A stretch of 64,000 bases of DNA from NCBI RefSeq assembly GCF_001278075.1, contig NZ_CP011340.1:1736001-1800000 (forward strand), given 5' to 3'. Position numbers and translations under genes: made by a program. Numbering within the stretch: the stretch's first letter is position 1; every line of letters begins with the position of its first letter. Source of the stretch: Streptomyces pristinaespiralis (GTDB lineage: Bacteria > Actinomycetota > Actinomycetes > Streptomycetales > Streptomycetaceae). A model generated the notes under the pieces. It worked only from the letters and a program-made list of their open reading frames with translations. It did not search any database and was not told the origin of the DNA. This document shows, in pieces, positions 1 to 64,000 of this stretch.

Positions 1-226
1 CGAGTTGTGTCAGGGCGGCGGTCTTCCCGATCCCCGGCTCGCCCCACAGGAGCACGGGCAGGTCTGCGGCCACCGCCAGGGTCAGTGCCTCCAGTCGGGT
101 GTCGGGGCGCGGTTCTGTGGTCGCGTCGCGCAGCAGGGTCAGCAATTCGCCCGCGACGTCGAGTTGGGTGACGGGGGCCGGGTCGGAGGTGGTGTCGTGC
201 GCGACGAACGGGGTGTACGTGGGCAT
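1..226 (-). CDS. MoxR-type AAA ATPase, N-terminal part (runs off the window)
   Basis: The first ~75 residues of a minus-strand gene are present, starting at ATG 226. A Walker A loop is readable near residue 60 (LLWGEPGIGKTAAL), preceded by a short leader that fits MoxR-type AAA+ ATPases. Such ATPases usually act as chaperone-like remodelers with a VWA-domain partner. The rest of the gene lies beyond position 1. The gene upstream on the same strand (289-1710) ends 62 bp before this start, so the two probably form one transcript. The P-loop is directly visible; the MoxR label is an inference from the fragment. Confidence 0.75.
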   Translation of the reverse strand, partial: MPTYTPFVAHDTTSDPAPVTQLDVAGELLTLLRDATTEPRPDTRLEALTLAVAADLPVLLWGEPGIGKTAALTQL

Positions 227-288
227 GTGTGATCACCTGTGTGTCTCGTGGTGAGCGGAGTGTGGGTGCGGGGTTGGAAGGCCCCGGT

Positions 289-1710
289 TCAGACGCGGGT
301 CGCGTGGCGCGGGTGTGAGCGTCGGTCTCGTGGACCACGACGGTCCGGATGCCGGGGGTCCGGGACGGGTCGGGCTCCCGGTTCGCGGCCGATCAGGTCC
401 GCCCTGAACAGCCCGTAGGTGATCCGCCGCAGGGCGGCCGCCTCCAGTTCGTCCCGCAGGGCGCCGCTGCGCAGGAGTGCGTCCGGTCCCAGCAGTCCCT
501 CGACGACGGCGAGCGCGCCGGCGGTGTCGCCGTGGTCGAGGCGTTCGCGTACGCCTGTGAGGCAGTCCGGACGGCGGTGCGCCTCGTCGATCGCCCGGAG
601 GCAGGGCAGCGGGGTACCGGTCAGCGCGGCCAGCAGTTCCTCGCGCCGGATCTCGGCCGGGTCGTGGTCCAGCGCGGCCAGCACGCCGTCGACCAGGCCG
701 ATCCTGTGCCGGGCCCCCCGGCATTCGACGAAGCGCGGTTGCCCCGCCCGGTCGCCACGCCGCGACGGACCGGCCGGCGTACGGTCCGGTACGAGTGCTG
801 CCGCGACCAGCGGGTGCAGCCGATCGACCTCGATCGCACCGGTGCGGAGCAGTGCCAGGTCGGGCAGCACCCAGGTCGCCGCGTCCGGCAGGACCGGCGG
901 CGTGCCACCGCCGCCGTCCTTGGCCGCCGCCGCGATCCGCAACGTGGGCGGCCCGGTGCCGTCCCCGTCCGCAGCCAGGTCCAGGGCGAGCCGGTGCCGG
1001 CCGCCCAACCGCACGGTGACGGCGCCGGTGCTGCGTCCTTCGGCCTGGAGCAGCAGCCGGGCCTCGTCCGCCCACCGGTCGACGGCGCAGTGGCGCCCGT
1101 GCGGCACCCTCGCCGGCGGATCCGGGTCCGTCGCTGGACGGCCGTCGGCGGCCGGCCGATCGGCCCCGGACCGGGTGCGCAGTTCGTCGGTCCTGCGCGC
1201 GTCCCAGAGGTGACGGTGCAGGTCGAGACGGAACCGCCGGCTGGGCAAGGGGTGCGGGTGGCGGCGGGCGGCGCCCTCTGCGTGGGATCCGTCCCACAGC
1301 GCGAGGCTGATCCGCTGACCGGCATCCGCCCAGGCAGGCGGGGTCCGGGCCACGAGGTGCACCGGGCCTTCGCCGTCGCGCCCCTCGGGGTGGTACCGGG
1401 CCAGGGCGACGGTCAGTCCCGGGCGCAGCAGCCCGTCGGGAGCGACCCTCGGCATGTGCCAGCGCAACAGGTCGGGTGCGAGACGGCGGAGGTCGGCCCG
1501 TACCCGGGTCGCGAGCTCACGGCCGTGGGTGCGCGCCACCGAACGCAGATTCAGATCGACGTCGAAGCCTGCGGCGGCACACGCCCCGGCCCAGTCACCG
1601 GCACGGCGGCGGGCGGTCGCAGTCTCGATCATGGACGGCGGCACGGCGTACTCACGCACGCGCAGCCAGAAGGAAAGCCGGGAGTCCCCGTTCGCGTTCG
1701 AGGTGAGCAT
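289..1710 (-). CDS. Hypothetical protein, partner gene of an AAA ATPase
   Basis: A 473-aa protein rich in Arg, Asp and Leu, with no signal peptide, no membrane segment and no motif I can name. I chose ATG 1710 because an AAGGTGAG ribosome-binding sequence precedes it; GTG 1716 is possible. Third positions are strongly G/C, as expected of a real Streptomyces gene. It lies 62 bp upstream of the AAA ATPase gene on the same strand. In actinobacteria, MoxR ATPase genes commonly sit with uncharacterised proteins of about this size and a VWA protein, so it is probably part of that system. The C-terminus becomes Arg/Pro-rich and may be disordered. Confidence 0.7.
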   Translation of the reverse strand: MLTSNANGDSRLSFWLRVREYAVPPSMIETATARRRAGDWAGACAAAGFDVDLNLRSVARTHGRELATRVRADLRRLAPDLLRWHMPRVAPDGLLRPGLTVALARYHPEGRDGEGPVHLVARTPPAWADAGQRISLALWDGSHAEGAARRHPHPLPSRRFRLDLHRHLWDARRTDELRTRSGADRPAADGRPATDPDPPARVPHGRHCAVDRWADEARLLLQAEGRSTGAVTVRLGGRHRLALDLAADGDGTGPPTLRIAAAAKDGGGGTPPVLPDAATWVLPDLALLRTGAIEVDRLHPLVAAALVPDRTPAGPSRRGDRAGQPRFVECRGARHRIGLVDGVLAALDHDPAEIRREELLAALTGTPLPCLRAIDEAHRRPDCLTGVRERLDHGDTAGALAVVEGLLGPDALLRSGALRDELEAAALRRITYGLFRADLIGREPGARPVPDPRHPDRRGPRDRRSHPRHATRV

Positions 1711-1970
1711 CAGCACTCACCTTGCGCGGATGGGACCCCCAATCTGAAAACAGAATGAGTCATCATCGCGGCGATCTTATCGTGCCTCACCGCCGTCTTC
1801 CAGGAGTTACCGCCACCGGCGCGATCCGGGGGCCGGACGGCCGCTGCACAAGGGGCGGTTACGGACCCGTGCGGGGCAACCGCAAGCACTGCGCGGCTCT
1901 TGGACGCCCCCCGGCGCGCAGCACGAGGGAAGCCCCCGTCACGCTCTACCCGGGCCCCCGGGCCCGGGTC

Positions 1971-2036
1971 GGGGCCGGGTCGGGGCCGGGTCGGGGCCGG
2001 GTCGGGGCCGGGTCGGGGCCGGATCGGGGCCGGATC
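1971..2036. repeat. 11-bp tandem repeat, six units
   Basis: Six head-to-tail copies of GGGGCCGGGTC (the last two read GGATC), with a degenerate copy just before at 1960-1970. The array fills most of the 1711-2034 gap and its last unit contains the first two bases of the amidohydrolase stop codon (2035-2037). On the transcribed minus strand it becomes a GACCCCGGCCC-type repeat right after the stop, so it would form the start of that gene's 3' UTR. Nothing else was recognised in the 324-bp gap. Confidence 0.9.
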
Positions 2037-3153
2037 ACTTCGTGGACGGGTCCCGGGTCCGGTCCAGTGCGGGAAAGAGGCGGAGCGCGTTGTCGCGGTC
2101 GATCCCGCGGCGTTGGTGACGGGTGAGCACCGGGTCGGCGTCGAGAGCCGGCAGTGCGATGTCGGTGACGATGTCGGCCGAGGCGGCCGGCCAGTCGGTG
2201 CCGAAGAGGATCCGCTCGGCACCGGCGGTGGCCACCAGGGTGCCCGAGGGGGCCATCGGGGCCGCCGTGTCGTAGTAGAAGCGGCGGAGGTGGTCCCGCA
2301 CGCGGGCGGCGTCGAGGGGTGGGGTGCAGAAGTCGCCGAAGGCCTCCATGCGGGTGGCGATCTGCGGGAGGAATCCCCCGGCGTGCGGCAGGACGATCGA
2401 CAGACGCGGATAGCGGTCGAGTGCTCGGGTGCGGATCAGGTTCACCGCGGCGCGCGTCGTGTCCAGCAGGAAATCGCACATGAAGTTCGGGATGCCCGGG
2501 ACGGTGGGCACGCCGGGCGGTCCGCCGGGGAGATCGAGCGGGTGCGTGACAAGGACCGCGGCGCGTTCGTCGAGTTCGGCGAGGAAGCGGTCATACGAGG
2601 GATCACCGAGGTAGACACCGTGGTAGTTGGCCTTCACGCCGACTCCCACGGCACCGAGCTCGTCGAGGGCCCGCCGGAGAGCCCACGGGGTGACGTCGGG
2701 ATGGTCCATGAGGGCGGGGCCCAGGAAGGCGAAACGGCCGGGATACGCGGCCACCAGGCCGGTCAGCGCCTCGAGGACGATGGTGAGGCCTTCCTTGGCC
2801 TGCGCCGGGGAGCGGTACCGGTCCTGCATGGTGGGGTTGAGGACGGCGGTGGCGATCCCGGCCTTGTCCATCATCGCGAGCGTGGCGTCCAGATCCCAGC
2901 GCGCCCACCACGGCAGTTCCTCCCGCCGCACCAGTCCCTCACGCTCTGCCCAGTCCACCCATGCAGGAGCGGTGAAATGGTGATGGACGTCGATCCTCGC
3001 CCGTGCCGCTCCGTCACCTCTGTCCGGGCCCCGCAACGCCTCGTCCGCCCGGGCGAGGGCGCTCGACCCGCCCGTGGCAGCGGCGGCGGAAGCGACCGCT
3101 CCGCCGGCGACGAGCAGGTTGCGCCGGCTCATCGCCCGGCTCGATTCCGACAT
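2035..3153 (-). CDS. Tat-exported amidohydrolase 2 family protein (ACMSD-like)
   Basis: 372 aa from ATG 3153. The N-terminus carries a twin-arginine signal (SRRNLLVAGG, then an Ala-rich stretch), so export is predicted. The mature part begins with the metal-binding IDVHHHF motif, has a central HPLDLPGG segment and a histidine in the LPHAGG loop, and ends with GTDWPAAS, where the Asp is the usual metal ligand. These mark the amidohydrolase_2 fold of ACMSD-type decarboxylases and related hydrolases; the substrate cannot be told. It lies 251 bp downstream of the FGE gene on the same strand and may be the last gene of the sulfatase operon or separately transcribed. Confidence 0.85.
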   Translation of the reverse strand: MSESSRAMSRRNLLVAGGAVASAAAATGGSSALARADEALRGPDRGDGAARARIDVHHHFTAPAWVDWAEREGLVRREELPWWARWDLDATLAMMDKAGIATAVLNPTMQDRYRSPAQAKEGLTIVLEALTGLVAAYPGRFAFLGPALMDHPDVTPWALRRALDELGAVGVGVKANYHGVYLGDPSYDRFLAELDERAAVLVTHPLDLPGGPPGVPTVPGIPNFMCDFLLDTTRAAVNLIRTRALDRYPRLSIVLPHAGGFLPQIATRMEAFGDFCTPPLDAARVRDHLRRFYYDTAAPMAPSGTLVATAGAERILFGTDWPAASADIVTDIALPALDADPVLTRHQRRGIDRDNALRLFPALDRTRDPSTK

Positions 3154-3404
3154 CCGTGCACCCCGTCCGTGGTCCGAGCCGGCTGCACACCACCGGCTGC
3201 ACCACGGTGGTCCGGCGGCGTGCACGGGATCGTCCCGGCATGCCCTCTTCGGGACAAATTCCCTCGGACGGACGAGGTCCCCTGAGCCGACCGGACCACG
3301 GAACCGCGGACCGGCACGGGCGACGCCGGCCACACCGGCCCGGCCGGACCGGGGCAGGCCGACCGGACCGGACCGACCTGCCTGACGCCTGCGCCGACGA
3401 CGCC

Positions 3405-4367
3405 TCAGCACACCGCAGAGGCGTCGTTGGCGCACCGGAAGCCGAGGTTCCCCGAGGAGGACTCGGGGGTGTTGGAGGAGCGCGCCGCGACCCGGTAGCG
3501 GTTGCAGTACGAGTCGTGGCACAGGTAGGAACCGCCGCGCATGACCCGTGCCGTCCCGGTCTGCGGACCGCACGGATCGTCCGGGGGAGCTTCGGCGTAA
3601 TAGGTGGGCGAGAACCAGTCGGTGCACCATTCCCACACGTTGCCGGCGGTGTTCCACAGGCCGAAGCCGTTGGGGCGGTACGCCTTGACCGGCGCGGTTG
3701 TCAGGTGGCCGTCCTCTGCGGTGTTGGTGTGGGGGAAGCGGCCCTGCCAGATGTTGCAGCGCCATCTGCCGTCGGGGGTGAGTTCGTCGCCCCAGGCGTA
3801 GCGGCGGCCGGCCAGGCCGCCGCGTGCGGCGTACTCCCACTCCGCCTCGGTGGGCAGGCGCTTGCCGGCCCACCGGGCGTAGGCGACCGCGTCGTTCCAG
3901 GAGACGTGGACGACGGGGTGGTTCTGGCGGTCGGTGATGTCGGAGCGGGCCCCCTCGGGGCGGCGCCAGTGGGCGCCTCGGACGTTGATCCACCAGGGGG
4001 CGCCGGCGGCGTTGCCGAGGATGTCGGCGTTCGCGGCGGCGACCACGAGGTGGAAGACCGCCGAGGATCCGTAGCGCTCGGCGTCGGTGATGTGACCGGT
4101 GTCCTTGACGAAGGTGGCGAACTGGGCGTTGGTGACGGCGGTCTCGTCGATGTGGAACGGCTCGAGGCGTACGGGGTGCACGGGAGTCTCGCCGTCTGCG
4201 GGGTAGCCCTCGCCGAAGGCGTCGCCCATGGCGAACTCGCCGCCGGGCAGGCGGACCTGTCCGCGCAGCGAGCGCCTCCCGGCGGCCGGGCCCGGGACCG
4301 TCGGCGCCGGGGACAGGGAGACGGGGGCGGCGGCCGGGGCGCAGCACGGGCGGTGGACGAGCGTCAT
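3405..4367 (-). CDS. Formylglycine-generating enzyme (sulfatase-modifying factor)
   Basis: 320 aa. This enzyme converts the Cys of a CxPxR motif in sulfatases to formylglycine with O2. The sequence is a clear FGE: LPGGEFAMGD start of the catalytic domain, HPVVHVSWNDA, KRLPTEAEWEYAARGG, GNVWEW, and GGSYLCHDSYCNRYR near the C-terminus. The two Cys of that last motif (283 and 288 here) correspond to the catalytic pair known in bacterial and human FGE. ATG 4367 has a GAGGA box 8 nt upstream; an alternative GTG at 4400 would overlap the sulfatase stop as GTGA. It sits directly downstream of its probable substrate, the sulfatase, in one operon. Confidence 0.95.
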   Translation of the reverse strand: MTLVHRPCCAPAAAPVSLSPAPTVPGPAAGRRSLRGQVRLPGGEFAMGDAFGEGYPADGETPVHPVRLEPFHIDETAVTNAQFATFVKDTGHITDAERYGSSAVFHLVVAAANADILGNAAGAPWWINVRGAHWRRPEGARSDITDRQNHPVVHVSWNDAVAYARWAGKRLPTEAEWEYAARGGLAGRRYAWGDELTPDGRWRCNIWQGRFPHTNTAEDGHLTTAPVKAYRPNGFGLWNTAGNVWEWCTDWFSPTYYAEAPPDDPCGPQTGTARVMRGGSYLCHDSYCNRYRVAARSSNTPESSSGNLGFRCANDASAVC

Positions 4368-4396
4368 GCGCGAAGTCCTCGGTAACGGGCCACGCC

Positions 4397-5950
4397 TCAC
4401 GCCTCCGGCGCCTGGTAGGTGGACTCGTCGAGCCCGCTCAGGGTCGGGTCGTGTCCCACCTCTCCGACGTCGTACATCGACGTCATCCAGTGGTAGAAGT
4501 TGTCGCCGCGCTCCCGCAGGACGTCGTAGAGGCGGCGCAGCATCCGGGAGCGGACCTGCGCCGTCTCCGGGTGGGCGTAGATGTTCAGCAGTTCGTCCGG
4601 GTCGGTGTGCAGGTCGTAGAGCTCGTTGACCGAGTCGGGGTTGACGACGAGCTTGTACCGCTCGTCGCGCAGCATGCGCTGCGGGTACGGGAAGTGGTGC
4701 CCGTGGAACTCGCAGACGATGTCCTCGTCCCAGTCCGTCTCCTCGCCGTGCACGAGCGGCAGCAGGCTGCGCGAGTCGACGGCGGGCTTCGGGTCGGCGC
4801 CCGCCAGTTCGAGGATGGTGGCGGTGCAGTCGAGCAGGCTGACGAACTCGGGGCGTACGACGCCGCCGGGCGCGCCGGGGACGCGGAGCAGGCCGGGCGT
4901 GCGGTAGATGTCCTCGTACATCGCCGGCCCCTTGTCGTGCAGCCGGTGGGATCCGGTGAACTCACCGTGGTCGCAGGTGAAGAACACGGCGGTGTCGTCG
5001 ACCAGTCCGAGGCGTTCCATGGCGTCCATGACCCGGCCGATCTGCCGGTCGATCAAGGCTACGTAGCCCCAGTAGACCGCGATGAGCTTGCGGGTCGTCT
5101 CGATCGGCATGGTGTCGAAGGTCCAGTGCGCGCTGTAGTTGCGCTGTACCGGTGGTTTGCCCTGGAAGGTCTCCGCGATGGAGCGGGGCAGTTCCACGTC
5201 CGCCGGGTCCACCAGGTCGAAGTACTCGTCCGGGAGGATGTAGGGCAGGTGCGGGCCGAAGAAGTGCAGTGCGAGGAAGAACGGCCGGTCGTGCTCGCGG
5301 GAGTCGGCGGCGTACCGCTCCAGTTGCTCGATGGCCCGGGTGGCCAGGTAGTGCTCGAAGGTCGCCTCGACCGGCTGGTGCAGCCGGGCGGCGAGCAGGT
5401 TGCCGGGGCCGCCGTTGGGCAGGGTGCCGCGGATACGGTCACTGATCCTGTAGGGCGGCAGACCGTGCTCGGCGAGGTGGGCGAGGTAGTCCGGGTGGTC
5501 CACCGGGTTGTGCCAGCCGGGCAGCTCCGGGCCGTCGAAGCCGTAGTCGGCCGCCGTCCGTTCGTTGCCGACGTGCCACTTGCCGATGAGGCCGCAGTTG
5601 TAGCCGCTCTCGCGCAGCGCCCGGGAGAAGGTGAACCGGTCCTCCGGCAGGTCCTCGAGGTAGCCGACGTTGCGCTCGTGGTTGGCGAGCAGCTTGTGCC
5701 GGAAGGGCGCCTGACCGGTCAGCAGGCTGGCCCGGGCCGGGGTGCAGATCGCCGTGGGGGTGTACCAGCGGTCGAAGCGGGTGCCGGTCGCGGCGAGTTC
5801 GTCGAGGACCGGGGTGTGCGCCAGCCGGTTGCCGTAGGCGCCGAGGGTGTCCGCCCGGTGCTGGTCGGTCATGAGGAAGAGGATGTTCTTCCTGGACGTG
5901 CCGGCGGTGCCGGGAGTCTTGGACGTGCTGGGGGTGCCGGACGGGGTCAC
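4397..5950 (-). CDS. Type I sulfatase with CTPAR formylglycine motif
   Basis: 517 aa, starting at GTG 5950, which overlaps the binding-protein stop by 4 nt (GTGA). The alkaline-phosphatase-superfamily sulfatase fold is evident: LFLMTDQHRADTLGAYG (metal Asp29), the signature CTPARASLLTG with Cys69 as the residue to be oxidised to formylglycine, GKWHVG, and TCDHGEFTGSH with the second metal pair. There is no signal peptide, so it should act in the cytoplasm on an imported sulfate ester. The operon partners are an ABC importer upstream and an FGE downstream, which fits uptake, desulfation and enzyme maturation. The natural substrate (sugar sulfate, choline sulfate or aryl sulfate) is not determined. 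Confidence 0.95.
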   Translation of the reverse strand: MTPSGTPSTSKTPGTAGTSRKNILFLMTDQHRADTLGAYGNRLAHTPVLDELAATGTRFDRWYTPTAICTPARASLLTGQAPFRHKLLANHERNVGYLEDLPEDRFTFSRALRESGYNCGLIGKWHVGNERTAADYGFDGPELPGWHNPVDHPDYLAHLAEHGLPPYRISDRIRGTLPNGGPGNLLAARLHQPVEATFEHYLATRAIEQLERYAADSREHDRPFFLALHFFGPHLPYILPDEYFDLVDPADVELPRSIAETFQGKPPVQRNYSAHWTFDTMPIETTRKLIAVYWGYVALIDRQIGRVMDAMERLGLVDDTAVFFTCDHGEFTGSHRLHDKGPAMYEDIYRTPGLLRVPGAPGGVVRPEFVSLLDCTATILELAGADPKPAVDSRSLLPLVHGEETDWDEDIVCEFHGHHFPYPQRMLRDERYKLVVNPDSVNELYDLHTDPDELLNIYAHPETAQVRSRMLRRLYDVLRERGDNFYHWMTSMYDVGEVGHDPTLSGLDESTYQAPEA

Positions 5951-6948
5951 TTGCCTGCTCCGATGAAGAGGTCGCCGGTGTAGTAGGTCTTCGGGTCGAC
6001 CGGCTGCTTGAGCTTGCCCGCCTCGACGAAGTAGTCGTTCATGCCCTGGAGCCACTTGTCGACGGTGCCGTCCTTCGTCAGCGCGTCCAGCCGTTCCAGG
6101 TCGAGCAGTTCGACGTTGGCGGCGTCCGCCTTCACCTGCTCGGCGGGGATGCCGAGCTTGTCCGCGGTGAGTTCGACGGCCTCTTCGGTGTGCGCGGAGC
6201 GGTACGCGATCGCCTCGCGCAGCACCGCGAGGACCTTCTTCGCCTTCTCCGGCTGCTCGGCGACGAGGTCGTTGCCCGCGACGAAGGCCGTCGGGAAGGA
6301 GACGTCCTGGGCGAAGTCGGAGTTCTTCGCCAGTTCGACGAGGTCCGGAACCTGCTTCTTGATGGTCGCGGCCGCGGGGTACCAGAAGCCGGCGGCGTCG
6401 ACCTTCTTCGAGGAGAAGGCCGCGACGATGGTCGACGGGTCCATCGGCACGATCTCGACGTCGCTCTTCTTCATCCCTGCCCGCTCCAGGGCGAGGGTGA
6501 GGATCATGTCGCCGGAGGTCCCCTCGGGGACGGCGACGGTCTTGCCCTTCAGCTGTTCCATCGAGGTGATGCCGGGCTGAGCGATGACGCGGTCGGCGTT
6601 GCCGAGGGTGTTGATCGCGACGACCTTGGCCTGGCCGGAGGCGGGCAGCCACATCGCACCTGGGCCGATGTAGCCGACGTCGAGGTTGTCGGTGCCGAGG
6701 GCCTGGATCTGCAGCGGGCCGTTGGTGAAGACCTTGCTCTCGGCGGAGAGGCCGTGCTTCTTCCACAGGCCCTTGGCGTCGGCGATGGCGATCAGGCTGG
6801 TGCCGTTGAAGTCGCCGATGTAGCCGATGCGCACCTTCTCACCGCCGGCGCCGGAGGAGGAGTCGCCGCCACAGGCGGTCAGCAGGACGGTGGCGGCCAG
6901 GCCGGCGACCGCTGCGGTGAAGCGTCTGCGGGAGGTCGTGAGCGGCAT
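5947..6948 (-). CDS. Sulfonate/sulfate-ester ABC transporter substrate-binding lipoprotein
   Basis: 333 aa with a lipoprotein signal (Arg-rich start, hydrophobic core, LLTAC lipobox). The mature protein has the NMT1/SsuA/TauA-type pattern: VRIGYIGDFNGTSLIAIADAKGLWKKHGL, then GPGAMWLPASG and GKTVAVPEGTSGD. Such proteins capture small organosulfur or related anions outside the membrane and deliver them to the permease. The gene follows the ATPase by 15 bp and overlaps the sulfatase start by 4 nt, so its ligand is most simply a sulfate ester that the sulfatase then cleaves. Confidence 0.9.
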   Translation of the reverse strand: MPLTTSRRRFTAAVAGLAATVLLTACGGDSSSGAGGEKVRIGYIGDFNGTSLIAIADAKGLWKKHGLSAESKVFTNGPLQIQALGTDNLDVGYIGPGAMWLPASGQAKVVAINTLGNADRVIAQPGITSMEQLKGKTVAVPEGTSGDMILTLALERAGMKKSDVEIVPMDPSTIVAAFSSKKVDAAGFWYPAAATIKKQVPDLVELAKNSDFAQDVSFPTAFVAGNDLVAEQPEKAKKVLAVLREAIAYRSAHTEEAVELTADKLGIPAEQVKADAANVELLDLERLDALTKDGTVDKWLQGMNDYFVEAGKLKQPVDPKTYYTGDLFIGAGK

Positions 6949-6963
6949 GAGTGGTCCTTCGGT

Positions 6964-7812
6964 TCAGGCCGTCGTCGACGGCACGGTGGCGGCGGTCGAC
7001 GACGGCGCGGGGCCGGTGCCTGTCGGCACGGTGGCGGCGGTGCGGCCGTCCTGGTGGTAGACGGAGTGCCAGACGCGGTTGCGCAGGTCGGCGAACTCCG
7101 GGCTGAGGCGGAACTCCTCGTCGCGTGTGCGGGCCGGGACCTCGATGACGTCGTAGACGCGTCCGGGGCGGGCGGCCATGACGATCACGCGGTTCGCCAG
7201 GAAGACGGCCTCGTCCACGTCGTGCGTGATGAACATGACGGTCCGCTTCTCCTTGCTCCAGGTGTCCAGGAGCTGCTCCTGGAGCTTGACCCGGGTGAGA
7301 GCGTCGAGCGCGCCGAACGGCTCGTCCATCAGCAGGATCGAGGGGTCGACGGCATAGGCGCGGGCGATGGCGCACCGCTGGCGCATGCCGCCGGAGAGTG
7401 TCTTCGGGAGCGCGTCGGCGAACTGGTCCAGTCCCACCAGCTTGATGAAGTGCTGTGCCCGGGCTCGGCGTTCGGCCTTGGAGACCCCTGCGGTCCGCAG
7501 GCCGAACTCGACGTTCTGGCGGACGGTGAGCCAGGGGAAGAGTGCGTACTGCTGGAAGATCACACCGCGTTCGGGCCCCGGCCCGGACACCGGTACGCCG
7601 TCCACCAGGGCCCGGCCCTGCGTCGGCTCCTCCAGTCCGGCGAGGATGTTCATCAGGGTGGACTTGCCGCACCCCGAGGGGCCGACGACGGTGACGAACT
7701 CGTTGTCCGCGATGTCGAGAAAGACGTCGTCGAGAGCGGTGAAGGTCTCGCGTCCCAGGGCGAAGGTCTTGGTGACGCCCTGGACGGATATCTTGGCCGG
7801 GGTGCTGGTCAT
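6964..7812 (-). CDS. ABC transporter ATP-binding protein (SsuB/TauB-like)
   Basis: 282 aa from ATG 7812, which overlaps the permease stop (ATGA). All ABC signatures are visible: Walker [11 protein letters not shown]-loop FQQYALFPW, signature LSGGMRQR, Walker [13 protein letters not shown] and the switch THDVDEA. The sequence is of the nitrate/sulfonate/taurine importer class. The C-terminus has a Thr/Ala/Pro-rich extension (from about residue 255) that is probably disordered. It energises the permease encoded immediately upstream for uptake of the compound bound by the 5947-6948 lipoprotein. Confidence 0.95.
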
Positions 7813-8723
7813 CGGCGTTCCTGCCATCCGGTGAGCTTGCGTTCTGCGAGGAGCAGGATGCGGTCCATCAGCAGACCGAGGATCCCGATGGAGATGAGCC
7901 CGACGAAGATCGTCGGAAGGTCGTAGTAGAGCTGGGCGTTCTGCATCCGGTAGCCGAGGCCCTGTTGGGCCGCGACCAGTTCGGCGGCGACCAGGGTGGC
8001 CCAGGCCGAGCCGAGACCGACCCGCATGCCCACGAGGATGAACGGCGTGGAGGCCGGCACCACGACTCGGGCGAAGATCGTGACGTCCTTGGCGCCGAGC
8101 ACCCGGGCGGCGTTGATCAGCGTGCGGTCGACGTTCACCACGCCCTGGAACGTCGAGATGACGCACGCCAGGAACGCGGCCAGGAAGATGACGAAGATCT
8201 TCGGTGTCTCGTCGATTCCCATGACCACGATGGCCAGGGGGATGATCGCCAGCGGCGGGATCGTGCGGAAGAACTGGATCCACGGCTCGATCAGGCCGCG
8301 CAGTACGGGATACCAGCCCATGAGGAAGCCGATCGGGACGGCCGCGGCCGTGCCGAGCGCGAAGCCGGCGAGCACGCGCGTCAGGCTGGCGAGGATGTCG
8401 TCGGCGAGCATGCCGTTGCCGATCAGGGTGCCGGCCTGCGAGACGACCTCCGGCGGTGCGGGCAGCTTGAAGCCCGCGGCCGACAGCGCCCACCAGACGC
8501 CGATGCCCAGCACGACGGACACGGCGTTCAGGGCCAGGGGCAGCCCGCGCCGGCCCGGACGCGGTTGCTCCGGTGCGGCTTTCGCGTCGCCGTTCTTCCC
8601 GCCGCCGGCCTTCACGCCAAGGGTGTTCGTCCCGTCGGCGGCTTCCTGGTCGGCCGCCGTCCCGGGCGTCTTCCCTGGTACGGGTCCTCGCCGGCCGGCG
8701 CCCCGCTTGTCAAGGACGGACAT
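7809..8723 (-). CDS. ABC transporter permease (SsuC/TauC-like)
   Basis: 304 aa from ATG 8723, which has GGAG 7 nt upstream and lies inside the 3' end of the ROK gene (14-bp overlap). The first ~50 residues are hydrophilic (Gly/Ala/Lys-rich), followed by about six membrane segments. The permease coupling motif is readable as [37 protein letters not shown]. This is the BPD_transp_1 fold of the sulfonate/taurine/nitrate group. Overlaps on both sides indicate translational coupling within the operon. Confidence 0.95.
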
Positions 8724-9975
8724 GGGCGGCTCCTTCGGTGGTGGATCGGCGTGCATCGGATCGGCCCTTCACGTCGGTGGTCCCGGGATACCTCGCCAGG
8801 AGGGGGGAACTGTGGAAGACCGCGGCGAGGGCGCCGATGGCGCCGTCGTCGTCCGAGAGCCGCGCGGCCTCGACCACGGGACCGGCCGGGGCGGTCGGGA
8901 AGAGTTCGGCGGCGAGGGTGGCGGCGACCTGCTCGACGATCACGGGCGCCAGCCGGGTGATCTCGCCGCCGATGACCACCTTCGCCGGGTTGAGGGTCAT
9001 CGTCGCCGCTCCGACGACGCGCCCCAGCGCCGCTGCCGCCTCCCGCAGCACCCGGTCCGCGACGGGGTGCGCGGCGGCCACGGCGGCCGCCAGGTCCTGG
9101 AGGTTCTCCAGTCGGAGACCGAACTCCCAGCAGGCGGAGAGGATTCCGGGGACCGAGGCCACCGTCTCCAGGCAGCCCCTCTTGCCGCACCGGCACGGCC
9201 TGCCCGCCGGCTCGACGGTCACGTGCCCGAGCTCGCCGGCCAACCCGGCGGAGCCGGTCACCAGTTGGCCGCCGACGACGAGCCCTCCGCCGACACCGTC
9301 CGACAGGCGTACGTACACCAGGTCGGCCACGCTGTCGGCGCCGCTGATCGCCTCGGCCAGCGCGGCGAGGCGGGTGTTGTTGTCGACGATCACCGGTGCG
9401 TCGAAGCGTTCCGCGAAGGCCACGTCGACTCCTTCGGGCGCCGGGCGGAGCACCGTCGCCCCCGGGGTGGCGCGGGGCCAGGCGGCCCCTTCGGGGGCGG
9501 GGTACGGCCCGGGCACGCCGATGCCGATGCCCTGCAGCGCCCCGTAGTGGACCCCTGTCCCGGTCCCCAGCCGGTCCACCAGACCGAGGGCGAGCTCCGT
9601 CCTGGTCCGCCAGTCGGCCGTGTCGTCGTACCGGACGGAATCCGAGGCCATGATCTCGTGCGAGGCGTCGGCGATCACGACATGGACCCGCCGGTGACCG
9701 AAGTCGACGCCCATGAACTGCGCCGACGCCGGGTCGAGCGCCAGCCGCTCGGCCGGCCGCCCGCTGCCCTCGCGCCTGGAGGCGTCGGTGTCCACGACGA
9801 CGATGGCGCCCCTCTGGAGGAGGCTGCCGGTGATCTCGGAGAGGGTGGTCCGTGACAGGCCGACGACCCGGGCGATCTCGCCGCGGCTCATGGCGCCGTT
9901 CTCCCTCAGCGCACGCATCACACGTTCCTCATGGGTACGCCTGACGAGCGCGTGCACTCCGGTTGGCATCTGCAT
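8710..9975 (-). CDS. ROK-family transcriptional regulator
   Basis: 421 aa. Residues ~15-60 form a winged helix ([18 protein letters not shown]), followed by the ROK domain: [16 protein letters not shown] (ATP-binding-like loop), [21 protein letters not shown], and the zinc motif [13 protein letters not shown] regulators normally sense a sugar or sugar derivative. It is the first gene of the sulfatase/ABC operon and probably represses it. ATG 9975 is preferred; TTG 9984 and ATG 9969 are alternatives. A candidate operator lies about 29 nt upstream at 10004-10021, matching one in front of the divergent small HTH gene. Confidence 0.92.
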
Positions 9976-10003
9976 GCCGGTCAACGTAGAGAGGGCTCGA
10001 TTA

Positions 10004-10021
10004 TTCCGTCAACACTCCGAC
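10004..10021. promoter_or_regulatory. Candidate ROK operator, copy 1
   Basis: Read on the minus strand this is GTCGGAGTGTTGACGGAA, an imperfect 6-6-6 inverted repeat just upstream of the ROK gene start. It matches the perfect repeat at 10328-10345 at 15 of 18 positions, including the whole GTGTTG spacer. AT-rich ATTATT flanks it, as it flanks the other copy. Function is inferred from position and similarity only. Confidence 0.55.
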
Positions 10022-10327
10022 AGAAAAAGGAGAACGACGGGGTGCTCGCCCCGTGGGCGGGCCGGTCCGCCCAGCTCGGCGAGAGGGCTACGGCGCAGGC
10101 CGCCGGGCCGGGTGGAGCTCGGGAGCCGATCCCTGACCCCGTCCACGGGGCCGTACGGACGGGGTTGACTGCCGCACCGAAGGACCTTGCCACCGTGACG
10201 CCGCCCATCCGCTCAACCGCGTTACATAATCGTGATGTTGGCCGCTCGCTCATCGACAGCCGCGACGACCTGCGAAAACCTGTCGGCGTACCGCGCCGTC
10301 GCAGCACCGGGCACTCCGGATTATTTA

Positions 10328-10345
10328 TTCGGTGTGTTGACCGAA
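10328..10345. promoter_or_regulatory. Candidate ROK operator, copy 2 (perfect inverted repeat)
   Basis: TTCGGT-GTGTTG-ACCGAA, a perfect 6-bp inverted repeat around a 6-bp spacer, 28 nt before ATG 10374 and inside a locally AT-rich stretch (TTATTTATT) in otherwise GC-rich DNA. It resembles copy 1 at 10004-10021 upstream of the ROK gene. The remainder of the 9976-10373 gap shows no other clear element. Confidence 0.6.
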
Positions 10346-10373
10346 AACGACGGGCGTTCGCATGCTGTGCGCC

Positions 10374-10649
10374 ATGCCATCCAAGGACGGCCCTCCGACG
10401 CGCCTCGGGCGGGCGGGGCGTGGGCACCGAGAGCTCGTACTCGAACTGCTGCGCAGACACGGCTCCCTCAGCCGAAGCAGGCTGGGCGACCTCAGCGGGC
10501 TGTCCCGGACGACCCTGTACGACACCGTCGCGGCGCTCGTCGACGACGGCGCCGTCGTCGCCTCACCGCCGGACCCCGTCCGGCGCGGGCCCGGCCGTCC
10601 GGCACAGGAGCTGACCGCCTGCCCCGAGGCGGGGCGGGCGGTCGACTGA
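10374..10649 (+). CDS. Small winged-helix protein, ROK regulator lacking its ROK domain
   Basis: 91 aa (ATG 10362 would add four). The sequence is a ROK-type N-terminal winged helix: HRELVLELLRRHGSLSRS, then the recognition helix GLSRTTLYDTV, then a GRPAQEL wing. It ends where full-length ROK proteins enter their sugar-kinase-like domain; no such domain follows in any frame before 10809. The recognition helix shares GLSRTTL with the divergent ROK regulator at 8710-9975, so both may bind the same operator. It could be a degenerate regulator or a functional DNA-binding-only competitor. It lies 159 bp upstream of the GH43-like gene on the same strand. Confidence 0.65.
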   Translation: MPSKDGPPTRLGRAGRGHRELVLELLRRHGSLSRSRLGDLSGLSRTTLYDTVAALVDDGAVVASPPDPVRRGPGRPAQELTACPEAGRAVD

Positions 10650-10808
10650 GCCCGCACCCGCTCCGGCCGCCCGACCGCCGCGCCGCCGCATCCGAGGCCG
10701 GCGTCACGGCACGCGAGAAGCAGAAGGCACCTCCCGACCTCCACCGACCACCGCCGGCAGTGCTCCCGAGCAGGGCACCGGCGTCCTCGACGAAGGAGTA
10801 CGCGACTG

Positions 10809-12161
10809 ATGACCAGCACCGAGAACGGGTTGCACCGGCGGTCCCTGTTGGCCGGTGTCGCCGCGCTGGGAGCGGCGGCGGCCCTGCCGGCCACCTCCGC
10901 ACGGGCGGCGGCACCGGCCGCGGCGCCCGCGCCGGCCACACCGACGCGGCGGCACCCCTCCAACTGGCCCGACCCCGAGCCCTACGGCCTCGCGGACGCC
11001 CGGCCGGACCTGTGGCCGCGGGAGGACAACTCGTTCCTCCTCCCGCTCGAGCTGCGGCCCCGCGACGAGGAGCGCGGCCGGGTCTGGATGCGGGACACCT
11101 ACGTCAACTGCTTCGTCGTCGACGGCCGCCCCCTCTATGTCGCCACGGGCACCACCCGTGTGCCCGGGCTCGAGGCGGCGGCCCCGTGGAACGACGGCAT
11201 CTTCGTGTGGACGTCCCCGTCGCTCCAGGGACCGTGGAAGCTGGCCGACACGACGGGCGTCCGGCCGGGCGCCGAGAAGGGCAAGGTGTGGTCGCCCGAG
11301 TTCGTCGGCGAGAACCGGCCCGGACGCACGGTGGTCGCGCCCTGGCAGGAGTACTGGTACGACGACCGGTTCGGCAAGCGCGGCGAGGCATGGGCCCCGG
11401 AGCTGCACCTCTTCCGCGGCACCTGGTACATCGTCGCGTGCATGGGCGACCACTCCCGGAAGGTCGGGTCGTTCATGCTCGTGAGCGAGGGCGGGGTCGA
11501 GGGCCCCTACCGGCTCGTCGAGGGAAACCTCGACAAGCCCTTCGGCGACCCGTTCATCGGCGGCCCCAAGTTCATCGAACCCGGCGCCTACCACCACATC
11601 GACGGCGGCCTCTACACCGAGGGCGACGACGCGTGGCTCGTGCTGCACAACGATCTGTACGCCGGATTCAGGGACGACATGGAGGACATCGTCCCGCGCA
11701 CGGACCTCCCGAGGTTCCGGCAGACGCCCTACTCCCCCGAGCCGTATCTCGAAGGGGCCCACGTGTTCAAGTACGGGGGCAAGTACTACCTCCTCCATGC
11801 CGCGTGGGACCGCACGTCGATCAATCCGGACGGCAGCACGCGGTACGCCTACGACCCGCCCGGCCCCGGACGGGTGCAGTACCAGTACGACGCGGTCGTC
11901 GCCGTCTCCGACCACTTCGAGGGCCCCTACTCCGAGCGGTGGACGGCGGGCGTCGGCGCCGGGCACAACAACTTCTTCACCGACCACAGCGGGCGGCCGT
12001 GGGCGACGTTCTTCCGCAACCCGGCCGCCGGCCACTGGTCCGACCCGTCGCGCGTCGCCGACGCCGCCGTGCCCGGTGTCGTGCGGATGGAATGGACCGG
12101 CCCTCAGGGCAATCGCCTGTACGTCAAGCGCCGCAACCCCGGCCAGGGCACGCGGGGCTGA
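10809..12161 (+). CDS. Secreted GH43-like five-bladed beta-propeller glycoside hydrolase
   Basis: 450 aa with a Tat-type signal (HRRSLLAGVAALGAAAALPATSARA). The mature protein has repeated propeller-blade features: WAPELHLFRGTWYIVACMGD, PYRLVEGNLDKPFGDPFI, GAHVFKYGGKYYLLHAAW, and FTDHSGRPWATFFRNP, as in GH43/GH117-type glycosidases that cleave terminal arabinose, xylose or galactose-type residues. The exact family and substrate are not settled. It is exported, lies next to ROK-type regulators, and faces a sulfatase/importer operon, which suggests it trims an extracellular glycan, possibly a sulfated one (inference). Confidence 0.75.
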   Translation: MTSTENGLHRRSLLAGVAALGAAAALPATSARAAAPAAAPAPATPTRRHPSNWPDPEPYGLADARPDLWPREDNSFLLPLELRPRDEERGRVWMRDTYVNCFVVDGRPLYVATGTTRVPGLEAAAPWNDGIFVWTSPSLQGPWKLADTTGVRPGAEKGKVWSPEFVGENRPGRTVVAPWQEYWYDDRFGKRGEAWAPELHLFRGTWYIVACMGDHSRKVGSFMLVSEGGVEGPYRLVEGNLDKPFGDPFIGGPKFIEPGAYHHIDGGLYTEGDDAWLVLHNDLYAGFRDDMEDIVPRTDLPRFRQTPYSPEPYLEGAHVFKYGGKYYLLHAAWDRTSINPDGSTRYAYDPPGPGRVQYQYDAVVAVSDHFEGPYSERWTAGVGAGHNNFFTDHSGRPWATFFRNPAAGHWSDPSRVADAAVPGVVRMEWTGPQGNRLYVKRRNPGQGTRG

Positions 12162-12196
12162 TTACCCGTCACAACGAGCGCCGGACCGGGCACGGA

Positions 12197-12568
12197 TCAG
12201 TCCACGATGACGGCCCGGTCCACCAAGCAGGAGGTCACGACCGGCTCCACCAGGGGTTCCTCGCCGGGGAGTCGCGGCGTGGGAGAGGGTACGGGCACCG
12301 TGCCCGCCGTGGGTTTCCCGGCGGTCGCCACCGGCGGCGCGGTTCCGGCAGGGCCGGGTGCCGCTGTGGGGCATCCGCCACCGATGGGGCAGCGCACCGG
12401 GTCGAGCTCCGGTGTGCCGCAGTCGGCGGAGGGCTCCGGTGCCGAGTACGGCGAGGGGGGCGTCACCGGTGGGGCACTGCGTTCGATGAGCACGGTGGCG
12501 GCGTATCCGGAGAGGGCGACGAGCGCGGCGGCGGCCGACGCCAGGGCCGCGGGGCGGTGACGGCTCAC
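12197..12568 (-). CDS. Small four-Cys membrane-anchored protein, copy 1
   Basis: 123 aa from GTG 12568, which overlaps the stop of the leader ORF 12565-12630 as GTGA. One N-terminal membrane segment (PAALASAAAALVALSGYAATVLIE) is followed by ERSAP, a Pro/Ser stretch and a conserved Cys pattern: DC-x9-RC-x5-C, then a fourth Cys close to the C-terminus (SCLVDRA). No known domain was recognised. A paralogue with the same layout lies at 62330-62635. The Cys-bearing part should be outside the membrane. A longer start at ATG 12589 is possible but ignores the shared coupling arrangement. Confidence 0.7.
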   Translation of the reverse strand: MSRHRPAALASAAAALVALSGYAATVLIERSAPPVTPPSPYSAPEPSADCGTPELDPVRCPIGGGCPTAAPGPAGTAPPVATAGKPTAGTVPVPSPTPRLPGEEPLVEPVVTSCLVDRAVIVD

Positions 12569-12630
12569 CTGCCCGTTCCCCCCATGCATCGTCGACTTCC
12601 GTGCGCATGACGGTCGTTGTGCCCGAGCAC
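12565..12630 (-). CDS. Conserved leader ORF (MLGH type), copy 1
   Basis: A 21-aa ORF starting at GTG 12630 with a GAAGGGGG ribosome-binding sequence about 5 nt upstream. It begins MLGHNDRHAHGSRRC and ends with a TGA that overlaps the GTG start of the Cys-membrane-protein gene. The same arrangement occurs at 62635-62727. Over the shared stretch, several DNA differences fall on third codon positions (CTC/CTT, GGG/GGT, CAC/CAT) while the peptide LGH..R.A....RR is kept, which argues that it is translated. Its role is unknown; coupling of translation is the simplest idea. Confidence 0.5.
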   Translation of the reverse strand: MLGHNDRHAHGSRRCMGGTGR

Positions 12631-12732
12631 CGCCGCCCCCTTCGTGATCGGTATCTCGCCGGCCACCGTACAAGTCCTCGGACGCCACACGCGATGGCGA
12701 AGCACGAACGGAGCAGCCAATAGGGTGATCCC

Positions 12733-13848
12733 ATGTCTGTCACGCTGAGTTCCACGAAGACCCGCGCCGCGCTCCGGGCATCGGCGCGTATCTCCGGCGA
12801 GTTGCTGCTCGTCCTCGTGATGACCGCGGTGGCCCTGTGGCTTCTCGGCCGGATGTGGTCGGTCGTCTGGCCGCTCATAGTCGGCCTGCTCCTCACCACG
12901 CTCACGTGGCCCGTGACCCGTTTCCTGCGCCGGCACGGATGGCCCCCCGCCCTCGCCGCTTCAACGGTGACCGTGCTGTTCCTCCTGGCCGCCGTCGGCG
13001 TCGTGGCACTGATCGCGGTGCCGGTGGCGTCCCAGTCCGGCGAGCTGACCGACGGTGTGGTCGAAGGCATCCAGAAGCTGCGCGAATGGGCGGCCGGGCC
13101 GCCGCTGAACATCGGGGACGACCAGATCAGCGGAGCCTTCGACGCCGGGGTCGCCCGTATTCAGGACAGCGTCGGCAGCATGGTCACGGCCGTCGTCACC
13201 GGGCTGGGCACCGTGGTCAACGGCGTGGTCACCACCGTCCTGGCACTCTTCCTGATGTTCTTCTTCCTCAAGGACGGCCCGCGGTTCCTGCCGTGGCTCG
13301 CCCGCCAGCTGCCCGGCCGGCTCGCCACCGACGTCCCCACCGTCGCCGCGCGCGGCTGGGAGACCCTGAGCGCGTTCGTGCGTTCCCAGGCGATCGTCGG
13401 ACTGCTCGACGCCGTCCTCATCGGCATCGGCCTGTGGATCCTCGACGTGCCCCTGGTGCTCCCGCTGGCGGTGCTGACCTTCGTCTCCGCGTTCGTACCG
13501 ATCGTGGGCGCCCTGTTCGCCGGTCTGGTCGCGGTACTCATCGCGCTGGTGTCGAACGGCCTGACGGACGCGCTGATCGTGCTGGCGATCATCGTCGTGG
13601 TGCAGCAGCTCGAGGGCAACGTGTTCCAGCCCATGATCCAGAGCCGCGGGCTCGGCCTGCACGCCGCGGTGATCCTGCTGGCGGTCACGCTGGGCGGCAG
13701 CCTGGCCGGCATCGTGGGCAGCCTGCTCGCCGTACCGGTCGCCGCGCTGATCGCGGTGGTCTGGAACTACCTGCGCGAGCAGCTCGGCGACCCGTCGCAG
13801 GAACCGGGGACCGACGAGCCGCACGCCGCTGCCGCCGTCCCGTCGTAG
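12733..13848 (+). CDS. AI-2E family transporter (PerM-like permease)
   Basis: 371 aa with about eight membrane segments arranged as in the AI-2E/PerM/YdiK family: an N-terminal hydrophobic pair, a soluble loop (~95-150), then LALFLMFFFLKDGPRFLPWL and a C-terminal block containing QQLEGNVFQPMIQSRGLGLHAAVILLAV, the family's most conserved segment. Members export small molecules or exchange Na+/H+; specificity is unknown here. It is divergent from the Cys-protein/leader pair with 102 bp between starts. The C-terminal tail is hydrophilic and acidic. Confidence 0.92.
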   Translation: MSVTLSSTKTRAALRASARISGELLLVLVMTAVALWLLGRMWSVVWPLIVGLLLTTLTWPVTRFLRRHGWPPALAASTVTVLFLLAAVGVVALIAVPVASQSGELTDGVVEGIQKLREWAAGPPLNIGDDQISGAFDAGVARIQDSVGSMVTAVVTGLGTVVNGVVTTVLALFLMFFFLKDGPRFLPWLARQLPGRLATDVPTVAARGWETLSAFVRSQAIVGLLDAVLIGIGLWILDVPLVLPLAVLTFVSAFVPIVGALFAGLVAVLIALVSNGLTDALIVLAIIVVVQQLEGNVFQPMIQSRGLGLHAAVILLAVTLGGSLAGIVGSLLAVPVAALIAVVWNYLREQLGDPSQEPGTDEPHAAAAVPS

Positions 13849-13902
13849 AGCCACGCCCGAAGGCCATGAGACGGGCTACGACGGGAGGCGGCAGGCTGCA
13901 GG

Positions 13903-14304
13903 TCAGTGCGCGGGGAACGAGTCCGCGCGGACCTGCGGCGCGGGGGTGCTGGACACCCGATAGCGCCCGTTGGGCAGGTGTGCGGAGGGGGTGTCGGTGA
14001 TGTGCACCGTGAGCGGGCCGGCCCATTCGTAGCCCTTTTCCTCACCGTGCCGGGCAAGCGTGTCGATCAGCGCCTGACCCACTTCCTCCTCCTCGCGCGC
14101 GAGTTCTCTGTGCACGCTGTCGGCGAGCTCTATCTCGTAGGCGTTCGGTACCACCACACGGCTTTCGCTGCAGACCACGGCGTGGTCGTCGCATTCACGC
14201 CGCAGGGCGTCGATGATTTCCACCGGCTCCCTGCGGAACACCTTGTCGAGCAGCGCGTCCTGCCGGCGCTCGAGGGCCAGTTCCCATCGGCTCAGCATTC
14301 CCAT
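13903..14304 (-). CDS. Stand-alone FhaA N-terminal (DUF3662) domain protein
   Basis: 133 aa beginning MGMLSRWELALERRQDALLDKVF, with the DUF3662 hallmarks PVEIIDALRRECDDHAVV and RVVVPNAYEIEL, and ending with YEWAGPLTVHITD. This domain normally forms the N-terminus of FhaA, a forkhead-associated protein of the Ser/Thr-kinase/cell-division cluster, but no FHA domain follows here. It may act as a small partner in phospho-signalling; that is inference from the domain only. It is followed at 14357 by a DUF5133 gene on the same strand upstream of it (52 bp apart). Confidence 0.8.
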   Translation of the reverse strand: MGMLSRWELALERRQDALLDKVFRREPVEIIDALRRECDDHAVVCSESRVVVPNAYEIELADSVHRELAREEEEVGQALIDTLARHGEEKGYEWAGPLTVHITDTPSAHLPNGRYRVSSTPAPQVRADSFPAH

Positions 14305-14356
14305 GGCAGTTCTTCTTGCCCGCGGTCACGTCTCCACGCCTGCGCGATGCCGTCGT

Positions 14357-14584
14357 TCAGGCGGTGAGCAGAGAATCGTCCTCGGGCCGGGCGCCGGGCA
14401 GCCGGAGCCGGGCGGCGATCAGGGCCGCGTCGATGTCCCGCGTGCCGGTGGAGACGCACAGGGTGTAGGCGACGTCGTCCATCCGCTGCCGGCTCTCGGC
14501 GCTGCCGTTCTCGGCGTGCAGGATCTTCAGCGTCTCGTACTGCTCGACCAGGTTTCCGAGGACGGCGGGGTGAGCCATCAACAC
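14357..14584 (-). CDS. DUF5133 family small protein
   Basis: 75 aa from GTG 14584, with AGGAG 6 nt upstream. The sequence (MLMAHPAVLGNLVEQYETL, then ENGSAESRQRMDDVAYTLCVSTGTRDIDAAL, ending PEDDSLLTA) is a typical member of this Streptomyces-specific family of ~75-aa, helical, cytoplasmic proteins of unknown function. It is 52 bp upstream of the FhaA-N-like gene and probably cotranscribed. Annotation rests on recall of the family sequence. Confidence 0.85.
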   Translation of the reverse strand: MLMAHPAVLGNLVEQYETLKILHAENGSAESRQRMDDVAYTLCVSTGTRDIDAALIAARLRLPGARPEDDSLLTA

Positions 14585-14777
14585 GGTCGTCTCCTTCCAT
14601 TGCCGGCCATTGAGGCGGGATCTTCGACGCAGCAGCGCTTTCCCCCTCTTGGGTCACTCATGCATCAGAAGAAGCAGCGCACTCGAGCGCGCGGCACCCA
14701 TTCCTGGCCGATGTGGCCGGATAAAGTCGACGCCCGTCCGCACCTCGCCCGGACCGGGGAACGAAAAGGGAGAGACA

Positions 14778-15122
14778 ATGCCGCTCTATTTGTCGAAGTT
14801 CAGTTATACGCCGGAGACCTGGGCCAGGATGATCGGCAACCCGGAGGACCGCAGAACGGCCGCTCGGGCGTACATCGAGTCGGTCGGCGGAAAGCTCCAC
14901 GGCTTCTGGTACGCCTTCGGCAGACACGACGGCTGCACCCTCTGGGAAGCCCCCGACAATGTGTCCATGGCGGCGGTCGCCCTGGCGATCACCGGCGGCG
15001 GTGCGCTGAGCTCACTGGAGACGACCGTCCTCCTGACCGTCGAGGAGACGATGGACGCTCTGCGCAAGGCCGAGAACGTGCGGTACGAGGCGCCCGGCAC
15101 CCAGCGGCCGCCCGCGCAGTGA
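14778..15122 (+). CDS. GYD domain protein
   Basis: 114 aa from ATG 14778 with GGGAGAGA upstream. The fold follows the ferredoxin-like GYD domain: LYLSKFSYTPETWARMI, GGKLHGFWYAFGRHDGCTLWEAPDN, then a second half ending in LLTVEETMDALRKAENV. Members are small cytoplasmic proteins of unknown role. The next gene, a flavoprotein at 15198, is 75 bp downstream on the same strand and likely in one transcript. Confidence 0.85.
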   Translation: MPLYLSKFSYTPETWARMIGNPEDRRTAARAYIESVGGKLHGFWYAFGRHDGCTLWEAPDNVSMAAVALAITGGGALSSLETTVLLTVEETMDALRKAENVRYEAPGTQRPPAQ

Positions 15123-15197
15123 TCTGCCGCACACGCTGTCACAGGGATCGACCGCGCGGTGTCTTGAGGCCGAACACCTCGAAACGAAGGAGACACC

Positions 15198-16403
15198 ATG
15201 ACCGGGAACACCGATGTGGTCGTGATCGGCGGCGGATACTCCGGCGTCATGGCCGCCAATCGGCTGAGCCTGCGCGACGACGTGACAGTGACGCTGATCA
15301 ACCCGCGCGCGACCTTCGTCGAGCGGATCCGCCTGCACCAGCTGGTGGGCGGCTCCCACGAGGCGGTCGTCGACTACCGGGAGGTCCTCGCCGAGCGTGT
15401 CCGGCTGGTGGTCGACACCGTGGCACGGATCGACGCGGCCGGGCGCAGCGTGGCGCTGACCGGTGGCGACACGGTCGGCTACGACTACCTGGTCTACGCG
15501 GTGGGCAGTGGCAGCGCCGACCCGGGCGTGCCCGGAGCGGCGGAATTCGCCTACCCGCTCGCGTCCCTGGAGGAGGCACAGCGGCTCCGCGCGGTCGTCG
15601 ACGCCGCACCCGCGTCGGCCGCGGTGACGGTCGTCGGCGCCGGTCCGACCGGCATCGAGACGGCGGCCGAGCTGGCCGAGGAGGGCCGCGCCGTGACCCT
15701 GGTGTGCGGCGGGGTGCTCGGCCCGTATCTGCACCCTCGGGGGCGGCGCTCGGTCGCCGAGCGGATGGCCGAACTGGGGGTGACCGTGCTCGACGGCCCC
15801 GGCACGAAGGTGACGGCGGTGACCCGGCATGCCGTACGGCTCGAAGACGGCCGTGAGCTGCCGAGCAACGTGACCGTCTGGACCGCCGGATTCGGCGTCC
15901 CGGACCTGGCGGCGCGCAGCGGCCTGAGCACCGACTCCCTGGGCCGCCTGCTCACGGACGAGACGTTGACCAGCGTGGACGACGCACGCATCGTCGCTGC
16001 CGGCGACTCGGCGGCGCCGTCGGACCTGCCGCTGCGGATGAGCTGCCAGGCCGCGATGCCGCTGGGCGCGCGGGCCGCCGACACGGTGCTCAGCCGGATG
16101 GCGGGCGAGCAGCCCCAGACCCTCAACCAGGCCTTCGCCGGCCAGTGCATCAGCCTGGGCCGGCGCGCGGGCATCTTCCAGTTCGCCCACCGGCACGACG
16201 TCGCGCTGTGGTTCCACATCGACGGACGCCCCGGCGCGAAGCTGAAGGAGTTCGTGTGCAAGGGCATCATCAAGCATCTGGCCGATGAGGCGCACAAGCC
16301 CGGTTCGTACGGCTTGCACCGCATCTCGGGAGGCGCCAAGCGCCGGCAACTGCTGGAGGCCAGGCGCGGCGAGGCGCCGGCCACCGCTGAATCGGCGGCC
16401 TAG
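15198..16403 (+). CDS. NDH-2-like FAD/NAD(P)-dependent oxidoreductase
   Basis: 401 aa. N-terminal FAD-binding Rossmann motif VVIGGGYSGVMAANRL (residues ~8-24), a second Rossmann fold for NAD(P)H at VTVVGAGPTGIETAAELAEEG (~140), and a C-terminal FAD motif around ARIVAAGDSAAPSDLPL. These mark the pyridine nucleotide-disulfide oxidoreductase/type II NADH dehydrogenase group; no redox-active Cys pair is seen. It probably passes electrons from NADH to a quinone or other acceptor at the membrane. GGAGA precedes ATG 15198. Confidence 0.88.
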   Translation: MTGNTDVVVIGGGYSGVMAANRLSLRDDVTVTLINPRATFVERIRLHQLVGGSHEAVVDYREVLAERVRLVVDTVARIDAAGRSVALTGGDTVGYDYLVYAVGSGSADPGVPGAAEFAYPLASLEEAQRLRAVVDAAPASAAVTVVGAGPTGIETAAELAEEGRAVTLVCGGVLGPYLHPRGRRSVAERMAELGVTVLDGPGTKVTAVTRHAVRLEDGRELPSNVTVWTAGFGVPDLAARSGLSTDSLGRLLTDETLTSVDDARIVAAGDSAAPSDLPLRMSCQAAMPLGARAADTVLSRMAGEQPQTLNQAFAGQCISLGRRAGIFQFAHRHDVALWFHIDGRPGAKLKEFVCKGIIKHLADEAHKPGSYGLHRISGGAKRRQLLEARRGEAPATAESAA

Positions 16404-16543
16404 CCGGCGTCTGCGGCCGGATCCGGTCGCCCCTGCCACACCTTGGTGGCCCACCCCGGCCTGCTCCTCACCGGCGTCCACGGATGCTCGCGGCACCGAA
16501 GACGTCCGTCCAGGAGATGCCCGGCCGCGGTGGGCCCCGGCCT

Positions 16544-16602
16544 GCCTGGACGGGTACGTGACCGGTGCGCCTGGACGGGTGCGTGACCGGTGGCCTGGAC
16601 GG
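16544..16602. repeat. Short tandem repeat, about 2.4 units of 24-25 bp
   Basis: The motif GCCTGGACGGGTRCGTGACC occurs at 16544 and 16569, with a third partial copy from 16593. It lies in the 399-bp gap between the flavoprotein and the GH84 gene. Apart from the operator at 16776-16791 nothing else was recognised in this gap. Confidence 0.8.
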
Positions 16603-16775
16603 TCCGGATCACGACCCCGCGGGCGCGGCCACGCCCCGAGCCGCCTCCGACCGCCGGCCGGCGCCCCGGCCGGCGCCGCGAGGACCCCACGCCGGCCCCG
16701 TGCAAAAGTCCAAGTCCGCCGCCGGTGCATCCATGGACAGACGCGGACACACCGCCGGTACGGTGTGCGGCAGTT

Positions 16776-16791
16776 CGCGGTCTAGACCACT
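16776..16791. promoter_or_regulatory. DasR-responsive element (dre) upstream of GH84 gene
   Basis: CGCGGTCTAGACCACT matches the DasR operator consensus (ACTGGTCTAGACCACT) at 13 of 16 positions, with the palindromic core GGTCTAGACC intact. It lies immediately before the GGAGG ribosome-binding site (16794-16798) of the hexosaminidase gene, so a bound repressor would block transcription. DasR is the GlcNAc-responsive GntR regulator of Streptomyces; its gene is not in this window. Confidence 0.85.
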
Positions 16792-16802
16792 CTGGAGGTC
16801 TC

Positions 16803-19205
16803 GTGAGAAGGCACGGAAGAACGGTCCGCCTGTCCCTCGCCGCAGCAGCCTCGGCCGCCACCATGGCGGTCGGCGTCCTCTCCCCCGTCCCGCAGGCGGA
16901 AGCGGCGTCCCCCACCCCGCTTCCGCCCGTCTCCCCCACCCCGCAGTCGATCGGCCGCGTAGGCAACGACGCGGTGGTCACCGACCGGGTGCTCGTCGTC
17001 GCCGACGCCCGCACCGACGCCGCCGCCCGCGACCGCCTCGTCGCGGAGCTGAAGAGGCACGGCGCCGACCGGGTCGACGTCGTCGCCCCGGGGCGCGAAC
17101 CGGCGGCCGCCGTGGGGCTGTTGACCGTGCGCCTCGGGCCGGGCGACCGCCCCGACATCGCCGCCGCCCTCGGCGACACCGCTGTTCCGGGCCGTGCGGA
17201 GGGCTACGCCGTGCGCGTCGCGGGCTCCGGTGGGGAGGGGCATCGGATCGCCCTCGCGGGCAAGGACGCGGCAGGCCAGTTCTACGCCGTGCAGACGCTG
17301 CGGCAGTTGTTCGTCCGCGGTGACGACGGCTGGAAGGTGGCGGGCGCCGGGGTCGCCGACTTCCCCTCCATGCCGCTGCGCGGCACCATCGAAGGCTTCT
17401 ACGGCACGCCCTGGACGCATGCCGAACGCCTCGACCAGATGGACTTCTACGGCGACGTGAAGGCCAACACGTACGTCTACGCGCCCAAGGACGACCCCTA
17501 CCACCGCGGCAAGTGGCGCGAGCCCTACCCCGCCGACAAGCTCGCCGAGCTCGGTGAGCTGGTGCGGCGGGCGGCCGCCAACCACGTCCGCTTCACCTTC
17601 GCCGTCTCCCCCGGCGAGTCCATCTGCTACTCCGACGCGGCCCACCGCAAGGATCTCAAGGCCAAACTCCAGGCCATGTACGACCTGGGCACCCGCGCGT
17701 TCTCCGTCCCGCTGGACGACATCAGCTACACCCGCTGGAACTGCGAGGGCGACAGGGCGGCCTACGGCGAACCCGGCCGACAGGCCGCCGCCAGGGCCCA
17801 GGTCGACCTGCTCAACGACGTGCAGCGCACCTTCGTCGCCACCCACCCGGGCGCACAGCCCCTGCAGATGGTGCCCACCGAGTACGGCGACCTGACGGAC
17901 ACCGCGTACAAGCAGACGATGCGGGCCACTCTGGACCCCGCGGTCGAGGTGATGTGGACGGGCACGGACGTCGTGCCGCCGAGCATCACCGACCAGCAGG
18001 CGGAAGGCGCGGCGAGACTGTTCGGGCGCAAGGTCTTCGTCTGGGACAACTATCCCGTCAACGACTTCGGCAACACCCGGGGCAGGCTGCTGCTCGCCCC
18101 GTACGACAAGCGGGAAGCGGGCCTGTCCGCGCATCTCACCGGCATCGTCGCCAACCCGATGAACCAGCCGTACGCCAGCAAGGTCGCGGTCTTCGGCGCG
18201 GCCGACTTCGCCTGGAACGACGCGGCGTACGACGCGCGGGCGAGCTGGCCCCGTGCCATGGCGTACCTCGCGGGCGGCGATCGCGAGGCGACGGAGGCCC
18301 TGCTGGTCCTCGGCGACCTCGAGCACATGGCGCCCACGTTCGGTGCCACTCCCTGGCAGGAGCAGGCGCCGGAACTCGCCCGGCGGGTCGCCCGGTTCTG
18401 GACGTCGTGGGACGCCGGGGCGCGTGCGGAGGCGGTCACGTCCCTGCGCGGCTACGCGAAGAGGATCGAGCAGGCGCCGGCCGTCATCCGTGGCGGCTCG
18501 GTCGAGCGCGGATTCACCGTGGACGCGGCACCGTGGCTCGACGCCACCGAACTGTGGGGCAGGGCGACGGTGCGGATGCTGGACGCGCTCGCGGCCCGGC
18601 AGGCCGGCGACCGGGACGGGGCCGAGGAGCTGCGGGCCGAGTCGGTCGAGCTCCAGCGGCAGGCCACGGCCGTACGGGTGGACCCGCCGCGCAACTCGTG
18701 GGGCTCCGCGCAGCCCAGGGTCGGCGACGGGGTGCTCGACGTGTTCCTCGTACAGGCCGAGGTCCGGCTCCAGCTGTGGGACGTCGCCGGCGGCGGGGAG
18801 AACCTCGCGCCGAAGGGGACGGCGGCGGCCTCCAGCGTCGAGCAGAACCTCGACCGCCTGGCCGCTCGTCATGTCAACGACGGTCTGATGGGCACCCGTT
18901 GGGCGTCCGGCTACACCGACGACGAGTGGGTGCAGATCGAACTCGCCGCCCCGTCGAAGGTGGCCGCCGTGACGCTCGCCTGGGAAAGCGCCTGCGCCAC
19001 CGAGTACACGATCCGCACGTCGGTGAACGGCACGGACTGGAAGACGGTTGCCACGCAGCGCCCCGAAGGCTGCGGCAACGACGTCGTCCGGCTCCCGGCC
19101 GACGCCGAAGCCGTGCGTTACGTGCGGATGCAGGGCGTCGACCGCAGGACGACCTGGGGCTACTCGATCCACGAGATGGGCGTGTACGGGGCGCCCGTGT
19201 CCTGA
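16803..19205 (+). CDS. Secreted GH84 beta-N-acetylglucosaminidase with CBM32
   Basis: 800 aa from GTG 16803 (GGAGG 4 nt upstream). A signal peptide (to about residue 35, AEA) is followed by a GH20b-type alpha/beta domain, then the GH84 catalytic barrel starting at RGTIEGFYGTPW (~193) with the catalytic Asp pair in PLDDISYT (D305-D306), a helical domain, and a C-terminal F5/8-type C (CBM32) domain from ~665 containing WASGYTDDEWVQIELA. GH84 enzymes release terminal GlcNAc from glycans or GlcNAcylated proteins with substrate assistance by the N-acetyl group. A DasR site directly upstream ties expression to aminosugar availability. Confidence 0.95.
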   Translation: MRRHGRTVRLSLAAAASAATMAVGVLSPVPQAEAASPTPLPPVSPTPQSIGRVGNDAVVTDRVLVVADARTDAAARDRLVAELKRHGADRVDVVAPGREPAAAVGLLTVRLGPGDRPDIAAALGDTAVPGRAEGYAVRVAGSGGEGHRIALAGKDAAGQFYAVQTLRQLFVRGDDGWKVAGAGVADFPSMPLRGTIEGFYGTPWTHAERLDQMDFYGDVKANTYVYAPKDDPYHRGKWREPYPADKLAELGELVRRAAANHVRFTFAVSPGESICYSDAAHRKDLKAKLQAMYDLGTRAFSVPLDDISYTRWNCEGDRAAYGEPGRQAAARAQVDLLNDVQRTFVATHPGAQPLQMVPTEYGDLTDTAYKQTMRATLDPAVEVMWTGTDVVPPSITDQQAEGAARLFGRKVFVWDNYPVNDFGNTRGRLLLAPYDKREAGLSAHLTGIVANPMNQPYASKVAVFGAADFAWNDAAYDARASWPRAMAYLAGGDREATEALLVLGDLEHMAPTFGATPWQEQAPELARRVARFWTSWDAGARAEAVTSLRGYAKRIEQAPAVIRGGSVERGFTVDAAPWLDATELWGRATVRMLDALAARQAGDRDGAEELRAESVELQRQATAVRVDPPRNSWGSAQPRVGDGVLDVFLVQAEVRLQLWDVAGGGENLAPKGTAAASSVEQNLDRLAARHVNDGLMGTRWASGYTDDEWVQIELAAPSKVAAVTLAWESACATEYTIRTSVNGTDWKTVATQRPEGCGNDVVRLPADAEAVRYVRMQGVDRRTTWGYSIHEMGVYGAPVS

Positions 19206-19406
19206 GCGGCGGTACCCGGGGCCGCAGGCTCCGGTACCGGACCGCTTCTGCTCCGGTACCGGGCGGGCCCGCCGCCGAGCGGGCCATGGCCCGTCCTGTC
19301 CGCGCCGGTCACGGCCCGGGCGGGGCGGGCCATGGCCGACGTCCGCCCGGCCGCCGTTCCCGCCGGTCGCCACGACTCCCGCAACGGGTCTTCGGCGACG
19401 CTCGCG

Positions 19407-20078
19407 TCAGGCGAACTGCTCCAGCAGGGGCTCCCGGCCGCTGCGCCGGAGGTAGTGGCCCCGCCAGCCCGCGGCCAGGGTGATGACCGACCAGCCGGCG
19501 ACACCGGTGATCAGGCCGCTGAGGCGGCCCTTCGGGTCGACGTCGTCGGCCTTTGCCGGCGGCACGACGCCTTCGGGGTCGCGGATCACCTCGAGCCTGT
19601 CGCCGACACGGATCCCGGGGTTGCTGCCCCGGTAGCGCAGCGTCTCTTCGAGCTCGCCGTCCGGGCCGACGAGGGTGAAGCGGTGGTCCTTGCTCGACGT
19701 CCCCTCGGCGCTGTCCGCCGTGACGACGACGCTCTCCCGGACACCGCGGCGCTCGAGTGCCGCCTCCGGCGCGTACTGGACCGTGCCGACGAGGAGGAAC
19801 AGGCCCGGTACGAGGGAGAGCAACGCGAGCCACCACGCGTGGTGGAGCACGCGCAGCACCACCACGAAGGCGAGCACCGCCAGGCAGCCCGTCACGATCG
19901 GGACGACGTCGTTGCCGAGGCTCACGTACGCGATGCCGGTGTTGCCGGCGGCGATCGCCCAGGCGAGGAGCAGCACCCCGAAGGTCGCCAGGAACGACGT
20001 TCCCACCCGCCCTCGCGGGGGCCGGGGTGCGGCCGGTCGGACGTCTCCGGCCATCACATGGGGGCCCGCTGAATTCAT
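19407..20078 (-). CDS. Integral membrane protein, DUF3592-like
   Basis: 223 aa with three N-terminal membrane segments (~30-110), a beta-rich soluble region containing HRFTLVGPDGELEETLRYRGSNPGIRVGDRLEVIRDPEG, and a fourth segment near the C-terminus (~185-205). The soluble part, with its 'G..V.V..DP' ending, resembles DUF3592-type domains; function is unknown. It converges on the GH84 gene across a ~200-bp gap that contains short palindromes such as GGGCCATGGCCC near 19285. Confidence 0.75.
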   Translation of the reverse strand: MNSAGPHVMAGDVRPAAPRPPRGRVGTSFLATFGVLLLAWAIAAGNTGIAYVSLGNDVVPIVTGCLAVLAFVVVLRVLHHAWWLALLSLVPGLFLLVGTVQYAPEAALERRGVRESVVVTADSAEGTSSKDHRFTLVGPDGELEETLRYRGSNPGIRVGDRLEVIRDPEGVVPPAKADDVDPKGRLSGLITGVAGWSVITLAAGWRGHYLRRSGREPLLEQFA

Positions 20079-20120
20079 GAGCGCAGCATAGGTCGCCGTC
20101 CGCCCGGCGATGTAATCGTC

Positions 20121-20327
20121 TCAGCCCGGAAGTTCCGTGCGCTCCCACCATTCGTAGACCGGCAGTCGGCCCTCGTCGGTGTTCCGCGTGCGCGCCGTGG
20201 ACTTGAAGTGCTCGTATCCCCCGCGGAACGGAATCTTGAGCTCCTGCCCCGGGTCGTCCACGGCAACGATTCGCTGGGGGAGGTCATCCGGGCCGCCCTC
20301 CAGGACGGCCTTCTTCGCGTCGCTCAT
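20121..20327 (-). CDS. DUF5988 family small protein
   Basis: 68 aa: MSDAKKAVLEGGPDDLPQRIV, then KIPFRGGYEHFKSTARTRNTDEGRLPVYEWWERTELPG. This matches the Streptomyces DUF5988 family of ~70-aa proteins, often found near secondary-metabolism or regulatory genes; role unknown. It starts 5 bp after the stop of the SGNH hydrolase on the same strand, so the two are cotranscribed with the PadR gene. Confidence 0.85.
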   Translation of the reverse strand: MSDAKKAVLEGGPDDLPQRIVAVDDPGQELKIPFRGGYEHFKSTARTRNTDEGRLPVYEWWERTELPG

Positions 20328-20332
20328 GAGGG

Positions 20333-21175
20333 TCAGTTTTCCCCGCGCGGCGGTTCCTCCCGGTCACGACGCGCCGAGTCCCGCGGGCCCGGCGCCAGGA
20401 CGGGGAGCAGCTGCGGGCGTTTGGCCGTGCGGCCGTCGCCCGAGGAGCGGCCGCGCAGCCGGCGGCCGAGCCACGGCCCGAGGAAGGCCGCCGCCCAGCG
20501 CAGTTCGGCGGCAGCTCTCCCCCGGGCCGGCAAGGCCGCCGGGACCGGCGGCAGCGGGTGCGTCCAGGTGTCGTCGCTGCCGGGCAGCGCGAGGGCGTGT
20601 GCGACGGCGGCGGCGATCCGTGCGTGTCCGAGCGGACTCGCGTGGAGGCGGTCCGGGCTCCACAGCCGGAGGTCGGTGACCACCGCGTGGCTGCCGGTCT
20701 CGGCGACGACGACGCCGTGGCGCCGGGCGGCGTCGCGTATCCGGTCGTTGAGCGCGGCGACACGTGGCGCGAGCGGTCTGGCGAGCGGGGTGATGAGGGT
20801 GACGTCGGGGAAGGTGACGGTGGCGACGCGGGCGCCTTGAGCGGTGAGCGCGGCGAACACCGCCTCCAGATGGGCGCCGACCTCGTCGGCGTCGAACCGC
20901 GGCCTCAGCAGGTCGTTGACCCCGGCGACCACGGTGGCCAGGTCGGGGCGGAGCGCGAGGGCGGGGGCGAGCTGCTCGGTGCGGACGTGGCGGGCCAGGC
21001 GTCCTCGTACGGCCAGATTGGCGTACCGCGTGCCCGGGTGGTGCTGTGCGAGGTGTTCGGCGAGCCGGTCGGCCCAGCCGCGCAGGCCCATCGTGTCGTC
21101 GCCGTCGCCGAGTCCCTCGGTCTGGCTGTCCCCCAGGGCGACGTAGCGCGGGGCTTCCGGGTCGTTCACGTACAT
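20333..21175 (-). CDS. SGNH/GDSL-type hydrolase
   Basis: 280 aa from ATG 21175, which overlaps the PadR stop (ATGA). Block I has the nucleophile Ser in VALGDSQTEG, block III the GVNDLLRP Asn, and block V the Asp-His pair in SPDRLHASPLGHARIA. No signal peptide, so a cytoplasmic esterase/lipase is likely; the C-terminal ~50 residues are Arg/Pro-rich and probably disordered. It is part of a PadR-SGNH-DUF5988 transcription unit. Confidence 0.9.
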   Translation of the reverse strand: MYVNDPEAPRYVALGDSQTEGLGDGDDTMGLRGWADRLAEHLAQHHPGTRYANLAVRGRLARHVRTEQLAPALALRPDLATVVAGVNDLLRPRFDADEVGAHLEAVFAALTAQGARVATVTFPDVTLITPLARPLAPRVAALNDRIRDAARRHGVVVAETGSHAVVTDLRLWSPDRLHASPLGHARIAAAVAHALALPGSDDTWTHPLPPVPAALPARGRAAAELRWAAAFLGPWLGRRLRGRSSGDGRTAKRPQLLPVLAPGPRDSARRDREEPPRGEN

Positions 21176-21732
21176 CAGTGGCCGGCCCTCTCCCGCAGGA
21201 CGGCGATGGTGCGTTCGCACCAGTCGCGGTTGCCCTGCTCGAAGGCCAGGCCCCGCAGGCAGGTCAGGTAGGGGCCGACGCGCTCCCCGTGGCGGAGGAA
21301 ATCCTCCTCCGTACGGTCGCCCCGCATGGTGCGCAGCAGCTTGCCGAACAGTTCGACCTTGGCCTCGGCCGTGGCCGCGCGTTCGGCGAGCCGGCTGATC
21401 AGTGTCCCGGTGTCGACGTGATCTGCTGCCTGGACCTTGACGACGAGGTCGTCGCGCATGAACGACGGCTTGGCGGCCGTACCGGTGAAGTGGTCCAGTT
21501 CGGCGAGGCCGGCGTCGGTGACCTTGAACAGGCGCTTGTTGGGCCGGTTCTCCTGGACGACTTCACGGCCCGTGATCAGCCCGTCCTTCTCCAGGCGGGT
21601 GAGCTCGGCGTACAGCTGCTGCGGCTGGGCGTGCCAGAAGTTCGCCACACCCAGGTCGAACGCCTTCACCAGCTGGTATCCGCTCAACTCCTCGTCGAGC
21701 AGCGCCGCCAGAACAGCGTGCCGCAAGGCCAT
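21175..21732 (-). CDS. PadR-family transcriptional regulator
   Basis: 185 aa from ATG 21732, chosen because AGGAGG lies 7 nt upstream (GTG 21768 is a weaker alternative). The N-terminus is a PadR winged helix: LRHAVLAALLDEELSGYQLVKAFD, then QQLYAELTRLEKDGLITGREV; a C-terminal helical Vir-type dimerisation domain follows. The gene is divergent from a SnoaL-fold protein gene (21859) and a 34-bp nested palindrome between them (21778-21811) is its probable operator, implying autoregulation and repression of the neighbour. Confidence 0.92.
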   Translation of the reverse strand: MALRHAVLAALLDEELSGYQLVKAFDLGVANFWHAQPQQLYAELTRLEKDGLITGREVVQENRPNKRLFKVTDAGLAELDHFTGTAAKPSFMRDDLVVKVQAADHVDTGTLISRLAERAATAEAKVELFGKLLRTMRGDRTEEDFLRHGERVGPYLTCLRGLAFEQGNRDWCERTIAVLRERAGH

Positions 21733-21777
21733 CGGGCCCGCCTCCTTCTTGCGCTCGTCCACGGACACCGCCCATGA

Positions 21778-21811
21778 TACTCATGAATCTGACTAGTCAC
21801 TTTCATGAGTA
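21778..21811. promoter_or_regulatory. Candidate PadR operator, nested palindrome
   Basis: TACTCATGAA at 21778-21787 and TTCATGAGTA at 21802-21811 form a perfect 10-bp inverted repeat. Centred between them is a second perfect palindrome, TGACTAGTCA (21790-21799). The whole 34-bp element is symmetrical apart from the two 2-nt joints. It lies between the divergent padR and SnoaL-fold genes and is AT-rich for this genome. Confidence 0.75.
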
Positions 21812-21858
21812 GAGAAATATCTCGACGACCAGGCAGGAACAGGGAGAAAAGAGACACC

Positions 21859-22290
21859 ATGGCTACCGCAGCAGAGCGCTTCCGCATCGCCGTCGACACC
21901 CGTGACCTCACCGCTCTGGACGAGCTGTTCACCGATGACATCCGCTTCTACAGCCCTGTGAAGTTCACCCCGTTCGAGGGGAAGCCGATGCTCCTCGGCC
22001 TCTTCGGCGTCCTGTTGCGCGTCTTCGAGGACTTCCGTTACATCGGGCACTACGACGGCGCGGCCGAGACCGGCGCGGACGGCGTCGAGGCACCGTCGGC
22101 GGTCCTGCCCTTCCGGGCGACCGTGAACGGCAAGCACATCCACGGCATCGATCTGCTCCACTTCGCCGAGGACGGCCGGATCAAGGAGTTCACCGTCATG
22201 GTGCGGCCGCAGTCGGCCGTCCACGCGCTCGGCGAGGCCGTCCTCGCCGGGCTCGTCGCCGACGGCCTGGTCCCGGCACCCGGCCGGTGA
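21859..22290 (+). CDS. SnoaL-like (NTF2-fold) protein
   Basis: 143 aa from ATG 21859. The pattern RFRIAVDTRDLTALDELFTDDIRFYSPVKFTPFEGK at the start and HGIDLLHFAEDGRIKEFTVMVRP near the end is typical of SnoaL-like NTF2-fold proteins, which are small cytoplasmic isomerases, hydrolases or ligand-binding proteins. Substrate unknown. It is divergent from the PadR gene and presumably its target. Confidence 0.85.
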   Translation: MATAAERFRIAVDTRDLTALDELFTDDIRFYSPVKFTPFEGKPMLLGLFGVLLRVFEDFRYIGHYDGAAETGADGVEAPSAVLPFRATVNGKHIHGIDLLHFAEDGRIKEFTVMVRPQSAVHALGEAVLAGLVADGLVPAPGR

Positions 22291-22388
22291 CCTGCCGCGC
22301 CGTCCCGTGCCGGCCCCGGCCCGTGGATGACGCCTCCCCCGACCGGTGAGGGGCGTGTCTCGGAACAGCAGGGCTTCGTCCGGTGGGC

Positions 22389-22427
22389 GGCAGGCCCGCG
22401 GGGGCCTGTTCACCCCGCGGGCCTGCC
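22389..22427. terminator. Bidirectional terminator hairpin
   Basis: A perfect 15-bp stem, GGCAGGCCCGCGGGG paired with CCCCGCGGGCCTGCC, with a 9-nt loop. It lies between the convergent SnoaL-fold gene (ends 22290) and the RING protein gene (ends 22451). Confidence 0.8.
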
Positions 22428-22450
22428 GCAGCACCGTCCGGACGGGGCGC

Positions 22451-25072
22451 TCAGCGGGCGGCGAACGCCGTGACGACGTCCGAGGCGCTGAGCAGCCGCA
22501 CGCGGGACGCGTCCAGCCGCTGCGGGTACAGCGCGAAGACCTCGCAGCCGTCGGCGAGTTCGGCGTCCCCGCGCAGCAGGAAGGCCAGCCCCGCCCCGGA
22601 CGTACGGCGCTTCGCGCCCCGATCGCTGTCCGCGTCCGGCTCCATGTCCGTGTCCGTGTCCGGTGAGCCGATTCGGGCCGCGAAGGCGGACACGTCCTCG
22701 CCGTCCCGGCGGACGTACACCTCGCACGCCGCGCCCTCACGGCGCAGCACCACCCGGGACGCGCGGGCCGCGGCCCGCAGGCGGGCCAGCTCGCCCAGGC
22801 TCACCCGCGCCCCCGACGCGAACAGCCCGGTCAGGCTCCGGCCCTGCGCGGCCAGGGCCGTCGAGTGCCGCCACACGGAGTGCTGCGAGCCGGTCACGCC
22901 CTTGGTGACGTCGAGCCAGCGCATGGTCCGTGCCCGCAGGTCGACGACGAGCGGCACGCAGGCACGTTCGCCTCCGGTCAGGTCGAAGCGCTGCTCGACG
23001 GAGCGCGGTTCGAAGACCGGGCCGGCGCCGCCGGGCAGGTCGCGGACCATGACCCCGGCGAACGCCTCCGCGAGTTCCCCGAAGGGAACGTTGTTGTACG
23101 AGTAGACGACCGCGACCGCATGGCGCACCCCGGCAGCTGCGAGCCGCTCCAGGTCGAGGTCGACGAACTCGCTCGCGCCCAGCGGGGGCGGCGCGTCCTG
23201 GAGGTCGCCCGAGTGCACGGCCGCGTCACGGGCGTGACGCAGGCTCGTGTAGTCGCAGACGCCGAGCTGCTGCCAGTCCGCGTCGAACATCGCCACCGAC
23301 AGGTCGAGGTCCGTCCGGCCGGAGCCGGCGCTCTCCGTCCAGTGGAGGAACAGGCGCAGGATCCGGCCTTCCGGTACCGCCAGTTCACTGCCGCGCGGCA
23401 GGGTCACGAAGGCACGGGAAGCGGTCCGCTCGGTGAATGGAGCCATGACGCCGTCCAGTTCGGCGTCGATGACGGCCGTGTCCACGCGCCGCCCCGTGTC
23501 CGCACGGCGCGACAGCTCCGCCGAGAGGACGCCGACGACGTCCCGCACGAGGGAGGCCGGCAGTGCCGCGCGTTCGTCGTCGGCGACGTGCGCCTTCGCG
23601 GACGCGCCCTTCGGGAAGAACACCCGCACCGGCTGTTCTCGCGTGCGGACGCGGATCGCGCCGAGCGCGGACAGCAGCACCGCCGGCGCCACCCGGCCGG
23701 TCACGCCGCCGAGCGCGGTGACGATCGCCCGCCCGGCGGTCTCCTCACCGACGGCGAGCCGGAGCAGATGGTCGAGCCTGCGGACCAGTTCGCCGGGCCG
23801 CCGCGCCAGCAGCGCCAGGGCGCCGGTGACGTCGCCCGCCGTGAGGGCGGCCTCGACGTGCCGGCTCCAGCTGCGGGCTGTGACGGCCGGCCCTGTGGTG
23901 TCGATCCCCTCGGCGTCGGCCGCCGCCGCGCGCAGCACGGCGGAGAGGGCGTCGTCGCCGAGGCGTGTGCCGCGCAGGGCGGCGAAGGCAAGCGCCGCGC
24001 GAGGGTGTCGGTCCGCGTACTCGAAGGGGTGCAGACGTTCGGCCGCGTGGATCCAGGCGCGGCGGTGGCGTCGCATGTCCTGGGCCGCCTGGGCCGGGTC
24101 GAGCGCGTCGAGCAGGGTCAGCAGGGCGCGGCGCAGCGGCCGGGGCACTGCCGCGAAACGCGGGACCGACACGAGTCCCGCGTCCCCGCCGGAGCGCAGG
24201 GACAGCACGCGCAGCACGTCCGTCGCGGTGTCGACGAGCCCGGCCGCGTACGGCAGGGTCCTGGTGAGCTCGTCGGGGTCCTCGAGCAGCCAGGCCATCA
24301 GCCGGGCCTTCGTCTCCCGCCCGGGGACGGCTGCGGGCAGCGTGTCCAGGTCGGCGCGGGAACGCGCGGCCAGCAGGGACGTCAGGTCGTCGGCGTCCTG
24401 CGGAGGCAGGGCTCCGGTGCGCGCCAGCAGGGTGTCCAGCTCCTGCACGGCATCGGCCTGACGTGTGATCAGGTCACCGCCGAGGGAGAGCAGTCGCATC
24501 CGCCGGGGAGCATCGGGACGACCGAACAGCCGCCGGGGGCGCTTCGGCTTCAGGAACGGGTCGGCGGGGTCGATACGGCGCTGGCACACCGGGCAGGCCG
24601 TGAAGTCGGCGCCGTCGAAGCACGTACCGCACACCAGATGGGCGCACGGCGAGACGGGCACGACGGAGCCCTCCGTGCCGCAGAGCACGCACGGCTGCGC
24701 GGGCTGCTGGAAGAGAACGGTCAGGACGCGGTCGACGTAGTACCGGTACGGGTCGGCCGGAACGGTCTCCGGGAAGCCGCTGAACAGCGGCTCATGGGGC
24801 CGGTCGGCGCCCAGTGCCTGGTCGATGTCGTGCAGCAGGGCGCGGCCGAGAGCTCCGAGGGCCCGTGCGTCGAGTGCCGCGAAGGCGGCCCGCAGGGCGG
24901 GTGCGACGAGGTGACCGCGCTGGGCGAGATCGGCCTCCAGCAGCGCCGCGCCGGCCTCACCGGCCGGGTCGGACACGGTGCCGGGACCGGGCAGGTAGAC
25001 GGCTCCCCGGCGGAACAGCAGTACGGCGGCGAGAGCGCGCGGCCGGGCGGTGCCGGCATCGGTGACGGTCAT
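22451..25072 (-). CDS. RING-finger protein with TerD-like C-terminal domain (MXAN_6230/SCO0854 type)
   Basis: 873 aa. A classical C3HC4 RING finger is readable: C128-x2-C131, C143-x-H145, C148-x2-C151, C160-x2-C163. A long helical middle region (~200-560) follows. Residues ~590-730 resemble TerD/TerZ-type calcium-binding stress proteins: LRLFLHWTES, LDLSVAMFDADWQQLG, HSGDLQDAPP and YSYNNVPFGELAEA. I recall this as the MXAN_6230/SCO0854 family of bacterial RING proteins; function is unknown. No signal peptide. RING domains in eukaryotes recruit ubiquitin E2 enzymes; no E2-like gene is seen nearby, so a ubiquitin-like role is speculative. Confidence 0.85.
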   Translation of the reverse strand: MTVTDAGTARPRALAAVLLFRRGAVYLPGPGTVSDPAGEAGAALLEADLAQRGHLVAPALRAAFAALDARALGALGRALLHDIDQALGADRPHEPLFSGFPETVPADPYRYYVDRVLTVLFQQPAQPCVLCGTEGSVVPVSPCAHLVCGTCFDGADFTACPVCQRRIDPADPFLKPKRPRRLFGRPDAPRRMRLLSLGGDLITRQADAVQELDTLLARTGALPPQDADDLTSLLAARSRADLDTLPAAVPGRETKARLMAWLLEDPDELTRTLPYAAGLVDTATDVLRVLSLRSGGDAGLVSVPRFAAVPRPLRRALLTLLDALDPAQAAQDMRRHRRAWIHAAERLHPFEYADRHPRAALAFAALRGTRLGDDALSAVLRAAAADAEGIDTTGPAVTARSWSRHVEAALTAGDVTGALALLARRPGELVRRLDHLLRLAVGEETAGRAIVTALGGVTGRVAPAVLLSALGAIRVRTREQPVRVFFPKGASAKAHVADDERAALPASLVRDVVGVLSAELSRRADTGRRVDTAVIDAELDGVMAPFTERTASRAFVTLPRGSELAVPEGRILRLFLHWTESAGSGRTDLDLSVAMFDADWQQLGVCDYTSLRHARDAAVHSGDLQDAPPPLGASEFVDLDLERLAAAGVRHAVAVVYSYNNVPFGELAEAFAGVMVRDLPGGAGPVFEPRSVEQRFDLTGGERACVPLVVDLRARTMRWLDVTKGVTGSQHSVWRHSTALAAQGRSLTGLFASGARVSLGELARLRAAARASRVVLRREGAACEVYVRRDGEDVSAFAARIGSPDTDTDMEPDADSDRGAKRRTSGAGLAFLLRGDAELADGCEVFALYPQRLDASRVRLLSASDVVTAFAAR

Positions 25073-25449
25073 GTTCGGATCCCCCCTCCCGGCTCATGGC
25101 CGGGTGTTGCGCGGGGCGGGAAGTGAGCACGCTGATTCATCGGAAGAAGAGAGAAGGAAGCACACTCGGGAGCCGCCCCGCGCAGCATGAAGCTAGCACC
25201 GGCCGGGCGGGCCGATCATCTGCTTTTCCGCCCGCCGGTCCGGGACACTCCCACGCCGTCGGCGGACGCACCCCCATCGGCCCGCCCAGCCCGTCGCCAC
25301 CGGTCCAAAGCCGTCCATCTGCCTCCGCCGCCCTCGCGGAGCACCCTCGACCCGTCGCGATGCGCCGGGCATCGTGACCCGGCTTCATGCCGGCGACCGG
25401 CTAGCCTCGGACGCGACGAGTCCCCCGAAGGCATACGAAGAGGATCTCC

Positions 25450-26379
25450 GTGGCTGTTTCCCGTCGTGCCTCGCTCGCCGCGCTGGCCGCCCTCGCCGCC
25501 GCCCCGCTCACCGGATGCGCCGCCCGCCGCGCCGACGCCGCACCGTCGAACGCGTCCACGTCACCCGGAGCGTCCGCCGCGCCGAAGGTCTCGGCGGCCG
25601 CGTCGGGCCGCGCCTTCGCCCGGCTGCAACGGGAGTTCGACGCCCGGCTCGGCGTGTACGCCGTCGACACCGGCAGCGGGCGGACCGTCACCCACCGGCC
25701 CGACGAGCGATTCGCCTACTGCTCCACCCACAAGGCGCTGACCGCTGCCGCGGTGCTCGAGCACAACTCCCTGGCCGGCCTCGACAAGGTCGTGCGCTAC
25801 ACCCGTGACGATCTGGTGGCCCACTCCCCGGTCACGGAGAAGCACGTCGACAGCGGCATGACGCTGCGCGCCGTGTGCGACGCCGCCGTCCGCTACAGCG
25901 ACAACACCGCCGCGAACCTCCTGTTCGACGAGCTCGGCGGGCCCAAGGCCTTCCAGGCCGTGCTCGCGGCGCTGGGCGACACCACCACCCACGCCGACCG
26001 CCTCGAAACCGCCCTCAACGCGGCCACGCCGGGCGACATCCGCGACACCAGCACCCCTCGCGCCCTCGCCCACGACCTGCGCGCCTACGCCCTCGGTGAC
26101 GTCCTCGACGCGGAGAAGAAGGCGCTGCTGACCCACTGGCTCAAGGGCAACACCACCGGCGACGCCCTCATCCGCGCCGGCGTCCCCGACACCTGGCAGG
26201 TCGGCGACAGGACCGGCGCGGGCGCCTACGGCACACGCAACGCCATCGCCGTCGCCTGGCCGCCCGGCGCCGCGCCCGTCGTCATCGCCGTCCTCTCCAG
26301 CCGCGCCACCGAGGACGCCGAGTACGACGACAGGCTCGTCGCGCGGGCCACCGAGGTGGTCGTGGCGGCACTGGCCTAG
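25450..26379 (+). CDS. Class A beta-lactamase, lipoprotein
   Basis: 309 aa from GTG 25450 (GAGGAT upstream). N-terminal Arg pair, hydrophobic core and LTGC lipobox (Cys23) indicate a lipid-anchored enzyme. All class A elements are present: S92-T-H-K95 (nucleophile and general base), S150-D-N152, the omega-loop E186-x2-L-N, and R254-T-G in place of the more common K-T-G. Arg at that position is known in carbenicillin-hydrolysing and several Streptomyces enzymes. It hydrolyses penicillin-type rings at the cell surface. The 377-bp divergent gap before it (25073-25449) holds only short GC palindromes. Confidence 0.93.
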
Positions 26380-26517
26380 ACACCCCTCTGAGCAAAGGGG
26401 GCCCACGCACGCCGGGGACCGCGGTCACTGCTCGAACAGGTGTGGCTCAGGCCGGGTACGGGCCGCCCGGCACCGGGTCGGTACGGCCCGACAGCCCTCT
26501 TGCGGGCCGGCGCCGGC

Positions 26518-27651
26518 CTAGTACGGCTTCGCGAGCACGTGCGCCGCGCCCGGGATGCCGATCTTCAGGAGCTCGTCCTCCTCGGGCGTCGTCCCCCCGC
26601 CCGTCTCCTGCTTGAGCACCGCGTGCGACATGGCCTGCACCCACATGGCCCGGGGCCGGCGGCGTGCTTCCCAGGCCGCGAGGGCCGCCGGCACGGAGGG
26701 CTCGGCGTCGAGGGACTCGGCGAGCACGACGGCGTCCTCGACGGCCATCGCCGCGCCCTGCGCGATGTGCGGGGTGCAGGCGTGCGCCGCGTCGCCGGCC
26801 AGGACGACCCGGCCCACGTGCCACGGCTCCGCGACCGTCACCTGGGAGATCCGCGAGTGGACGACGGCCGCGGGATCGGTGACCGTGGCGAGGGCCTCCG
26901 CCACGGGGCCGGAGAACGTCGTCAGCCGCTCGGCCAGCTGCTCGTGGGCGCGCTGCGGATCGGGGCGGAAGTCCTCCTTCTCGGCGAACACCGCGCCCAG
27001 GTACATCAGTTCGTCCGTGATCGGCGTCAGCAGCGCCTTTCCTTCCGGCCCCGCCGTGCTCATCATGACGCCGTCCACCTGGGGCTGCCGCGGCACGGTG
27101 ACGCGCCAGTTGGCGAAGCCGGTGTACTGCGGGGCGTAGCGCTCACCGTAGAGGCGGGTGCGCAGCGGCGAGCCGATGCCGTCGAAGCCGACGACCAGGT
27201 CCCAGCGTCCGGCGGAGCCGTCGGAGAGGGTGACGTCGACGCCCTCGCCGTCGTCGTGCAGCTCGGTGACGGTGGCCGAGAACCGGATCGTCGCGCCGGC
27301 CGCCGTGGCCGCCGCGCCCAGCACCGCGGCGAGCGCGGGCCGCGGGATGCCGTTGTTGGAGGGGATGTCGCCCATCCGGGGCTGCGGTATGCGCGCCAGC
27401 GTGTTCCCCGCCGGGTCGGCGATGGTGAGGATCTCCCACTCGTACCCCGCCTTGAGGCAGTCGTCGAGGACGCCGATCTCACGCATCACATGGAGCGCGT
27501 TGGAGGGCTGGATGATGCCCACGCCGAGCGCGTCGAGCCGGTCGCGGATCTCCGCGACCTCCACGGTGTGGCCGCGCCGCGCGAGTGCCGTGGCGAGGGT
27601 GAGCCCGCCGATGCCGCCGCCGTGGACGAGGACGCGCAGGGGTGATGCCAT
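26518..27651 (-). CDS. FAD-dependent monooxygenase (class A flavoprotein hydroxylase)
   Basis: 377 aa. FAD-binding motif VLVHGGGIGGLTLATALARRGHTVEVAE at the N-terminus, DG-type motif LVVGFDGIGSPLRTRLYG in the middle, and the ribityl-binding GDAAHACTPHIAQGAAMAVEDAVVLAESL. This is the UbiH/PHBH/TetX-like family that hydroxylates aromatic or polyketide substrates with NAD(P)H and O2; substrate unknown. It is encoded just downstream of the conservon genes on the same strand (111-bp gap), a place where many conservons carry a cytochrome P450. Confidence 0.92.
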   Translation of the reverse strand: MASPLRVLVHGGGIGGLTLATALARRGHTVEVAEIRDRLDALGVGIIQPSNALHVMREIGVLDDCLKAGYEWEILTIADPAGNTLARIPQPRMGDIPSNNGIPRPALAAVLGAAATAAGATIRFSATVTELHDDGEGVDVTLSDGSAGRWDLVVGFDGIGSPLRTRLYGERYAPQYTGFANWRVTVPRQPQVDGVMMSTAGPEGKALLTPITDELMYLGAVFAEKEDFRPDPQRAHEQLAERLTTFSGPVAEALATVTDPAAVVHSRISQVTVAEPWHVGRVVLAGDAAHACTPHIAQGAAMAVEDAVVLAESLDAEPSVPAALAAWEARRRPRAMWVQAMSHAVLKQETGGGTTPEEDELLKIGIPGAAHVLAKPY

Positions 27652-27665
27652 CTCAGAAGTCTCCA

Positions 27666-27710
27666 GAGCAGGAAGGGCCGGAACAGGACGGGCCGGAACA
27701 GGAAGGTGCG
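27666..27710. repeat. 15-bp tandem repeat, three units
   Basis: Three head-to-tail copies of GARCAGGAMGGGCCG-like sequence (units at 27666, 27681 and 27696) in the gap between the cvnD-type gene and the monooxygenase. It is probably a slippage product; no function is evident. Confidence 0.75.
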
Positions 27711-27762
27711 GAGCGGGGACGGAAGGATGCGGGACAGCAGGCGGACGGTGGGCCCCAGTCGC

Positions 27763-28329
27763 TCAGACCGCGGCGGGAAGGCTCATCAGGTGGTCGACCA
27801 GCGCGAGCAGCACGTCCTTGCCGAACTCGCGCCGCCGGACGTCGCCGATCAGCAGCGGCACGTGCGGGTCGAGGTCGAGGGCGACCCTGATCTCCTCCGC
27901 CGTACGGGTGTTGTGCCCGTGGAAGCAGTTGATGGCCACCACGAACGGGATGTCCCGGCTCTCGAAGAAGTCGATCGAGGCGAAACTCGTCCCGAGGCGC
28001 CTGGTGTCCGCGATGACGACGCCACCGAGGGCACCGTTGACCAGGTCGTTCCACATGAACCAGAAGCGTTCCTGGCCGGGTGTGCCGAAGAGGTACACGA
28101 CCAGCTCGTCGCTGACCGTGATGCGCCCGAAGTCCAGGGCGACGGTCGTCGTGTCCTTGTCGCCGATGCCGGCCAGGTCGTCGACGCCGACGCTCGCCTT
28201 GGTGAGGTACTCCTCGGTGCGCAGCGGGGCGACCTCGCTGACCGCTTCCACCATGGTCGTCTTGCCGACGCCGAATCCGCCGGCGATCAGGATCTTCACG
28301 GCGGCGGGCGCCGCCTGACTGATGGTCAT
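27763..28329 (-). CDS. Conservon small GTPase, CvnD-like
   Basis: 188 aa with G1 loop GGFGVGKTTMVEAV, the switch region YLTKASVGVDD, G3-like FGTPGQERFWFMWNDL and an altered NKxD region (AINCFHG). It is the ATP/GTP-binding protein that ends the four-gene conservon; in characterised conservons these proteins assemble a membrane-associated, G-protein-like switch with the CvnA sensor. It follows the DUF742 gene by 5 bp. Confidence 0.95.
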   Translation of the reverse strand: MTISQAAPAAVKILIAGGFGVGKTTMVEAVSEVAPLRTEEYLTKASVGVDDLAGIGDKDTTTVALDFGRITVSDELVVYLFGTPGQERFWFMWNDLVNGALGGVVIADTRRLGTSFASIDFFESRDIPFVVAINCFHGHNTRTAEEIRVALDLDPHVPLLIGDVRRREFGKDVLLALVDHLMSLPAAV

Positions 28330-28334
28330 GTGAT

Positions 28335-28751
28335 TCAGAGTCTCCGGAGTCCGTCACGAACGGCGGCCAGCAGGCCCCTGTCGGCGCCGCCCGCCGCCCG
28401 CGCCACGGACAGCGGCGCGCGGGCGGTGAGCAGGCCCTGGCCCACGAGGTCGGCCAGCAGGATCTTGGTCACCGACACCGGGAGGTCGAGGTCGGCGGCG
28501 ACCTCGGCGACCGCCGCGGGCCGCCGGCAACGGTCGAGGATCATCCGGTGCTCGGGCTGCAACCGCCCGGGGCGCACCGGGACACCGCGCCCGTCGCGCG
28601 GCTCGTCCGCCGTCCTCAGCACCGTGATGAGCGTGAAGTCGTCCCGCTCGGGGGCCGTACGGCCCCGGGTGATGGTGTACGGGCGGACCATCGTCCCCGA
28701 GCCGTCCTCCCCCAGGGCCTCGTCGTCCTCGTCCTCCCAGCCGGTGTTCAC
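28335..28751 (-). CDS. Conservon DUF742 protein, CvnC-like
   Basis: 138 aa from GTG 28751, which overlaps the roadblock gene stop (GTGA). DUF742 hallmarks: MVRPYTITRGRTAP near the N-terminus, a LITVL segment, then a winged-helix-like part with PVSVTKILLADLVGQGLL. CvnC proteins interact with the other conservon products; a direct DNA-binding role is not established. Confidence 0.95.
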   Translation of the reverse strand: MNTGWEDEDDEALGEDGSGTMVRPYTITRGRTAPERDDFTLITVLRTADEPRDGRGVPVRPGRLQPEHRMILDRCRRPAAVAEVAADLDLPVSVTKILLADLVGQGLLTARAPLSVARAAGGADRGLLAAVRDGLRRL

Positions 28752-29185
28752 GCGACCGGTCCCTCCCCGGTACCGAAGGCGTCGAACTCCCCACGCACGG
28801 GCGTGCCGAGCTTCTGGCCGACCTGCTGGACGAGGTTGTGCATGGCGAGCGACATGACCTCCGCGTCCACCTCCTGCGACGCGACCACGGCAAGGTGGGT
28901 GCCCTGGCCTGCCGAGATGATGAACAGCCAGAGGTCGGCCAGTTCGACGATCACCTGGTGCACGACGCCGCCGTCGAAGAGCTGGCCGACCCCGCGGGCC
29001 AGGCTCTGCTGGCCCGTGCAGATCGCGGCCAGCCGCTCCGCCGCGGAGCGCTCGATGGTCCGCGAGTGGCTGACGACCAGCCCGTCGTCGGAGAGCAGGA
29101 CGGCGTTACGGGTCTCTGCCACGGAGTCCACCAGACCGTCGAGCAGCCAGTCCAGGTCCTGGTGAGTGGCGGTTGTGCGTGTCAT
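28748..29185 (-). CDS. Conservon roadblock/LC7 protein, CvnB-like
   Basis: 145 aa, starting MTRTTATHQDLDWLLDGLVDSV, with the roadblock core TRNAVLLSDDGLVVSHSRTI, GQLFDGGVVHQVIVELADLWLFI and GTHLAVVAS. Roadblock/LC7 proteins regulate small GTPases, here the CvnD-like protein. Its start overlaps the stop of the CvnA-like gene (ATGA), and its stop overlaps the next start, so all four products are made coupled. Confidence 0.95.
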   Translation of the reverse strand: MTRTTATHQDLDWLLDGLVDSVAETRNAVLLSDDGLVVSHSRTIERSAAERLAAICTGQQSLARGVGQLFDGGVVHQVIVELADLWLFIISAGQGTHLAVVASQEVDAEVMSLAMHNLVQQVGQKLGTPVRGEFDAFGTGEGPVA

Positions 29186-32052
29186 GACCGTTCTTCTCTC
29201 GTGGGACGGGTCGGTGCGGTGGGGTCGGGCCGGTCCGGGGGGCCGGCCGGGTCCGTGGGCGCGTCGCCCGCGCGGGCGGCCCGGGACCGTCGCTGGAACG
29301 CGCCGATCGTGGCGCCCGCACGGCGCGGGGCCGGCCGGAGCAGCGGATCGTCCTGCCAGCGCGGCGGCTTGGGCGCCACGGGCCGGTCGGCGGGGGCGAC
29401 GCGCAGCTCGTCGACGAGGCTGGCCTGCCGCACCCGGCGGGGCAGCGGAGGCTCCGCCGCGGGCTCGGGGAGGCCGGGCAGGCCCGGCACGCCGCCGGAG
29501 GGACCGCCTGCGCCGTCGTGCGATACCTCCTGCCCGGCACCCGGCTGCACGGGGACCCCGTACGGGGCGGGGGCGCTCGTGTGCGGCGCGACGAGGGTTC
29601 CGTACGGCTCGGCCTGAGCCGCGTACGGGGCGGGGGTGGTCGCGTGCGGCTCGCCCGGAGTCGCGTACAGGGCGGGGCCGGCGACGTGCGGCCCGCCCGG
29701 AGTCCCGTACGGCTCGGCCGAAGTCGCGTACGGCTCCGGTGTCCCGTACGGCTCGGCGGGTGCCGGAACGTACGGGGGCCCGGCGAGGTCGTACGGCGTC
29801 CCGGCGTGGTCGTACGGCTGCCCGGACTCCGCGTACGGCAGGCCGGGGCCCCCGTACGAACCGGCGGACTCCCCGTACTGTCCGGGACCGTTCCCGTACG
29901 GCTCCCCTGCCGCGCCGTTCGGCTCCGGGTCGTTCCCGTACGGGTGCCCCGGCTCCTCCGCGTACGGCGGGGCGGCGCTCTCGTGCGGTGCCGCGGCGGC
30001 GGGGTTCAGCGTCGTCACGTCGGCGAGCGCCCTGCCCTGCACACGGGTCGGCAGCGCGTCGGTGTCCGCCACGGTGGCGGCGGACCCGGCGAGGGGCGCC
30101 ACGGCGTGCACCGGCACCGCCGACGGGGCCGGCGCCTCCGGGTCCGTCCCGGCCACGGTCAGCTCGTGGGGGACGAGGACGACGGCCCGTGTGCCGCCGT
30201 ACGCCGACGAGCGGAACTCGACCCGCAGCCCGTACTGGGACGCGAGCCGTGCGATCACGTGCAGGCCGAGCCGGATGTCGTCGGAGTGGGCCAGCACGTC
30301 CATCCGCGGCGGGCGGCGCATCAGTTCGTTGGCGTCGGCGAGCTGGTCCTCCTCCATGCCGAGACCACGGTCCTCGACCTCGATGGCGAGTCCGCGGCTC
30401 ACTGCCGCGGCCCTGACCTCGACCGGACTCGGCGGGCGGGAGAAGGCGAGCGCGTTCTCGATCAGTTCGGCCAGGACGTGCGAGACCGGGCCGACCGCGC
30501 GTGCCGAGAGCCAGGGACTGCCGTCGAGGTCCAGCATGACGCGACGGTAGTCCTGCACCTCGCCCTGGGCCGAGCGCATCACGTCGAGCAGCGGGACCGG
30601 CTTGCGCCAGCGCCGGTGCGGCGAGCCGCCCGCGAGGATCACCAGGTTCTCCTCGTAGCGCCGCAGCCGGGCGGTGAGGTGGTCGAGGTCGAAGAGGCCG
30701 TCCAGCACCTCGGGGTCCTCGTGCCGGCGCTCCAGCTCGTCCAGCTTCTTGAGCTGCTGGCCGATGAGCTGCTGCGTGCGTCGCGCGATGCGCTGGAGCA
30801 GCCGCTCGAACCCGCGGTGCTGGTCGGCCTGTCGGACCGCGGCCTCCAGCGCGCTGGTGCGCGCGAGGTTGAGCGCCTCGCCGAGCCGGGTGAGCTCGTC
30901 GGAGGCACGGTCCTGGTCGTCCTGCTGGATGGCTCGTGCCTCGGCCTCGACGTCGATGCGCTCTCCCTGACCGAGCCGCTCCACGACGTCGGGGAGGGCC
31001 TTCTCCAGTGCCTCGGCCTGTTCCTGGAGGCGGCTGATGCGCCGGCGCAGGTTACGGGTGAGGCGCCAGGTGGTCCAGATGACGGCGACGACGGCGAGAA
31101 GGCCGACGACCGTGGTGAGCACCATCCGGAAGAGCAGCGACATGACGCTGCCCTTGCCCTCCTCGACCACGTGCGCGGTCCGCTGCTCCATGAGCGTCTT
31201 CAGCCGGGGCGTGAGCGTGTCCATCGCGTCGCGCCAGGTCCGCTCCTCGGCGCGGATCCTGATGTCGCCGGACGAGTCGGGGTCCGCGGGGCGCAGTACG
31301 GCGTTCTCGACGCGGGTCTTCGCCTGCCAGGCCGCACTGCCTGTGATCGCCTCCCACTCGGCCTTCTCGTCGTCCGGGAGGAAGGGCACCACCTTGGTGG
31401 CGTGCACGAACGACTGGCCGGCGACGGCCTGCCGGAACTGCTGGTACTCCCTGGTGCTCAGCCTGCCCCGCTCCCAGCCACGGGCGAGCAGGGCGTCGGA
31501 ACGGGAGATCATCTCCTTGGCCCAGAACAGGTCCACGAGGGGCTGCGACAGGGTGGTGATGCGCCCGTTGTCGACGTGGCTGAGCGCGGTGAAGAGCTTC
31601 AGGTCGACCGCGATCAGGTTGGTGTAGTAGTCGTACACGGCCTCTTGCTGATCACGGTCGCCGCCGTCCACCAGGGCGCGCTGGGCGGGCAGTTGGCTGA
31701 TCGCCTGCCGGGCTCCGGCGACCGCGTCCAGGACCTCGCGGGGCGCGTCGTCCTCGGTGACGTCGGAGAGGGACCGGAACCGGTCGACCGCCTCGTCCGT
31801 CAGCTCGCGCTGGCGCGCCAGGTCCGCTGTGGCGCCGTCGCGGCGTGCGAGCACCTCGGCGCTGAGCCGGCGTTCCTCCTGGAGGTTGTAGTAGACGACG
31901 TTGGACGGTTGGCCCGCCTTCTCTGCCAACAGCCCCTGGGCCGCCTGTCGTTGGAAGTCGAACAGTGTCTGGCCGCTGGTGACGCCCCAGAGGGCCACCA
32001 GTGCGATACCGGGGACGAAGGCGAGGACGAGCAGAGCCGTCCGCAGCGACAT
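29182..32052 (-). CDS. Conservon sensor kinase-like protein, CvnA-like, with PY-rich tail
   Basis: 956 aa from ATG 32052. Two membrane segments (~7-25 and ~305-327) bracket an extracellular nitrate/nitrite-sensor-like helical domain; a HAMP-like coiled region follows, then an HATPase_c domain (~500-640; EDRGLGM and GGTRAVVLVPHEL). The conserved phospho-acceptor His is not obvious, as usual for CvnA. From ~700 to ~850 there is a run of 13 PY motifs spaced by 6-12 residues (HPYG, EPYG, QPYD and so on), then a charged tail. An AAGGAG box at 32099-32104 would fit a CTG start at 32091, 13 codons upstream, so the true start is uncertain. Confidence 0.92.
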   Translation of the reverse strand: MSLRTALLVLAFVPGIALVALWGVTSGQTLFDFQRQAAQGLLAEKAGQPSNVVYYNLQEERRLSAEVLARRDGATADLARQRELTDEAVDRFRSLSDVTEDDAPREVLDAVAGARQAISQLPAQRALVDGGDRDQQEAVYDYYTNLIAVDLKLFTALSHVDNGRITTLSQPLVDLFWAKEMISRSDALLARGWERGRLSTREYQQFRQAVAGQSFVHATKVVPFLPDDEKAEWEAITGSAAWQAKTRVENAVLRPADPDSSGDIRIRAEERTWRDAMDTLTPRLKTLMEQRTAHVVEEGKGSVMSLLFRMVLTTVVGLLAVVAVIWTTWRLTRNLRRRISRLQEQAEALEKALPDVVERLGQGERIDVEAEARAIQQDDQDRASDELTRLGEALNLARTSALEAAVRQADQHRGFERLLQRIARRTQQLIGQQLKKLDELERRHEDPEVLDGLFDLDHLTARLRRYEENLVILAGGSPHRRWRKPVPLLDVMRSAQGEVQDYRRVMLDLDGSPWLSARAVGPVSHVLAELIENALAFSRPPSPVEVRAAAVSRGLAIEVEDRGLGMEEDQLADANELMRRPPRMDVLAHSDDIRLGLHVIARLASQYGLRVEFRSSAYGGTRAVVLVPHELTVAGTDPEAPAPSAVPVHAVAPLAGSAATVADTDALPTRVQGRALADVTTLNPAAAAPHESAAPPYAEEPGHPYGNDPEPNGAAGEPYGNGPGQYGESAGSYGGPGLPYAESGQPYDHAGTPYDLAGPPYVPAPAEPYGTPEPYATSAEPYGTPGGPHVAGPALYATPGEPHATTPAPYAAQAEPYGTLVAPHTSAPAPYGVPVQPGAGQEVSHDGAGGPSGGVPGLPGLPEPAAEPPLPRRVRQASLVDELRVAPADRPVAPKPPRWQDDPLLRPAPRRAGATIGAFQRRSRAARAGDAPTDPAGPPDRPDPTAPTRPTREERS
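29540..29990 (-). repeat. Coding repeat, PY-rich degenerate repeats in CvnA-like tail
   Basis: The coding sequence repeats CCGTACG-type hexamers about every 24-36 bp, encoding 13 Pro-Tyr motifs plus QYG, SYG, ALY and three PH variants. Units are degenerate, so this is an evolved low-complexity domain, not a recent expansion. It is predicted to be disordered and cytoplasmic. Confidence 0.7.
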
Positions 32053-32305
32053 GGATGCCGAGCCGGTCCGCCGTGACGCGCGCGTGCGCAGGGCAATGCT
32101 CCTTGACGAGGGACCGACCTGACGGTTGGTCAAATTCGTGGTGCGCTCCGACGCGTGAATATTAGTCACACTGCGACACCACAAATGACTCGGGACCCTG
32201 CACAAGCATCATCCTTCACTCACACCACCGTCACGGGACCGGCCCGGGACGGGCCGTCAGGGCAGGTCAACGCCTCCCCCGACGGCCCGTGGCAGGACGG
32301 CCCCC

Positions 32306-33820
32306 TCACGCCTCGATCCGGGGGAACAGCGGAGCGGGAGCGGGAAGGACTCCGCCGACCGCTGTGCACTGCTCCTCGATGCGTGCCGCGGCCCCCGGCA
32401 GGAACGGCTCCAGCCGGTCGGCGAGGACCAGGCACGCCTGCAGGAGGGCGTCGAGAGCCCGGTCCAGGCGCTGCCCGGCGTCGGGGTCTCCGGCCCTTTC
32501 TGCCTTGGCCGACTCCCAGGGCCGGGTGGCGTCCACGCAGCGGTTGGCCTCCTCCACGATCGTCCATACCGCGGCCGCCGCCCGGCGGAAGTCGAAGCCT
32601 GCGAGGGCCGCCGCGATCAGGCGGGGGCTGTCGTCGCACGCCTCGGCCAGTGGCTTCGAGGTGAGCCCGAGGGGGCGCGACGCCGGAGGGCGGCCGTCAC
32701 GGTAGCGGTGGACCATGGTGACGACGCGGTTCACCAGGTTGCCCAGCCCGCCGGCGAGGTCGCTGTTGGCCCGGTCCACGAGGCGTTCCCGCGTGAAGTC
32801 CGCGTCGCCGACCCGCGGTACGTCACGCAGCAGCCACCAGCGGACCGCGTCCGTGCCGGCGTCGGCGGCCAGTTCGACCGGATCGACCGTCGTGCCGCTC
32901 GACTTGCTGATCTTGCGGCCGTCGACGGTGAGATAGTCGTGGACCAGGATGTCGGTCGGCAGCGGCAGCCCCGCCGACAGGAGCATCGCCGGCCAGTAGA
33001 CGGCGTGGAACCTCAGCACACCCTTGCCCGCCAGGTGGACCCGCCTGCCGCTCCCGCGCCACCACTCGTCGAACGTGTCGTCCCCGGTGCCGTAGCCGAG
33101 GCTGGTGACGTAGTTGCCGAGCGCGTCCCACCACACGTAGACGACCTGGTCGGGGTCGCCGGGGACGGGGATGCCCCAGCCGCGGGCGCGGCTCTGGGAG
33201 CGGGAGACGGAGAAGTCGTGCAGACCGCCCTCGATCAGGCCGAGGACCTCGTTGCGGCGTGAGGCGGGCTCGATCCGCAGCGTGCCGTCCGTGATCAGGT
33301 CCCGCAAGGTGCCGGCGTGGCGGGAGAGCCGGAAGAACCAGTTCTCCTCGGACACCCGCTGGGGCTCCGTGCCGTGGTCCGGACATCGGCCCTCTTCGAG
33401 GTCGCCTGGCGTGTAGAACTGCTCGCAGCCCACGCAGTACAGCCCCTCGTAATGCCTGCGGTACAGGTCCCCCGCCTCGGCGCACCGCTGCCACAGCCGT
33501 TCCACACCGGCGCGGTGCCGCGGGTCGCTGCTGGTGCGGATGAAGTCGTCCGACGACAGGGCGAGCGGTCCGCGCAGGGCGGCGAACGCGGCGGCGTTGC
33601 GGTCGACGAACTCCTGCACCCCGACGCCCTCCGCCTCCGCCGCGAGGACGTTCTTGAGCGAGTTGTCGTCCGTGCCGGTCAGGAAACGGACCTGTTCGCC
33701 GGACCGACGGCCGTGCCGGGCCAGCACGTCGGCCTGCACCAGCTCCAGGGCGAAGCCCAGGTGCGGCCGGGCGTTGACGTACGGGACGGTCGTGGTGATG
33801 TAGGTGCGTGCGGCAGTCAT
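32306..33820 (-). CDS. metG: Methionyl-tRNA synthetase
   Basis: 504 aa from ATG 33820 with AGGAGG 8 nt upstream. Class I synthetase: YVNARPHLGFAL (HIGH-type motif, residues ~14-25), a CVGCEQFY / CPDHG zinc knuckle (~130-150), VYVWWDALGNYVTSLGYG, the KISKS loop (KMSKS equivalent) and the C-terminal helical anticodon-binding domain ending at PFLPGAAARIEEQ. It charges tRNA-Met in the cytoplasm. It lacks the tRNA-binding C-terminal domain of longer MetRS forms. The 5' leader carries a Met-codon peptide and a terminator/antiterminator pair (33871-33959), so expression is probably controlled by the supply of charged Met-tRNA. Whether it is the sole or an accessory metG cannot be judged here. Confidence 0.93.
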   Translation of the reverse strand: MTAARTYITTTVPYVNARPHLGFALELVQADVLARHGRRSGEQVRFLTGTDDNSLKNVLAAEAEGVGVQEFVDRNAAAFAALRGPLALSSDDFIRTSSDPRHRAGVERLWQRCAEAGDLYRRHYEGLYCVGCEQFYTPGDLEEGRCPDHGTEPQRVSEENWFFRLSRHAGTLRDLITDGTLRIEPASRRNEVLGLIEGGLHDFSVSRSQSRARGWGIPVPGDPDQVVYVWWDALGNYVTSLGYGTGDDTFDEWWRGSGRRVHLAGKGVLRFHAVYWPAMLLSAGLPLPTDILVHDYLTVDGRKISKSSGTTVDPVELAADAGTDAVRWWLLRDVPRVGDADFTRERLVDRANSDLAGGLGNLVNRVVTMVHRYRDGRPPASRPLGLTSKPLAEACDDSPRLIAAALAGFDFRRAAAAVWTIVEEANRCVDATRPWESAKAERAGDPDAGQRLDRALDALLQACLVLADRLEPFLPGAAARIEEQCTAVGGVLPAPAPLFPRIEA

Positions 33821-33870
33821 TCGGAAGCCTCCTCCTGTGCCGGGCGGGGCTTCCACCTGCGTACGCGAAA

Positions 33871-33892
33871 GAGGCCCCGTTCCCGGGGCCTC
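33871..33892 (-). terminator. Attenuator terminator in metG leader
   Basis: On the transcribed strand GAGGCCCCG-GGAA-CGGGGCCTC forms a perfect 9-bp stem with a GNRA-like tetraloop, followed by TTTCGCG. It lies 20 nt after the leader-peptide stop and 50 nt before the metG start. Its 5' arm (GCCCCG, 33884-33889) can instead pair with CGGGGC inside the leader-peptide coding region (33918-33923), giving an antiterminator. Confidence 0.8.
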
Positions 33893-33911
33893 GGTACGTC
33901 ACACGTCCGAC

Positions 33912-33959
33912 TCAGCAGCCCCGTCTGCGGGGCATCATCGGGAACGAGTGCGTGGTCAT
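33912..33959 (-). CDS. Leader peptide of metG with tandem Met codons
   Basis: ATG 33959 to TGA 33912 encodes 15 residues, MTTHSFPMMPRRRGC. The two consecutive Met codons (33933-33938) sit just before a hairpin, GCCCC-GCAGAC-GGGGC (33918-33933), that overlaps the end of the ORF. A ribosome stalled at these codons would mask the 5' arm and free GGGGC to pair with the terminator. No Shine-Dalgarno sequence is seen; the ORF is probably leaderless. Confidence 0.75.
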   Translation of the reverse strand: MTTHSFPMMPRRRGC

Positions 33960-33965
33960 GCCGGG

Positions 33966-33971
33966 AGGCTA
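33966..33971 (-). promoter_or_regulatory. Probable -10 box for leaderless metG leader transcript
   Basis: On the minus strand TGC-TAGCCT fits an extended -10 element (TGn-TAnnnT). It ends 6 nt before the leader ATG at 33959, which places the transcription start at or next to the A of the ATG. No convincing -35 hexamer is seen. Confidence 0.5.
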
Positions 33972-34030
33972 GCAGGGGGCGGCGGGGCGGGGCCGGGCAT
34001 TTTCCGCGGGCCGCGCCGCGCGCCCGCCCG

Positions 34031-35107
34031 TCATGCGGCCAGGGCGCGGTCGACGCGCCGCAGCACCGTCTTGTGAGTGACCCGCCGGCGCAGCCCGTCC
34101 AGTTCCCGCCGTGCGTCCCCGGTGCCGATGCGCGCGAGGGCCACCACGCCGGCCTCCGCGACCCTGACGGGGTACAGCCCGGAGTACGGGAGCCTCCTCA
34201 GCGAGGTCTCGACCAGCCGGGCGAGCGCGTCGCAGGTGTCGTCACGGGGCGGCAGCAGCGAAAGCAGCCAGGCGAGTGCCCGCAGCGCCTGGACGTTGTA
34301 CGGGTCGTAGGCAGCGGGACCCTGCGAGCCCCGCAGCGGCACGGGGCGCTCCCGGCCCACGAGTTCGAACCACTGGTGGACACGGCGGCGGACCGGCTCC
34401 GGCCCCGCCGCGTCGAGCAGGTCCCGGCCCGTGTCCAGCCACTTGGCCGACGGCGCTCCCGCGCTGAGCGGGGCACGGTGGGCGAGCAGACGGTGCCAGG
34501 TGTCGCCGCCCCTCGCCGCGTCCTCGAGAGCCTGATCGGCCCATGCCTCACCCGGGTTGAGCACGGGGCCGGGGAAGCGGGTCAGCAGCTCACGCAGGGC
34601 CGGCTCGGCGTGGTAGTCGATCACGGTGCGCCGGAAGACGGCCAGGACCTCCGGTCCGGGTACGCGTCCGGCTTCGAGCTCCGCCTCCGCGAGCTCCCAC
34701 TCCCGGTGCCCGGACGCCACATGGTCGCCGGCCGTCTTCCCGAGGACGGCCCGGCGCTCCGCCGCCATCAGGTCCGGATCGAGGCCGCGGGCCACGCCGG
34801 TCGCCGCCAGCAGCAACTCGGCCCTGAGGTAGGAGGTGTTCCTGCGGAAGACCTCCGCCGACGGCGCATCCGCCGCCGTGCGCGCATGCCATGCGGACCA
34901 GATGCCCGCCAGTTCCAGCCGGTCACGGTCCGGCAGCTGCCGCAGCCACGCCATGGCCTCGACGCCGGGCCCGGTCATGGACCCGTTGTTGCACGCGGCT
35001 TCCATGACCGACCGGGCGAGCCCGGCCAGGTCCCCGCGCTCCGCGAACTCGCGGTGGGCCGCGCCCTGCTCCAGCAGGATTCCGGGGTTGCTCAGCCATC
35101 TGCTCAT
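34031..35107 (-). CDS. Hypothetical alpha-helical protein
   Basis: 358 aa from ATG 35107. It starts MSRWLSNPGILLEQGAAHREFAERGDLAGLARSVMEAACNNG and is predicted all-helical with HEAT-like stretches near the C-terminus (LPYSGLYPVRVAEAGVVALARIGTGDARRELDGL). No catalytic motif, signal or membrane segment is seen and I do not recognise a named family. Codon use is typical of the region. It is followed by its own short gap and lies upstream of the metG leader on the same strand. Confidence 0.7.
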   Translation of the reverse strand: MSRWLSNPGILLEQGAAHREFAERGDLAGLARSVMEAACNNGSMTGPGVEAMAWLRQLPDRDRLELAGIWSAWHARTAADAPSAEVFRRNTSYLRAELLLAATGVARGLDPDLMAAERRAVLGKTAGDHVASGHREWELAEAELEAGRVPGPEVLAVFRRTVIDYHAEPALRELLTRFPGPVLNPGEAWADQALEDAARGGDTWHRLLAHRAPLSAGAPSAKWLDTGRDLLDAAGPEPVRRRVHQWFELVGRERPVPLRGSQGPAAYDPYNVQALRALAWLLSLLPPRDDTCDALARLVETSLRRLPYSGLYPVRVAEAGVVALARIGTGDARRELDGLRRRVTHKTVLRRVDRALAA

Positions 35108-35223
35108 GATCCGCAGCGTAGAAGACACCACCGACAAGAGCGCGGGTGAGCACGTTCCACCTCGTGGGCCGCGTACGCCGGACGACGAGGCCCTCGCGCC
35201 GCCGCGGGTGACGAGCCCTTGCG

Positions 35224-35910
35224 TCAGGAGGGGTCGGCGTCCTCCCGCACCGTGAGCCGGGCCACCTCCCGCATGGTGCGCAGGATCTCCGGCCGCGCCG
35301 CGGGGCGTGAGGCGAGGCCCCGGGGGCTGGGGTGCCAGGTCGCCAGGGTGCGGACCGCGGGGGCGTAGCGGGCGACGTACGCGGCCCAGCCGGCCTGGGC
35401 GCTGCGGCCCATGGGCACCACGACCTCCAACTTCGGCAGCAGCGAGATCACTTCGTGGAGGAACGGCGCCGCGAGCTGTACGTCGGTACGTCCCGCCGCG
35501 GCGATCCGGTCGGCCGTGCCCAGGTACCACGGAACGATGTTCCAGTGCAGGGAGTGCTCGTAGGCCAGCCCCGCCTCGCGACGGAGCAGCCAGCAGTTCT
35601 GGGCGGTCGGGTCGTTGTTGTCGACGGAGATGATCCCGCTGCCCGTGCGCCGCAGGCCCGCCCCGCTGCCCACGGCCTTCCTGCCGGGCGCCTCCAGCAG
35701 GAAGAGGCTGCGCGCCTCGACCCCGCCGGAGGCCGGGTCGAACCACGGAACGGACTCGCCCTGATCCAGCCGCTCACGCAGGTCGGCCACCCAGTCGTTG
35801 AGCGGGCGCACCGACGGACCGGTACGTACTGCCTTGAGCCGCGCGGTGAGGAAGACGGGATCCCGCAGGCTGCGGGGAGCCGTGGTGGGCGCGAAGCTTT
35901 TCACAGACAT
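35224..35910 (-). CDS. Uracil-DNA glycosylase superfamily protein
   Basis: 228 aa. Superfamily features: FLLEAPGRKAV (motif 1 region), SVDNNDPTAQNCWLLRREAG, HWNIVPWYLG, and the C-terminal motif TWHPSPRGLASR, which corresponds to the HPSP loop of UDG-fold enzymes. Members remove uracil or other bases from DNA, although several UDG-like proteins have other roles. No Fe-S cysteine set is seen. Function on DNA is inferred from the fold. Confidence 0.8.
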   Translation of the reverse strand: MSVKSFAPTTAPRSLRDPVFLTARLKAVRTGPSVRPLNDWVADLRERLDQGESVPWFDPASGGVEARSLFLLEAPGRKAVGSGAGLRRTGSGIISVDNNDPTAQNCWLLRREAGLAYEHSLHWNIVPWYLGTADRIAAAGRTDVQLAAPFLHEVISLLPKLEVVVPMGRSAQAGWAAYVARYAPAVRTLATWHPSPRGLASRPAARPEILRTMREVARLTVREDADPS

Positions 35911-36043
35911 GTGGCGAAGTATGCCGCTTCAGGGCGGGAGTCGGCGTGAACCAGGCGCGCGCGCCGCGCAGTTGGCCGCACCGGTCGGCCGGCGGTCACC
36001 GCGGGTTCGAGCGCGCCGAGTGCCTGACCGGCCTCACGGCGGC

Positions 36044-38560
36044 TCACACCGCGGGCACACCGTCGGGGAACGCCTGTTCCGTCCAGATCGTCTTGCCGGA
36101 ACGGGTGTAGCGCGTGCCCCAGCGCTGGACGAGCTGGGCGACGATGAACAGCCCGCGGCCGCCCTCGTCCTCGGCCGTGCTGTGGCGCAGGTGGGGTGAG
36201 GTGTGGCCGGTGTCCGCCACCTCGCACAGGAGCGTCCGGTCGCGGATCAGGCGGAGTTGAAGCGGTCCCTGCGCGTAGCGGACCGCGTTGGTCACCAGTT
36301 CGCTGACGACCAGCTCGGTCGAGAACGCCAGTTCGTCGAGGCCCCAGGTGCTCAGCTGCCCGGTGATGAGTTCCCGTGCCCGGCCGGCCGCCACCGCTTC
36401 CGCCGGCAGCTCCCACATCGCGACCTGCCCGGCGTCGAACTCGCGGGTGCGGACCAGGAGAAGGGCGGTGTCGTCGGCGGTCGTGCCGTCCGGCAGGAGC
36501 TCGGCGACCACCCGGTCGCACAGTTCCTCCAATGGCAACTCCCGGTGGGCGGCCAGCACTTGGCCCAGCAGGTCGAGCCGCTCGTCGATGTCGCGGTCAC
36601 GGGCCTCCACCAGACCGTCGGTGAACAGGGCGAGGAGGCTGCCCGCGGGCAGGTCGATCTCCATCGACTCGAACGGCAGGCCGCCGAGTCCCAGCGGCGG
36701 CCCCGCGGGCAGCTCCGGGTAGTGGTACGAGCCGTCCATGGCCACGACCGCCGGCGGCAGATGCCCGGCGCGTGCCATCGTGCAGCGGCCGGAAACCGGG
36801 TCGTAGACCGCGTAGATGCAGGTCGCGCCGGTCGTCACGTCGGGATGCGGACCGGCTGCGACGTACGCCCCCGCCGCCTCTCCCGTACGCCCCTCCCCCG
36901 GCCCCTGGAACGCGTCGGAGGCGGGTACCACCAGGTCGTCCAGTCGTGCGAGGAGTTCGTCGGGGGCCATGTCCAGCTCGGCGAGGGCCTCCACGGTGGT
37001 GCGCAGCCGTCCCATCGTGACCGCGGCCGGCAGCCCGTGGCCGACGACGTCGCCGACGACCAGCCCGACACGTGCGCCGGAGAGCGGGATGAGGTCGAAC
37101 CAGTCGCCGCCGACCCCGGTCGCCCCGTCGGTGGGCAGGTAGCGGTGGGCGACCTCCACGGCCGAGTGCCAGGGAAGGTGCTGCGGGAGCAGCTCGCGCT
37201 GGAGGGTGAGGGCCGCGGCGTGTTCGCGGGTGAAACGGCGGGCGTTGTCGATGCGGACGGCGGCCCTGGCCACCAGTTCGTCGGCGAGGGCGAGCTCCCC
37301 GTTGTCGAAGACCGCCGGCCGGCCCTCACGGGTGAAGGTGACGAGGCCCAGGGTCTCCGAGCCGACCCGCAGCGGCACGACGAGCGCGTTCTCGTCGAGC
37401 ACCTTGCCGCCGGAGGACAGACTGCGAAGCTGCGGGGTCCCGGGCAGGTACTCGATGACCGTGCGGGCGGCCCGCGCCGGCGCCCTGGCGACCCTGACGA
37501 AACCGCCTCTCGCCGGCCGGCCGGTTTCGGGCTCGCCGCCTTCGAGGACGCCCGGCACGATGTCGACCTCGACCGCGGAGGCGAAGCCGGGCACCGCCAC
37601 GTCCGCGAGCTCCTGAGCGGTGACCACCGCGTCGAGGGTCGTGCCGATGCGGCGGCCCGCCTCGACCAGCAGGGCCAGCCGGTTCTGGGCGTCGTAGCGG
37701 TCGGTGATGTCGAAGGCGTCCTCGCACACGCCGAGCACCCGGCCCTCCGCGTCCTCGAGCCGGTAGTACGAACACGACCACAGATGGTCCCTGCCGGGAT
37801 CGCTGGGCAGTTCCCCGAGGAACTGCACGTCGAGCACGGGCTCGCCGGTGTCGAGGACCTGGCGCATGACGGCGTCGAGAGTGCGGGGGTGACCTTGGGT
37901 GACGAGCGCGCCGCCCGGGTACAGCTCGTCCGCGTGCGTGCCGCGGTACTGGGGGAACGGCCGGCCGATCTCCGCGCTGGAAGCGGCGTTCGCCCAGGCC
38001 AGCCGGAGGTCCGTGTCGTAGATCGCCAGTCCGATCGGGGACTGTGTGGCCAGCCCGTCGAGCATCGCCAGGCGGGATTCCCACACCCGCAGCCGTTCCG
38101 TCTCCGCGAGGACGAGGACCCGCGCGGCCGTCCCGCCGCCGGCCAGCTCCGACACCGCCGCCTCGACCGGGACTGCGTGACCGTCGCGGTGTCGCGCGAG
38201 CCGGGGCTCATGACCGCGGAAGGGCAGCCCCGGTGCGCCGGGCAGCACGGAGGACGCCGGGGAAGGGCCGGGTTCCGGCGGGCCGGCGGCCGGACCGGAC
38301 GGAGGTCCGGAAGCCGCCGCCGGCGCGGTTCCGCACAAGAACACGTCGACGGGCCGTCCGAGGATGTCCTCGGCGGCGTGTCCGAGCAGCGCCTCGGCGG
38401 CCGGGCTCCACCCGATGACCCTGTCGCGGGCGTCGAGGACCACCGTGGCGGCGACAGTGATGTCGAGCGGGCCACGGAGATCCTCGGCCTCCGCCGATCC
38501 CCATGGCCGCCAGGCGCCTGCCGCGTCCCACGCGCCCGCAGCCTGAACAGACCCGTTCAT
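36044..38560 (-). CDS. PAS-GAF-SpoIIE (PP2C) phosphatase with anti-sigma-type kinase domain
   Basis: 838 aa. Order of domains: PAS (~20-155, with a Pro-rich insert near 75-110), second PAS (~165-270; IGLAIYDTDLRLAWANAA), GAF (~285-450), SpoIIE/PP2C phosphatase (~465-690; GDWFDLIPLSGARVGLVVGDVVGHG with metal Asp residues, and FTDGLVEARD), and a C-terminal HATPase_c of the anti-sigma (RsbW) type (~705-838; ELVTNAVRYAQG, DEGGRGLFIVAQL). Such proteins switch sigma factors by dephosphorylating anti-anti-sigma factors. ATG 38560 is preferred; TTG 38596 is an upstream option. No partner anti-sigma antagonist is adjacent. Confidence 0.95.
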   Translation of the reverse strand: MNGSVQAAGAWDAAGAWRPWGSAEAEDLRGPLDITVAATVVLDARDRVIGWSPAAEALLGHAAEDILGRPVDVFLCGTAPAAASGPPSGPAAGPPEPGPSPASSVLPGAPGLPFRGHEPRLARHRDGHAVPVEAAVSELAGGGTAARVLVLAETERLRVWESRLAMLDGLATQSPIGLAIYDTDLRLAWANAASSAEIGRPFPQYRGTHADELYPGGALVTQGHPRTLDAVMRQVLDTGEPVLDVQFLGELPSDPGRDHLWSCSYYRLEDAEGRVLGVCEDAFDITDRYDAQNRLALLVEAGRRIGTTLDAVVTAQELADVAVPGFASAVEVDIVPGVLEGGEPETGRPARGGFVRVARAPARAARTVIEYLPGTPQLRSLSSGGKVLDENALVVPLRVGSETLGLVTFTREGRPAVFDNGELALADELVARAAVRIDNARRFTREHAAALTLQRELLPQHLPWHSAVEVAHRYLPTDGATGVGGDWFDLIPLSGARVGLVVGDVVGHGLPAAVTMGRLRTTVEALAELDMAPDELLARLDDLVVPASDAFQGPGEGRTGEAAGAYVAAGPHPDVTTGATCIYAVYDPVSGRCTMARAGHLPPAVVAMDGSYHYPELPAGPPLGLGGLPFESMEIDLPAGSLLALFTDGLVEARDRDIDERLDLLGQVLAAHRELPLEELCDRVVAELLPDGTTADDTALLLVRTREFDAGQVAMWELPAEAVAAGRARELITGQLSTWGLDELAFSTELVVSELVTNAVRYAQGPLQLRLIRDRTLLCEVADTGHTSPHLRHSTAEDEGGRGLFIVAQLVQRWGTRYTRSGKTIWTEQAFPDGVPAV

Positions 38561-38736
38561 CCTCTTCAGAATCTGCCTGCCCCGCCGGATGCACAAGCGT
38601 TGCCGGTGAGGTGGGAAGGGCCGTGCCGCGCGGCCGCGCCTTCCCGCCTCACCGGTCGCCCGTCCCCGTCGCCCGCCCCCGTCGTCCGTCTCCGGCCGAC
38701 AGGGGCCGTCACCGTGCGTGCCGCTCCTCGGCCCGG

Positions 38737-39207
38737 CTACACGGGGCGCTCGTCCGTCTCGACGAGCCGTGCCAGGTTGTCGAGTGCCATGCGGGTGCCG
38801 GTCTCGTTGTCGGCGGCCGGGACGACGTCGGGAATGCCTTCATGAAGGATCACGACATCGGTGCCGCCGTCCGCGTCCGTGAGCGTGGTCGTCATCCTCA
38901 TCTCCCCGCGCAGCGCCGGGTCCGCCGTCTCGAACTCCAGCACTTCGACCACCGTCTCGTCCGGGACCAGCTCGGCGAAGCGGCCGTGGTAGGTGTCGGT
39001 GTGCGCGTCCGATTTGCCGGCGCCGGCCGGAGCGTCGTAGGTGAGCGAGACGCGGAACCTGCCGCCTTCTCTGGCGTCGAACTCGTGGACGTGACCGCTC
39101 ATGCCCTCCGGCACCCGCCATCGCGCCACGGCCTCCGCGTCCAGCAGCGCCCGGTAGACGGCCGCGCGCGGTGCTCTCACATGCCGGGAGACCTGCGTCG
39201 AGTACAT
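38737..39207 (-). CDS. SRPBCC/AHSA1-family protein
   Basis: 156 aa from ATG 39207. START-like fold: YSTQVSRHVRAPRAAVYRALLDAEAVARWRVPEGM, GGRFRVSLTY, and the C-terminal helix with LHEGIPDVVPAADNETGTRMALDNLARLVE. It belongs to the activator-of-Hsp90-ATPase-homologue group of small ligand-binding proteins; ligand unknown. It lies next to an SDR gene on the same strand but with an 80-bp gap. Confidence 0.88.
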   Translation of the reverse strand: MYSTQVSRHVRAPRAAVYRALLDAEAVARWRVPEGMSGHVHEFDAREGGRFRVSLTYDAPAGAGKSDAHTDTYHGRFAELVPDETVVEVLEFETADPALRGEMRMTTTLTDADGGTDVVILHEGIPDVVPAADNETGTRMALDNLARLVETDERPV

Positions 39208-39287
39208 GGAGGGAAACGTATCGCTCCCTGGACAGGGCGCACCGGGACCGCCGCCGCGCGCCGCGTGGGCCACGGCGGGTTGCGCGT

Positions 39288-39974
39288 TCACGCCGCACTC
39301 TGCGCCAGGGCCAGGCCCTGCTTGACGAGCCGGGTGACGTCGTCGGCGAGGATCTCGGGCAGGCCCTGCTCGATGCCGTCAAGGGCCTGGGCGGCGACCT
39401 CTGCGGGGTCGGCCTTCTGATCGGCCGGAACGACACGGGCCATGTCGGTGTCCATGTATCCGACGTGCAGCGCGGAGACGGCGATGCCGCGGGGGGCCAG
39501 TTCCTCGCGGGCGGCGTCGGTCAGCGCCCAGGCGGCGGCCTTGGCCGCCGCGTAGGCCCCGAGGCCGGCGGGGTGCAGCCAGGACAGCACGGACAGGACG
39601 TTGAGTACGGCGCCGCCGCCGTTGCCCTCGATGACCGGGGCGAAGGTCCGGGTCACGGCGAGCGGTCCGAAGAAGTTGGTCTCCATCTCCAGGCGCACGG
39701 CGTCCAGGTCGCCGGCGAGCAACCGGGTGCCCGTGGAGATCCCCGCGTTGTTCACCAGGAGCGTCGCGTCGGAGGCGATGCGCGCTGCGGCCCGGACCGA
39801 CTCCTCGTCGGTCACATCCAGGCGAAGCGGGGTGACGCCGGCCAGGTCCACGCTCTCGGGGCGGCGCGCCGCCGCGTAGACCTTGACTCCGCGCTCCAGG
39901 AGCTGGGTGGCCAGGTGCCGTCCCAGCCCCCGGTTCGCTCCGGTGACCACGGCGACCGTGTTCTTGAGTTCCAT
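39288..39974 (-). CDS. Short-chain dehydrogenase/reductase (SDR)
   Basis: 228 aa from ATG 39974. Classical SDR: cofactor loop VVTGANRGLGRHLATQL (TGxxxGxG), LLVNNAGIS, and the catalytic Ser, Tyr and Lys in LSVLSWLHPAGLGAYAAAKAAAW (YxxxK). Cytoplasmic NAD(P)H oxidoreductase of unknown substrate. It is divergent from a TetR-family gene with AT-rich inverted repeats in between and is presumably the regulator's target. Confidence 0.93.
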   Translation of the reverse strand: MELKNTVAVVTGANRGLGRHLATQLLERGVKVYAAARRPESVDLAGVTPLRLDVTDEESVRAAARIASDATLLVNNAGISTGTRLLAGDLDAVRLEMETNFFGPLAVTRTFAPVIEGNGGGAVLNVLSVLSWLHPAGLGAYAAAKAAAWALTDAAREELAPRGIAVSALHVGYMDTDMARVVPADQKADPAEVAAQALDGIEQGLPEILADDVTRLVKQGLALAQSAA

Positions 39975-40019
39975 GTCCGCTCCTTGCACTGCTGTCGCCC
40001 GAGAACCGGGCCTGCCATT

Positions 40020-40059
40020 TAGATTATGACTGCAATCTATTATGGAGTCTAGAATAGAT
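40020..40059. promoter_or_regulatory. Candidate TetR operator between SDR and TetR genes
   Basis: Two overlapping inverted repeats in an unusually AT-rich stretch: TAGATT-N8-AATCTA (40020-40039) and ATCTATT-N11-AATAGAT (40035-40059). They share the middle half-site, giving three related half-sites in a row, consistent with cooperative binding of TetR dimers. Confidence 0.65.
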
Positions 40060-40090
40060 GGCAACTGACATCCAAACGGGGAGGTGGCCG

Positions 40091-40651
40091 GTGGGTCGCG
40101 TATCGCAGACACAGGCTCAGGAGAACCGGCAGCGGGTCGTGGAGACGGCCTCCCGGCTGTTCCGCGAGCAGGGGACCCATGTCAGCGTCGCCGACCTCAT
40201 GAAGGCCGCCGGCCTGACCCACGGCGGCTTCTACAAGCAGTTCGCCTCCAAGGACGCACTGGTCGACGAGGCGACCGCCCACGCCTTCGGCGAACTCGCC
40301 CGGCTCCACGCGACCGGAATCGAGCGGAACGCCGGGCGACGCGAGACCGCCCAGCGGGAGCTGATCGACGCCTACCTCTCCGTCGAGCACCGCGACGACG
40401 CGGCGGACGGCTGCCCCGCCGCCGGACTCGCCGCCGACATGGCGCGCACCAGCGGCAATCACGAAGCGCACCGGATCTACGCCGAGGGCGTGCGCGCCTT
40501 CGCCGACGCGCTCGCCACCGAGGACGAGGACGGCCTCACCCGGCTGTGCACCATGCTCGGAGCCCTCGTCCTGGCCCGCGCCACCAAGGGCTCCCCACTC
40601 TCGGAGGAGATCCTCACCACCGCACGCGCGGCCCTGACGGCAACCGGCTGA
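40091..40651 (+). CDS. TetR-family transcriptional regulator
   Basis: 186 aa from GTG 40091, preferred because GGGGAGG lies 6 nt upstream; the upstream ATG 40058 falls inside the operator. N-terminal HTH: RQRVVETASRLFREQGTHVSVADLMKAAGLTHGGFYKQFASKDALVDEA; C-terminal ligand domain contains GCPAAGLAADMART. It probably represses the divergent SDR and itself. Confidence 0.92.
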   Translation: MGRVSQTQAQENRQRVVETASRLFREQGTHVSVADLMKAAGLTHGGFYKQFASKDALVDEATAHAFGELARLHATGIERNAGRRETAQRELIDAYLSVEHRDDAADGCPAAGLAADMARTSGNHEAHRIYAEGVRAFADALATEDEDGLTRLCTMLGALVLARATKGSPLSEEILTTARAALTATG

Positions 40652-40849
40652 TCCAAAAGACCGCCCGCTTGCCGGCACGAGCGGCACGGCGCATCGGGGA
40701 AGCGACTCACCGGCTCACCGCCCCCCAGCCGCACCAGGGGTGGGCTTTCCCCTCGGCAGCGCACTCGTCCGGCAGCGACGCCGGACCTCCTCGCGTCAGG
40801 CGTTCGTAGGCTGGAGCGAAGTCAGCGGCAGAACGGCCCCGGAAGGAAC

Positions 40850-41614
40850 ATGAGCATGGCCAAGCCCGCCGGCCCCACAGGGCCGCAGTCGGTCGATCGC
40901 GCGCTGGAGATCCTCGACGCCGTCGCGGATGCTCCCGGACCGGTCGGGGCGAAGGCGCTCGCGCGGCGGCTGGGGTGCTCGCTGTCGACCGTGTACCACC
41001 TGCTGGGGCCGCTCACCGCCCGCGGGCACCTGGTCCGCACCAGCGCCGGATACGCCCCGGGACCGCGGGTGGCCGCGCTGCACCGGTCGTACCGGCGGCA
41101 TCTGGGGCTCGGGCCGCGGATCGCCGAGCTGCTGCCCCGGCTGCGGAGGGCCACCGGGGCGGAGGCGTACTTCACCGCGTACCGCGACGGCCGGATCGTC
41201 ATGATCGACAGCACCGTGCCGGTCACGGACGTCGCGCACCCGTTCGCGCCCGGGCCGGAGACGCGGGCACACGCGACCGCCCACGGCAAGGCGCTGCTGG
41301 CGGCGCTGCCACGGCCGGCGCGACGGCGGTATCTCGCCGAACACGGCATGGCCCGCTTCACCGACCGCACCATCACCGGCGCCGAGCGGTTCGAGGCCGA
41401 GCTCGCGCGGGTGCGGGGGCAGGGCTACGCGGTGTCGATCGGCGAGGCGGACCCGGCGTTCACCTGTCTCGCCACCACCCTCCCGGAGCGGCCCGGCGGC
41501 GCCGACGGCGTGGTCCACGCCCTGTCGGTGTCGCTGCCGACCGGCGAGTTCCGTCGCCGGCACGGCGAGATCCTGGCGGCGGTGGTGCGGGCCGCTTCCG
41601 ACGCGCCCTGGTGA
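40850..41614 (+). CDS. IclR-family transcriptional regulator
   Basis: 254 aa (ATG 40856, two codons in, has the better-placed AAGGA box). N-terminal winged helix SVDRALEILDAV, GAKALARRLGCSLSTVYHLLGPLTARGHLVRT, then the IclR effector domain with TGAEAYFTAYRDGRIVMIDS, HATAHGKALLAAL and GYAVSIGEADPAFTCLA. No adjacent catabolic operon is evident, so its target is unknown. Confidence 0.92.
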   Translation: MSMAKPAGPTGPQSVDRALEILDAVADAPGPVGAKALARRLGCSLSTVYHLLGPLTARGHLVRTSAGYAPGPRVAALHRSYRRHLGLGPRIAELLPRLRRATGAEAYFTAYRDGRIVMIDSTVPVTDVAHPFAPGPETRAHATAHGKALLAALPRPARRRYLAEHGMARFTDRTITGAERFEAELARVRGQGYAVSIGEADPAFTCLATTLPERPGGADGVVHALSVSLPTGEFRRRHGEILAAVVRAASDAPW

Positions 41615-41711
41615 GGCGGGCAGCACGACGGGCCGGGGCCGTTTTCCGGCAGGGCCGGAATCCGGCGCGTCACGGATGGCTGCGGCGCTCCCGGAGCGCC
41701 ACCGTGTACGC

Positions 41712-42038
41712 ATGATCTTCATCGCCGTCAGGTTCACCGTCCGTCCCGAGTACAGCGACCGCTGGCTCGACATCGTCGACGACTTCACCCGCGCGACCCG
41801 CGCCGAGCCCGGAAACCTCTTCTACGACTGGTCGCGCAGCGTCGACGATCCGAACAGGTTCACGCTGCTGGAGGCCTTCGCCGACGCGGACGCGGGGGCG
41901 GCGCATGTGGCCTCCGACCACTTCCGGGCGGGCATGGAGTCGATGGCCACCGCGATCGCCACCACGCCGGAGATCATCAACGTCGAGGTGCCGGGCCAGG
42001 GCTGGAACGAGATGGCGGAGCTCAAGCCGGCGCCGTAG
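41712..42038 (+). CDS. ABM-domain monooxygenase-like protein
   Basis: 108 aa from ATG 41712. Dimeric ferredoxin-like fold: [43 protein letters not shown], then [17 protein letters not shown]. This is the antibiotic-biosynthesis-monooxygenase/YgiN type, cofactor-less quinol or aromatic oxygenases. Substrate unknown. It stands alone between the IclR and DinB genes on the same strand. Confidence 0.88.
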
Positions 42039-42106
42039 CCCTGTCGGGCCGACAGGGGGCGGCGGGGCCGGGCCGGCTGTCATCGGCATGTGCGAGGGTG
42101 CTGCGT

Positions 42107-42634
42107 ATGGACACGACACCCGACGGACGCCCGATCCCGCCCCCGCACGCCGGTGAACGAGCCATGCTGGAGAGCTGGTTGGAGTTCCACCGTGCGACGC
42201 TGGCGCTGAAGTGCGCCGGACTCGACGACGACCAGGTGCGCCGCGCCGCGGTGACACCCTCGTCGATGACGATCCTCGGCCTGGTGCAGCACCTGGCCGA
42301 GGTCGAACGGAACTGGTTCCAGCGCGTGTTCGCCGGCCACGACGTCCCACTGCTCTACGGCAAGGACGGCGGATACGGCTACGCCCTCGCCGCGGACCGC
42401 GGGATCGACGAGGCCCTGGCCGCCTGGCGGACCGAGGTCGACCGGAGCCGTGAACTGATCGCGGACGCCTCGCTCGACGAGTCCGGCACGCTCTCGAAGG
42501 AGAACGCGGCGGTGCTCGGCGGCGAAGGAGTGTCGCTGCGCTGGATCCTGGTCCACATGATCGAGGAGTACGCCCGCCACAACGGCCATGCGGACCTGCT
42601 CCGGGAGAGCATCGACGGCGTCACCGGCGCGTAG
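42107..42634 (+). CDS. DinB/MST-family protein (DUF664 type)
   Basis: 175 aa from ATG 42107 (GAGGG upstream). Four-helix DinB-like pattern: [56 protein letters not shown] with the first metal His, and [27 protein letters not shown] with two more His ligands. These are metal-dependent small-thiol transferases (mycothiol-type in actinobacteria) or of unknown activity. Confidence 0.9.
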
Positions 42635-42654
42635 CGGTGACCGTCCCGCGGCAC

Positions 42655-42680
42655 GAGGCGGCCGCGGCCCCGGCCGCCTC
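42655..42680. terminator. Bidirectional terminator hairpin
   Basis: GAGGCGGCCG-CGGCCC-CGGCCGCCTC, a perfect 10-bp stem between the convergent DinB gene (ends 42634) and the FN3 lipoprotein gene (ends 42679). Confidence 0.7.
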
Positions 42681-43668
42681 AGCGGACCACCACCGTCCGT
42701 TGGGCGGAGAAGTCGCCCCACTTGCCGTCCGGCAGCTTCGCCCGGAGCTTGATGCTGTAGCGGGTGCCGGGTTCGTCGGTGACGGTCATCGTGTACGTGG
42801 CCGTCCCGGCGGGCGGTTCCGCACCCCAGACGATGGTGGTGGCGAGCCTGCCGTTCAGGTAGAGCTGGTGCTCCTTGACCGGGGCGCCCGTCCGCGGCGG
42901 GGTCCACCGCAGCTCGACGGCGCCCTTGCGGGCACTCGCCTCGAGACCCGTGGGCGCCGTGCTGCCGCCGCTGCGGCCCGGCGCGGAAGGGGTGGTGAGA
43001 TCGACGGGGTCGCTGTCGGGCGACGAGTTCTCCGCGGCGTCGCGGGCCCGGACGGTGAAGGTGTAGACGGTGCCGGGCCGCAGGCCCGTGACCCGCGCGC
43101 CGGTCTCCGTGCCGCTCACGCTGTGGACGCGTGAGTCCTCCTGATAGATGTCGTACGAGGTGACGCCGGTGTCGTCCGCGGCCCGCTCCCAGGTCAGGGT
43201 GACCGCGGTGCTGCCGTCCGTACGTCCCTGGACCTTTCCCGGCCGGCTCGGGGCCCGGCGGTCGTCCGGGGCGGGCGCCGGGGTGGTCACGGATATCGGG
43301 GCGCTGGGCTCGGAGAGGTTCCCGGCCGCGTCGCGCGCCCGCACGGTGAAGCTGTACGCGGTCCGCGGCGCCAGCCCGTCGACGTCCACCATGTGCTTGC
43401 TGCCCGGCAGGGACTTCACCTTGGTGCCCAAGCGGTAGACCTCGTAGCCGGTGACCGCCTCGTTGTCGGAGGACTTGTCCCACATGACGTGCACGGAGGT
43501 GGCGCTGCCCGCCTGGGCGGTCACTCCGGAGGGTGTCGACGGCGGCTTGTCGTCCTCGGCCTCACCGGCACAGGCGGTGAGGGTCGCGAGGGCGGCGAGG
43601 GTGGCGAAGGCCGACAGCAGGAGAACGGCAAAGCGGGGCGGCGTGACAGGGGTGGGGGGACGGTGCAC
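42679..43668 (-). CDS. Lipoprotein with three fibronectin type III domains
   Basis: 329 aa from GTG 43668 (GGAGG 7 nt upstream). Lipoprotein signal with TLTAC lipobox (about residue 33). Three FN3 domains follow: ~43-130 (GYEVYRLGTKV, AYSFTVRARDAAGNLSEPS), ~140-230 (SYDIYQEDSRV, VYTFTVRARDAAENSSPDS) and ~245-329. The first two are close repeats. No catalytic domain is attached, so it is a surface protein likely to bind carbohydrate or protein. Confidence 0.88.
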   Translation of the reverse strand: MHRPPTPVTPPRFAVLLLSAFATLAALATLTACAGEAEDDKPPSTPSGVTAQAGSATSVHVMWDKSSDNEAVTGYEVYRLGTKVKSLPGSKHMVDVDGLAPRTAYSFTVRARDAAGNLSEPSAPISVTTPAPAPDDRRAPSRPGKVQGRTDGSTAVTLTWERAADDTGVTSYDIYQEDSRVHSVSGTETGARVTGLRPGTVYTFTVRARDAAENSSPDSDPVDLTTPSAPGRSGGSTAPTGLEASARKGAVELRWTPPRTGAPVKEHQLYLNGRLATTIVWGAEPPAGTATYTMTVTDEPGTRYSIKLRAKLPDGKWGDFSAQRTVVVR

Positions 43669-43837
43669 GGTCGGGCCTCCGCGTACGGACGACGGGCATT
43701 GGTCCAGACCTGTATGCCACAGTCCGGTGTTCCCCACAAGGCACCCGGGGGCGGCAGGGCACGCCGCGGCCCGGGAACGGGCAGGCCCGGCGGCCGCTCC
43801 GCCTTCGTACCTTGTGTGAGCCTGATGCCTTTCTTAT

Positions 43838-43949
43838 GGCTTCTTGAAGAAGCCCTCAGGGACGGTACGGCGCCGTTCGAACCGGCTTACGATCTCGGCA
43901 ACCCCCCACCGTGATCCCGGTGGGCGCAGCGGCGCCCCCCGGGATCACG
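43838..43949 (+). promoter_or_regulatory. Structured 5' region of the CAP-domain gene
   Basis: The 316-bp gap before the CAP gene contains GGCTTCTTGAAGAAGCC (43838-43854), then a large hairpin: CGTGATCCCGG (43910-43920) pairs perfectly with CCGGGATCACG (43939-43949), with GGGCGC/GCGCCC pairing inside. CCCACCG (43905-43911) can pair with CGGTGGG (43918-43924) instead, excluding the big hairpin. Mutually exclusive structures 35 nt before the start suggest an attenuator or riboswitch-like element of unknown ligand. Confidence 0.45.
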
Positions 43950-43984
43950 ATTGCTCAGCCGTCTTCTTCCGAGGTGTCGTAAGC

Positions 43985-44836
43985 ATGGGTTCTCGACGAA
44001 CCGCTCGTCCCAACGCCCGCTCGCATGCCCGCCCGAAAGCCGGTCTTCGGGCCCGCAGCGCCGTACTGGCCCTCGGTGTGATCACCGTCACCGCCGGGGT
44101 CGGGGTCACGCTGGCCACGGGCGACGGGGACGACGGCGGAGCGAGCAGGGTCGAGACGAACGCCGCCGCGGACGCCGCGGAGGCGGGCGGCGAGCAGAGC
44201 GCGGCGAGCCCGTCGCTCCTCGCGTCCCCCTCCCCCTCGGCCAGTGCGAGCGCGAGCGCTTCGCCGCGGCCGAGCGCCACCGCCTCCGCCGCACCGAAGC
44301 GGGCACCGAGCCCGTCCGCGTCCACGACGAAGCCCCGGCCCCGGACGACGACACAGGCCGCGACCGGCGCCTCCTCGGGCGGCGACCGGCCCGGCTCGTC
44401 CTCCGGCGGCTCCGGATCGGGCACGTCCGGCGGCTCGGGCGGCTCGGACTCGAGCGGGCCCGAGGCCCAGGTCCTGTCGCTCGTCAACAAGGAGCGCGCC
44501 GCCGCGGGTTGCTCGCCGCTCACCGCCAACGCGAAGCTGACGCAGGCGGCCGACGACTACAGCGACGTCATGGCCCGCAGCGGCGTGATGTCGCACACCG
44601 GGCCCGACGGCTCCACGATGACGAGCCGTGTCGAGGCCGCCGGATACGTCTGGTCGACGCTGGGCGAGAACATAGCCAGGGGGCAGGCGGACGCCGCCTC
44701 CGTGATGAACTCGTGGATGAACAGCCCCGGCCATCGGGCGAACATACTGAACTGCTCGTTCAAGGAGCTCGGCGTCGGCGTCCACTTCGGCGACGGCGGC
44801 CCGTGGTGGACGCAGAACTTCGGCGCCGGCCGCTAG
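43985..44836 (+). CDS. Secreted CAP-domain (SCP/PR-1-like) protein
   Basis: 283 aa from ATG 43985. An N-terminal Arg-rich signal/anchor (AVLALGVITVTAGVGVTLA, ~28-47) is followed by a long Ser/Ala/Pro- and Gly/Ser-rich linker (~50-160) and a C-terminal CAP domain: VLSLVNKERAAAGCSPLTANAKLTQAADDYSDVMARSGVMSHTGPDG, GENIARG, and SWMNSPGHRANILNCSFKELGVG. CAP domains are extracellular, with possible binding or hydrolytic roles. A structured leader precedes it. Confidence 0.92.
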   Translation: MGSRRTARPNARSHARPKAGLRARSAVLALGVITVTAGVGVTLATGDGDDGGASRVETNAAADAAEAGGEQSAASPSLLASPSPSASASASASPRPSATASAAPKRAPSPSASTTKPRPRTTTQAATGASSGGDRPGSSSGGSGSGTSGGSGGSDSSGPEAQVLSLVNKERAAAGCSPLTANAKLTQAADDYSDVMARSGVMSHTGPDGSTMTSRVEAAGYVWSTLGENIARGQADAASVMNSWMNSPGHRANILNCSFKELGVGVHFGDGGPWWTQNFGAGR

Positions 44837-44963
44837 GACGTGTCCGGGCGACCTCTGGGGCGACGGTGCCTGACGCCGGTGGATCCCGCTGTCGAAGGTC
44901 TCGTCACGTGAGGCAAGAGCACTCCGGCTCGGGACATGAGCGGCCGGACAGGTCCTGGCCACG

Positions 44964-46607
44964 TCACTGCGCCTGCGCCTCCGCCGTGTAGCGGGCGTGC
45001 TGGTTCTGTACATGCAGGGTGTCGGGATGGTCGGGGCCGAGCACCCGCGTACGGTCGCGAACCAGATCGGCGTACAAATCCCGCGCGGCCGCCACATCCC
45101 CCGCCTCGGCCGTGTAGAAGGCATGCCAGTCCCGAGCAAACAGGGTGTCAGGGTGGTCGGCCCCCAGCACCCGAACGTGATCACGCACCAGATCGGCACA
45201 CAGATCCCGCGCGGCTGCCACATCCCCCGCCGCGCCCGTGTGGCGGGCGTGCCAGTCCCGTGCGCGCAGGGTCTGCGCGTCGTCAGCGCCCAGCACCCGG
45301 GTGCGGTCGCGCACCAGATCGGCGCACAGGTCCCGCGCGGCTGCCGCGTCACCCGCCGCGCCCGTGTAGCGGGCGTGCTGGTTCTGTACATGCAGGGTGT
45401 CGGGATGGTCAGGGCCGAGCACCCGCGTACGGTCGCGAACCAGATCGGCGTACAAGTCCCTCGCGGCCGCCACATCCCCCGCCTCGGCCGTGTAGAAGGC
45501 ATGCCAGTCCCGAGCAAACAGAGTGTCAGGGTGGTCGGCCCCCAGCACCCGAACGTGATCACGCACCAGATCGGCACACAGATCCCGCGCGGCTGCCACA
45601 TCCCCCGCCGCGCCCAGCGCCTGTGCCTCACGGGTGCGTTGTTGCAGGTCCGCTGTGATGAGACGTGTCGTCGCCGGTGGTGGGAGCGGGGCGGTCGGGG
45701 CCGTGGAGGGCGGACTGCCGAAGCCCTCGATCACCGCGAGCGCCTTGGCGGGGAGCCAGCTTGCGGCGGCGTGGGGGGCGTCGGTCCGGTCCCGGTGGTG
45801 CCTGAACTCCTCCAGCACCTGGCTCGGAGTCGGCCGTGCCTCCGGCTCCTTGGCCAGGCACCGCCCCACTACGTCAGCCAGCTCGCCGGGCAGGCCGTTC
45901 AGGTCCGGCGGCTGATACAGCGTCCGTGCCAGGACATCGCCCGCGCTCGGCCCCGTGAACGGTGCGTGCCCCGTTGCCGCGAACACCATCACCGCACCCA
46001 ACGCGAACACATCACTGGCCGGCCCGGCGGCTCCCCGGATGTGCTCCGGGGCCATGAACCCCGCGGTCCCCATCACATGCGTGGAAGCCGTACCCACCGC
46101 GTCCAGTGCCTTGGCGATCCCGAAATCGATCACTCGCGGTCCCTCAGCGGTCACCAGCACATTCGCCGGTTTAAGATCACGGTGCACCAACTGCGCACCA
46201 TGGACCGACAACAGGGCCTCCGCGATACCGGCCGCGACCCACCACACGCCTGCCGGCGGCAGTACCCCGGCCCGCTCGACGAGGGTGTCGAGCGGCGGCG
46301 CGGCGACGAACGCGACGGCCATCCAGAGCAGTTCCGCGTCCGACGGGGACACCTCGACCACGGGCGCGGTGAACGCTCCACTCACCGCCCGAGCCGCTGA
46401 GGCTTCCCGCACGAAACGTGCCCGGAACCCGTCCTCGTCGGCAAGATGCGGGCGGATCACCTTGACGGCGTACAACCGCGTGCCGAGGCCACGGGCCAGG
46501 TAGACGCGACCCATTCCGCCCTGCCCCAGTACGCGCAGGACCGTATACGGACCCACCGTCGTCGGGTCCCGGCCGTCCAGGGGACTGCCCCACATCAGGT
46601 CTGCCAC
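44964..46607 (-). CDS. Serine/threonine protein kinase with five 42-aa TPR-like repeats
   Basis: 547 aa, GTG 46607 (ATG 46595 also possible). Kinase domain (~15-275): P-loop LGQGGMGRVYLA, AVKVI lysine, HRDLKPANV, DFGIAKA, GTAGFMAPEHIRG. No membrane segment. After a Pro-rich linker come five tandem 42-residue TPR-like units (~333-541) of the type AAARDLCADLVRDHVRVLGADHPDTLFARDW. Units 1 and 4 are identical in protein, as are units 2 and 5. The repeats probably bind partner proteins. Cytoplasmic STPK with TPRs are common in Streptomyces, but near-identical repeats are not. Confidence 0.95.
   Translation of the reverse strand: MADLMWGSPLDGRDPTTVGPYTVLRVLGQGGMGRVYLARGLGTRLYAVKVIRPHLADEDGFRARFVREASAARAVSGAFTAPVVEVSPSDAELLWMAVAFVAAPPLDTLVERAGVLPPAGVWWVAAGIAEALLSVHGAQLVHRDLKPANVLVTAEGPRVIDFGIAKALDAVGTASTHVMGTAGFMAPEHIRGAAGPASDVFALGAVMVFAATGHAPFTGPSAGDVLARTLYQPPDLNGLPGELADVVGRCLAKEPEARPTPSQVLEEFRHHRDRTDAPHAAASWLPAKALAVIEGFGSPPSTAPTAPLPPPATTRLITADLQQRTREAQALGAAGDVAAARDLCADLVRDHVRVLGADHPDTLFARDWHAFYTAEAGDVAAARDLYADLVRDRTRVLGPDHPDTLHVQNQHARYTGAAGDAAAARDLCADLVRDRTRVLGADDAQTLRARDWHARHTGAAGDVAAARDLCADLVRDHVRVLGADHPDTLFARDWHAFYTAEAGDVAAARDLYADLVRDRTRVLGPDHPDTLHVQNQHARYTAEAQAQ
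44985..45614. repeat. Five tandem 126-bp coding repeats in kinase gene
   Basis: Units (in plus order) 44985-45110 (B'), 45111-45236 (A'), 45237-45362 (C), 45363-45488 (B), 45489-45614 (A). B' and B differ at 3 positions and A' and A at 1 position of 126, whereas A, B and C differ much more. This indicates a recent duplication of the A-B pair (252 bp) with a 378-bp period. Confidence 0.95.
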
Positions 46608-46815
46608 GAAGCTCCGATCCCACGAACTGGCTCTCCGTGGCCCATCATTGCCGAGTCGAGGAGATCATCGCCACCGCCTGTACGACTACTGCGCGGCGGC
46701 GCTGCCGTTGCCGGCCCCGGTCCGGTTGCGGACCGGACGCGGCTCAGCACCGCGTCCACCCCGGCGCCGCCGTACCGACCGATGACCGGGAAGCCGTCCG
46801 CGAAGCGCCCTGGTC

Positions 46816-48114
46816 TCACACCAGCGCGAAGGACACCCGCACCCGCGCGCCACCCATCGGGGCCCGGCTGATCTCCAGATGTCCGTCCGCGGCCTGCGCC
46901 GCCCGCGCCACGATGTCCAGGCCGAGCCCGGTGCTGCCCGCCCCGCCCACGCTGACGCCTCGGGTGAGAGCGGCCTGCGGATCGGCGACACCGGGGCCGG
47001 CGTCGTCCACGGTCAGCATCACGTGCCGGTCGTCGCGTTCCACCCGTACGGCGAAGGCGGTGCCCTGCGGGGTGTGCCGGAAGACGTTGCCGATCAAGGC
47101 GTCGACCACGGCGGCGAGGTCGTCCTCCAGGAACCGCACGGGCGTCCGCCGCGGTGTGAAGGAGCGTTCGCAGATGCGGTTCTGCTGCTTGGCGAGCACC
47201 GACCAGAACTCGAGTCGCATCGCGACGACCTCCGTCACCTCGCAGGGCCGCACCGGCGCCTGGGCGCCGCCCTGGCCCGCGGCCAGCGGGGTGCGGGCGG
47301 CGGTGATGATCGAGTCGAGTTCGCTCTCCAGCTGCGAGACGGCCGCGGTGATCCGCCGGGCTCCCGGCGAAGGGCCCATGAGGTCCGCCTCGAGGTACAG
47401 CGCGGTCAGCGGGGTGCGCAGACGGTGCGAGAGGTCGGCGACCATCTCACGTTCGATGGCGAGCAGTTCCACGACCCGGTCGGCCATGGTGTTGAACGCC
47501 GCGCCGGCGTCCTGGAGCTCCGGCGGACCGTCCGGTTCGACCCGTACGTCCAGGTCGCCGGAGCCGAGCGCCAGTGAGGCCCGCTTGAGGCTCTGCGAGG
47601 AGCGGACGACCCGGGCGCCCAGCCGGTCCGCGACGAGCACGGAGCCGCCCACCAGCCCCAGCGCCAGCAGCGACATCACGCCCCAGGAGGCCCACACCCC
47701 GCGGGTCAGGTCCGCGGCCGGCACGTACGCCTCGACGACGGCGACCCGGTCCCTGGGCAGGACGACGGGCTGGAGGTAGACCCATCCCTCCGCGGTGTCC
47801 ATGGCCAGCGTGCCCCGGCTGCGTACCGCCCGGTCGAGGGCTTCGCGCGGGGCGTGCGGGGTGCCGACGAACCCGCCGTCCGGGAGCCGTACGGCCAGCC
47901 GGTCGTGGGAGTCCAGCTCCGCGACGGCCTGCTGGACGTCGCTCCGGCGGGTGGTGAGGGCGAGGACCGGCGACAGGGCGGACGCCCGCTGTTCCGCGGC
48001 GGTGGTCACCCGGTCGCGGGCCTGCTCACGGACAAGCAGGGCGAGGGGGATGAGGAAGGACAGCGCGACCATCGACGTCACGGCCAGCGCGATCCCGGCG
48101 AGCGCACGTCTCAT
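46816..48114 (-). CDS. Two-component sensor histidine kinase
   Basis: 432 aa from ATG 48114, overlapping the response-regulator stop (ATGA). Membrane segments at ~8-28 and ~143-163 flank an extracellular domain; then HAMP (~165-215), HisKA with DLSHRLRTPLTAL (phospho-acceptor His230) and HATPase_c (NVFRHTPQGTAFAV as N box, DDAGPGV, GSTGLGLDIV). It phosphorylates the OmpR-type regulator encoded upstream. The signal is unknown. Confidence 0.95.
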   Translation of the reverse strand: MRRALAGIALAVTSMVALSFLIPLALLVREQARDRVTTAAEQRASALSPVLALTTRRSDVQQAVAELDSHDRLAVRLPDGGFVGTPHAPREALDRAVRSRGTLAMDTAEGWVYLQPVVLPRDRVAVVEAYVPAADLTRGVWASWGVMSLLALGLVGGSVLVADRLGARVVRSSQSLKRASLALGSGDLDVRVEPDGPPELQDAGAAFNTMADRVVELLAIEREMVADLSHRLRTPLTALYLEADLMGPSPGARRITAAVSQLESELDSIITAARTPLAAGQGGAQAPVRPCEVTEVVAMRLEFWSVLAKQQNRICERSFTPRRTPVRFLEDDLAAVVDALIGNVFRHTPQGTAFAVRVERDDRHVMLTVDDAGPGVADPQAALTRGVSVGGAGSTGLGLDIVARAAQAADGHLEISRAPMGGARVRVSFALV

Positions 48115-48803
48115 GAGGGCGAGGTGACCAGTTTGATGCCGATTCCGCGCACAGTGTGGAGGTATCGGGGAGCTGATGCCTTTTCGCCCATTTTCCTGCG
48201 GAGGGCGGAGAGGTGGACGTCCACGGTCTGGTCCTCCAGGTACGGCTGCTGCCACACCTCCGCGAGGATGCGCTTGCGGGACATGACCTGGTCCGCGTGT
48301 GCCGCCAGGTACGCGAGAAGATCGAACTCCCGGCGGGTGAGAGCGAGCTCACGTCCGGCGAGGTGGGCGGTTCGGGCGCGTGGGTCGATCCGCAGCTCCC
48401 CGACCTGGACGACGGGCTGCCGGTCGACGGCGTCCACCGCCGGCCCGGACCGGCGCAGCACGGCGGCGAGGCGGGCCGCCAGCTGACCGCCGGAGAACGG
48501 CTTGACCATGTAGTCGTCGGCCCCCGCGTTGAGCAGTCTGATGGTCTCCGTGTCGTCGTCGCGCGCGGTGGCGACCAGCACGGGGACCCGGGATATGCCC
48601 CGGATCATCCTCAGCACGTCGAGCCCGTCCAGATCGGGCAGCCCGAGGTCGAGCACCACGATGTCGGGCGGGCACTGGGTCACTTCGCGCAGCGCCTCGA
48701 AGCCCTGGTGGGCGGTCTTCACCGCGTACCCGTGTCCGGTGAGGACCTCGATGAGCGCGGCCCGGATGACAGGGTCGTCCTCGACGACAAGTACGGAGGC
48801 CAT
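48111..48803 (-). CDS. OmpR/PhoB-type response regulator
   Basis: 230 aa from ATG 48803. Receiver: VLVVEDDPVIRAAL, phospho-acceptor Asp52 in VVLDLGLPDLDG, conserved Lys in YMVKPF. C-terminal winged helix: LTRREFDLLAYLAAHADQVMSRKRILAEVW, VDVHLSALRRKMGE, TVRGIGIKL. Cotranscribed with its kinase. It is divergent, with only 36 bp between starts, from the secreted-protein gene at 48840, a likely target. Confidence 0.96.
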   Translation of the reverse strand: MASVLVVEDDPVIRAALIEVLTGHGYAVKTAHQGFEALREVTQCPPDIVVLDLGLPDLDGLDVLRMIRGISRVPVLVATARDDDTETIRLLNAGADDYMVKPFSGGQLAARLAAVLRRSGPAVDAVDRQPVVQVGELRIDPRARTAHLAGRELALTRREFDLLAYLAAHADQVMSRKRILAEVWQQPYLEDQTVDVHLSALRRKMGEKASAPRYLHTVRGIGIKLVTSPS

Positions 48804-48839
48804 GAGCAGGCACGTTAGCCGGTCCGTCACTATGGTGTC

Positions 48840-49427
48840 GTGTCCCGCCTTCCGCGTTATCTGCTCATCTGGCTGTCGTGCACCGCGGCCAGTGTCACGG
48901 CCGTGATGATCACGGTCCATTTCGTGGTGGGTTCGACCAGACCGACGGCACCGGTCGCGCAGTCCGCGCCCAGGGACTTCGCGGCGGCGCCCCGGTCGTC
49001 CTCCCCCGCGGCGAGCCCTTCCCCTTCGCCCAGCGCCGAGCCGACACCGAGTGTGCGCACGCCGTCGCCGACGCCGACCCCGACGACCGAGAAGCCGCGT
49101 ACGGCGACGCCGACCCCGGCGGCCCGTGAGACGCCGCGCCCCTCGGAGGAGCAGCCCGCCACGCCCCCGGCCGGCGGTCAGGGCTGCGAGGAGGGCGGCT
49201 CGGGTGTGCACACGATCTCGTCCCAGGGCGGCAAGGCGACCGTGCGCTACGGCAGCGGTGGTGTGTGCCTCATCTCGGCCGTGCCGAACGAGGGCTTCAC
49301 GGTCAGCACGTCGCAGACCGCGCCCGAGACGCTGACGGCGACCTTCTCGGCCGACCGCCACCGCTCGGAGATCACCGCCACGACCGAACCCTCCGACCGG
49401 GCGAGCGTGCGCGAGACCTCGTTCTGA
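48840..49427 (+). CDS. Secreted or membrane-anchored protein with Pro/Ser/Thr linker
   Basis: 195 aa from GTG 48840. One N-terminal hydrophobic segment (YLLIWLSCTAASVTAVMITVHFVVG), a long Ser/Pro/Thr-rich linker (~40-110), then a ~75-residue C-terminal domain with two Cys (QGCEEGGSGVHTISSQGG, GGVCLISAVPNEGF) that may form a disulfide. Not a known family to me. Divergent from the two-component system. Confidence 0.75.
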   Translation: MSRLPRYLLIWLSCTAASVTAVMITVHFVVGSTRPTAPVAQSAPRDFAAAPRSSSPAASPSPSPSAEPTPSVRTPSPTPTPTTEKPRTATPTPAARETPRPSEEQPATPPAGGQGCEEGGSGVHTISSQGGKATVRYGSGGVCLISAVPNEGFTVSTSQTAPETLTATFSADRHRSEITATTEPSDRASVRETSF

Positions 49428-49537
49428 CCTCTCCGGTCGGCGCGCTCTCCGGTCGGCAACCTTTCGGGCTCCGGCGCCCACTGCTTGGCATGCCCCTACC
49501 AAAACGAGGGCACCCCCACGCAGAACGGGAACGACGC

Positions 49538-51646
49538 ATGACTGAGACAGGCGGCAAGGCGCGGCACCGCCGCGGGAGCGGGAAGCTGCGGGTCGGTGTG
49601 CCGCTGGCCCTGACGGCAGCGGTGGGCCTGGCGTACGGCACGGTCTTCGGGGTCTTCGGCCAGGACGCCCGGCCCGAAGCCTCGGCGGCCGGCACGGCGA
49701 CCGGCACAGCGGCCGGCACAGCGACCGGCACGGCTTCCGGCACGGCGGCGTGGACCGATGACGTCGCCGACGGTTTCGCGTCCGTCGACGCCCTGGGCCA
49801 GAAGGGCACGTACGGCGGCCGGGACGGCAGGACCGTGACCGTACGGACGCAGGCGGACCTGGAGAAATACGCGACCGCGGCCGAGCCCTACGTCATCGTG
49901 GTGGCCGGCACGATCACCATGAACCCCAAGGGCAAGGAGATCAAGGTCGCGTCCGACAAGACGATCGTCGGCTCCGGCACCTCGGGCCACATCGTCGGGG
50001 GCGGCTTCTTCCTCGGGCAGGGCGTCCACAACGTGATCATCCGGAACCTGACAATCCGGGACTCCTACCACGGCACATGGAACGACAAGGAGCACGACTG
50101 GGACGCCGTCCAGATGGACGGAGCGCACCACGTCTGGATCGATCACAACGACCTGCGTCACATGGCCGACGGGCTGATCGACAGCCGCAAGGACACCACG
50201 TATGTGACGGTGTCCTGGAACAGGCTGAGCGACAACAACAAGACGTTCGGCATCGGCTGGACGGAGAACGTCACGGCCGACCTCACGATCCACCACAACT
50301 GGTTCCACGAGACCGAGCAGCGCAACCCGTCCACCGACAACGTGGCCCACGCCCACCTCTACAACAACTACCTCCAGGACGTCCCCGGCACGGACATCAC
50401 CACCGCCTACGGCAACTATGCCCGCGGCGGGACCCGGATGGTGCTGGAGAACAGCTACTTCCAGGGCCTGCGGAACCCGGTCACCAAGGACACCACGGCC
50501 GCCGTCGTCCAGCGCGGCAACGTCTTCTCCGGCACGAGCGGCCGCAACGAGAGCGGCGGCACGGCGTTCGACCCCCGGGCCTACTACGACTACACACTCG
50601 ACCGGGCGGCGGACGTCCCCGCGCTGCTGAGGTCGGGAGCCGGGCCGAGGGCGGCCATCGGAACGGCGAACGCCCTCGCGGCCGAAGCCACCACCCTCAC
50701 GGTCGCCAAGGACGGCACCGGCCGGTACACGAGCGTGCAGAAGGCCGTCGACGCCGTCCCGGCGGGCAACACCGCCCGCGTGGTGATCGCCGTGAAGCCC
50801 GGCACCTATCGCGAGACGGTCAAGGTGCCCGCCACCAAGCCCCACATCACGATCCAGGGGACCGGTGCGAGCCGCAAGGACACCGTCATCGTCTTCGGGA
50901 ACGCCGCGGGTACGCCGAAGCCGGACGGCTCCGGAACCTACGGCACCGGCGGCAGCGCCACCGTCGCGGTGGAGGCGGACGACTTCCAGGCCCGCAACCT
51001 CACCGTCTCCAACGACTTCGACGAGGCGAGGAACCAGCACCTCAACGGACACCAGGCGGTGGCCCTGCGCACCGCCGCCGACCGGATCGTCCTCGACGGC
51101 GTCATCGTCAGCGGCGACCAGGACACCCTGCTGCTCGACACCGCCTCCAAGGACGCCCTCGGCCGGGTCCACATGTCCAACTCGTACGTCATCGGCAACG
51201 TGGACTTCATCTTCGGCCGTGCGACCGCCGTGATCGACAGGTCCGTCATCACCCTCAAGAAGCGGTGGAACGGGACGTCCGCCGGCTACGTCACGGCACC
51301 GAGCACCCCCGCGCACCGCAAGGGATTCCTCATCACCCGCTCCACCGTCAACGGCGACGTGTCCGCCGGCACCTTCCACCTCGGCCGGCCCTGGCACGCC
51401 GGCGGGGACGCCACGCTCGATCCGCAGACCACGGTCCGTGACACCAGCCTGAGCGCCGCGGTGCGGACGGCGCCGTGGACGGACATGGGCGGTTTCTCCT
51501 GGAAGGACGACCGGTTCGCCGAATACCGCAACACCGGCCCCGGCTCCGGGCCGGCCGGCACGGACCGGCCCCACCTGACCGACGCACAGGCCGCCGGGCA
51601 GGAGCCCGCGGACTGGCTCGGCGGCTGGACCCCGACCGCGGGGTGA
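49538..51646 (+). CDS. Bifunctional pectate lyase (PL1) - pectin methylesterase (CE8)
   Basis: 702 aa from ATG 49538. N-terminal signal/anchor (~20-42), a GTA-rich linker, then a PL1 parallel beta-helix (~75-375): VAGTITMNPKGKEIKVASDKTIVGSG, VHNVIIRNLTIRDS, EHDWDAVQMDGAHHVWIDHNDL (Ca-binding Asp region), FGIGWTENVTADLTIHHNWF and the RNPSTD region. A second beta-helix, CE8 pectinesterase, begins ~390 (LTVAKDGTGRYTSVQKAVDAVP) with catalytic Asp residues in VSGDQDTLLLD and NVDFIFGRATAV and the GRPWH Arg. The enzyme would demethylate pectin and cleave the resulting pectate, outside the cell. Confidence 0.95.
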   Translation: MTETGGKARHRRGSGKLRVGVPLALTAAVGLAYGTVFGVFGQDARPEASAAGTATGTAAGTATGTASGTAAWTDDVADGFASVDALGQKGTYGGRDGRTVTVRTQADLEKYATAAEPYVIVVAGTITMNPKGKEIKVASDKTIVGSGTSGHIVGGGFFLGQGVHNVIIRNLTIRDSYHGTWNDKEHDWDAVQMDGAHHVWIDHNDLRHMADGLIDSRKDTTYVTVSWNRLSDNNKTFGIGWTENVTADLTIHHNWFHETEQRNPSTDNVAHAHLYNNYLQDVPGTDITTAYGNYARGGTRMVLENSYFQGLRNPVTKDTTAAVVQRGNVFSGTSGRNESGGTAFDPRAYYDYTLDRAADVPALLRSGAGPRAAIGTANALAAEATTLTVAKDGTGRYTSVQKAVDAVPAGNTARVVIAVKPGTYRETVKVPATKPHITIQGTGASRKDTVIVFGNAAGTPKPDGSGTYGTGGSATVAVEADDFQARNLTVSNDFDEARNQHLNGHQAVALRTAADRIVLDGVIVSGDQDTLLLDTASKDALGRVHMSNSYVIGNVDFIFGRATAVIDRSVITLKKRWNGTSAGYVTAPSTPAHRKGFLITRSTVNGDVSAGTFHLGRPWHAGGDATLDPQTTVRDTSLSAAVRTAPWTDMGGFSWKDDRFAEYRNTGPGSGPAGTDRPHLTDAQAAGQEPADWLGGWTPTAG
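49691..49750 (+). repeat. 12-bp coding repeats in linker, five units
   Basis: Five 12-bp units (GGCACRGCGRCC type, starting at 49691, 49703, 49715, 49727 and 49739) encode a GTA-x repeat between the membrane anchor and the pectate lyase domain. They form a flexible spacer. Confidence 0.8.
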
Positions 51647-51664
51647 CCTGCGCGGCGTCCGCGT

Positions 51665-51733
51665 GACGTCCCGCGGGACAGGTGCCGGACGTCCCGCGGG
51701 ACAGGCGCCGGACGTCCCGCGGGACAGGCGCCG
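51665..51733. repeat. 23-bp tandem repeats, each with a palindrome, three units
   Basis: Three copies of GACGTCCCGCGGGACAGGYG followed by CCG (51665-51687, 51688-51710, 51711-51733). Each contains the perfect palindrome GTCCCGCGGGAC. The array sits right after the pectinolytic gene and abuts the terminator at 51733. Confidence 0.9.
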
Positions 51734-51762
51734 GACGGCGTGGCGACGACGCCACGCCGTCC
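51733..51762. terminator. Terminator hairpin after pectate lyase gene
   Basis: GGACGGCGTGGC and GCCACGCCGTCC form a perfect 12-bp stem with the loop GACGAC. It lies between the convergent pectinolytic gene (ends 51646) and the PhzF gene (ends 51862). Confidence 0.8.
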
Positions 51763-51861
51763 GGCGGCGCCCTCGCGAGGCGTGACGGTCCACGCGGCCC
51801 GGGACCGGCGGCGCGGACCGGCGGCGCGGACGGGCCCGGCCAGGGTGCGGAGCCGGCGGCG

Positions 51862-52728
51862 TCAGGCGATCCGCGTACCGGCCCCCGAGACCCGTACCCG
51901 CTTGTCCCCCGCGCGCAGTTCCACGGTCAGCACACCGGGGCGGCCCATGTCCGCGCCCTGGTGGAGGGTGAGGACCGACGCCTCGGGGACCAGGCCCAGC
52001 TCGCGGGCGTACGCGCCGAACGCTCCCGCCGCCGCGCCCGTCGCCGGGTCCTCCACGACGCCGCCCACCGGGAACGGGTCGCGCACGTGGAAGACGGTCC
52101 CCGACTCCCGCCACACCAACTGGACCGTGGTCAGGTCGAGCCGGCGCATGAGGGCCTCGAGGCGGTCGAAGTCGTACGCCAGGTCCGCCAGCCTGGCCCG
52201 GGTCGCGGCGCCGAGTACCAGATGGCGTGCGCCCGCGAAGGCGATACGCGGCGGCAGCGCGGGGTCCAGGTCCGCGGCCGGCCAGTCGAGCGCGGCCAGT
52301 GCCTCCGCGAGGTCCGCGTCCGCGATCTCCTCGCTGTGGGGCTCGACCGTGGTCAGGGTCGCCCGCAGCGCGCCGTCCTCCTCGGCCACGGTCACCGGGA
52401 CCGTCCCGGCGCGGGTCGAGAACACGAGGTCCCCGGCCCCGATCCGCTCCCCGAGGGCGACGGCGGTGGCCACGGTGGCGTGCCCGCAGAACGGCACCTC
52501 CGCCCTGGGGCTGAAGTAGCGGATGGTGAACGTCCGTCCCGGTTCCCCTTCGAGCCCCTCGGGCGGCGCGGTCACGAACGCGGACTCGCTGTACCCGAGC
52601 TCCGCCGCGATGGCGAGCATCCCGGCGTCGTCCAGTCCCGCGGCGTCGAGGACCACTCCGGCGGGATTGCCGCCCTCGGGGTCGCCGGAGAAGGCGGTGT
52701 AGCGCAGGACTTCGTGCTTCGTCGTCAT
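51862..52728 (-). CDS. PhzF-family isomerase/epimerase-like protein
   Basis: 288 aa. Begins RYTAFSGDPEGGNPAGVVLD with the catalytic Glu region as ELGYSESAFV, then RYFSPRAEVPFCGHATVATAVAL and, in the second half, VEDPATGAAAGAFGAY. These match the duplicated diaminopimelate-epimerase fold of PhzF proteins, which isomerise small metabolites; outside phenazine clusters the substrate is usually unknown. Confidence 0.92.
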   Translation of the reverse strand: MTTKHEVLRYTAFSGDPEGGNPAGVVLDAAGLDDAGMLAIAAELGYSESAFVTAPPEGLEGEPGRTFTIRYFSPRAEVPFCGHATVATAVALGERIGAGDLVFSTRAGTVPVTVAEEDGALRATLTTVEPHSEEIADADLAEALAALDWPAADLDPALPPRIAFAGARHLVLGAATRARLADLAYDFDRLEALMRRLDLTTVQLVWRESGTVFHVRDPFPVGGVVEDPATGAAAGAFGAYARELGLVPEASVLTLHQGADMGRPGVLTVELRAGDKRVRVSGAGTRIA

Positions 52729-52919
52729 GACCGTCCGAACTGTCGGGCCAAGGCGTGTGTTCCCGGCCGGTGGCCCGCTCTTCCAAGGATCGACATCGCA
52801 GCCGTGTCAATCGTGGCGATCTTGGTGTTGGTCTCCGCGGCCGGTGCGCTGGGATGCTGGCCCGCGAGAGCCGGCCGGGACCGCGGGCGGCTCGACGGCG
52901 AGGTGGGGGTTGCGTTTCC

Positions 52920-54437
52920 ATGGTGGTGTTCCGGACGAACGACGGGTCTGTGCGCGGACGCCCGGTCGGGGACGATGTGGTGGCCGTGCTCGGGATTCCG
53001 TACGCCGCGCCTCCCTTCGGGGCGGCGCGGTTCCGCGAGCCGCAGCCCGTCGAGCCCTGGACCGGGGTACGGGACTGTACGCGTTTCGGGCCGGTCGCCC
53101 CGCAGTCGGCGGAGCTGCCGGGATCGCCGTCGTGGTCGCCCGGTGACGAGGACGTCCTGACGCTCAACGTGTGGGCCCCGGCGGGCGCCGTCTCGCGGCC
53201 CGTGCTGGTGTGGATCCACGGCGGGGCGTACACCTTCGGGTCCTCCGCGCAGCCCGACTTCGACGGGACGGCCCTGGCCCGCGACGGCGGGCTGGTCGTG
53301 GTGACGGTCAACTACCGGCTGGGGTTCGAGGGTTTCGGGCACGTACCGGCCGGCGAGGACGGCACGGGAGTGCGTCACCCGGACAACCGCGGCCTGCTCG
53401 ACCAGGCCGCGGCGCTGCGGTGGGTGCGGGAGAACATCGGCGCGTTCGGCGGCGACCCGGACAACGTCACGGCGGCCGGACAGTCCGCCGGGGCCACCTC
53501 CGTGGCCGCGCTGATGGTGATGGATCAGGCCCGGGGGCTGTTCCGCCGCGCGATCGCGCACAGTGCGGTGGGACCGTGCTGGTCGGCCGCGCAGGCACGG
53601 GAGATCACGGCGCGGGTCGCGGCCGCGGCGGGCGTTCCGGCGACGGCCGCGGCCCTGGCCGCGACACCGCCCGAGGCATTGGTCGCCGCCTCCGACACGG
53701 TCGCGGACGGCTACCGCCACGACCCCGCGTCGGGACACCTCCACTACGACCCGGTGCTCTACGCTCCGGTCGCCGACGGTGTCGTCCTGCCGGCGGACCC
53801 GCTCGCCGCCGTGGCCGCGGGGGCCGGGAGAAAGGTGGACCTGCTCGTCTGCCACACCACGCAGGAGTACCGGCTGATGGACGCCGTCGGCAGCAGCAAG
53901 AAGGTCACGACGTGGGAGGGACTGAAGCGGTTCACAGCCGATTTCGGGCTGCCGGACGATCTGCCGGACCGCTACCGGGCCCTCCTGCCGGACGGCGCGC
54001 CGGTGCTCGACGTGTATCTCTCGGTCTTCGGCGACCTGCTGTTCGCCGAGTACAGCAGCAGGCTCGGTGAGGCGCACGCACGGGCGGGCGGCCGGACGTT
54101 CGTGTCCCGCTTCGACCGGCGGCGCGGCGGCCCGCAGGGCGAGGTGCTCGCCTGGCACTCCGCCGATGTGCCCTTGGCGTTCGGCAACCACGGCCTGGCC
54201 GCGGTGGAGTTCCTCATCGGCGGCCCGCCCTCCGCGGCGGACGACCGCCTGTCGCGGCGCATGCTCTCGGCGTGGGCGGAGTTCGCAGCGACCGGCGATC
54301 CCGGGTGGCGGCCCCTCGACGGGGCAGGGGCGGGACCGGCACGCATCTGGGCACCGGACGACGGCGACGCCGGCACCCCGCTGCCCGATACCCGGCCGCT
54401 GTGGGGCGACTTCGAGTACCGGCCGCTGGGACCGTAG
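52920..54437 (+). CDS. Type-B carboxylesterase
   Basis: 505 aa from ATG 52920. Alpha/beta hydrolase of the carboxylesterase type B family: VAVLGIPYAAPPFGAARFREPQP, EDVLTLNVWAP, oxyanion-hole loop WIHGGAYTFGS, nucleophile Ser in AAGQSAGATSVAAL and the late GNHGLAAVEF segment bearing the probable His. No signal peptide. A frameshifted copy of the region around residues 305-360 occurs at 56975-57225. Confidence 0.93.
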   Translation: MVVFRTNDGSVRGRPVGDDVVAVLGIPYAAPPFGAARFREPQPVEPWTGVRDCTRFGPVAPQSAELPGSPSWSPGDEDVLTLNVWAPAGAVSRPVLVWIHGGAYTFGSSAQPDFDGTALARDGGLVVVTVNYRLGFEGFGHVPAGEDGTGVRHPDNRGLLDQAAALRWVRENIGAFGGDPDNVTAAGQSAGATSVAALMVMDQARGLFRRAIAHSAVGPCWSAAQAREITARVAAAAGVPATAAALAATPPEALVAASDTVADGYRHDPASGHLHYDPVLYAPVADGVVLPADPLAAVAAGAGRKVDLLVCHTTQEYRLMDAVGSSKKVTTWEGLKRFTADFGLPDDLPDRYRALLPDGAPVLDVYLSVFGDLLFAEYSSRLGEAHARAGGRTFVSRFDRRRGGPQGEVLAWHSADVPLAFGNHGLAAVEFLIGGPPSAADDRLSRRMLSAWAEFAATGDPGWRPLDGAGAGPARIWAPDDGDAGTPLPDTRPLWGDFEYRPLGP

Positions 54438-54473
54438 CCGGCGGAGCGCGGTTTCGCTATTACCGGGCTGTCT

Positions 54474-55045
54474 TCAAAGACCTGGTGCCGCCACGAACCT
54501 CGTCGGCTCCGCCAACACGGTCTCCGCTCCTCGCAGGTCGGAGAACCGGAGCGCGAGCGTCGCTGTGGCCAGGCGAGGCGGCAGAGCCTCGGCGAACTTC
54601 AGCCCCTTCGCCGCCTTCGCGTCGATATCCGGCAGGCACAGTCGGCTCGACGCGTCGGCAAGAACCTGCTTCCAGGTACTCGGGTCAACGTCCTCCCTGA
54701 GCCTGATCCAGCAGTCGTTGACGCGCTGCCCCGGGGTCGTGACCGTGCCGAGCGACGCGGCCAGCGTGGCGTTGGCCTTGTGACCGGCCCAGGTCCACCA
54801 CCGAACATGGCCGCCACTTGCCCGGGTCACCACAGTGCCACCAGGATGCACGGCCTCGATGAAGTGGTCCCGGGCCTCGGCCATAGCGGCGGTGGCCCGC
54901 TTGGTGACGTTGACCGGAAGCTCGGTTCCGAGCAGCACCTCCCGCACCGCTCTCGTCAGCTCGAACGACGTGGCCCGCCCGAACCCGAGAGCCGTCCATT
55001 TGGCCTTCCCGCCGCTGTCGGTCGGTTCGACGGCATAACCGGTTG
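54474..55045 (-). pseudogene. C-terminal remnant of a DEAD/DEAH-box helicase
   Basis: From ~55045 to TGA 54474 a continuous frame encodes about 190 residues: YAVEPTDSGGKAKWTALGFG, FELTRAVREVLLGTELPVNVTKRA, RWWTWAGHKANATLAASLG and GLKFAEALPPRLATATLALRFSD. This resembles the far C-terminus of Lhr-like DEAD/DEAH helicases common in Streptomyces (their 'WWTFAG...N..LA' segment). The helicase motor domains are missing; upstream the frame runs into group II intron reverse-transcriptase sequence. An internal ATG at 54947 could allow a short product. Confidence 0.7.
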
Positions 55046-55323
55046 TCGTGGATTTTCTCCGACAGAATGGACAGCAGGACCTCGTGGTCCAGCGAGCCGA
55101 AGCAGTCGGAAATGTCTCCTTCGATGAACCAGGTTGTCCCGGTCCAGTTGTATGTCACCTCGGACAGTGCCGTGCGACAGCCCCGGCCGGGGCGGAAACC
55201 GTGGGAGCGGCCGGAGAAACGCGGCTCGTAATACGCCTCCAGTAGAGAGCGGATCACTTCACCGACGAGTTTGTCCGACCGGGACGGCAGACCGAGCGGG
55301 CGCGCCATCGCAGGGCGCGGCAT
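55038..55323 (-). pseudogene. Group II intron reverse transcriptase, N-terminal/palm fragment
   Basis: About 90 residues of an LtrA-type intron-encoded protein: RPLGLPSRSDKLVGEVIRSLLEAYYEP, SHGFRPGRGCRTAL, TTWFIEGDISDCFGSLDHEVLLSILSEKIHDNR. These are reverse transcriptase blocks 1-3. The N-terminal ~60 residues, the YADD active site, maturase and endonuclease domains are absent; after HDNR the sequence switches to the helicase remnant. Confidence 0.9.
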
Positions 55324-55574
55324 CGGTGTCAGGTTTGTTTCCGATGGATGCCAGCCCTTTCATCCCTTGGAGATTGGGGTTCAGGCAGTACAGCTTTCGC
55401 CATATCGCGCGGGTCCCTCAACGCATCACTTCCATACCTGAACGTGATCGTTGATTTCCTGGCATGCTGCTGTCCCCCTTCACCTTTCGGGTCGAGGTGA
55501 GCCATCAGACCCAGAACCTCCCTTCAGTTCCTCCCGGTTGAACCGGGGATACAACAGAGCGCCTCATGGCGCAC
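55038..55574 (-). mobile_element. Degenerate group II intron, 5' end with deleted interior and missing 3' end
   Basis: On the minus strand the element opens at 55574 with GTGCGCC, the typical 5' end of bacterial group II introns, followed by a hairpin GTGCGCCATGAGGCGC and CCCCGGTTCAACCGGG-type structure. Only ~250 nt separate this from reverse transcriptase coding, too few for complete ribozyme domains I-III, and the 3' domains V/VI are lost. The intron is therefore a dead remnant. It sits inside the ATP-binding-protein gene. Confidence 0.8.
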
Positions 55575-55785
55575 CGGCGTTCGCAGTGAGTTCGGCCGCG
55601 ATGAGGGTGATGGTCTCGTTGGGCGTCGAGTCGTACGGGTAGCCCCACTCGTCGAGCCGGTGCGACACGAGCCGCCGGGCGAGACGCGCGCCGCGCGGAG
55701 AAGACGTGAACCGCATCGAGAACTCGCGGGTGGGCGACGCCGGCTGTCGGGCTGGTGCCGTGTGAGGGGGAATCGCTCCGTTCAT
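55564..55785 (-). pseudogene. ATP-binding protein (RsbW-type kinase fold), truncated by intron
   Basis: From ATG 55785, 70 residues of an HATPase_c_2 anti-sigma-type protein: FSMRFTSSPRGARLARRLVSHRLDEWGYPYD, ETITLIAAELTANA. The sequence stops in the middle of the N box (normally ELTANAVTHG), exactly where the group II intron 5' end begins (55574); three intron-encoded codons and TGA follow. The 3' exon is not found in the window. Intact homologues are usually ~140 aa. Confidence 0.85.
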
Positions 55786-56003
55786 GGGGGAAACGCTGGC
55801 GGTCCGTGTATACCGTTGACCAGCAGGGACGCGCTGACGGGTGCGGGGTGTACGTGGCGTGGCGTGGCGGTGTACGCGGTAGAGAGCGTGACCGTCGGGC
55901 GGGGCGCAGGGAGTTGGCGTCGGTGGTGCCGAGTTCCTCGCGGACTCCCCTATGCTCGCGCGGCAGTTGATGTGAAAAGTCCGATGAGGGGGCGCGGAGC
56001 CGA

Positions 56004-56732
56004 GTGGCCGACGAGATCAAGTACGAGTACAAGACCGTGCAGACAGTTCGCGGCACCGACGGCTGGGTGACCTCGAAAATGCGGAAGGATGGCTGGGAGC
56101 TCGTCGAGCAGGCCCAGGGCACGCTTCGCACCACCCTTAACTTCCGCCGACCGAAGAAGCCGCTGCCGTGGCTCCTGATCGGCTCGGCGGCCGCCGTCCT
56201 CGTGGTCCTGGCCGGCGTCATTGGCGTTGCCTCTGCACTCAGCGACGGAGACGAGAAGACGGACGAGTCAGGCAAGTCGACGGCCGCTGCGAGCGAGAAG
56301 CCTTCCGCTACGCCGACGCCAACCGCAGCCGAGTCGGCTGCCGCTGAGGTGATCACGTCTGAGAACAACGCGGACTTCGCGGCGCTGCTGCTGACGGAGG
56401 ATACGTGCCACGAAGCGAACCTGGACTTCGCGACCAAGCACGAGGGCCGGACGGTCGCGTTCAACGGCTCGATCGTGCACATGGTGCCCCACGGTGACTA
56501 CGAAACCCACTACGACTTCCTCCTGGGCCCAGGCGACAAGGGACCGCAGACGACGATCGGCCCGGCCTTCAAGTACGAGGACGTCAACGTCTTCAACCTG
56601 AACCTCACCGGCGAGGAGATCCCCGCCACCGTCGGCACAGGAGACAAGTTCCGCTTCATCGCCAAGGTGGGCGAATTCAACCCGGTCCAGTGCCTCTTCC
56701 ACCTCGACCCGGTCTCGACGGAAATCCGGTAG
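56004..56732 (+). CDS. DUF4839 domain membrane protein
   Basis: 242 aa from GTG 56004. N-terminal ~50 residues (YEYKTVQTVRGTDGWVTSKMRKDGWELVEQAQG) resemble the DUF4177-like sheet, then a membrane segment (LLIGSAAAVLVVLAGVIGVASAL, ~55-77), a Ser/Ala linker, and the DUF4839 domain (~115-242): ITSENNADFAALLL, FATKHEGRTVAFNGSIVHMVPHGDYETHYDFLLG. Function unknown. It is intact although its neighbours are remnants, and its GC content is visibly a little lower than average, suggesting transfer. Confidence 0.85.
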   Translation: MADEIKYEYKTVQTVRGTDGWVTSKMRKDGWELVEQAQGTLRTTLNFRRPKKPLPWLLIGSAAAVLVVLAGVIGVASALSDGDEKTDESGKSTAAASEKPSATPTPTAAESAAAEVITSENNADFAALLLTEDTCHEANLDFATKHEGRTVAFNGSIVHMVPHGDYETHYDFLLGPGDKGPQTTIGPAFKYEDVNVFNLNLTGEEIPATVGTGDKFRFIAKVGEFNPVQCLFHLDPVSTEIR

Positions 56733-56807
56733 TCAAGATGGGCAACCGCGTCATCACGGACCAGCGTACCCGGCCGTTTTCTCAGCGCTGATCGTTCCCG
56801 GATTCCA

Positions 56808-56965
56808 TTGAGGACGAGGGCGCGCGGGCGAGTTCTCCGCCGGGTGGTCGTTTGATGCCGGTGGTGCCATGGGGGCCGGCGCCGGTGTAGGGCGCGGTCG
56901 GCGAGGGCCGGGACGCCCTGGCGTTCGCAGATTTGGATGATCTTGTGGGTGCGGCTCGGAAAGGG
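56808..56965 (-). pseudogene. Transposase remnant (IS5-type DDE_Tnp_4)
   Basis: One frame reads THKIIQICERQGVPALADRA and a second, after a frameshift, YTGAGPHGTTGIKRPPGGELAR. Together they form the C-terminal third of IS5-like DDE transposases (ADRAYTGAGPWVTTGIKRPPGGEL is the usual form). No ends or full gene remain. Confidence 0.75.
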
Positions 56966-56974
56966 AGGCCGGCC

Positions 56975-57225
56975 GGGTCGATGACGACCGAACCGCTCGA
57001 CGCGGTGGCAGCAGGTACGGCGTCGGAGGTGGACCTGCTGTGTGCCACACCACGCACGAGTACTGGCTGATGGACGCCGTCGGCAGCAGCGCGAAGGTGA
57101 CGACGGAGAAGCGACTGAAGCGGTTCGCGAGCGACTTCGGACTGCCCGCCGGCCTCCCCGCCGAGTACCGCTCGGCCGTCGCACGCACAGCGGAGCGCGG
57201 TCTGCTCGCTTCTCCGGCCTGCTGA
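56975..57225 (+). pseudogene. Fragment of a type-B carboxylesterase
   Basis: EPLDAVAAGT, then after a 1-nt deletion in the GTGGACCTGCTG region, CHTTHEYWLMDAVGSS, KVTTEKRLKRFASDFGLP and AEYRSAV. The 3' frame matches residues ~305-350 of the esterase at 52920-54437 at about 31 of 45 positions. Start, nucleophile and C-terminus are missing. It lies 2.5 kb downstream of the complete gene on the same strand. Confidence 0.8.
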
Positions 57226-57562
57226 AGCGCTATCAGCAGGCCGGTGACACCGCACCCGGAGACCGCGGCTCGGCAGCCGGCGGCAGCGTAGGAACCGGTC
57301 GGGCTCCCGGTGAGCAGACCCACCACCGGCGTCGACCGGAGCTCCGCAACACGAGTGGGGACGGTCCGACCCGCGTATGCCAGTGTGATCATTGCCGCGT
57401 TTGCGACCCGACAGCCGCCGCAACTCGCGCGCTCCCGACGTCACATGCGAGCCATGGCCGATAACTCGCTGCGCTCGCCCACGGCTTCCGCCTAGTGTCC
57501 TGTGCCCGTACACGCATTCGTACAGGTGTTTGCATTCCTTACAGGGAAGGGCAGGAACGTTC

Positions 57563-60500
57563 GTGTCTCCGTACAGACAGCCAGCGGCACGGCGCCGGGC
57601 ACGTATCGCAGCCGGTGCCTCGCTGCTCCTCGTCGCCGAAGTCGCGCTCTTAACGGGCGCCACACAGCCGACCAGCGCCGCGTCGACACCGAAGCCGGAC
57701 GCGGCCACGGCGGTGCAGCAGCCGTCGAAGGCCGACATCCTCGAATCGGACATCGCCTGGGCAGCCGAGCACGCCGAAGGCTCCAAAGCATGGGCCGTCA
57801 CAGAGGCGAGGCGCACCGGGAAGAAGGTGGAGGTCACCGACGAGACGACGGCCACCACTCACACCGTCGCGAACCCTGACGGCACGCTGACCACCGAGCT
57901 CACCACCGGGCCTGAGCGGGTGTGGCGTGACGGTCAGTGGCGGAAGGTCGATGCCACCCTCACCACCGCGGCAGACGGCGGGGTCCGCGCAAGATCCCAC
58001 CCGGGCGGCCTCCGCCTGGCCGGGAAGGCGGGCAAGCCGGCGGCGTCGCTGAGCGCGGCGAGCAAGGCCGCCCCGACGGACCTGGTCACGTTGGGCGACG
58101 GAGACCGGTCCGTGACACTGCAGTGGAAGGGTGGCCTCCCCCAGCCCGAACTTCACGGCACGACAGCGCGGTACCAGAACGCCGTCCCAGGCGCCGACGT
58201 GATCGTCGAAGCGACCCGCACCGGGTTCGAGCAGTTCGTCGAGATCGCCGAGCGTCCGAGTGCCGGCGGCTACTCGTACACGCTGCCCGTCAGGGCCAAA
58301 GGGCTGGCGGCAAAGGCGAACCAGGACGGCTCGGTGTCCTTCACCGACACCTCGACCGGCGAGGTGCGGGCGACGATGCCCGCACCCGTGATGTGGGACG
58401 CGTCGAGGGACAATCGGTCCGGAAAGCACGAGAACCGGGCCCGCGTCGGGATGAAGGTCGTCAACAAGGGCCGCGGCGCCGTGGACCTGGTCATCACCCC
58501 CGACGCGAAGTTTCTCGCCGACCCGGCTACCCAGTACCCGGTGACGGTCGACCCGTCGACGTCCGCCCTGGGCAACCTGTTCGACACGTATGTCCAGCAG
58601 GGCGAGACGGTCGACTGGTCCGGCGACACCGAGTTGGACTTCGGCAATCCGGGTACCAAGAACGCGGACGGCACCTACCGCACGGCCCGTTCCTTCGTCA
58701 CCTGGAACACGGCTCCCATCGCGGACGCCCTCGTGTCGAAGGCGACCCTGTCGCTGTGGAACTTCCACTCGGGCAACACCGACTGCACCGCGCAGCCGTG
58801 GGAGGTGTGGACGGCGAACAACGCCACCACCTCCAGCCGCTGGACGAACCAGCCGACCATGGGCGCTAAGTACGCGACCTCCACCGCCACCCGCGGTAAC
58901 CCGGCCTGCACCGCTACGGACGGCTGGATCACCGCCGACGTCACCAATCTCGCCCAGTACTGGGCCGGCCAGAAGTGGAATGTCTCCGGCATGGGGCTGC
59001 GCGCCTCCAGCGAGAGCGACATCCAGGAGTGGAAGCGGGTCAACTCCGCCAACAACACGGCCAATCAGCCCAAGCTCTCGGTCACGTACAACTACCGGCC
59101 CTCGGACGGAACCAGCCGCCAGGCCGGCGCGCCGTTCAAGTCCTACGCCGGCGTGTGGGCCGTCAACACCACCACACCCATCCTGCGCGACACGTTCGCT
59201 GACGCTGACGGCGACCAGGTCAACGGCACCTTCCAGGTCTACGACGCCGCCACGAACACGCCCATCACAACGCCGCTCGGCGAGGGGCTGCTCCTGTCTC
59301 CCTACGGCGAACAGGGCAAGCCGGTCAGCGTGACCGTGCCGGCCGGTCAGCTCAAGGACGGCCGGACGTACAAGTTCCGCACCAACGCCTACGACGGCAC
59401 CCACTACAACCTCAACTGGTCCCCCTGGACCCAGTTCGTCGTCGACACAACAGCGCCCAGCGAGCCGACCGACGTCGTGTCCTCCACCTACCCGGAGGGC
59501 TGGGTAGGTGGAGGGGCCGGAACACCTGGCACCTGGACAGCCGGCACCACCGCCGATTCCCGATCTCTGCAGTACCGCGTCGACGGATCGGATGCCGACC
59601 CGGAGACCGGGGCCGTCGATGCCGGCACCTGGGAATCGGTGAACACCACGACGACCAGCAGCGGCACCAGCGGAACGTTCTCCGCCACGCCCGAGACGGA
59701 CGGCAACCACCAGGTCGAGGTCAGGTCGGTCGACCGGGCCGACAACGTCGGTGCCACCACCCCTTACGGATTCGTGGCCGGCGGCCAGGACACGAACCGG
59801 CCGTACAAGGTCGACATCACGATGCCCGCGCCGGACGTCGACGCTCCCGACCCGGCCTACAGCAATGCGCCCATGCCTGCCTTCGGCGGGTGGAACGGAT
59901 GGCAGTCCTCCGCGGCCGGGAGCGGCGACGAGCCGGCACCGCAGGGAGCGCGGACATTAAAGCAGGACAACGCCAAGATCACTGTCACCCCGGTGAAGCA
60001 GCGGACCAAGGCAGCCGACCAGGAACTCAAGAAGCTCGCTGCCGAGGGCGGAGCCCCGGCGAGGAGCAGCGGGAGCGCCCTGGCTGCGGCCGGTTACACC
60101 GGACCGGTCATCACCGACTACTGGTGCGACGCCACCCGTGTGGGGCTGAAGTCGATGTTCAGCCGTGACGAGGCTTGCCTTCTGTACACCTGGACGGTGC
60201 AGGTCACGGACAACGCGACCAGGCCGCCGAAGGTCTACCAGCAGTCGTACGAAATGCTCTGGCAGTTGAAGCTGAATCCCGTCGGCGACGAGATCAAGCA
60301 GTTCGTCCAGTTCATGCCTCTGTCCGGATCGTCGTCCCCGTATCTCCCGTTCCCGGCCCAGCCGGGCGCGATCAACCTGGACATCACCGCCCAGTGCCCT
60401 GGTACCGGGTGCACTGAGGCGGACGGCGTCACGGGCTTCGACTGGCAGGACGGACGTTCCCCGACATGGGCCGGGTCGCTCGACGGCGATCTCGCCCAGG

Positions 60501-61369
60501 GCAACGCCACCTTGCAATGGAACGGCAGCGTCGCCAATGCGTCCGGATCCAAGGACGTCGATCTGTCGAAAGAACTGCCCCTGAACATACATGCGTACTT
60601 CACCACGCACCTCCCGGGCGTGACCATTCCTACGGACCCGCACGGAGACACTCCCACGTTCGACGTCCGGTGCGACAAGGTGGCTTTCACTGGTAAGGCG
60701 CCGGGATGCGTGTTCCCCGACTACGTACCGGGCTTCGCACTCAACTCGAAGAAGTTCCCGGCCGCCGCGGCCCACGCCTGGCTGATCCAGAACAAGCTCG
60801 CCGGCAACTACGGCCGGGATCCGCTGCATCCTCTGATGTACCTGCCAAAGGCGTCCCGGAACTCTGCTGGGCAGACCGGTGCGGGATGGGGCGAGTCGAA
60901 GAACCGGTACCGGATCTGCTACGGCCCCAACGGCATGGTCTACCACAAGGACACCGGTGCCGTTCCAGAGCTGTCGTCGAAGAACTCCGACAAGAAGTCC
61001 TGCGACGAGTACCCGTTCAACGCCACCTACCAGTCGGCCGGAATGCCGGCGGTCGAAGGGGGGCTGAACTCGAAACCGGTCACGGACGCCGGGCGCGGCG
61101 CCGAGTGCGTGCAGACCTACGTCCCGAAGCTGGCGGACGGTACGTGGAAGCTGTACGACGACAGGCGCTACGCCGCGCCGACCTGGTCGGAGTCGTGCGG
61201 CCGCTCGTCGATGTCGAACAACGTCAACACCCAGGCCATGGGGCGGTTCGGCACGGTGTTCGTGCCGGAGTTCCGGATGCTCGACCGTGATCCGTACTGG
61301 GTCCGGACGACCGGCCTGGAAAACTGCGACGCATCCGCCGACACGGTCAAGTGCACCATGACCCCGTGA
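57563..61369 (+). CDS. Secreted DNRLRE-domain protein with C-terminal NucA/NucB-type nuclease domain
   Basis: 1268 aa from GTG 57563 (AGGA 7 nt upstream). Signal peptide (RRRARIAAGASLLLVAEVALLTG). An N-terminal beta-rich region (~60-330; VWRDGQWRKVDATL, FLADPATQYPVTVDPS) precedes a DNRLRE domain (~345-505), then FN3/RHS-like beta domains. The last ~150 residues carry a NucA/NucB signature (RICYGPNGMVYHK, CDEYPFNATYQ at ~1147, then EGG), as in secreted Bacillus DNases. The architecture is that of Streptomyces polymorphic toxins related to wall-associated/RHS proteins. A convergent SUKH gene follows and may give immunity. The 337-bp gap before it shows no clear element. Confidence 0.85.
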   Translation: MSPYRQPAARRRARIAAGASLLLVAEVALLTGATQPTSAASTPKPDAATAVQQPSKADILESDIAWAAEHAEGSKAWAVTEARRTGKKVEVTDETTATTHTVANPDGTLTTELTTGPERVWRDGQWRKVDATLTTAADGGVRARSHPGGLRLAGKAGKPAASLSAASKAAPTDLVTLGDGDRSVTLQWKGGLPQPELHGTTARYQNAVPGADVIVEATRTGFEQFVEIAERPSAGGYSYTLPVRAKGLAAKANQDGSVSFTDTSTGEVRATMPAPVMWDASRDNRSGKHENRARVGMKVVNKGRGAVDLVITPDAKFLADPATQYPVTVDPSTSALGNLFDTYVQQGETVDWSGDTELDFGNPGTKNADGTYRTARSFVTWNTAPIADALVSKATLSLWNFHSGNTDCTAQPWEVWTANNATTSSRWTNQPTMGAKYATSTATRGNPACTATDGWITADVTNLAQYWAGQKWNVSGMGLRASSESDIQEWKRVNSANNTANQPKLSVTYNYRPSDGTSRQAGAPFKSYAGVWAVNTTTPILRDTFADADGDQVNGTFQVYDAATNTPITTPLGEGLLLSPYGEQGKPVSVTVPAGQLKDGRTYKFRTNAYDGTHYNLNWSPWTQFVVDTTAPSEPTDVVSSTYPEGWVGGGAGTPGTWTAGTTADSRSLQYRVDGSDADPETGAVDAGTWESVNTTTTSSGTSGTFSATPETDGNHQVEVRSVDRADNVGATTPYGFVAGGQDTNRPYKVDITMPAPDVDAPDPAYSNAPMPAFGGWNGWQSSAAGSGDEPAPQGARTLKQDNAKITVTPVKQRTKAADQELKKLAAEGGAPARSSGSALAAAGYTGPVITDYWCDATRVGLKSMFSRDEACLLYTWTVQVTDNATRPPKVYQQSYEMLWQLKLNPVGDEIKQFVQFMPLSGSSSPYLPFPAQPGAINLDITAQCPGTGCTEADGVTGFDWQDGRSPTWAGSLDGDLAQGNATLQWNGSVANASGSKDVDLSKELPLNIHAYFTTHLPGVTIPTDPHGDTPTFDVRCDKVAFTGKAPGCVFPDYVPGFALNSKKFPAAAAHAWLIQNKLAGNYGRDPLHPLMYLPKASRNSAGQTGAGWGESKNRYRICYGPNGMVYHKDTGAVPELSSKNSDKKSCDEYPFNATYQSAGMPAVEGGLNSKPVTDAGRGAECVQTYVPKLADGTWKLYDDRRYAAPTWSESCGRSSMSNNVNTQAMGRFGTVFVPEFRMLDRDPYWVRTTGLENCDASADTVKCTMTP

Positions 61370-61387
61370 CACGCTGGTGACGTCCGG

Positions 61388-61426
61388 GCAGGCGCCTCCC
61401 GCACAGCCGGTGCGGGAGGCGCCTGC
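61388..61426. terminator. Bidirectional terminator, 17-bp stem
   Basis: GCAGGCGCCTCCCGCAC pairs perfectly with GTGCGGGAGGCGCCTGC around the loop AGCCG. It separates the convergent nuclease (ends 61369) and SUKH (ends 61434) genes. Confidence 0.9.
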
Positions 61427-61433
61427 TCCTGTG

Positions 61434-62177
61434 TCACCGTGGGTCGTTGACGGGTTGCCAGCCCTCCGACGCCAACTCTGTGGCGTCGCTCACGAGGTCG
61501 AGCCAGCGCAGCGAGCCCGCCCGCAGACACGGCCACATGTGCCGGTCGGCGATGCCGTCGCCGAGGTCGAGACCCTGGCCTTCCTCGAGAGCGGCAGCGA
61601 TGCTCTCCAGCCACGCGGGCAGGGGAACGCCGTCAGCGGTGAACCAGTCCTCGAGGCTCCAGTCGGCGACATGTCCGAACGTCCCCGCCCTCGGTGTGGA
61701 GTCCATGAAGAGTCCGGTGATCCCGTCCGGGTCGAACATGGCGAACGGCACCCAACGGCCCGTGTGGTCCTGGTGCTCGATCAGCACGTCGACGTTCCGC
61801 GCGTGCAGGGCCGCAGCCCCCTGAACACTGATGAACGTCTGCCATCCGGGCAACCATGCCCGTGGAACCAGGCTTTCCTCCGGATCGTCCCACTCGAGTT
61901 CCGGACCCGTCCCATTGACGAGCCGCCACCAAGTGGCGAGGGGGCCGGGGATCGTGACCCTCTCGGCCAGGCGCGCGGCGCCTTCGGGGTTCCGCGTCCG
62001 ATGGAAGGCGGCAGCCGCCCGCAGGCTGCTCGCCATCTCCGCTTCCGCTTGCGCAATCTGGTCGGCTCCTGCCCCGGGCTGCAGGAACGAAGCCGTTTCG
62101 GGCGCATTGCTCTTGAGCCATGCCTCGATCCGTCGCCATGCGCCGGTGACCCTGTCCTCTTCCGTCATTGCCTTCAT
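61434..62177 (-). CDS. SMI1/KNR4 (SUKH) family protein, possible immunity protein
   Basis: 247 aa from ATG 62177 (GGAGG 8 nt upstream). SUKH features: AWRRIEAWLKSNAPETASFLQPGA, LATWWRLVNGTG, VPRAWLPGWQTF, GRWVPFAMFDPDGITGLFMDSTP, and a C-terminal FTADGVPLPAWLESIAAALEEG. SUKH proteins bind diverse partners and often neutralise nuclease toxins of polymorphic systems. It converges on the NucA/NucB effector gene rather than following it, which is unusual for an immunity gene. Confidence 0.88.
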   Translation of the reverse strand: MKAMTEEDRVTGAWRRIEAWLKSNAPETASFLQPGAGADQIAQAEAEMASSLRAAAAFHRTRNPEGAARLAERVTIPGPLATWWRLVNGTGPELEWDDPEESLVPRAWLPGWQTFISVQGAAALHARNVDVLIEHQDHTGRWVPFAMFDPDGITGLFMDSTPRAGTFGHVADWSLEDWFTADGVPLPAWLESIAAALEEGQGLDLGDGIADRHMWPCLRAGSLRWLDLVSDATELASEGWQPVNDPR

Positions 62178-62329
62178 TGCGCTTCCTCCGTGTCCGGCGG
62201 GCGGGTTGTCAGGGCGGATTGCAGTGGCGTGGGGAACGGACCGTGGTGAGACGAACGGCGGGGGCCCTCGTCGAGGACTTCACGGGTCCCGGGTCCAGGC
62301 CGTAGCCGGCCGTTCTGCGGTCGCGCGGC

Positions 62330-62635
62330 TCAGTCCTCCGGAACCGCTGCGTCCCGCAGGCAGACGCTCAAGTGGGCATCTCCCTCCGGATCCGACGGCA
62401 CCCGCGTCGGGGGCGGCTTGCGGACCGGGATGTCGGGGCAGACGTGTCCGCTCCCGGCAGGGCAGCGTACGGGTTCGAGTTCCGCGGTACTGCAGTCGAC
62501 CGGTTCCTGAGAGGCGTACGGCGACAACGGCACACTGGAAGGCGCGCTCCGTTCGATGAGCGCCGTGGCAACCGCCCCGGAGAAGGCCACCAGGCCTGCG
62601 GCGGTGAGAGCCACGCGGGTGGTGCGGGAGCGCAT
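62330..62635 (-). CDS. Small four-Cys membrane-anchored protein, copy 2
   Basis: 101 aa from ATG 62635, whose A is the last base of the leader ORF stop (TGATG). Membrane segment VALTAAGLVAFSGAVATALIE, then ERSAP, SPYA, and the Cys pattern DC-x9-RC-x7-C with a final VCLRDAA. Parallel to the 12197-12568 protein: ERSAP, SPY, EL-PVRCP are all shared. Function unknown. Confidence 0.7.
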   Translation of the reverse strand: MRSRTTRVALTAAGLVAFSGAVATALIERSAPSSVPLSPYASQEPVDCSTAELEPVRCPAGSGHVCPDIPVRKPPPTRVPSDPEGDAHLSVCLRDAAVPED

Positions 62636-62727
62636 CAACAGGCGGCCCTGTCTGCTGCCGGCTCAACGCGGAGGCGACCGATGATGCGTCGTCTCCGGTC
62701 CGCAAGACGGTGGAAATGACCAAGCAC
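62635..62727 (-). CDS. Conserved leader ORF (MLGH type), copy 2
   Basis: 30 aa from GTG 62727, with GGAAGGA 6 nt upstream. It reads MLGHFHRLADRRRRIIGRLR and ends in a TGA overlapping the next ATG. The DNA block 62681-62734 matches 12584-12637 at 38 of 55 positions, with several changes at third codon positions. The rest of the 62639-63060 gap shows nothing certain. Confidence 0.5.
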   Translation of the reverse strand: MLGHFHRLADRRRRIIGRLRVEPAADRAAC

Positions 62728-63019
62728 CGCCGTTCCTTCCCATCCGGTCCCACGCCGTGCCGGACCTGTACGAGTCGCAGTTGACACTCTACTTCCACCG
62801 CGAAACGGAGGGTGGCGGTCGGCCCGGGTGACGGCATATTGCTGGAGATCCGAAGGGCGCCCGGACAGACGGTGCAGATGACGGCCCGCTGCCACCATCG
62901 CCCCCAGCAGATCGTGACCATCACCGGGAGCGATCAACCCGCCGACCACGGCCTTGTTCAGGAGGTCGTACGTCTCCTTACCCCAGGCCCGGTCAGGCCG
63001 TAGCGCGTAAGAAGAAGCA

Positions 63020-63044
63020 GCCCCGCCCATCTGTTGGGCGGAGC
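63020..63044 (-). terminator. Terminator after second SUKH gene
   Basis: Read on the minus strand, GCTCCGCCCA-ACAGA-TGGGCGGGGC is a 10-bp stem with one mismatch, followed by TGCTTCTTCTT. It lies 17 bp after the SUKH stop. Confidence 0.75.
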
Positions 63045-63060
63045 CTCTTCAGGTCGGATG

Positions 63061-63747
63061 CTATCGCTCGATCCGCCAGTCAAGGCGATTCACCAGATCT
63101 CCGTCGATCACCACCGGCGCCCCGGACAGTGGGGGGTCGGTGATGGTCGGTGGGGTCTGGATCACTTGAGGGACGTAGCGGTACGTTCGCCCGGCGCCCT
63201 GGACACCCGAGCCGGATTCAAGGCCGTCCGCGATCTCGACGAGCATTGCGCCCAGACTCGCCCACCGGATCACGCCCCACGGCTCCGAACCTTCACAATC
63301 GATCTCCCGGACGCTTCCGTCGGTGTCGCCCGGACGGTGGTCGACCGCGAGGTACTCACCGGTATTGGTGACGGCAACGGGAACCCAGAACTCGTACGCA
63401 TTCGGCGGGTCCCACGGTCCTTCCGGGCCCTCGGGATCCAACCCCTCATCCGTGAATTCACTGCGGAAGTCATCGAAAACATCCCGGAAATAATGCGCAC
63501 CACTCTCCATGCTCTCAGCCTTGATCGGGGAGTACCGGAACGGCCAGAGGGAACTCGTCGGCAGGGCACCGTCGTGAGTCCGAAGCCATTGCGCAAGGTG
63601 AGGATGAAGCGGATAAGGAAGGGCGTCCTGGAGGGTCTGGATAGCATCTTCGGAGGCCGGCGGGTGCAGCTCGGAAAGAGTACTGGTGCACTGATGCTCT
63701 CGAAGCCAGGTCTCGATGCGTTCCCAGGCGCGCATGAGGTCGTCCAT
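63061..63747 (-). CDS. SMI1/KNR4 (SUKH) family protein, second copy
   Basis: 228 aa from ATG 63747 (GTG 63765 and ATG 63735 are alternatives). It begins MDDLMRAWERIETWLREHQCTSTLSELHPPASEDAIQTLQDAL and has LHPHLAQWLRTHDGALP, YEFWVPVAVTNTGEYLAVDHRPGD and VIRWASLGAMLVEIADGL, a clear SUKH/SMI1 layout. It is only distantly similar to the SUKH protein at 61434. Probably an orphan immunity-type protein. The last 253 bp of the window (63748-64000) show no gene I can support. Confidence 0.85.
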   Translation of the reverse strand: MDDLMRAWERIETWLREHQCTSTLSELHPPASEDAIQTLQDALPYPLHPHLAQWLRTHDGALPTSSLWPFRYSPIKAESMESGAHYFRDVFDDFRSEFTDEGLDPEGPEGPWDPPNAYEFWVPVAVTNTGEYLAVDHRPGDTDGSVREIDCEGSEPWGVIRWASLGAMLVEIADGLESGSGVQGAGRTYRYVPQVIQTPPTITDPPLSGAPVVIDGDLVNRLDWRIER

Positions 63748-64000
63748 CGGAGCATCGTGACACACAGCTGGAAACCCGAGGCAGATCGGCCTCGATTCGT
63801 CAGCGCGGTTCGGTCCCTGACCGGTCCGGCGGTCGAGAGCCGGCCGGAAAGCCCCGCGGAATGGTACTTCGAGCGGAGAAGGGTCGGTGCGGGCCGTCCC
63901 CGTGCCCCGGGTGCGCCTGGGGCCGAAGACACCCCCAGCAGGAACGAGTTCAGGACAGCCGTCATCATGCGGGCGCCGAGGCGTGTGGCGGGGTCGCCGC

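Follow-up and report, generated by a model that had tools for sequence, protein, structure and literature searches.

Organization of the metG leader

The window examined here is a 64,000-nucleotide stretch of Streptomyces pristinaespiralis DNA, and all positions below are counted within it. Upstream of a methionyl-tRNA synthetase (MetRS) gene, metG, a first-pass annotation had described an extended -10 box, a leaderless open reading frame (ORF) with two consecutive Met codons, a hairpin overlapping the end of that ORF and a 9-bp GC hairpin. All of these were found where they had been placed, on the minus strand, and the features of the region are as follows.

34000..34003, minus strand: A-tract within GGAAAA, resembling an UP element, 29-32 nt 5' of the -10 hexamer (sequence)
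33974-33966, minus strand: extended -10 promoter element TGCTAGCCT (sequence)
33971-33966, minus strand: -10 hexamer TAGCCT (sequence)
33959-33912, minus strand: leaderless leader-peptide ORF MTTHSFPMMPRRRGC, 15 codons (ORF translation)
33938-33933, minus strand: Met codons 8 and 9, in tandem and proposed to do the sensing (sequence)
33933-33918, minus strand: hairpin 1 (segments 1:2), GCCCCG CAGA CGGGGC, 6 bp (sequence)
33933-33928, minus strand: segment 1 of hairpin 1, GCCCCG (sequence)
33923-33918, minus strand: segment 2, CGGGGC, the proposed antiterminator arm, with its partner at 33889-33884 (complementarity)
33892-33871, minus strand: 9-bp GC terminator-like hairpin (segments 3:4), GAGGCCCCG GGAA CGGGGCCTC, with arms at 33892-33884 (GAGGCCCCG) and 33879-33871 (CGGGGCCTC) (sequence)
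33868..33870, minus strand: short U run 3' of the terminator-like hairpin (sequence)
33823..33854, minus strand: possible hairpin over the metG Shine-Dalgarno (SD) sequence AGGAGGAGG (33836-33828) (fold)
33820-32306, minus strand: metG, accessory MetRS with HLGF replacing HLGH, ATG at 33820
35224-35910, minus strand: uracil-DNA-glycosylase superfamily protein near metG
36044-38596, minus strand: PAS/SpoIIE phosphatase near metG

The leader ATG at 33959 is separated from the -10 hexamer by 6 nt, and hairpin 1 begins inside the second Met codon of the ORF. The complementarity that had been pointed out between the 3' arm of hairpin 1 and the 5' arm of the terminator-like hairpin is confirmed in the sequence, such that segment 2 has two alternative partners, segment 1 or the GCCCCG of segment 3 (33889-33884). 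The U-tract of the window is only UUU, followed by CG, and the fold z-score of the 146-nt leader (-2.34 in a single-sequence fold) is modest taken alone. An Rfam search of the window returned no riboswitch or T-box match at the gathering score, and none of the three sub-threshold matches around the leader was to a riboswitch. A T-box or SAM riboswitch had been considered as a candidate at this site and was rejected for lack of a match at the gathering score.

An accessory methionyl-tRNA synthetase gene

The window genome contains two MetRS genes, both above the family cut-off, and the metG of the window is the accessory MetRS, not the housekeeping gene, with the other copy being 40% identical to it. 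The first-pass annotation had correctly named metG as a MetRS gene, and had missed that this is a rare second copy and that the leader is tied to that copy, in rhizobia as well. Solved structures related in sequence to the metG product are MetRS enzymes. Among 295 same-genus genomes, matches at E<=1e-130 were found in 13, with 73-100% identity in 11 (the window genome included) and 52-54% identity in the other two; the accessory copy is counted in 11 of the 295 genomes. All 20 genomes checked by family search have a MetRS above the cut-off.

The HIGH motif reads HLGF, HIGF or HVGF in 83 of the 93 MetRS proteins at the loci examined below and HLGH in the remaining 10, which include L013 and L014; the housekeeping copy of the window genome is also of the HLGH type. 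Six rhizobial accessory MetRS proteins read HVGF, and four housekeeping-type copies read HxGH.

Conservation of the leader

To follow the leader beyond the window, 93 accessory MetRS loci were compiled, 13 from the same-genus search and 80 kept of 346 relatives, with some genomes present in both sets. The taxa sampled included Streptomyces, Actinacidiphila, Streptacidiphilus, Kribbella, Saccharothrix, Actinomadura, Micromonospora, Phytohabitans and Streptosporangiaceae, among others. The first-pass annotation had expected the same arrangement in relatives, and it is present at 89 of the 93 loci, a degree of conservation which shows that it is not the product of chance. The leader is absent at the remaining four loci, namely L013 and L014 (the 52-54% proteins), L081 and L093. 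It should be noted that L013 was removed as a spurious ORF from the automatic scan, and that the row of L053 and the metG start of L009 were set by hand. Removal of five loci that were >97% identical left 84 non-redundant leaders.

In 44 of the 84 leaders the -10 hexamer is separated from the leader start codon by 6 nt, and in the other 40 by 7 nt, in a search that allowed 4-9 nt; on the basis of this constant gap the mRNA is predicted to be leaderless. The search required T and A at hexamer positions 1-2 and T or G at the last position; G occurs at position -2 of the extended -10 in 94% of the leaders, with TG/CG having been favoured in the scoring. An AAA whose first base lies at -45 to -22 relative to the -10 is found in 58 of the 84 leaders versus 675 of 25482 background 26-nt windows (2.6%), and no conserved -35 box was found in the 84 leaders. 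An A-tract approximately 30 nt 5' of the -10 with no -35 box looks like a promoter of the UP-element type.

An in-frame internal Met codon lies beside hairpin 1 in all 84 leaders, the first of them at codon 8 to 13, and 70 of the 84 leaders carry Met-Met (14 do not). A short leader ORF with codons matching the amino acid of the downstream gene, as expected of an attenuator, is thus found in sequence and conservation, its translation being predicted. The stop codon falls within the loop of hairpin 1 in several lineages. Several different residues (P, R, A, G, S, T) follow Met, and the CCCC/GGGG arms of the RNA hardly change. These patterns bear on the idea of an arrest peptide, in which the nascent chain itself, perhaps together with a drug, would stall the ribosome. 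MMPR-type C-termini are indeed widespread, as such a peptide would lead one to expect, but the N-terminal part and the residues after Met both vary (MMPR, MMRP, MMAP, MMGP, VMSP), the conservation follows the RNA arm, and the Met-Met-Met of the rhizobial leaders described below has other flanks. We therefore consider an arrest peptide very improbable.

Pairing of the leader segments

Both pairings seen in the window recur in relatives, as had been anticipated. Across the 84 leaders, 90.0% of cells are paired in hairpin 1 and 98.2% in the terminator-like hairpin (over 8 aligned pairs), while the five positions of the antiterminator core (2:3) are complementary in 73, 84, 84, 83 and 76 of the 84. 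The covarying stems for which the first-pass annotation had called were not found, the stems being nearly invariant: a single pair shows double changes, in 6 sequences only, and RNAalifold on all 84 leaders recovers only the cores of the two hairpins with zero double changes. The near-invariance of the sequence reflects the need for three segments to match each other, and it leaves support from covariation almost nil. Same-locus 2:3 pairing is likewise no better than swapped pairing (z 0.31), in a swap test that is confounded by relatedness, as is evident from the scores of unrelated pairs (-3.35 for 2:6, -2.87 for 1:4, +2.62 for 3:5 and +4.76 for 3:6).

In the 8 nt after the terminator stem, U makes up 35% of the positions and at least 3 U are present in 50 of the 84 leaders versus 12% of background windows. 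Long U runs are rare, with at least 4 U among the 8 nt in 24 of the 84 tails and TTT in 10, and the U-tracts are poor in many Streptomyces leaders.

Folding with the ribosome at the stall or stop position

The consequences of ribosome position were examined by folding each leader only as far as segment 3, a stage at which segment 4 has yet to be transcribed, with the ribosome occluding the RNA at either the stall or the stop. A ribosome stalled at the first internal Met was assumed to reach 13 nt from the first base of its A-site codon, and a terminating ribosome to reach 9 nt beyond the stop. The mean number of antiterminator pairs among the 84 leaders is 7.45 for the stalled ribosome, 2.14 for the ribosome at the stop and 2.32 without a ribosome. 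The stalled state exceeds the stop state by at least 2 pairs in 83 of the 84 leaders and the ribosome-free state by at least 2 pairs in 78. The difference between stall and stop (5.31) compares with 1.64 when the spacer is shuffled, the highest shuffled set reaching 2.13, and the real leader lies above all 30 of its shuffles at 31 of the 84 loci, including the window leader. Folding thus recovers what is expected of an attenuator, a mutually exclusive antiterminator and terminator selected by stall versus stop position, and this excess over shuffled controls supports the trp/phe-type logic, with Met as the sensed amino acid, that had been proposed for the window.

As a positive control, the same procedure placed stall above stop in 9 of 10 trpE-type leaders. 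In the exception, L115, the automatic choice of terminator took another hairpin; in L112 and L118, the antiterminator forms to roughly the same extent with no ribosome as with a stalled one. Full-length equilibrium folding with an occluded ribosome was also tried and was replaced, as the terminator stays formed even when the ribosome is stalled and the states differ weakly. Since the terminator persists in these full-length folds, the choice between hairpins must be kinetic, and a kinetic choice of this kind is what we propose for the metG leader, as in classical attenuators. What computation shows is the anatomy of the leader, its conservation and the folding switch. Two further readings of the same sequences were weighed.

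The palindromes could instead be DNA operator sites for a repressor, rather than RNA hairpins, a reading to which near-invariant inverted repeats 3' of a promoter would be well suited. However, the loop of the terminator and the spacing between the hairpins vary (19-40 nt between segments 2 and 3), the in-frame Met ORF is kept, and the stall-dependent pairing switch exceeds that of shuffled sequences. Nor is a regulator gene common nearby: the neighbouring genes share no conserved family, the largest being common to 5 of 74 accessory MetRS loci in flanks of up to 4 kb. An operator is, in our view, highly unlikely.

The remaining reading is translation attenuation, as in attenuators of the ermC type, in which the switch would act mainly through the hairpin masking the metG SD sequence. 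In this scheme an off state with 1:2, 3:4 and 5:6 would give way to an on state with 2:3, 4:5 and an unpaired SD; alternatively, 2:5 would pair across a standing 3:4. The SD region is expected to be paired in 74 of the 84 leaders, and 4:5 forms in the on state of 40 of the 84. Segments 5 and 6 of the same locus pair better than swapped ones (z -7.7, not corrected for relatedness), and the poor U-tracts in many Streptomyces members would also fit. Against this, SD accessibility goes up in only 18 of the 84 leaders and down in 12, burial of the SD is barely beyond that of shuffles (0.27 versus 0.33 unpaired), and in the swap test the score of 4:5 is matched by that of 2:6, an unrelated pair. Applied to 62 SD regions (62 of the 84 rows, long-insert and odd-SD rows having been left out of the alignment), RNAalifold yields 4 pairs, none with double changes, and 4 of 6 rhizobial terminators are followed by a run of at least 5 U. 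A six-segment domino that includes the metG SD, though attractive, was set aside as not consistently supported by the swap test, accessibility or shuffles, and regulatory use of the third hairpin is not supported beyond modest statistics. We regard control mainly through the SD as improbable, if somewhat less so than an operator or an arrest peptide.

Covariance-model searches and related leaders

A covariance model, R1, was built from the metG leaders alone and run over the 295 same-genus genomes, where it gave 33 matches at E<=0.001. The best 11 matches (91-109 bits) fall in the genomes with a close accessory MetRS; since these are training sequences or near copies of them, they demonstrate specificity only and provide no independent support. 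The twelfth match (66 bits) is a decayed leader in genome G180 (L106) from which the internal Met codons are gone, and no MetRS match was found within 1.5 kb of it. Of the 21 weaker matches, 18 loci were read and comprised 12 trpE-type leaders (WWW), one trpS, one thrS, one other Met leader and three unclear cases. Downstream genes were typed by family search at three of these weaker loci only, giving a threonyl-tRNA synthetase (L111) and a tryptophanyl-tRNA synthetase (L122) above cut-offs and an anthranilate synthase-like protein (L112) below them. As the next matches after the metG leaders are of the trpE, trpS and thrS types, the model reaches leaders already described as attenuators. R1 gave no match at the housekeeping metG locus.

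At E<=1e-7, R1 gave 6 matches in 293 genomes of the order and 5 in 296 genomes of the class, the window genome included. Eight loci from these searches were considered, of which L130, L131, L132 and L143 share leader peptides with training rows, and L133, L144, L145 and L146 have leader peptides that differ from them. A long MetRS match (59-76% identity) adjoins the leader in seven of the eight; at L133 (genome G313) the leader is degenerate and the MetRS is reduced to a 43-residue match.

Other leaders were also noted. At L111 (genome G058), the leader MIKRADLTTTPESVPAR, with three Thr codons, lies 5' of the threonyl-tRNA synthetase. A second, unrelated Met leader, MQHTATLAMMRMMPPPPEALR and variants of it, with four internal Met codons and a strong U-tract terminator, occurs at L119, L125, L126, L127 and L129. 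The gene that follows leaders of the MQHTATLAMMRMMPPPPEALR type encodes a protein of the SAM hydroxide adenosyltransferase family (SAM_HAT_C, PF20257; L119 is the one locus at which it was typed), located as follows.

L119:572-1624, minus strand: SAM_HAT leader locus

A SAM_HAT_C protein match (E<=1e-20) was found in 4 of 246 Streptomyces genomes, each of which has the Met leader; the match in G223 is in two pieces. In the folding test, stall was above stop in 3 of 4 SAM_HAT leaders, with L125 as the exception. Hydrolysis of SAM by a protein of this family could return methionine.

Plasmid-borne and rhizobial loci

In a search of plasmids, the accessory MetRS turned up in both Embleya and Streptomyces, on large linear plasmids that also carry the leader. 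In addition, MetRS proteins that are 47-49% identical occur on Rhizobiaceae plasmids (nine records), and six of the seven rhizobial loci read have a leader with Met-Met-Met (e.g., MNRSLANATMMMPRS), a hairpin and a terminator-like hairpin. The seventh, L142, where the MetRS match begins at residue 89, has no such leader. The run of at least 5 U mentioned above is present after the terminator in all of the six except L138 and L141, and the folding test placed stall above stop in all six.

In a tree of 30 proteins, the accessory MetRS of rhizobia and those of actinobacteria group together as sister clades (support 96/95), and the housekeeping enzymes of rhizobia, Nocardia and Streptomyces fall outside this group; the branch of the Streptomyces housekeeping row is long. 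These data fit best with shared ancestry of leader and enzyme across actinobacteria and rhizobia, or with the transfer of both; convergence of the actinobacterial and rhizobial leader and enzyme is the alternative.

Proposed mechanism

We propose that the accessory MetRS is controlled by ribosome-mediated transcription attenuation, with the leader acting as the sensor of charged Met-tRNA, and we assign this reading a probability of roughly 0.87. The transcription start, ORF translation, stalling and termination that we infer for the metG leader would operate as follows. Transcription would begin at or beside the first base of the leader ATG. With ample Met-tRNA, the ribosome would reach the stop codon and cover segment 2, such that hairpin 3:4 forms and halts RNA polymerase. 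When elongator Met-tRNA is scarce, either through methionine starvation or through inhibition of the housekeeping MetRS, the ribosome would stall once its A site holds Met codon 8 or 9, covering segment 1 and freeing segment 2, which would pair with segment 3 before segment 4 is made and allow metG to be transcribed. With no ribosome on the leader, hairpin 1:2 forms in the folds, which would leave the terminator free and metG off. Severe shortage of Met-tRNA would also leave metG off, because fMet-tRNA starts the leader and initiation would stop. Since initiation needs fMet-tRNA and the terminator is free when no ribosome is present, the device would answer partial, not total, loss of Met-tRNA.

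Relation to known systems

The nearest parallel is trpS1 of S. coelicolor, which, according to work by Vecchione and Sello in 2010, is reportedly an auxiliary antibiotic-resistant tryptophanyl-tRNA synthetase under ribosome-mediated attenuation. Like the metG system, trpS1 reportedly combines an accessory Streptomyces synthetase with a leader containing cognate codons and alternative hairpins, and the synthetase that stands beside a housekeeping copy in auxiliary enzymes of the trpS1 type has its counterpart in the window genome. The metG leader differs in sensing Met, which is also the initiating amino acid, and in that its enzyme is a MetRS for which resistance is only putative. A second MetRS with altered inhibitor sensitivity is likewise said to have been described in S. 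pneumoniae by Gentry in 2003, with a second metG in some strains; it resembles the window genome in the second metG and belongs to another lineage. On the basis of the trpS1 parallel and the altered HIGH motif, the accessory MetRS is possibly inhibitor-resistant and may have a role in tolerance of MetRS inhibition, and the altered motif (83 of 93) is, as a sign of such resistance, only suggestive.

With respect to attenuation in Streptomyces, Seliverstov 2005 (PMC1262725) predicts attenuators at trp operons, trpS and leuS, and reports having seen none of the conserved kind of RNA structure upstream of methionine operons. These attenuators resemble the metG leader in having a leader ORF with cognate codons, an antiterminator and a terminator, and serve other amino acids. 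The S. lividans reannotation (PMC8079986) lists eight leaders, including those of thrS and alaS and a Met-containing one before metNIQ. The latter, metL, is similarly a leaderless Met-containing leader peptide proposed as an attenuator, but in that account it has 29 residues with scattered Met, no typical terminator and an importer operon downstream. In the passages of PMC8079986 consulted, no cross-species test of metL appears. The first-pass annotation knew of no Met attenuator for actinobacterial metG, and searches of an open-access library turned up no paper describing a leader attenuator for MetRS. Because a Met-containing metNIQ leader has already been proposed in S. lividans (PMC8079986), Met leaders in Streptomyces are not wholly new.

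If the proposed reading is correct, Met would be a further amino acid to be sensed through leader-peptide attenuation, and one for which the comparative support is strong; a sensed amino acid that also starts the leader would offer a sharp test of elongator versus initiator Met-tRNA pools. A broader and more speculative scenario, which we hold only tentatively and think rather less likely to be right than wrong, is that the Met attenuator and the accessory MetRS with its changed HIGH motif form a self-contained cassette. This cassette, carried by chromosomes and large plasmids, would be spreading through Actinomycetota and Rhizobiaceae as an inducible defence against a natural MetRS inhibitor yet to be discovered, with tandem Met codons letting elongation sense the loss of Met-tRNA before initiation fails. 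Accessory MetRS genes would, if the proposed attenuator is real, be inducible rescue enzymes, pointing to possible natural MetRS inhibitors in soil.
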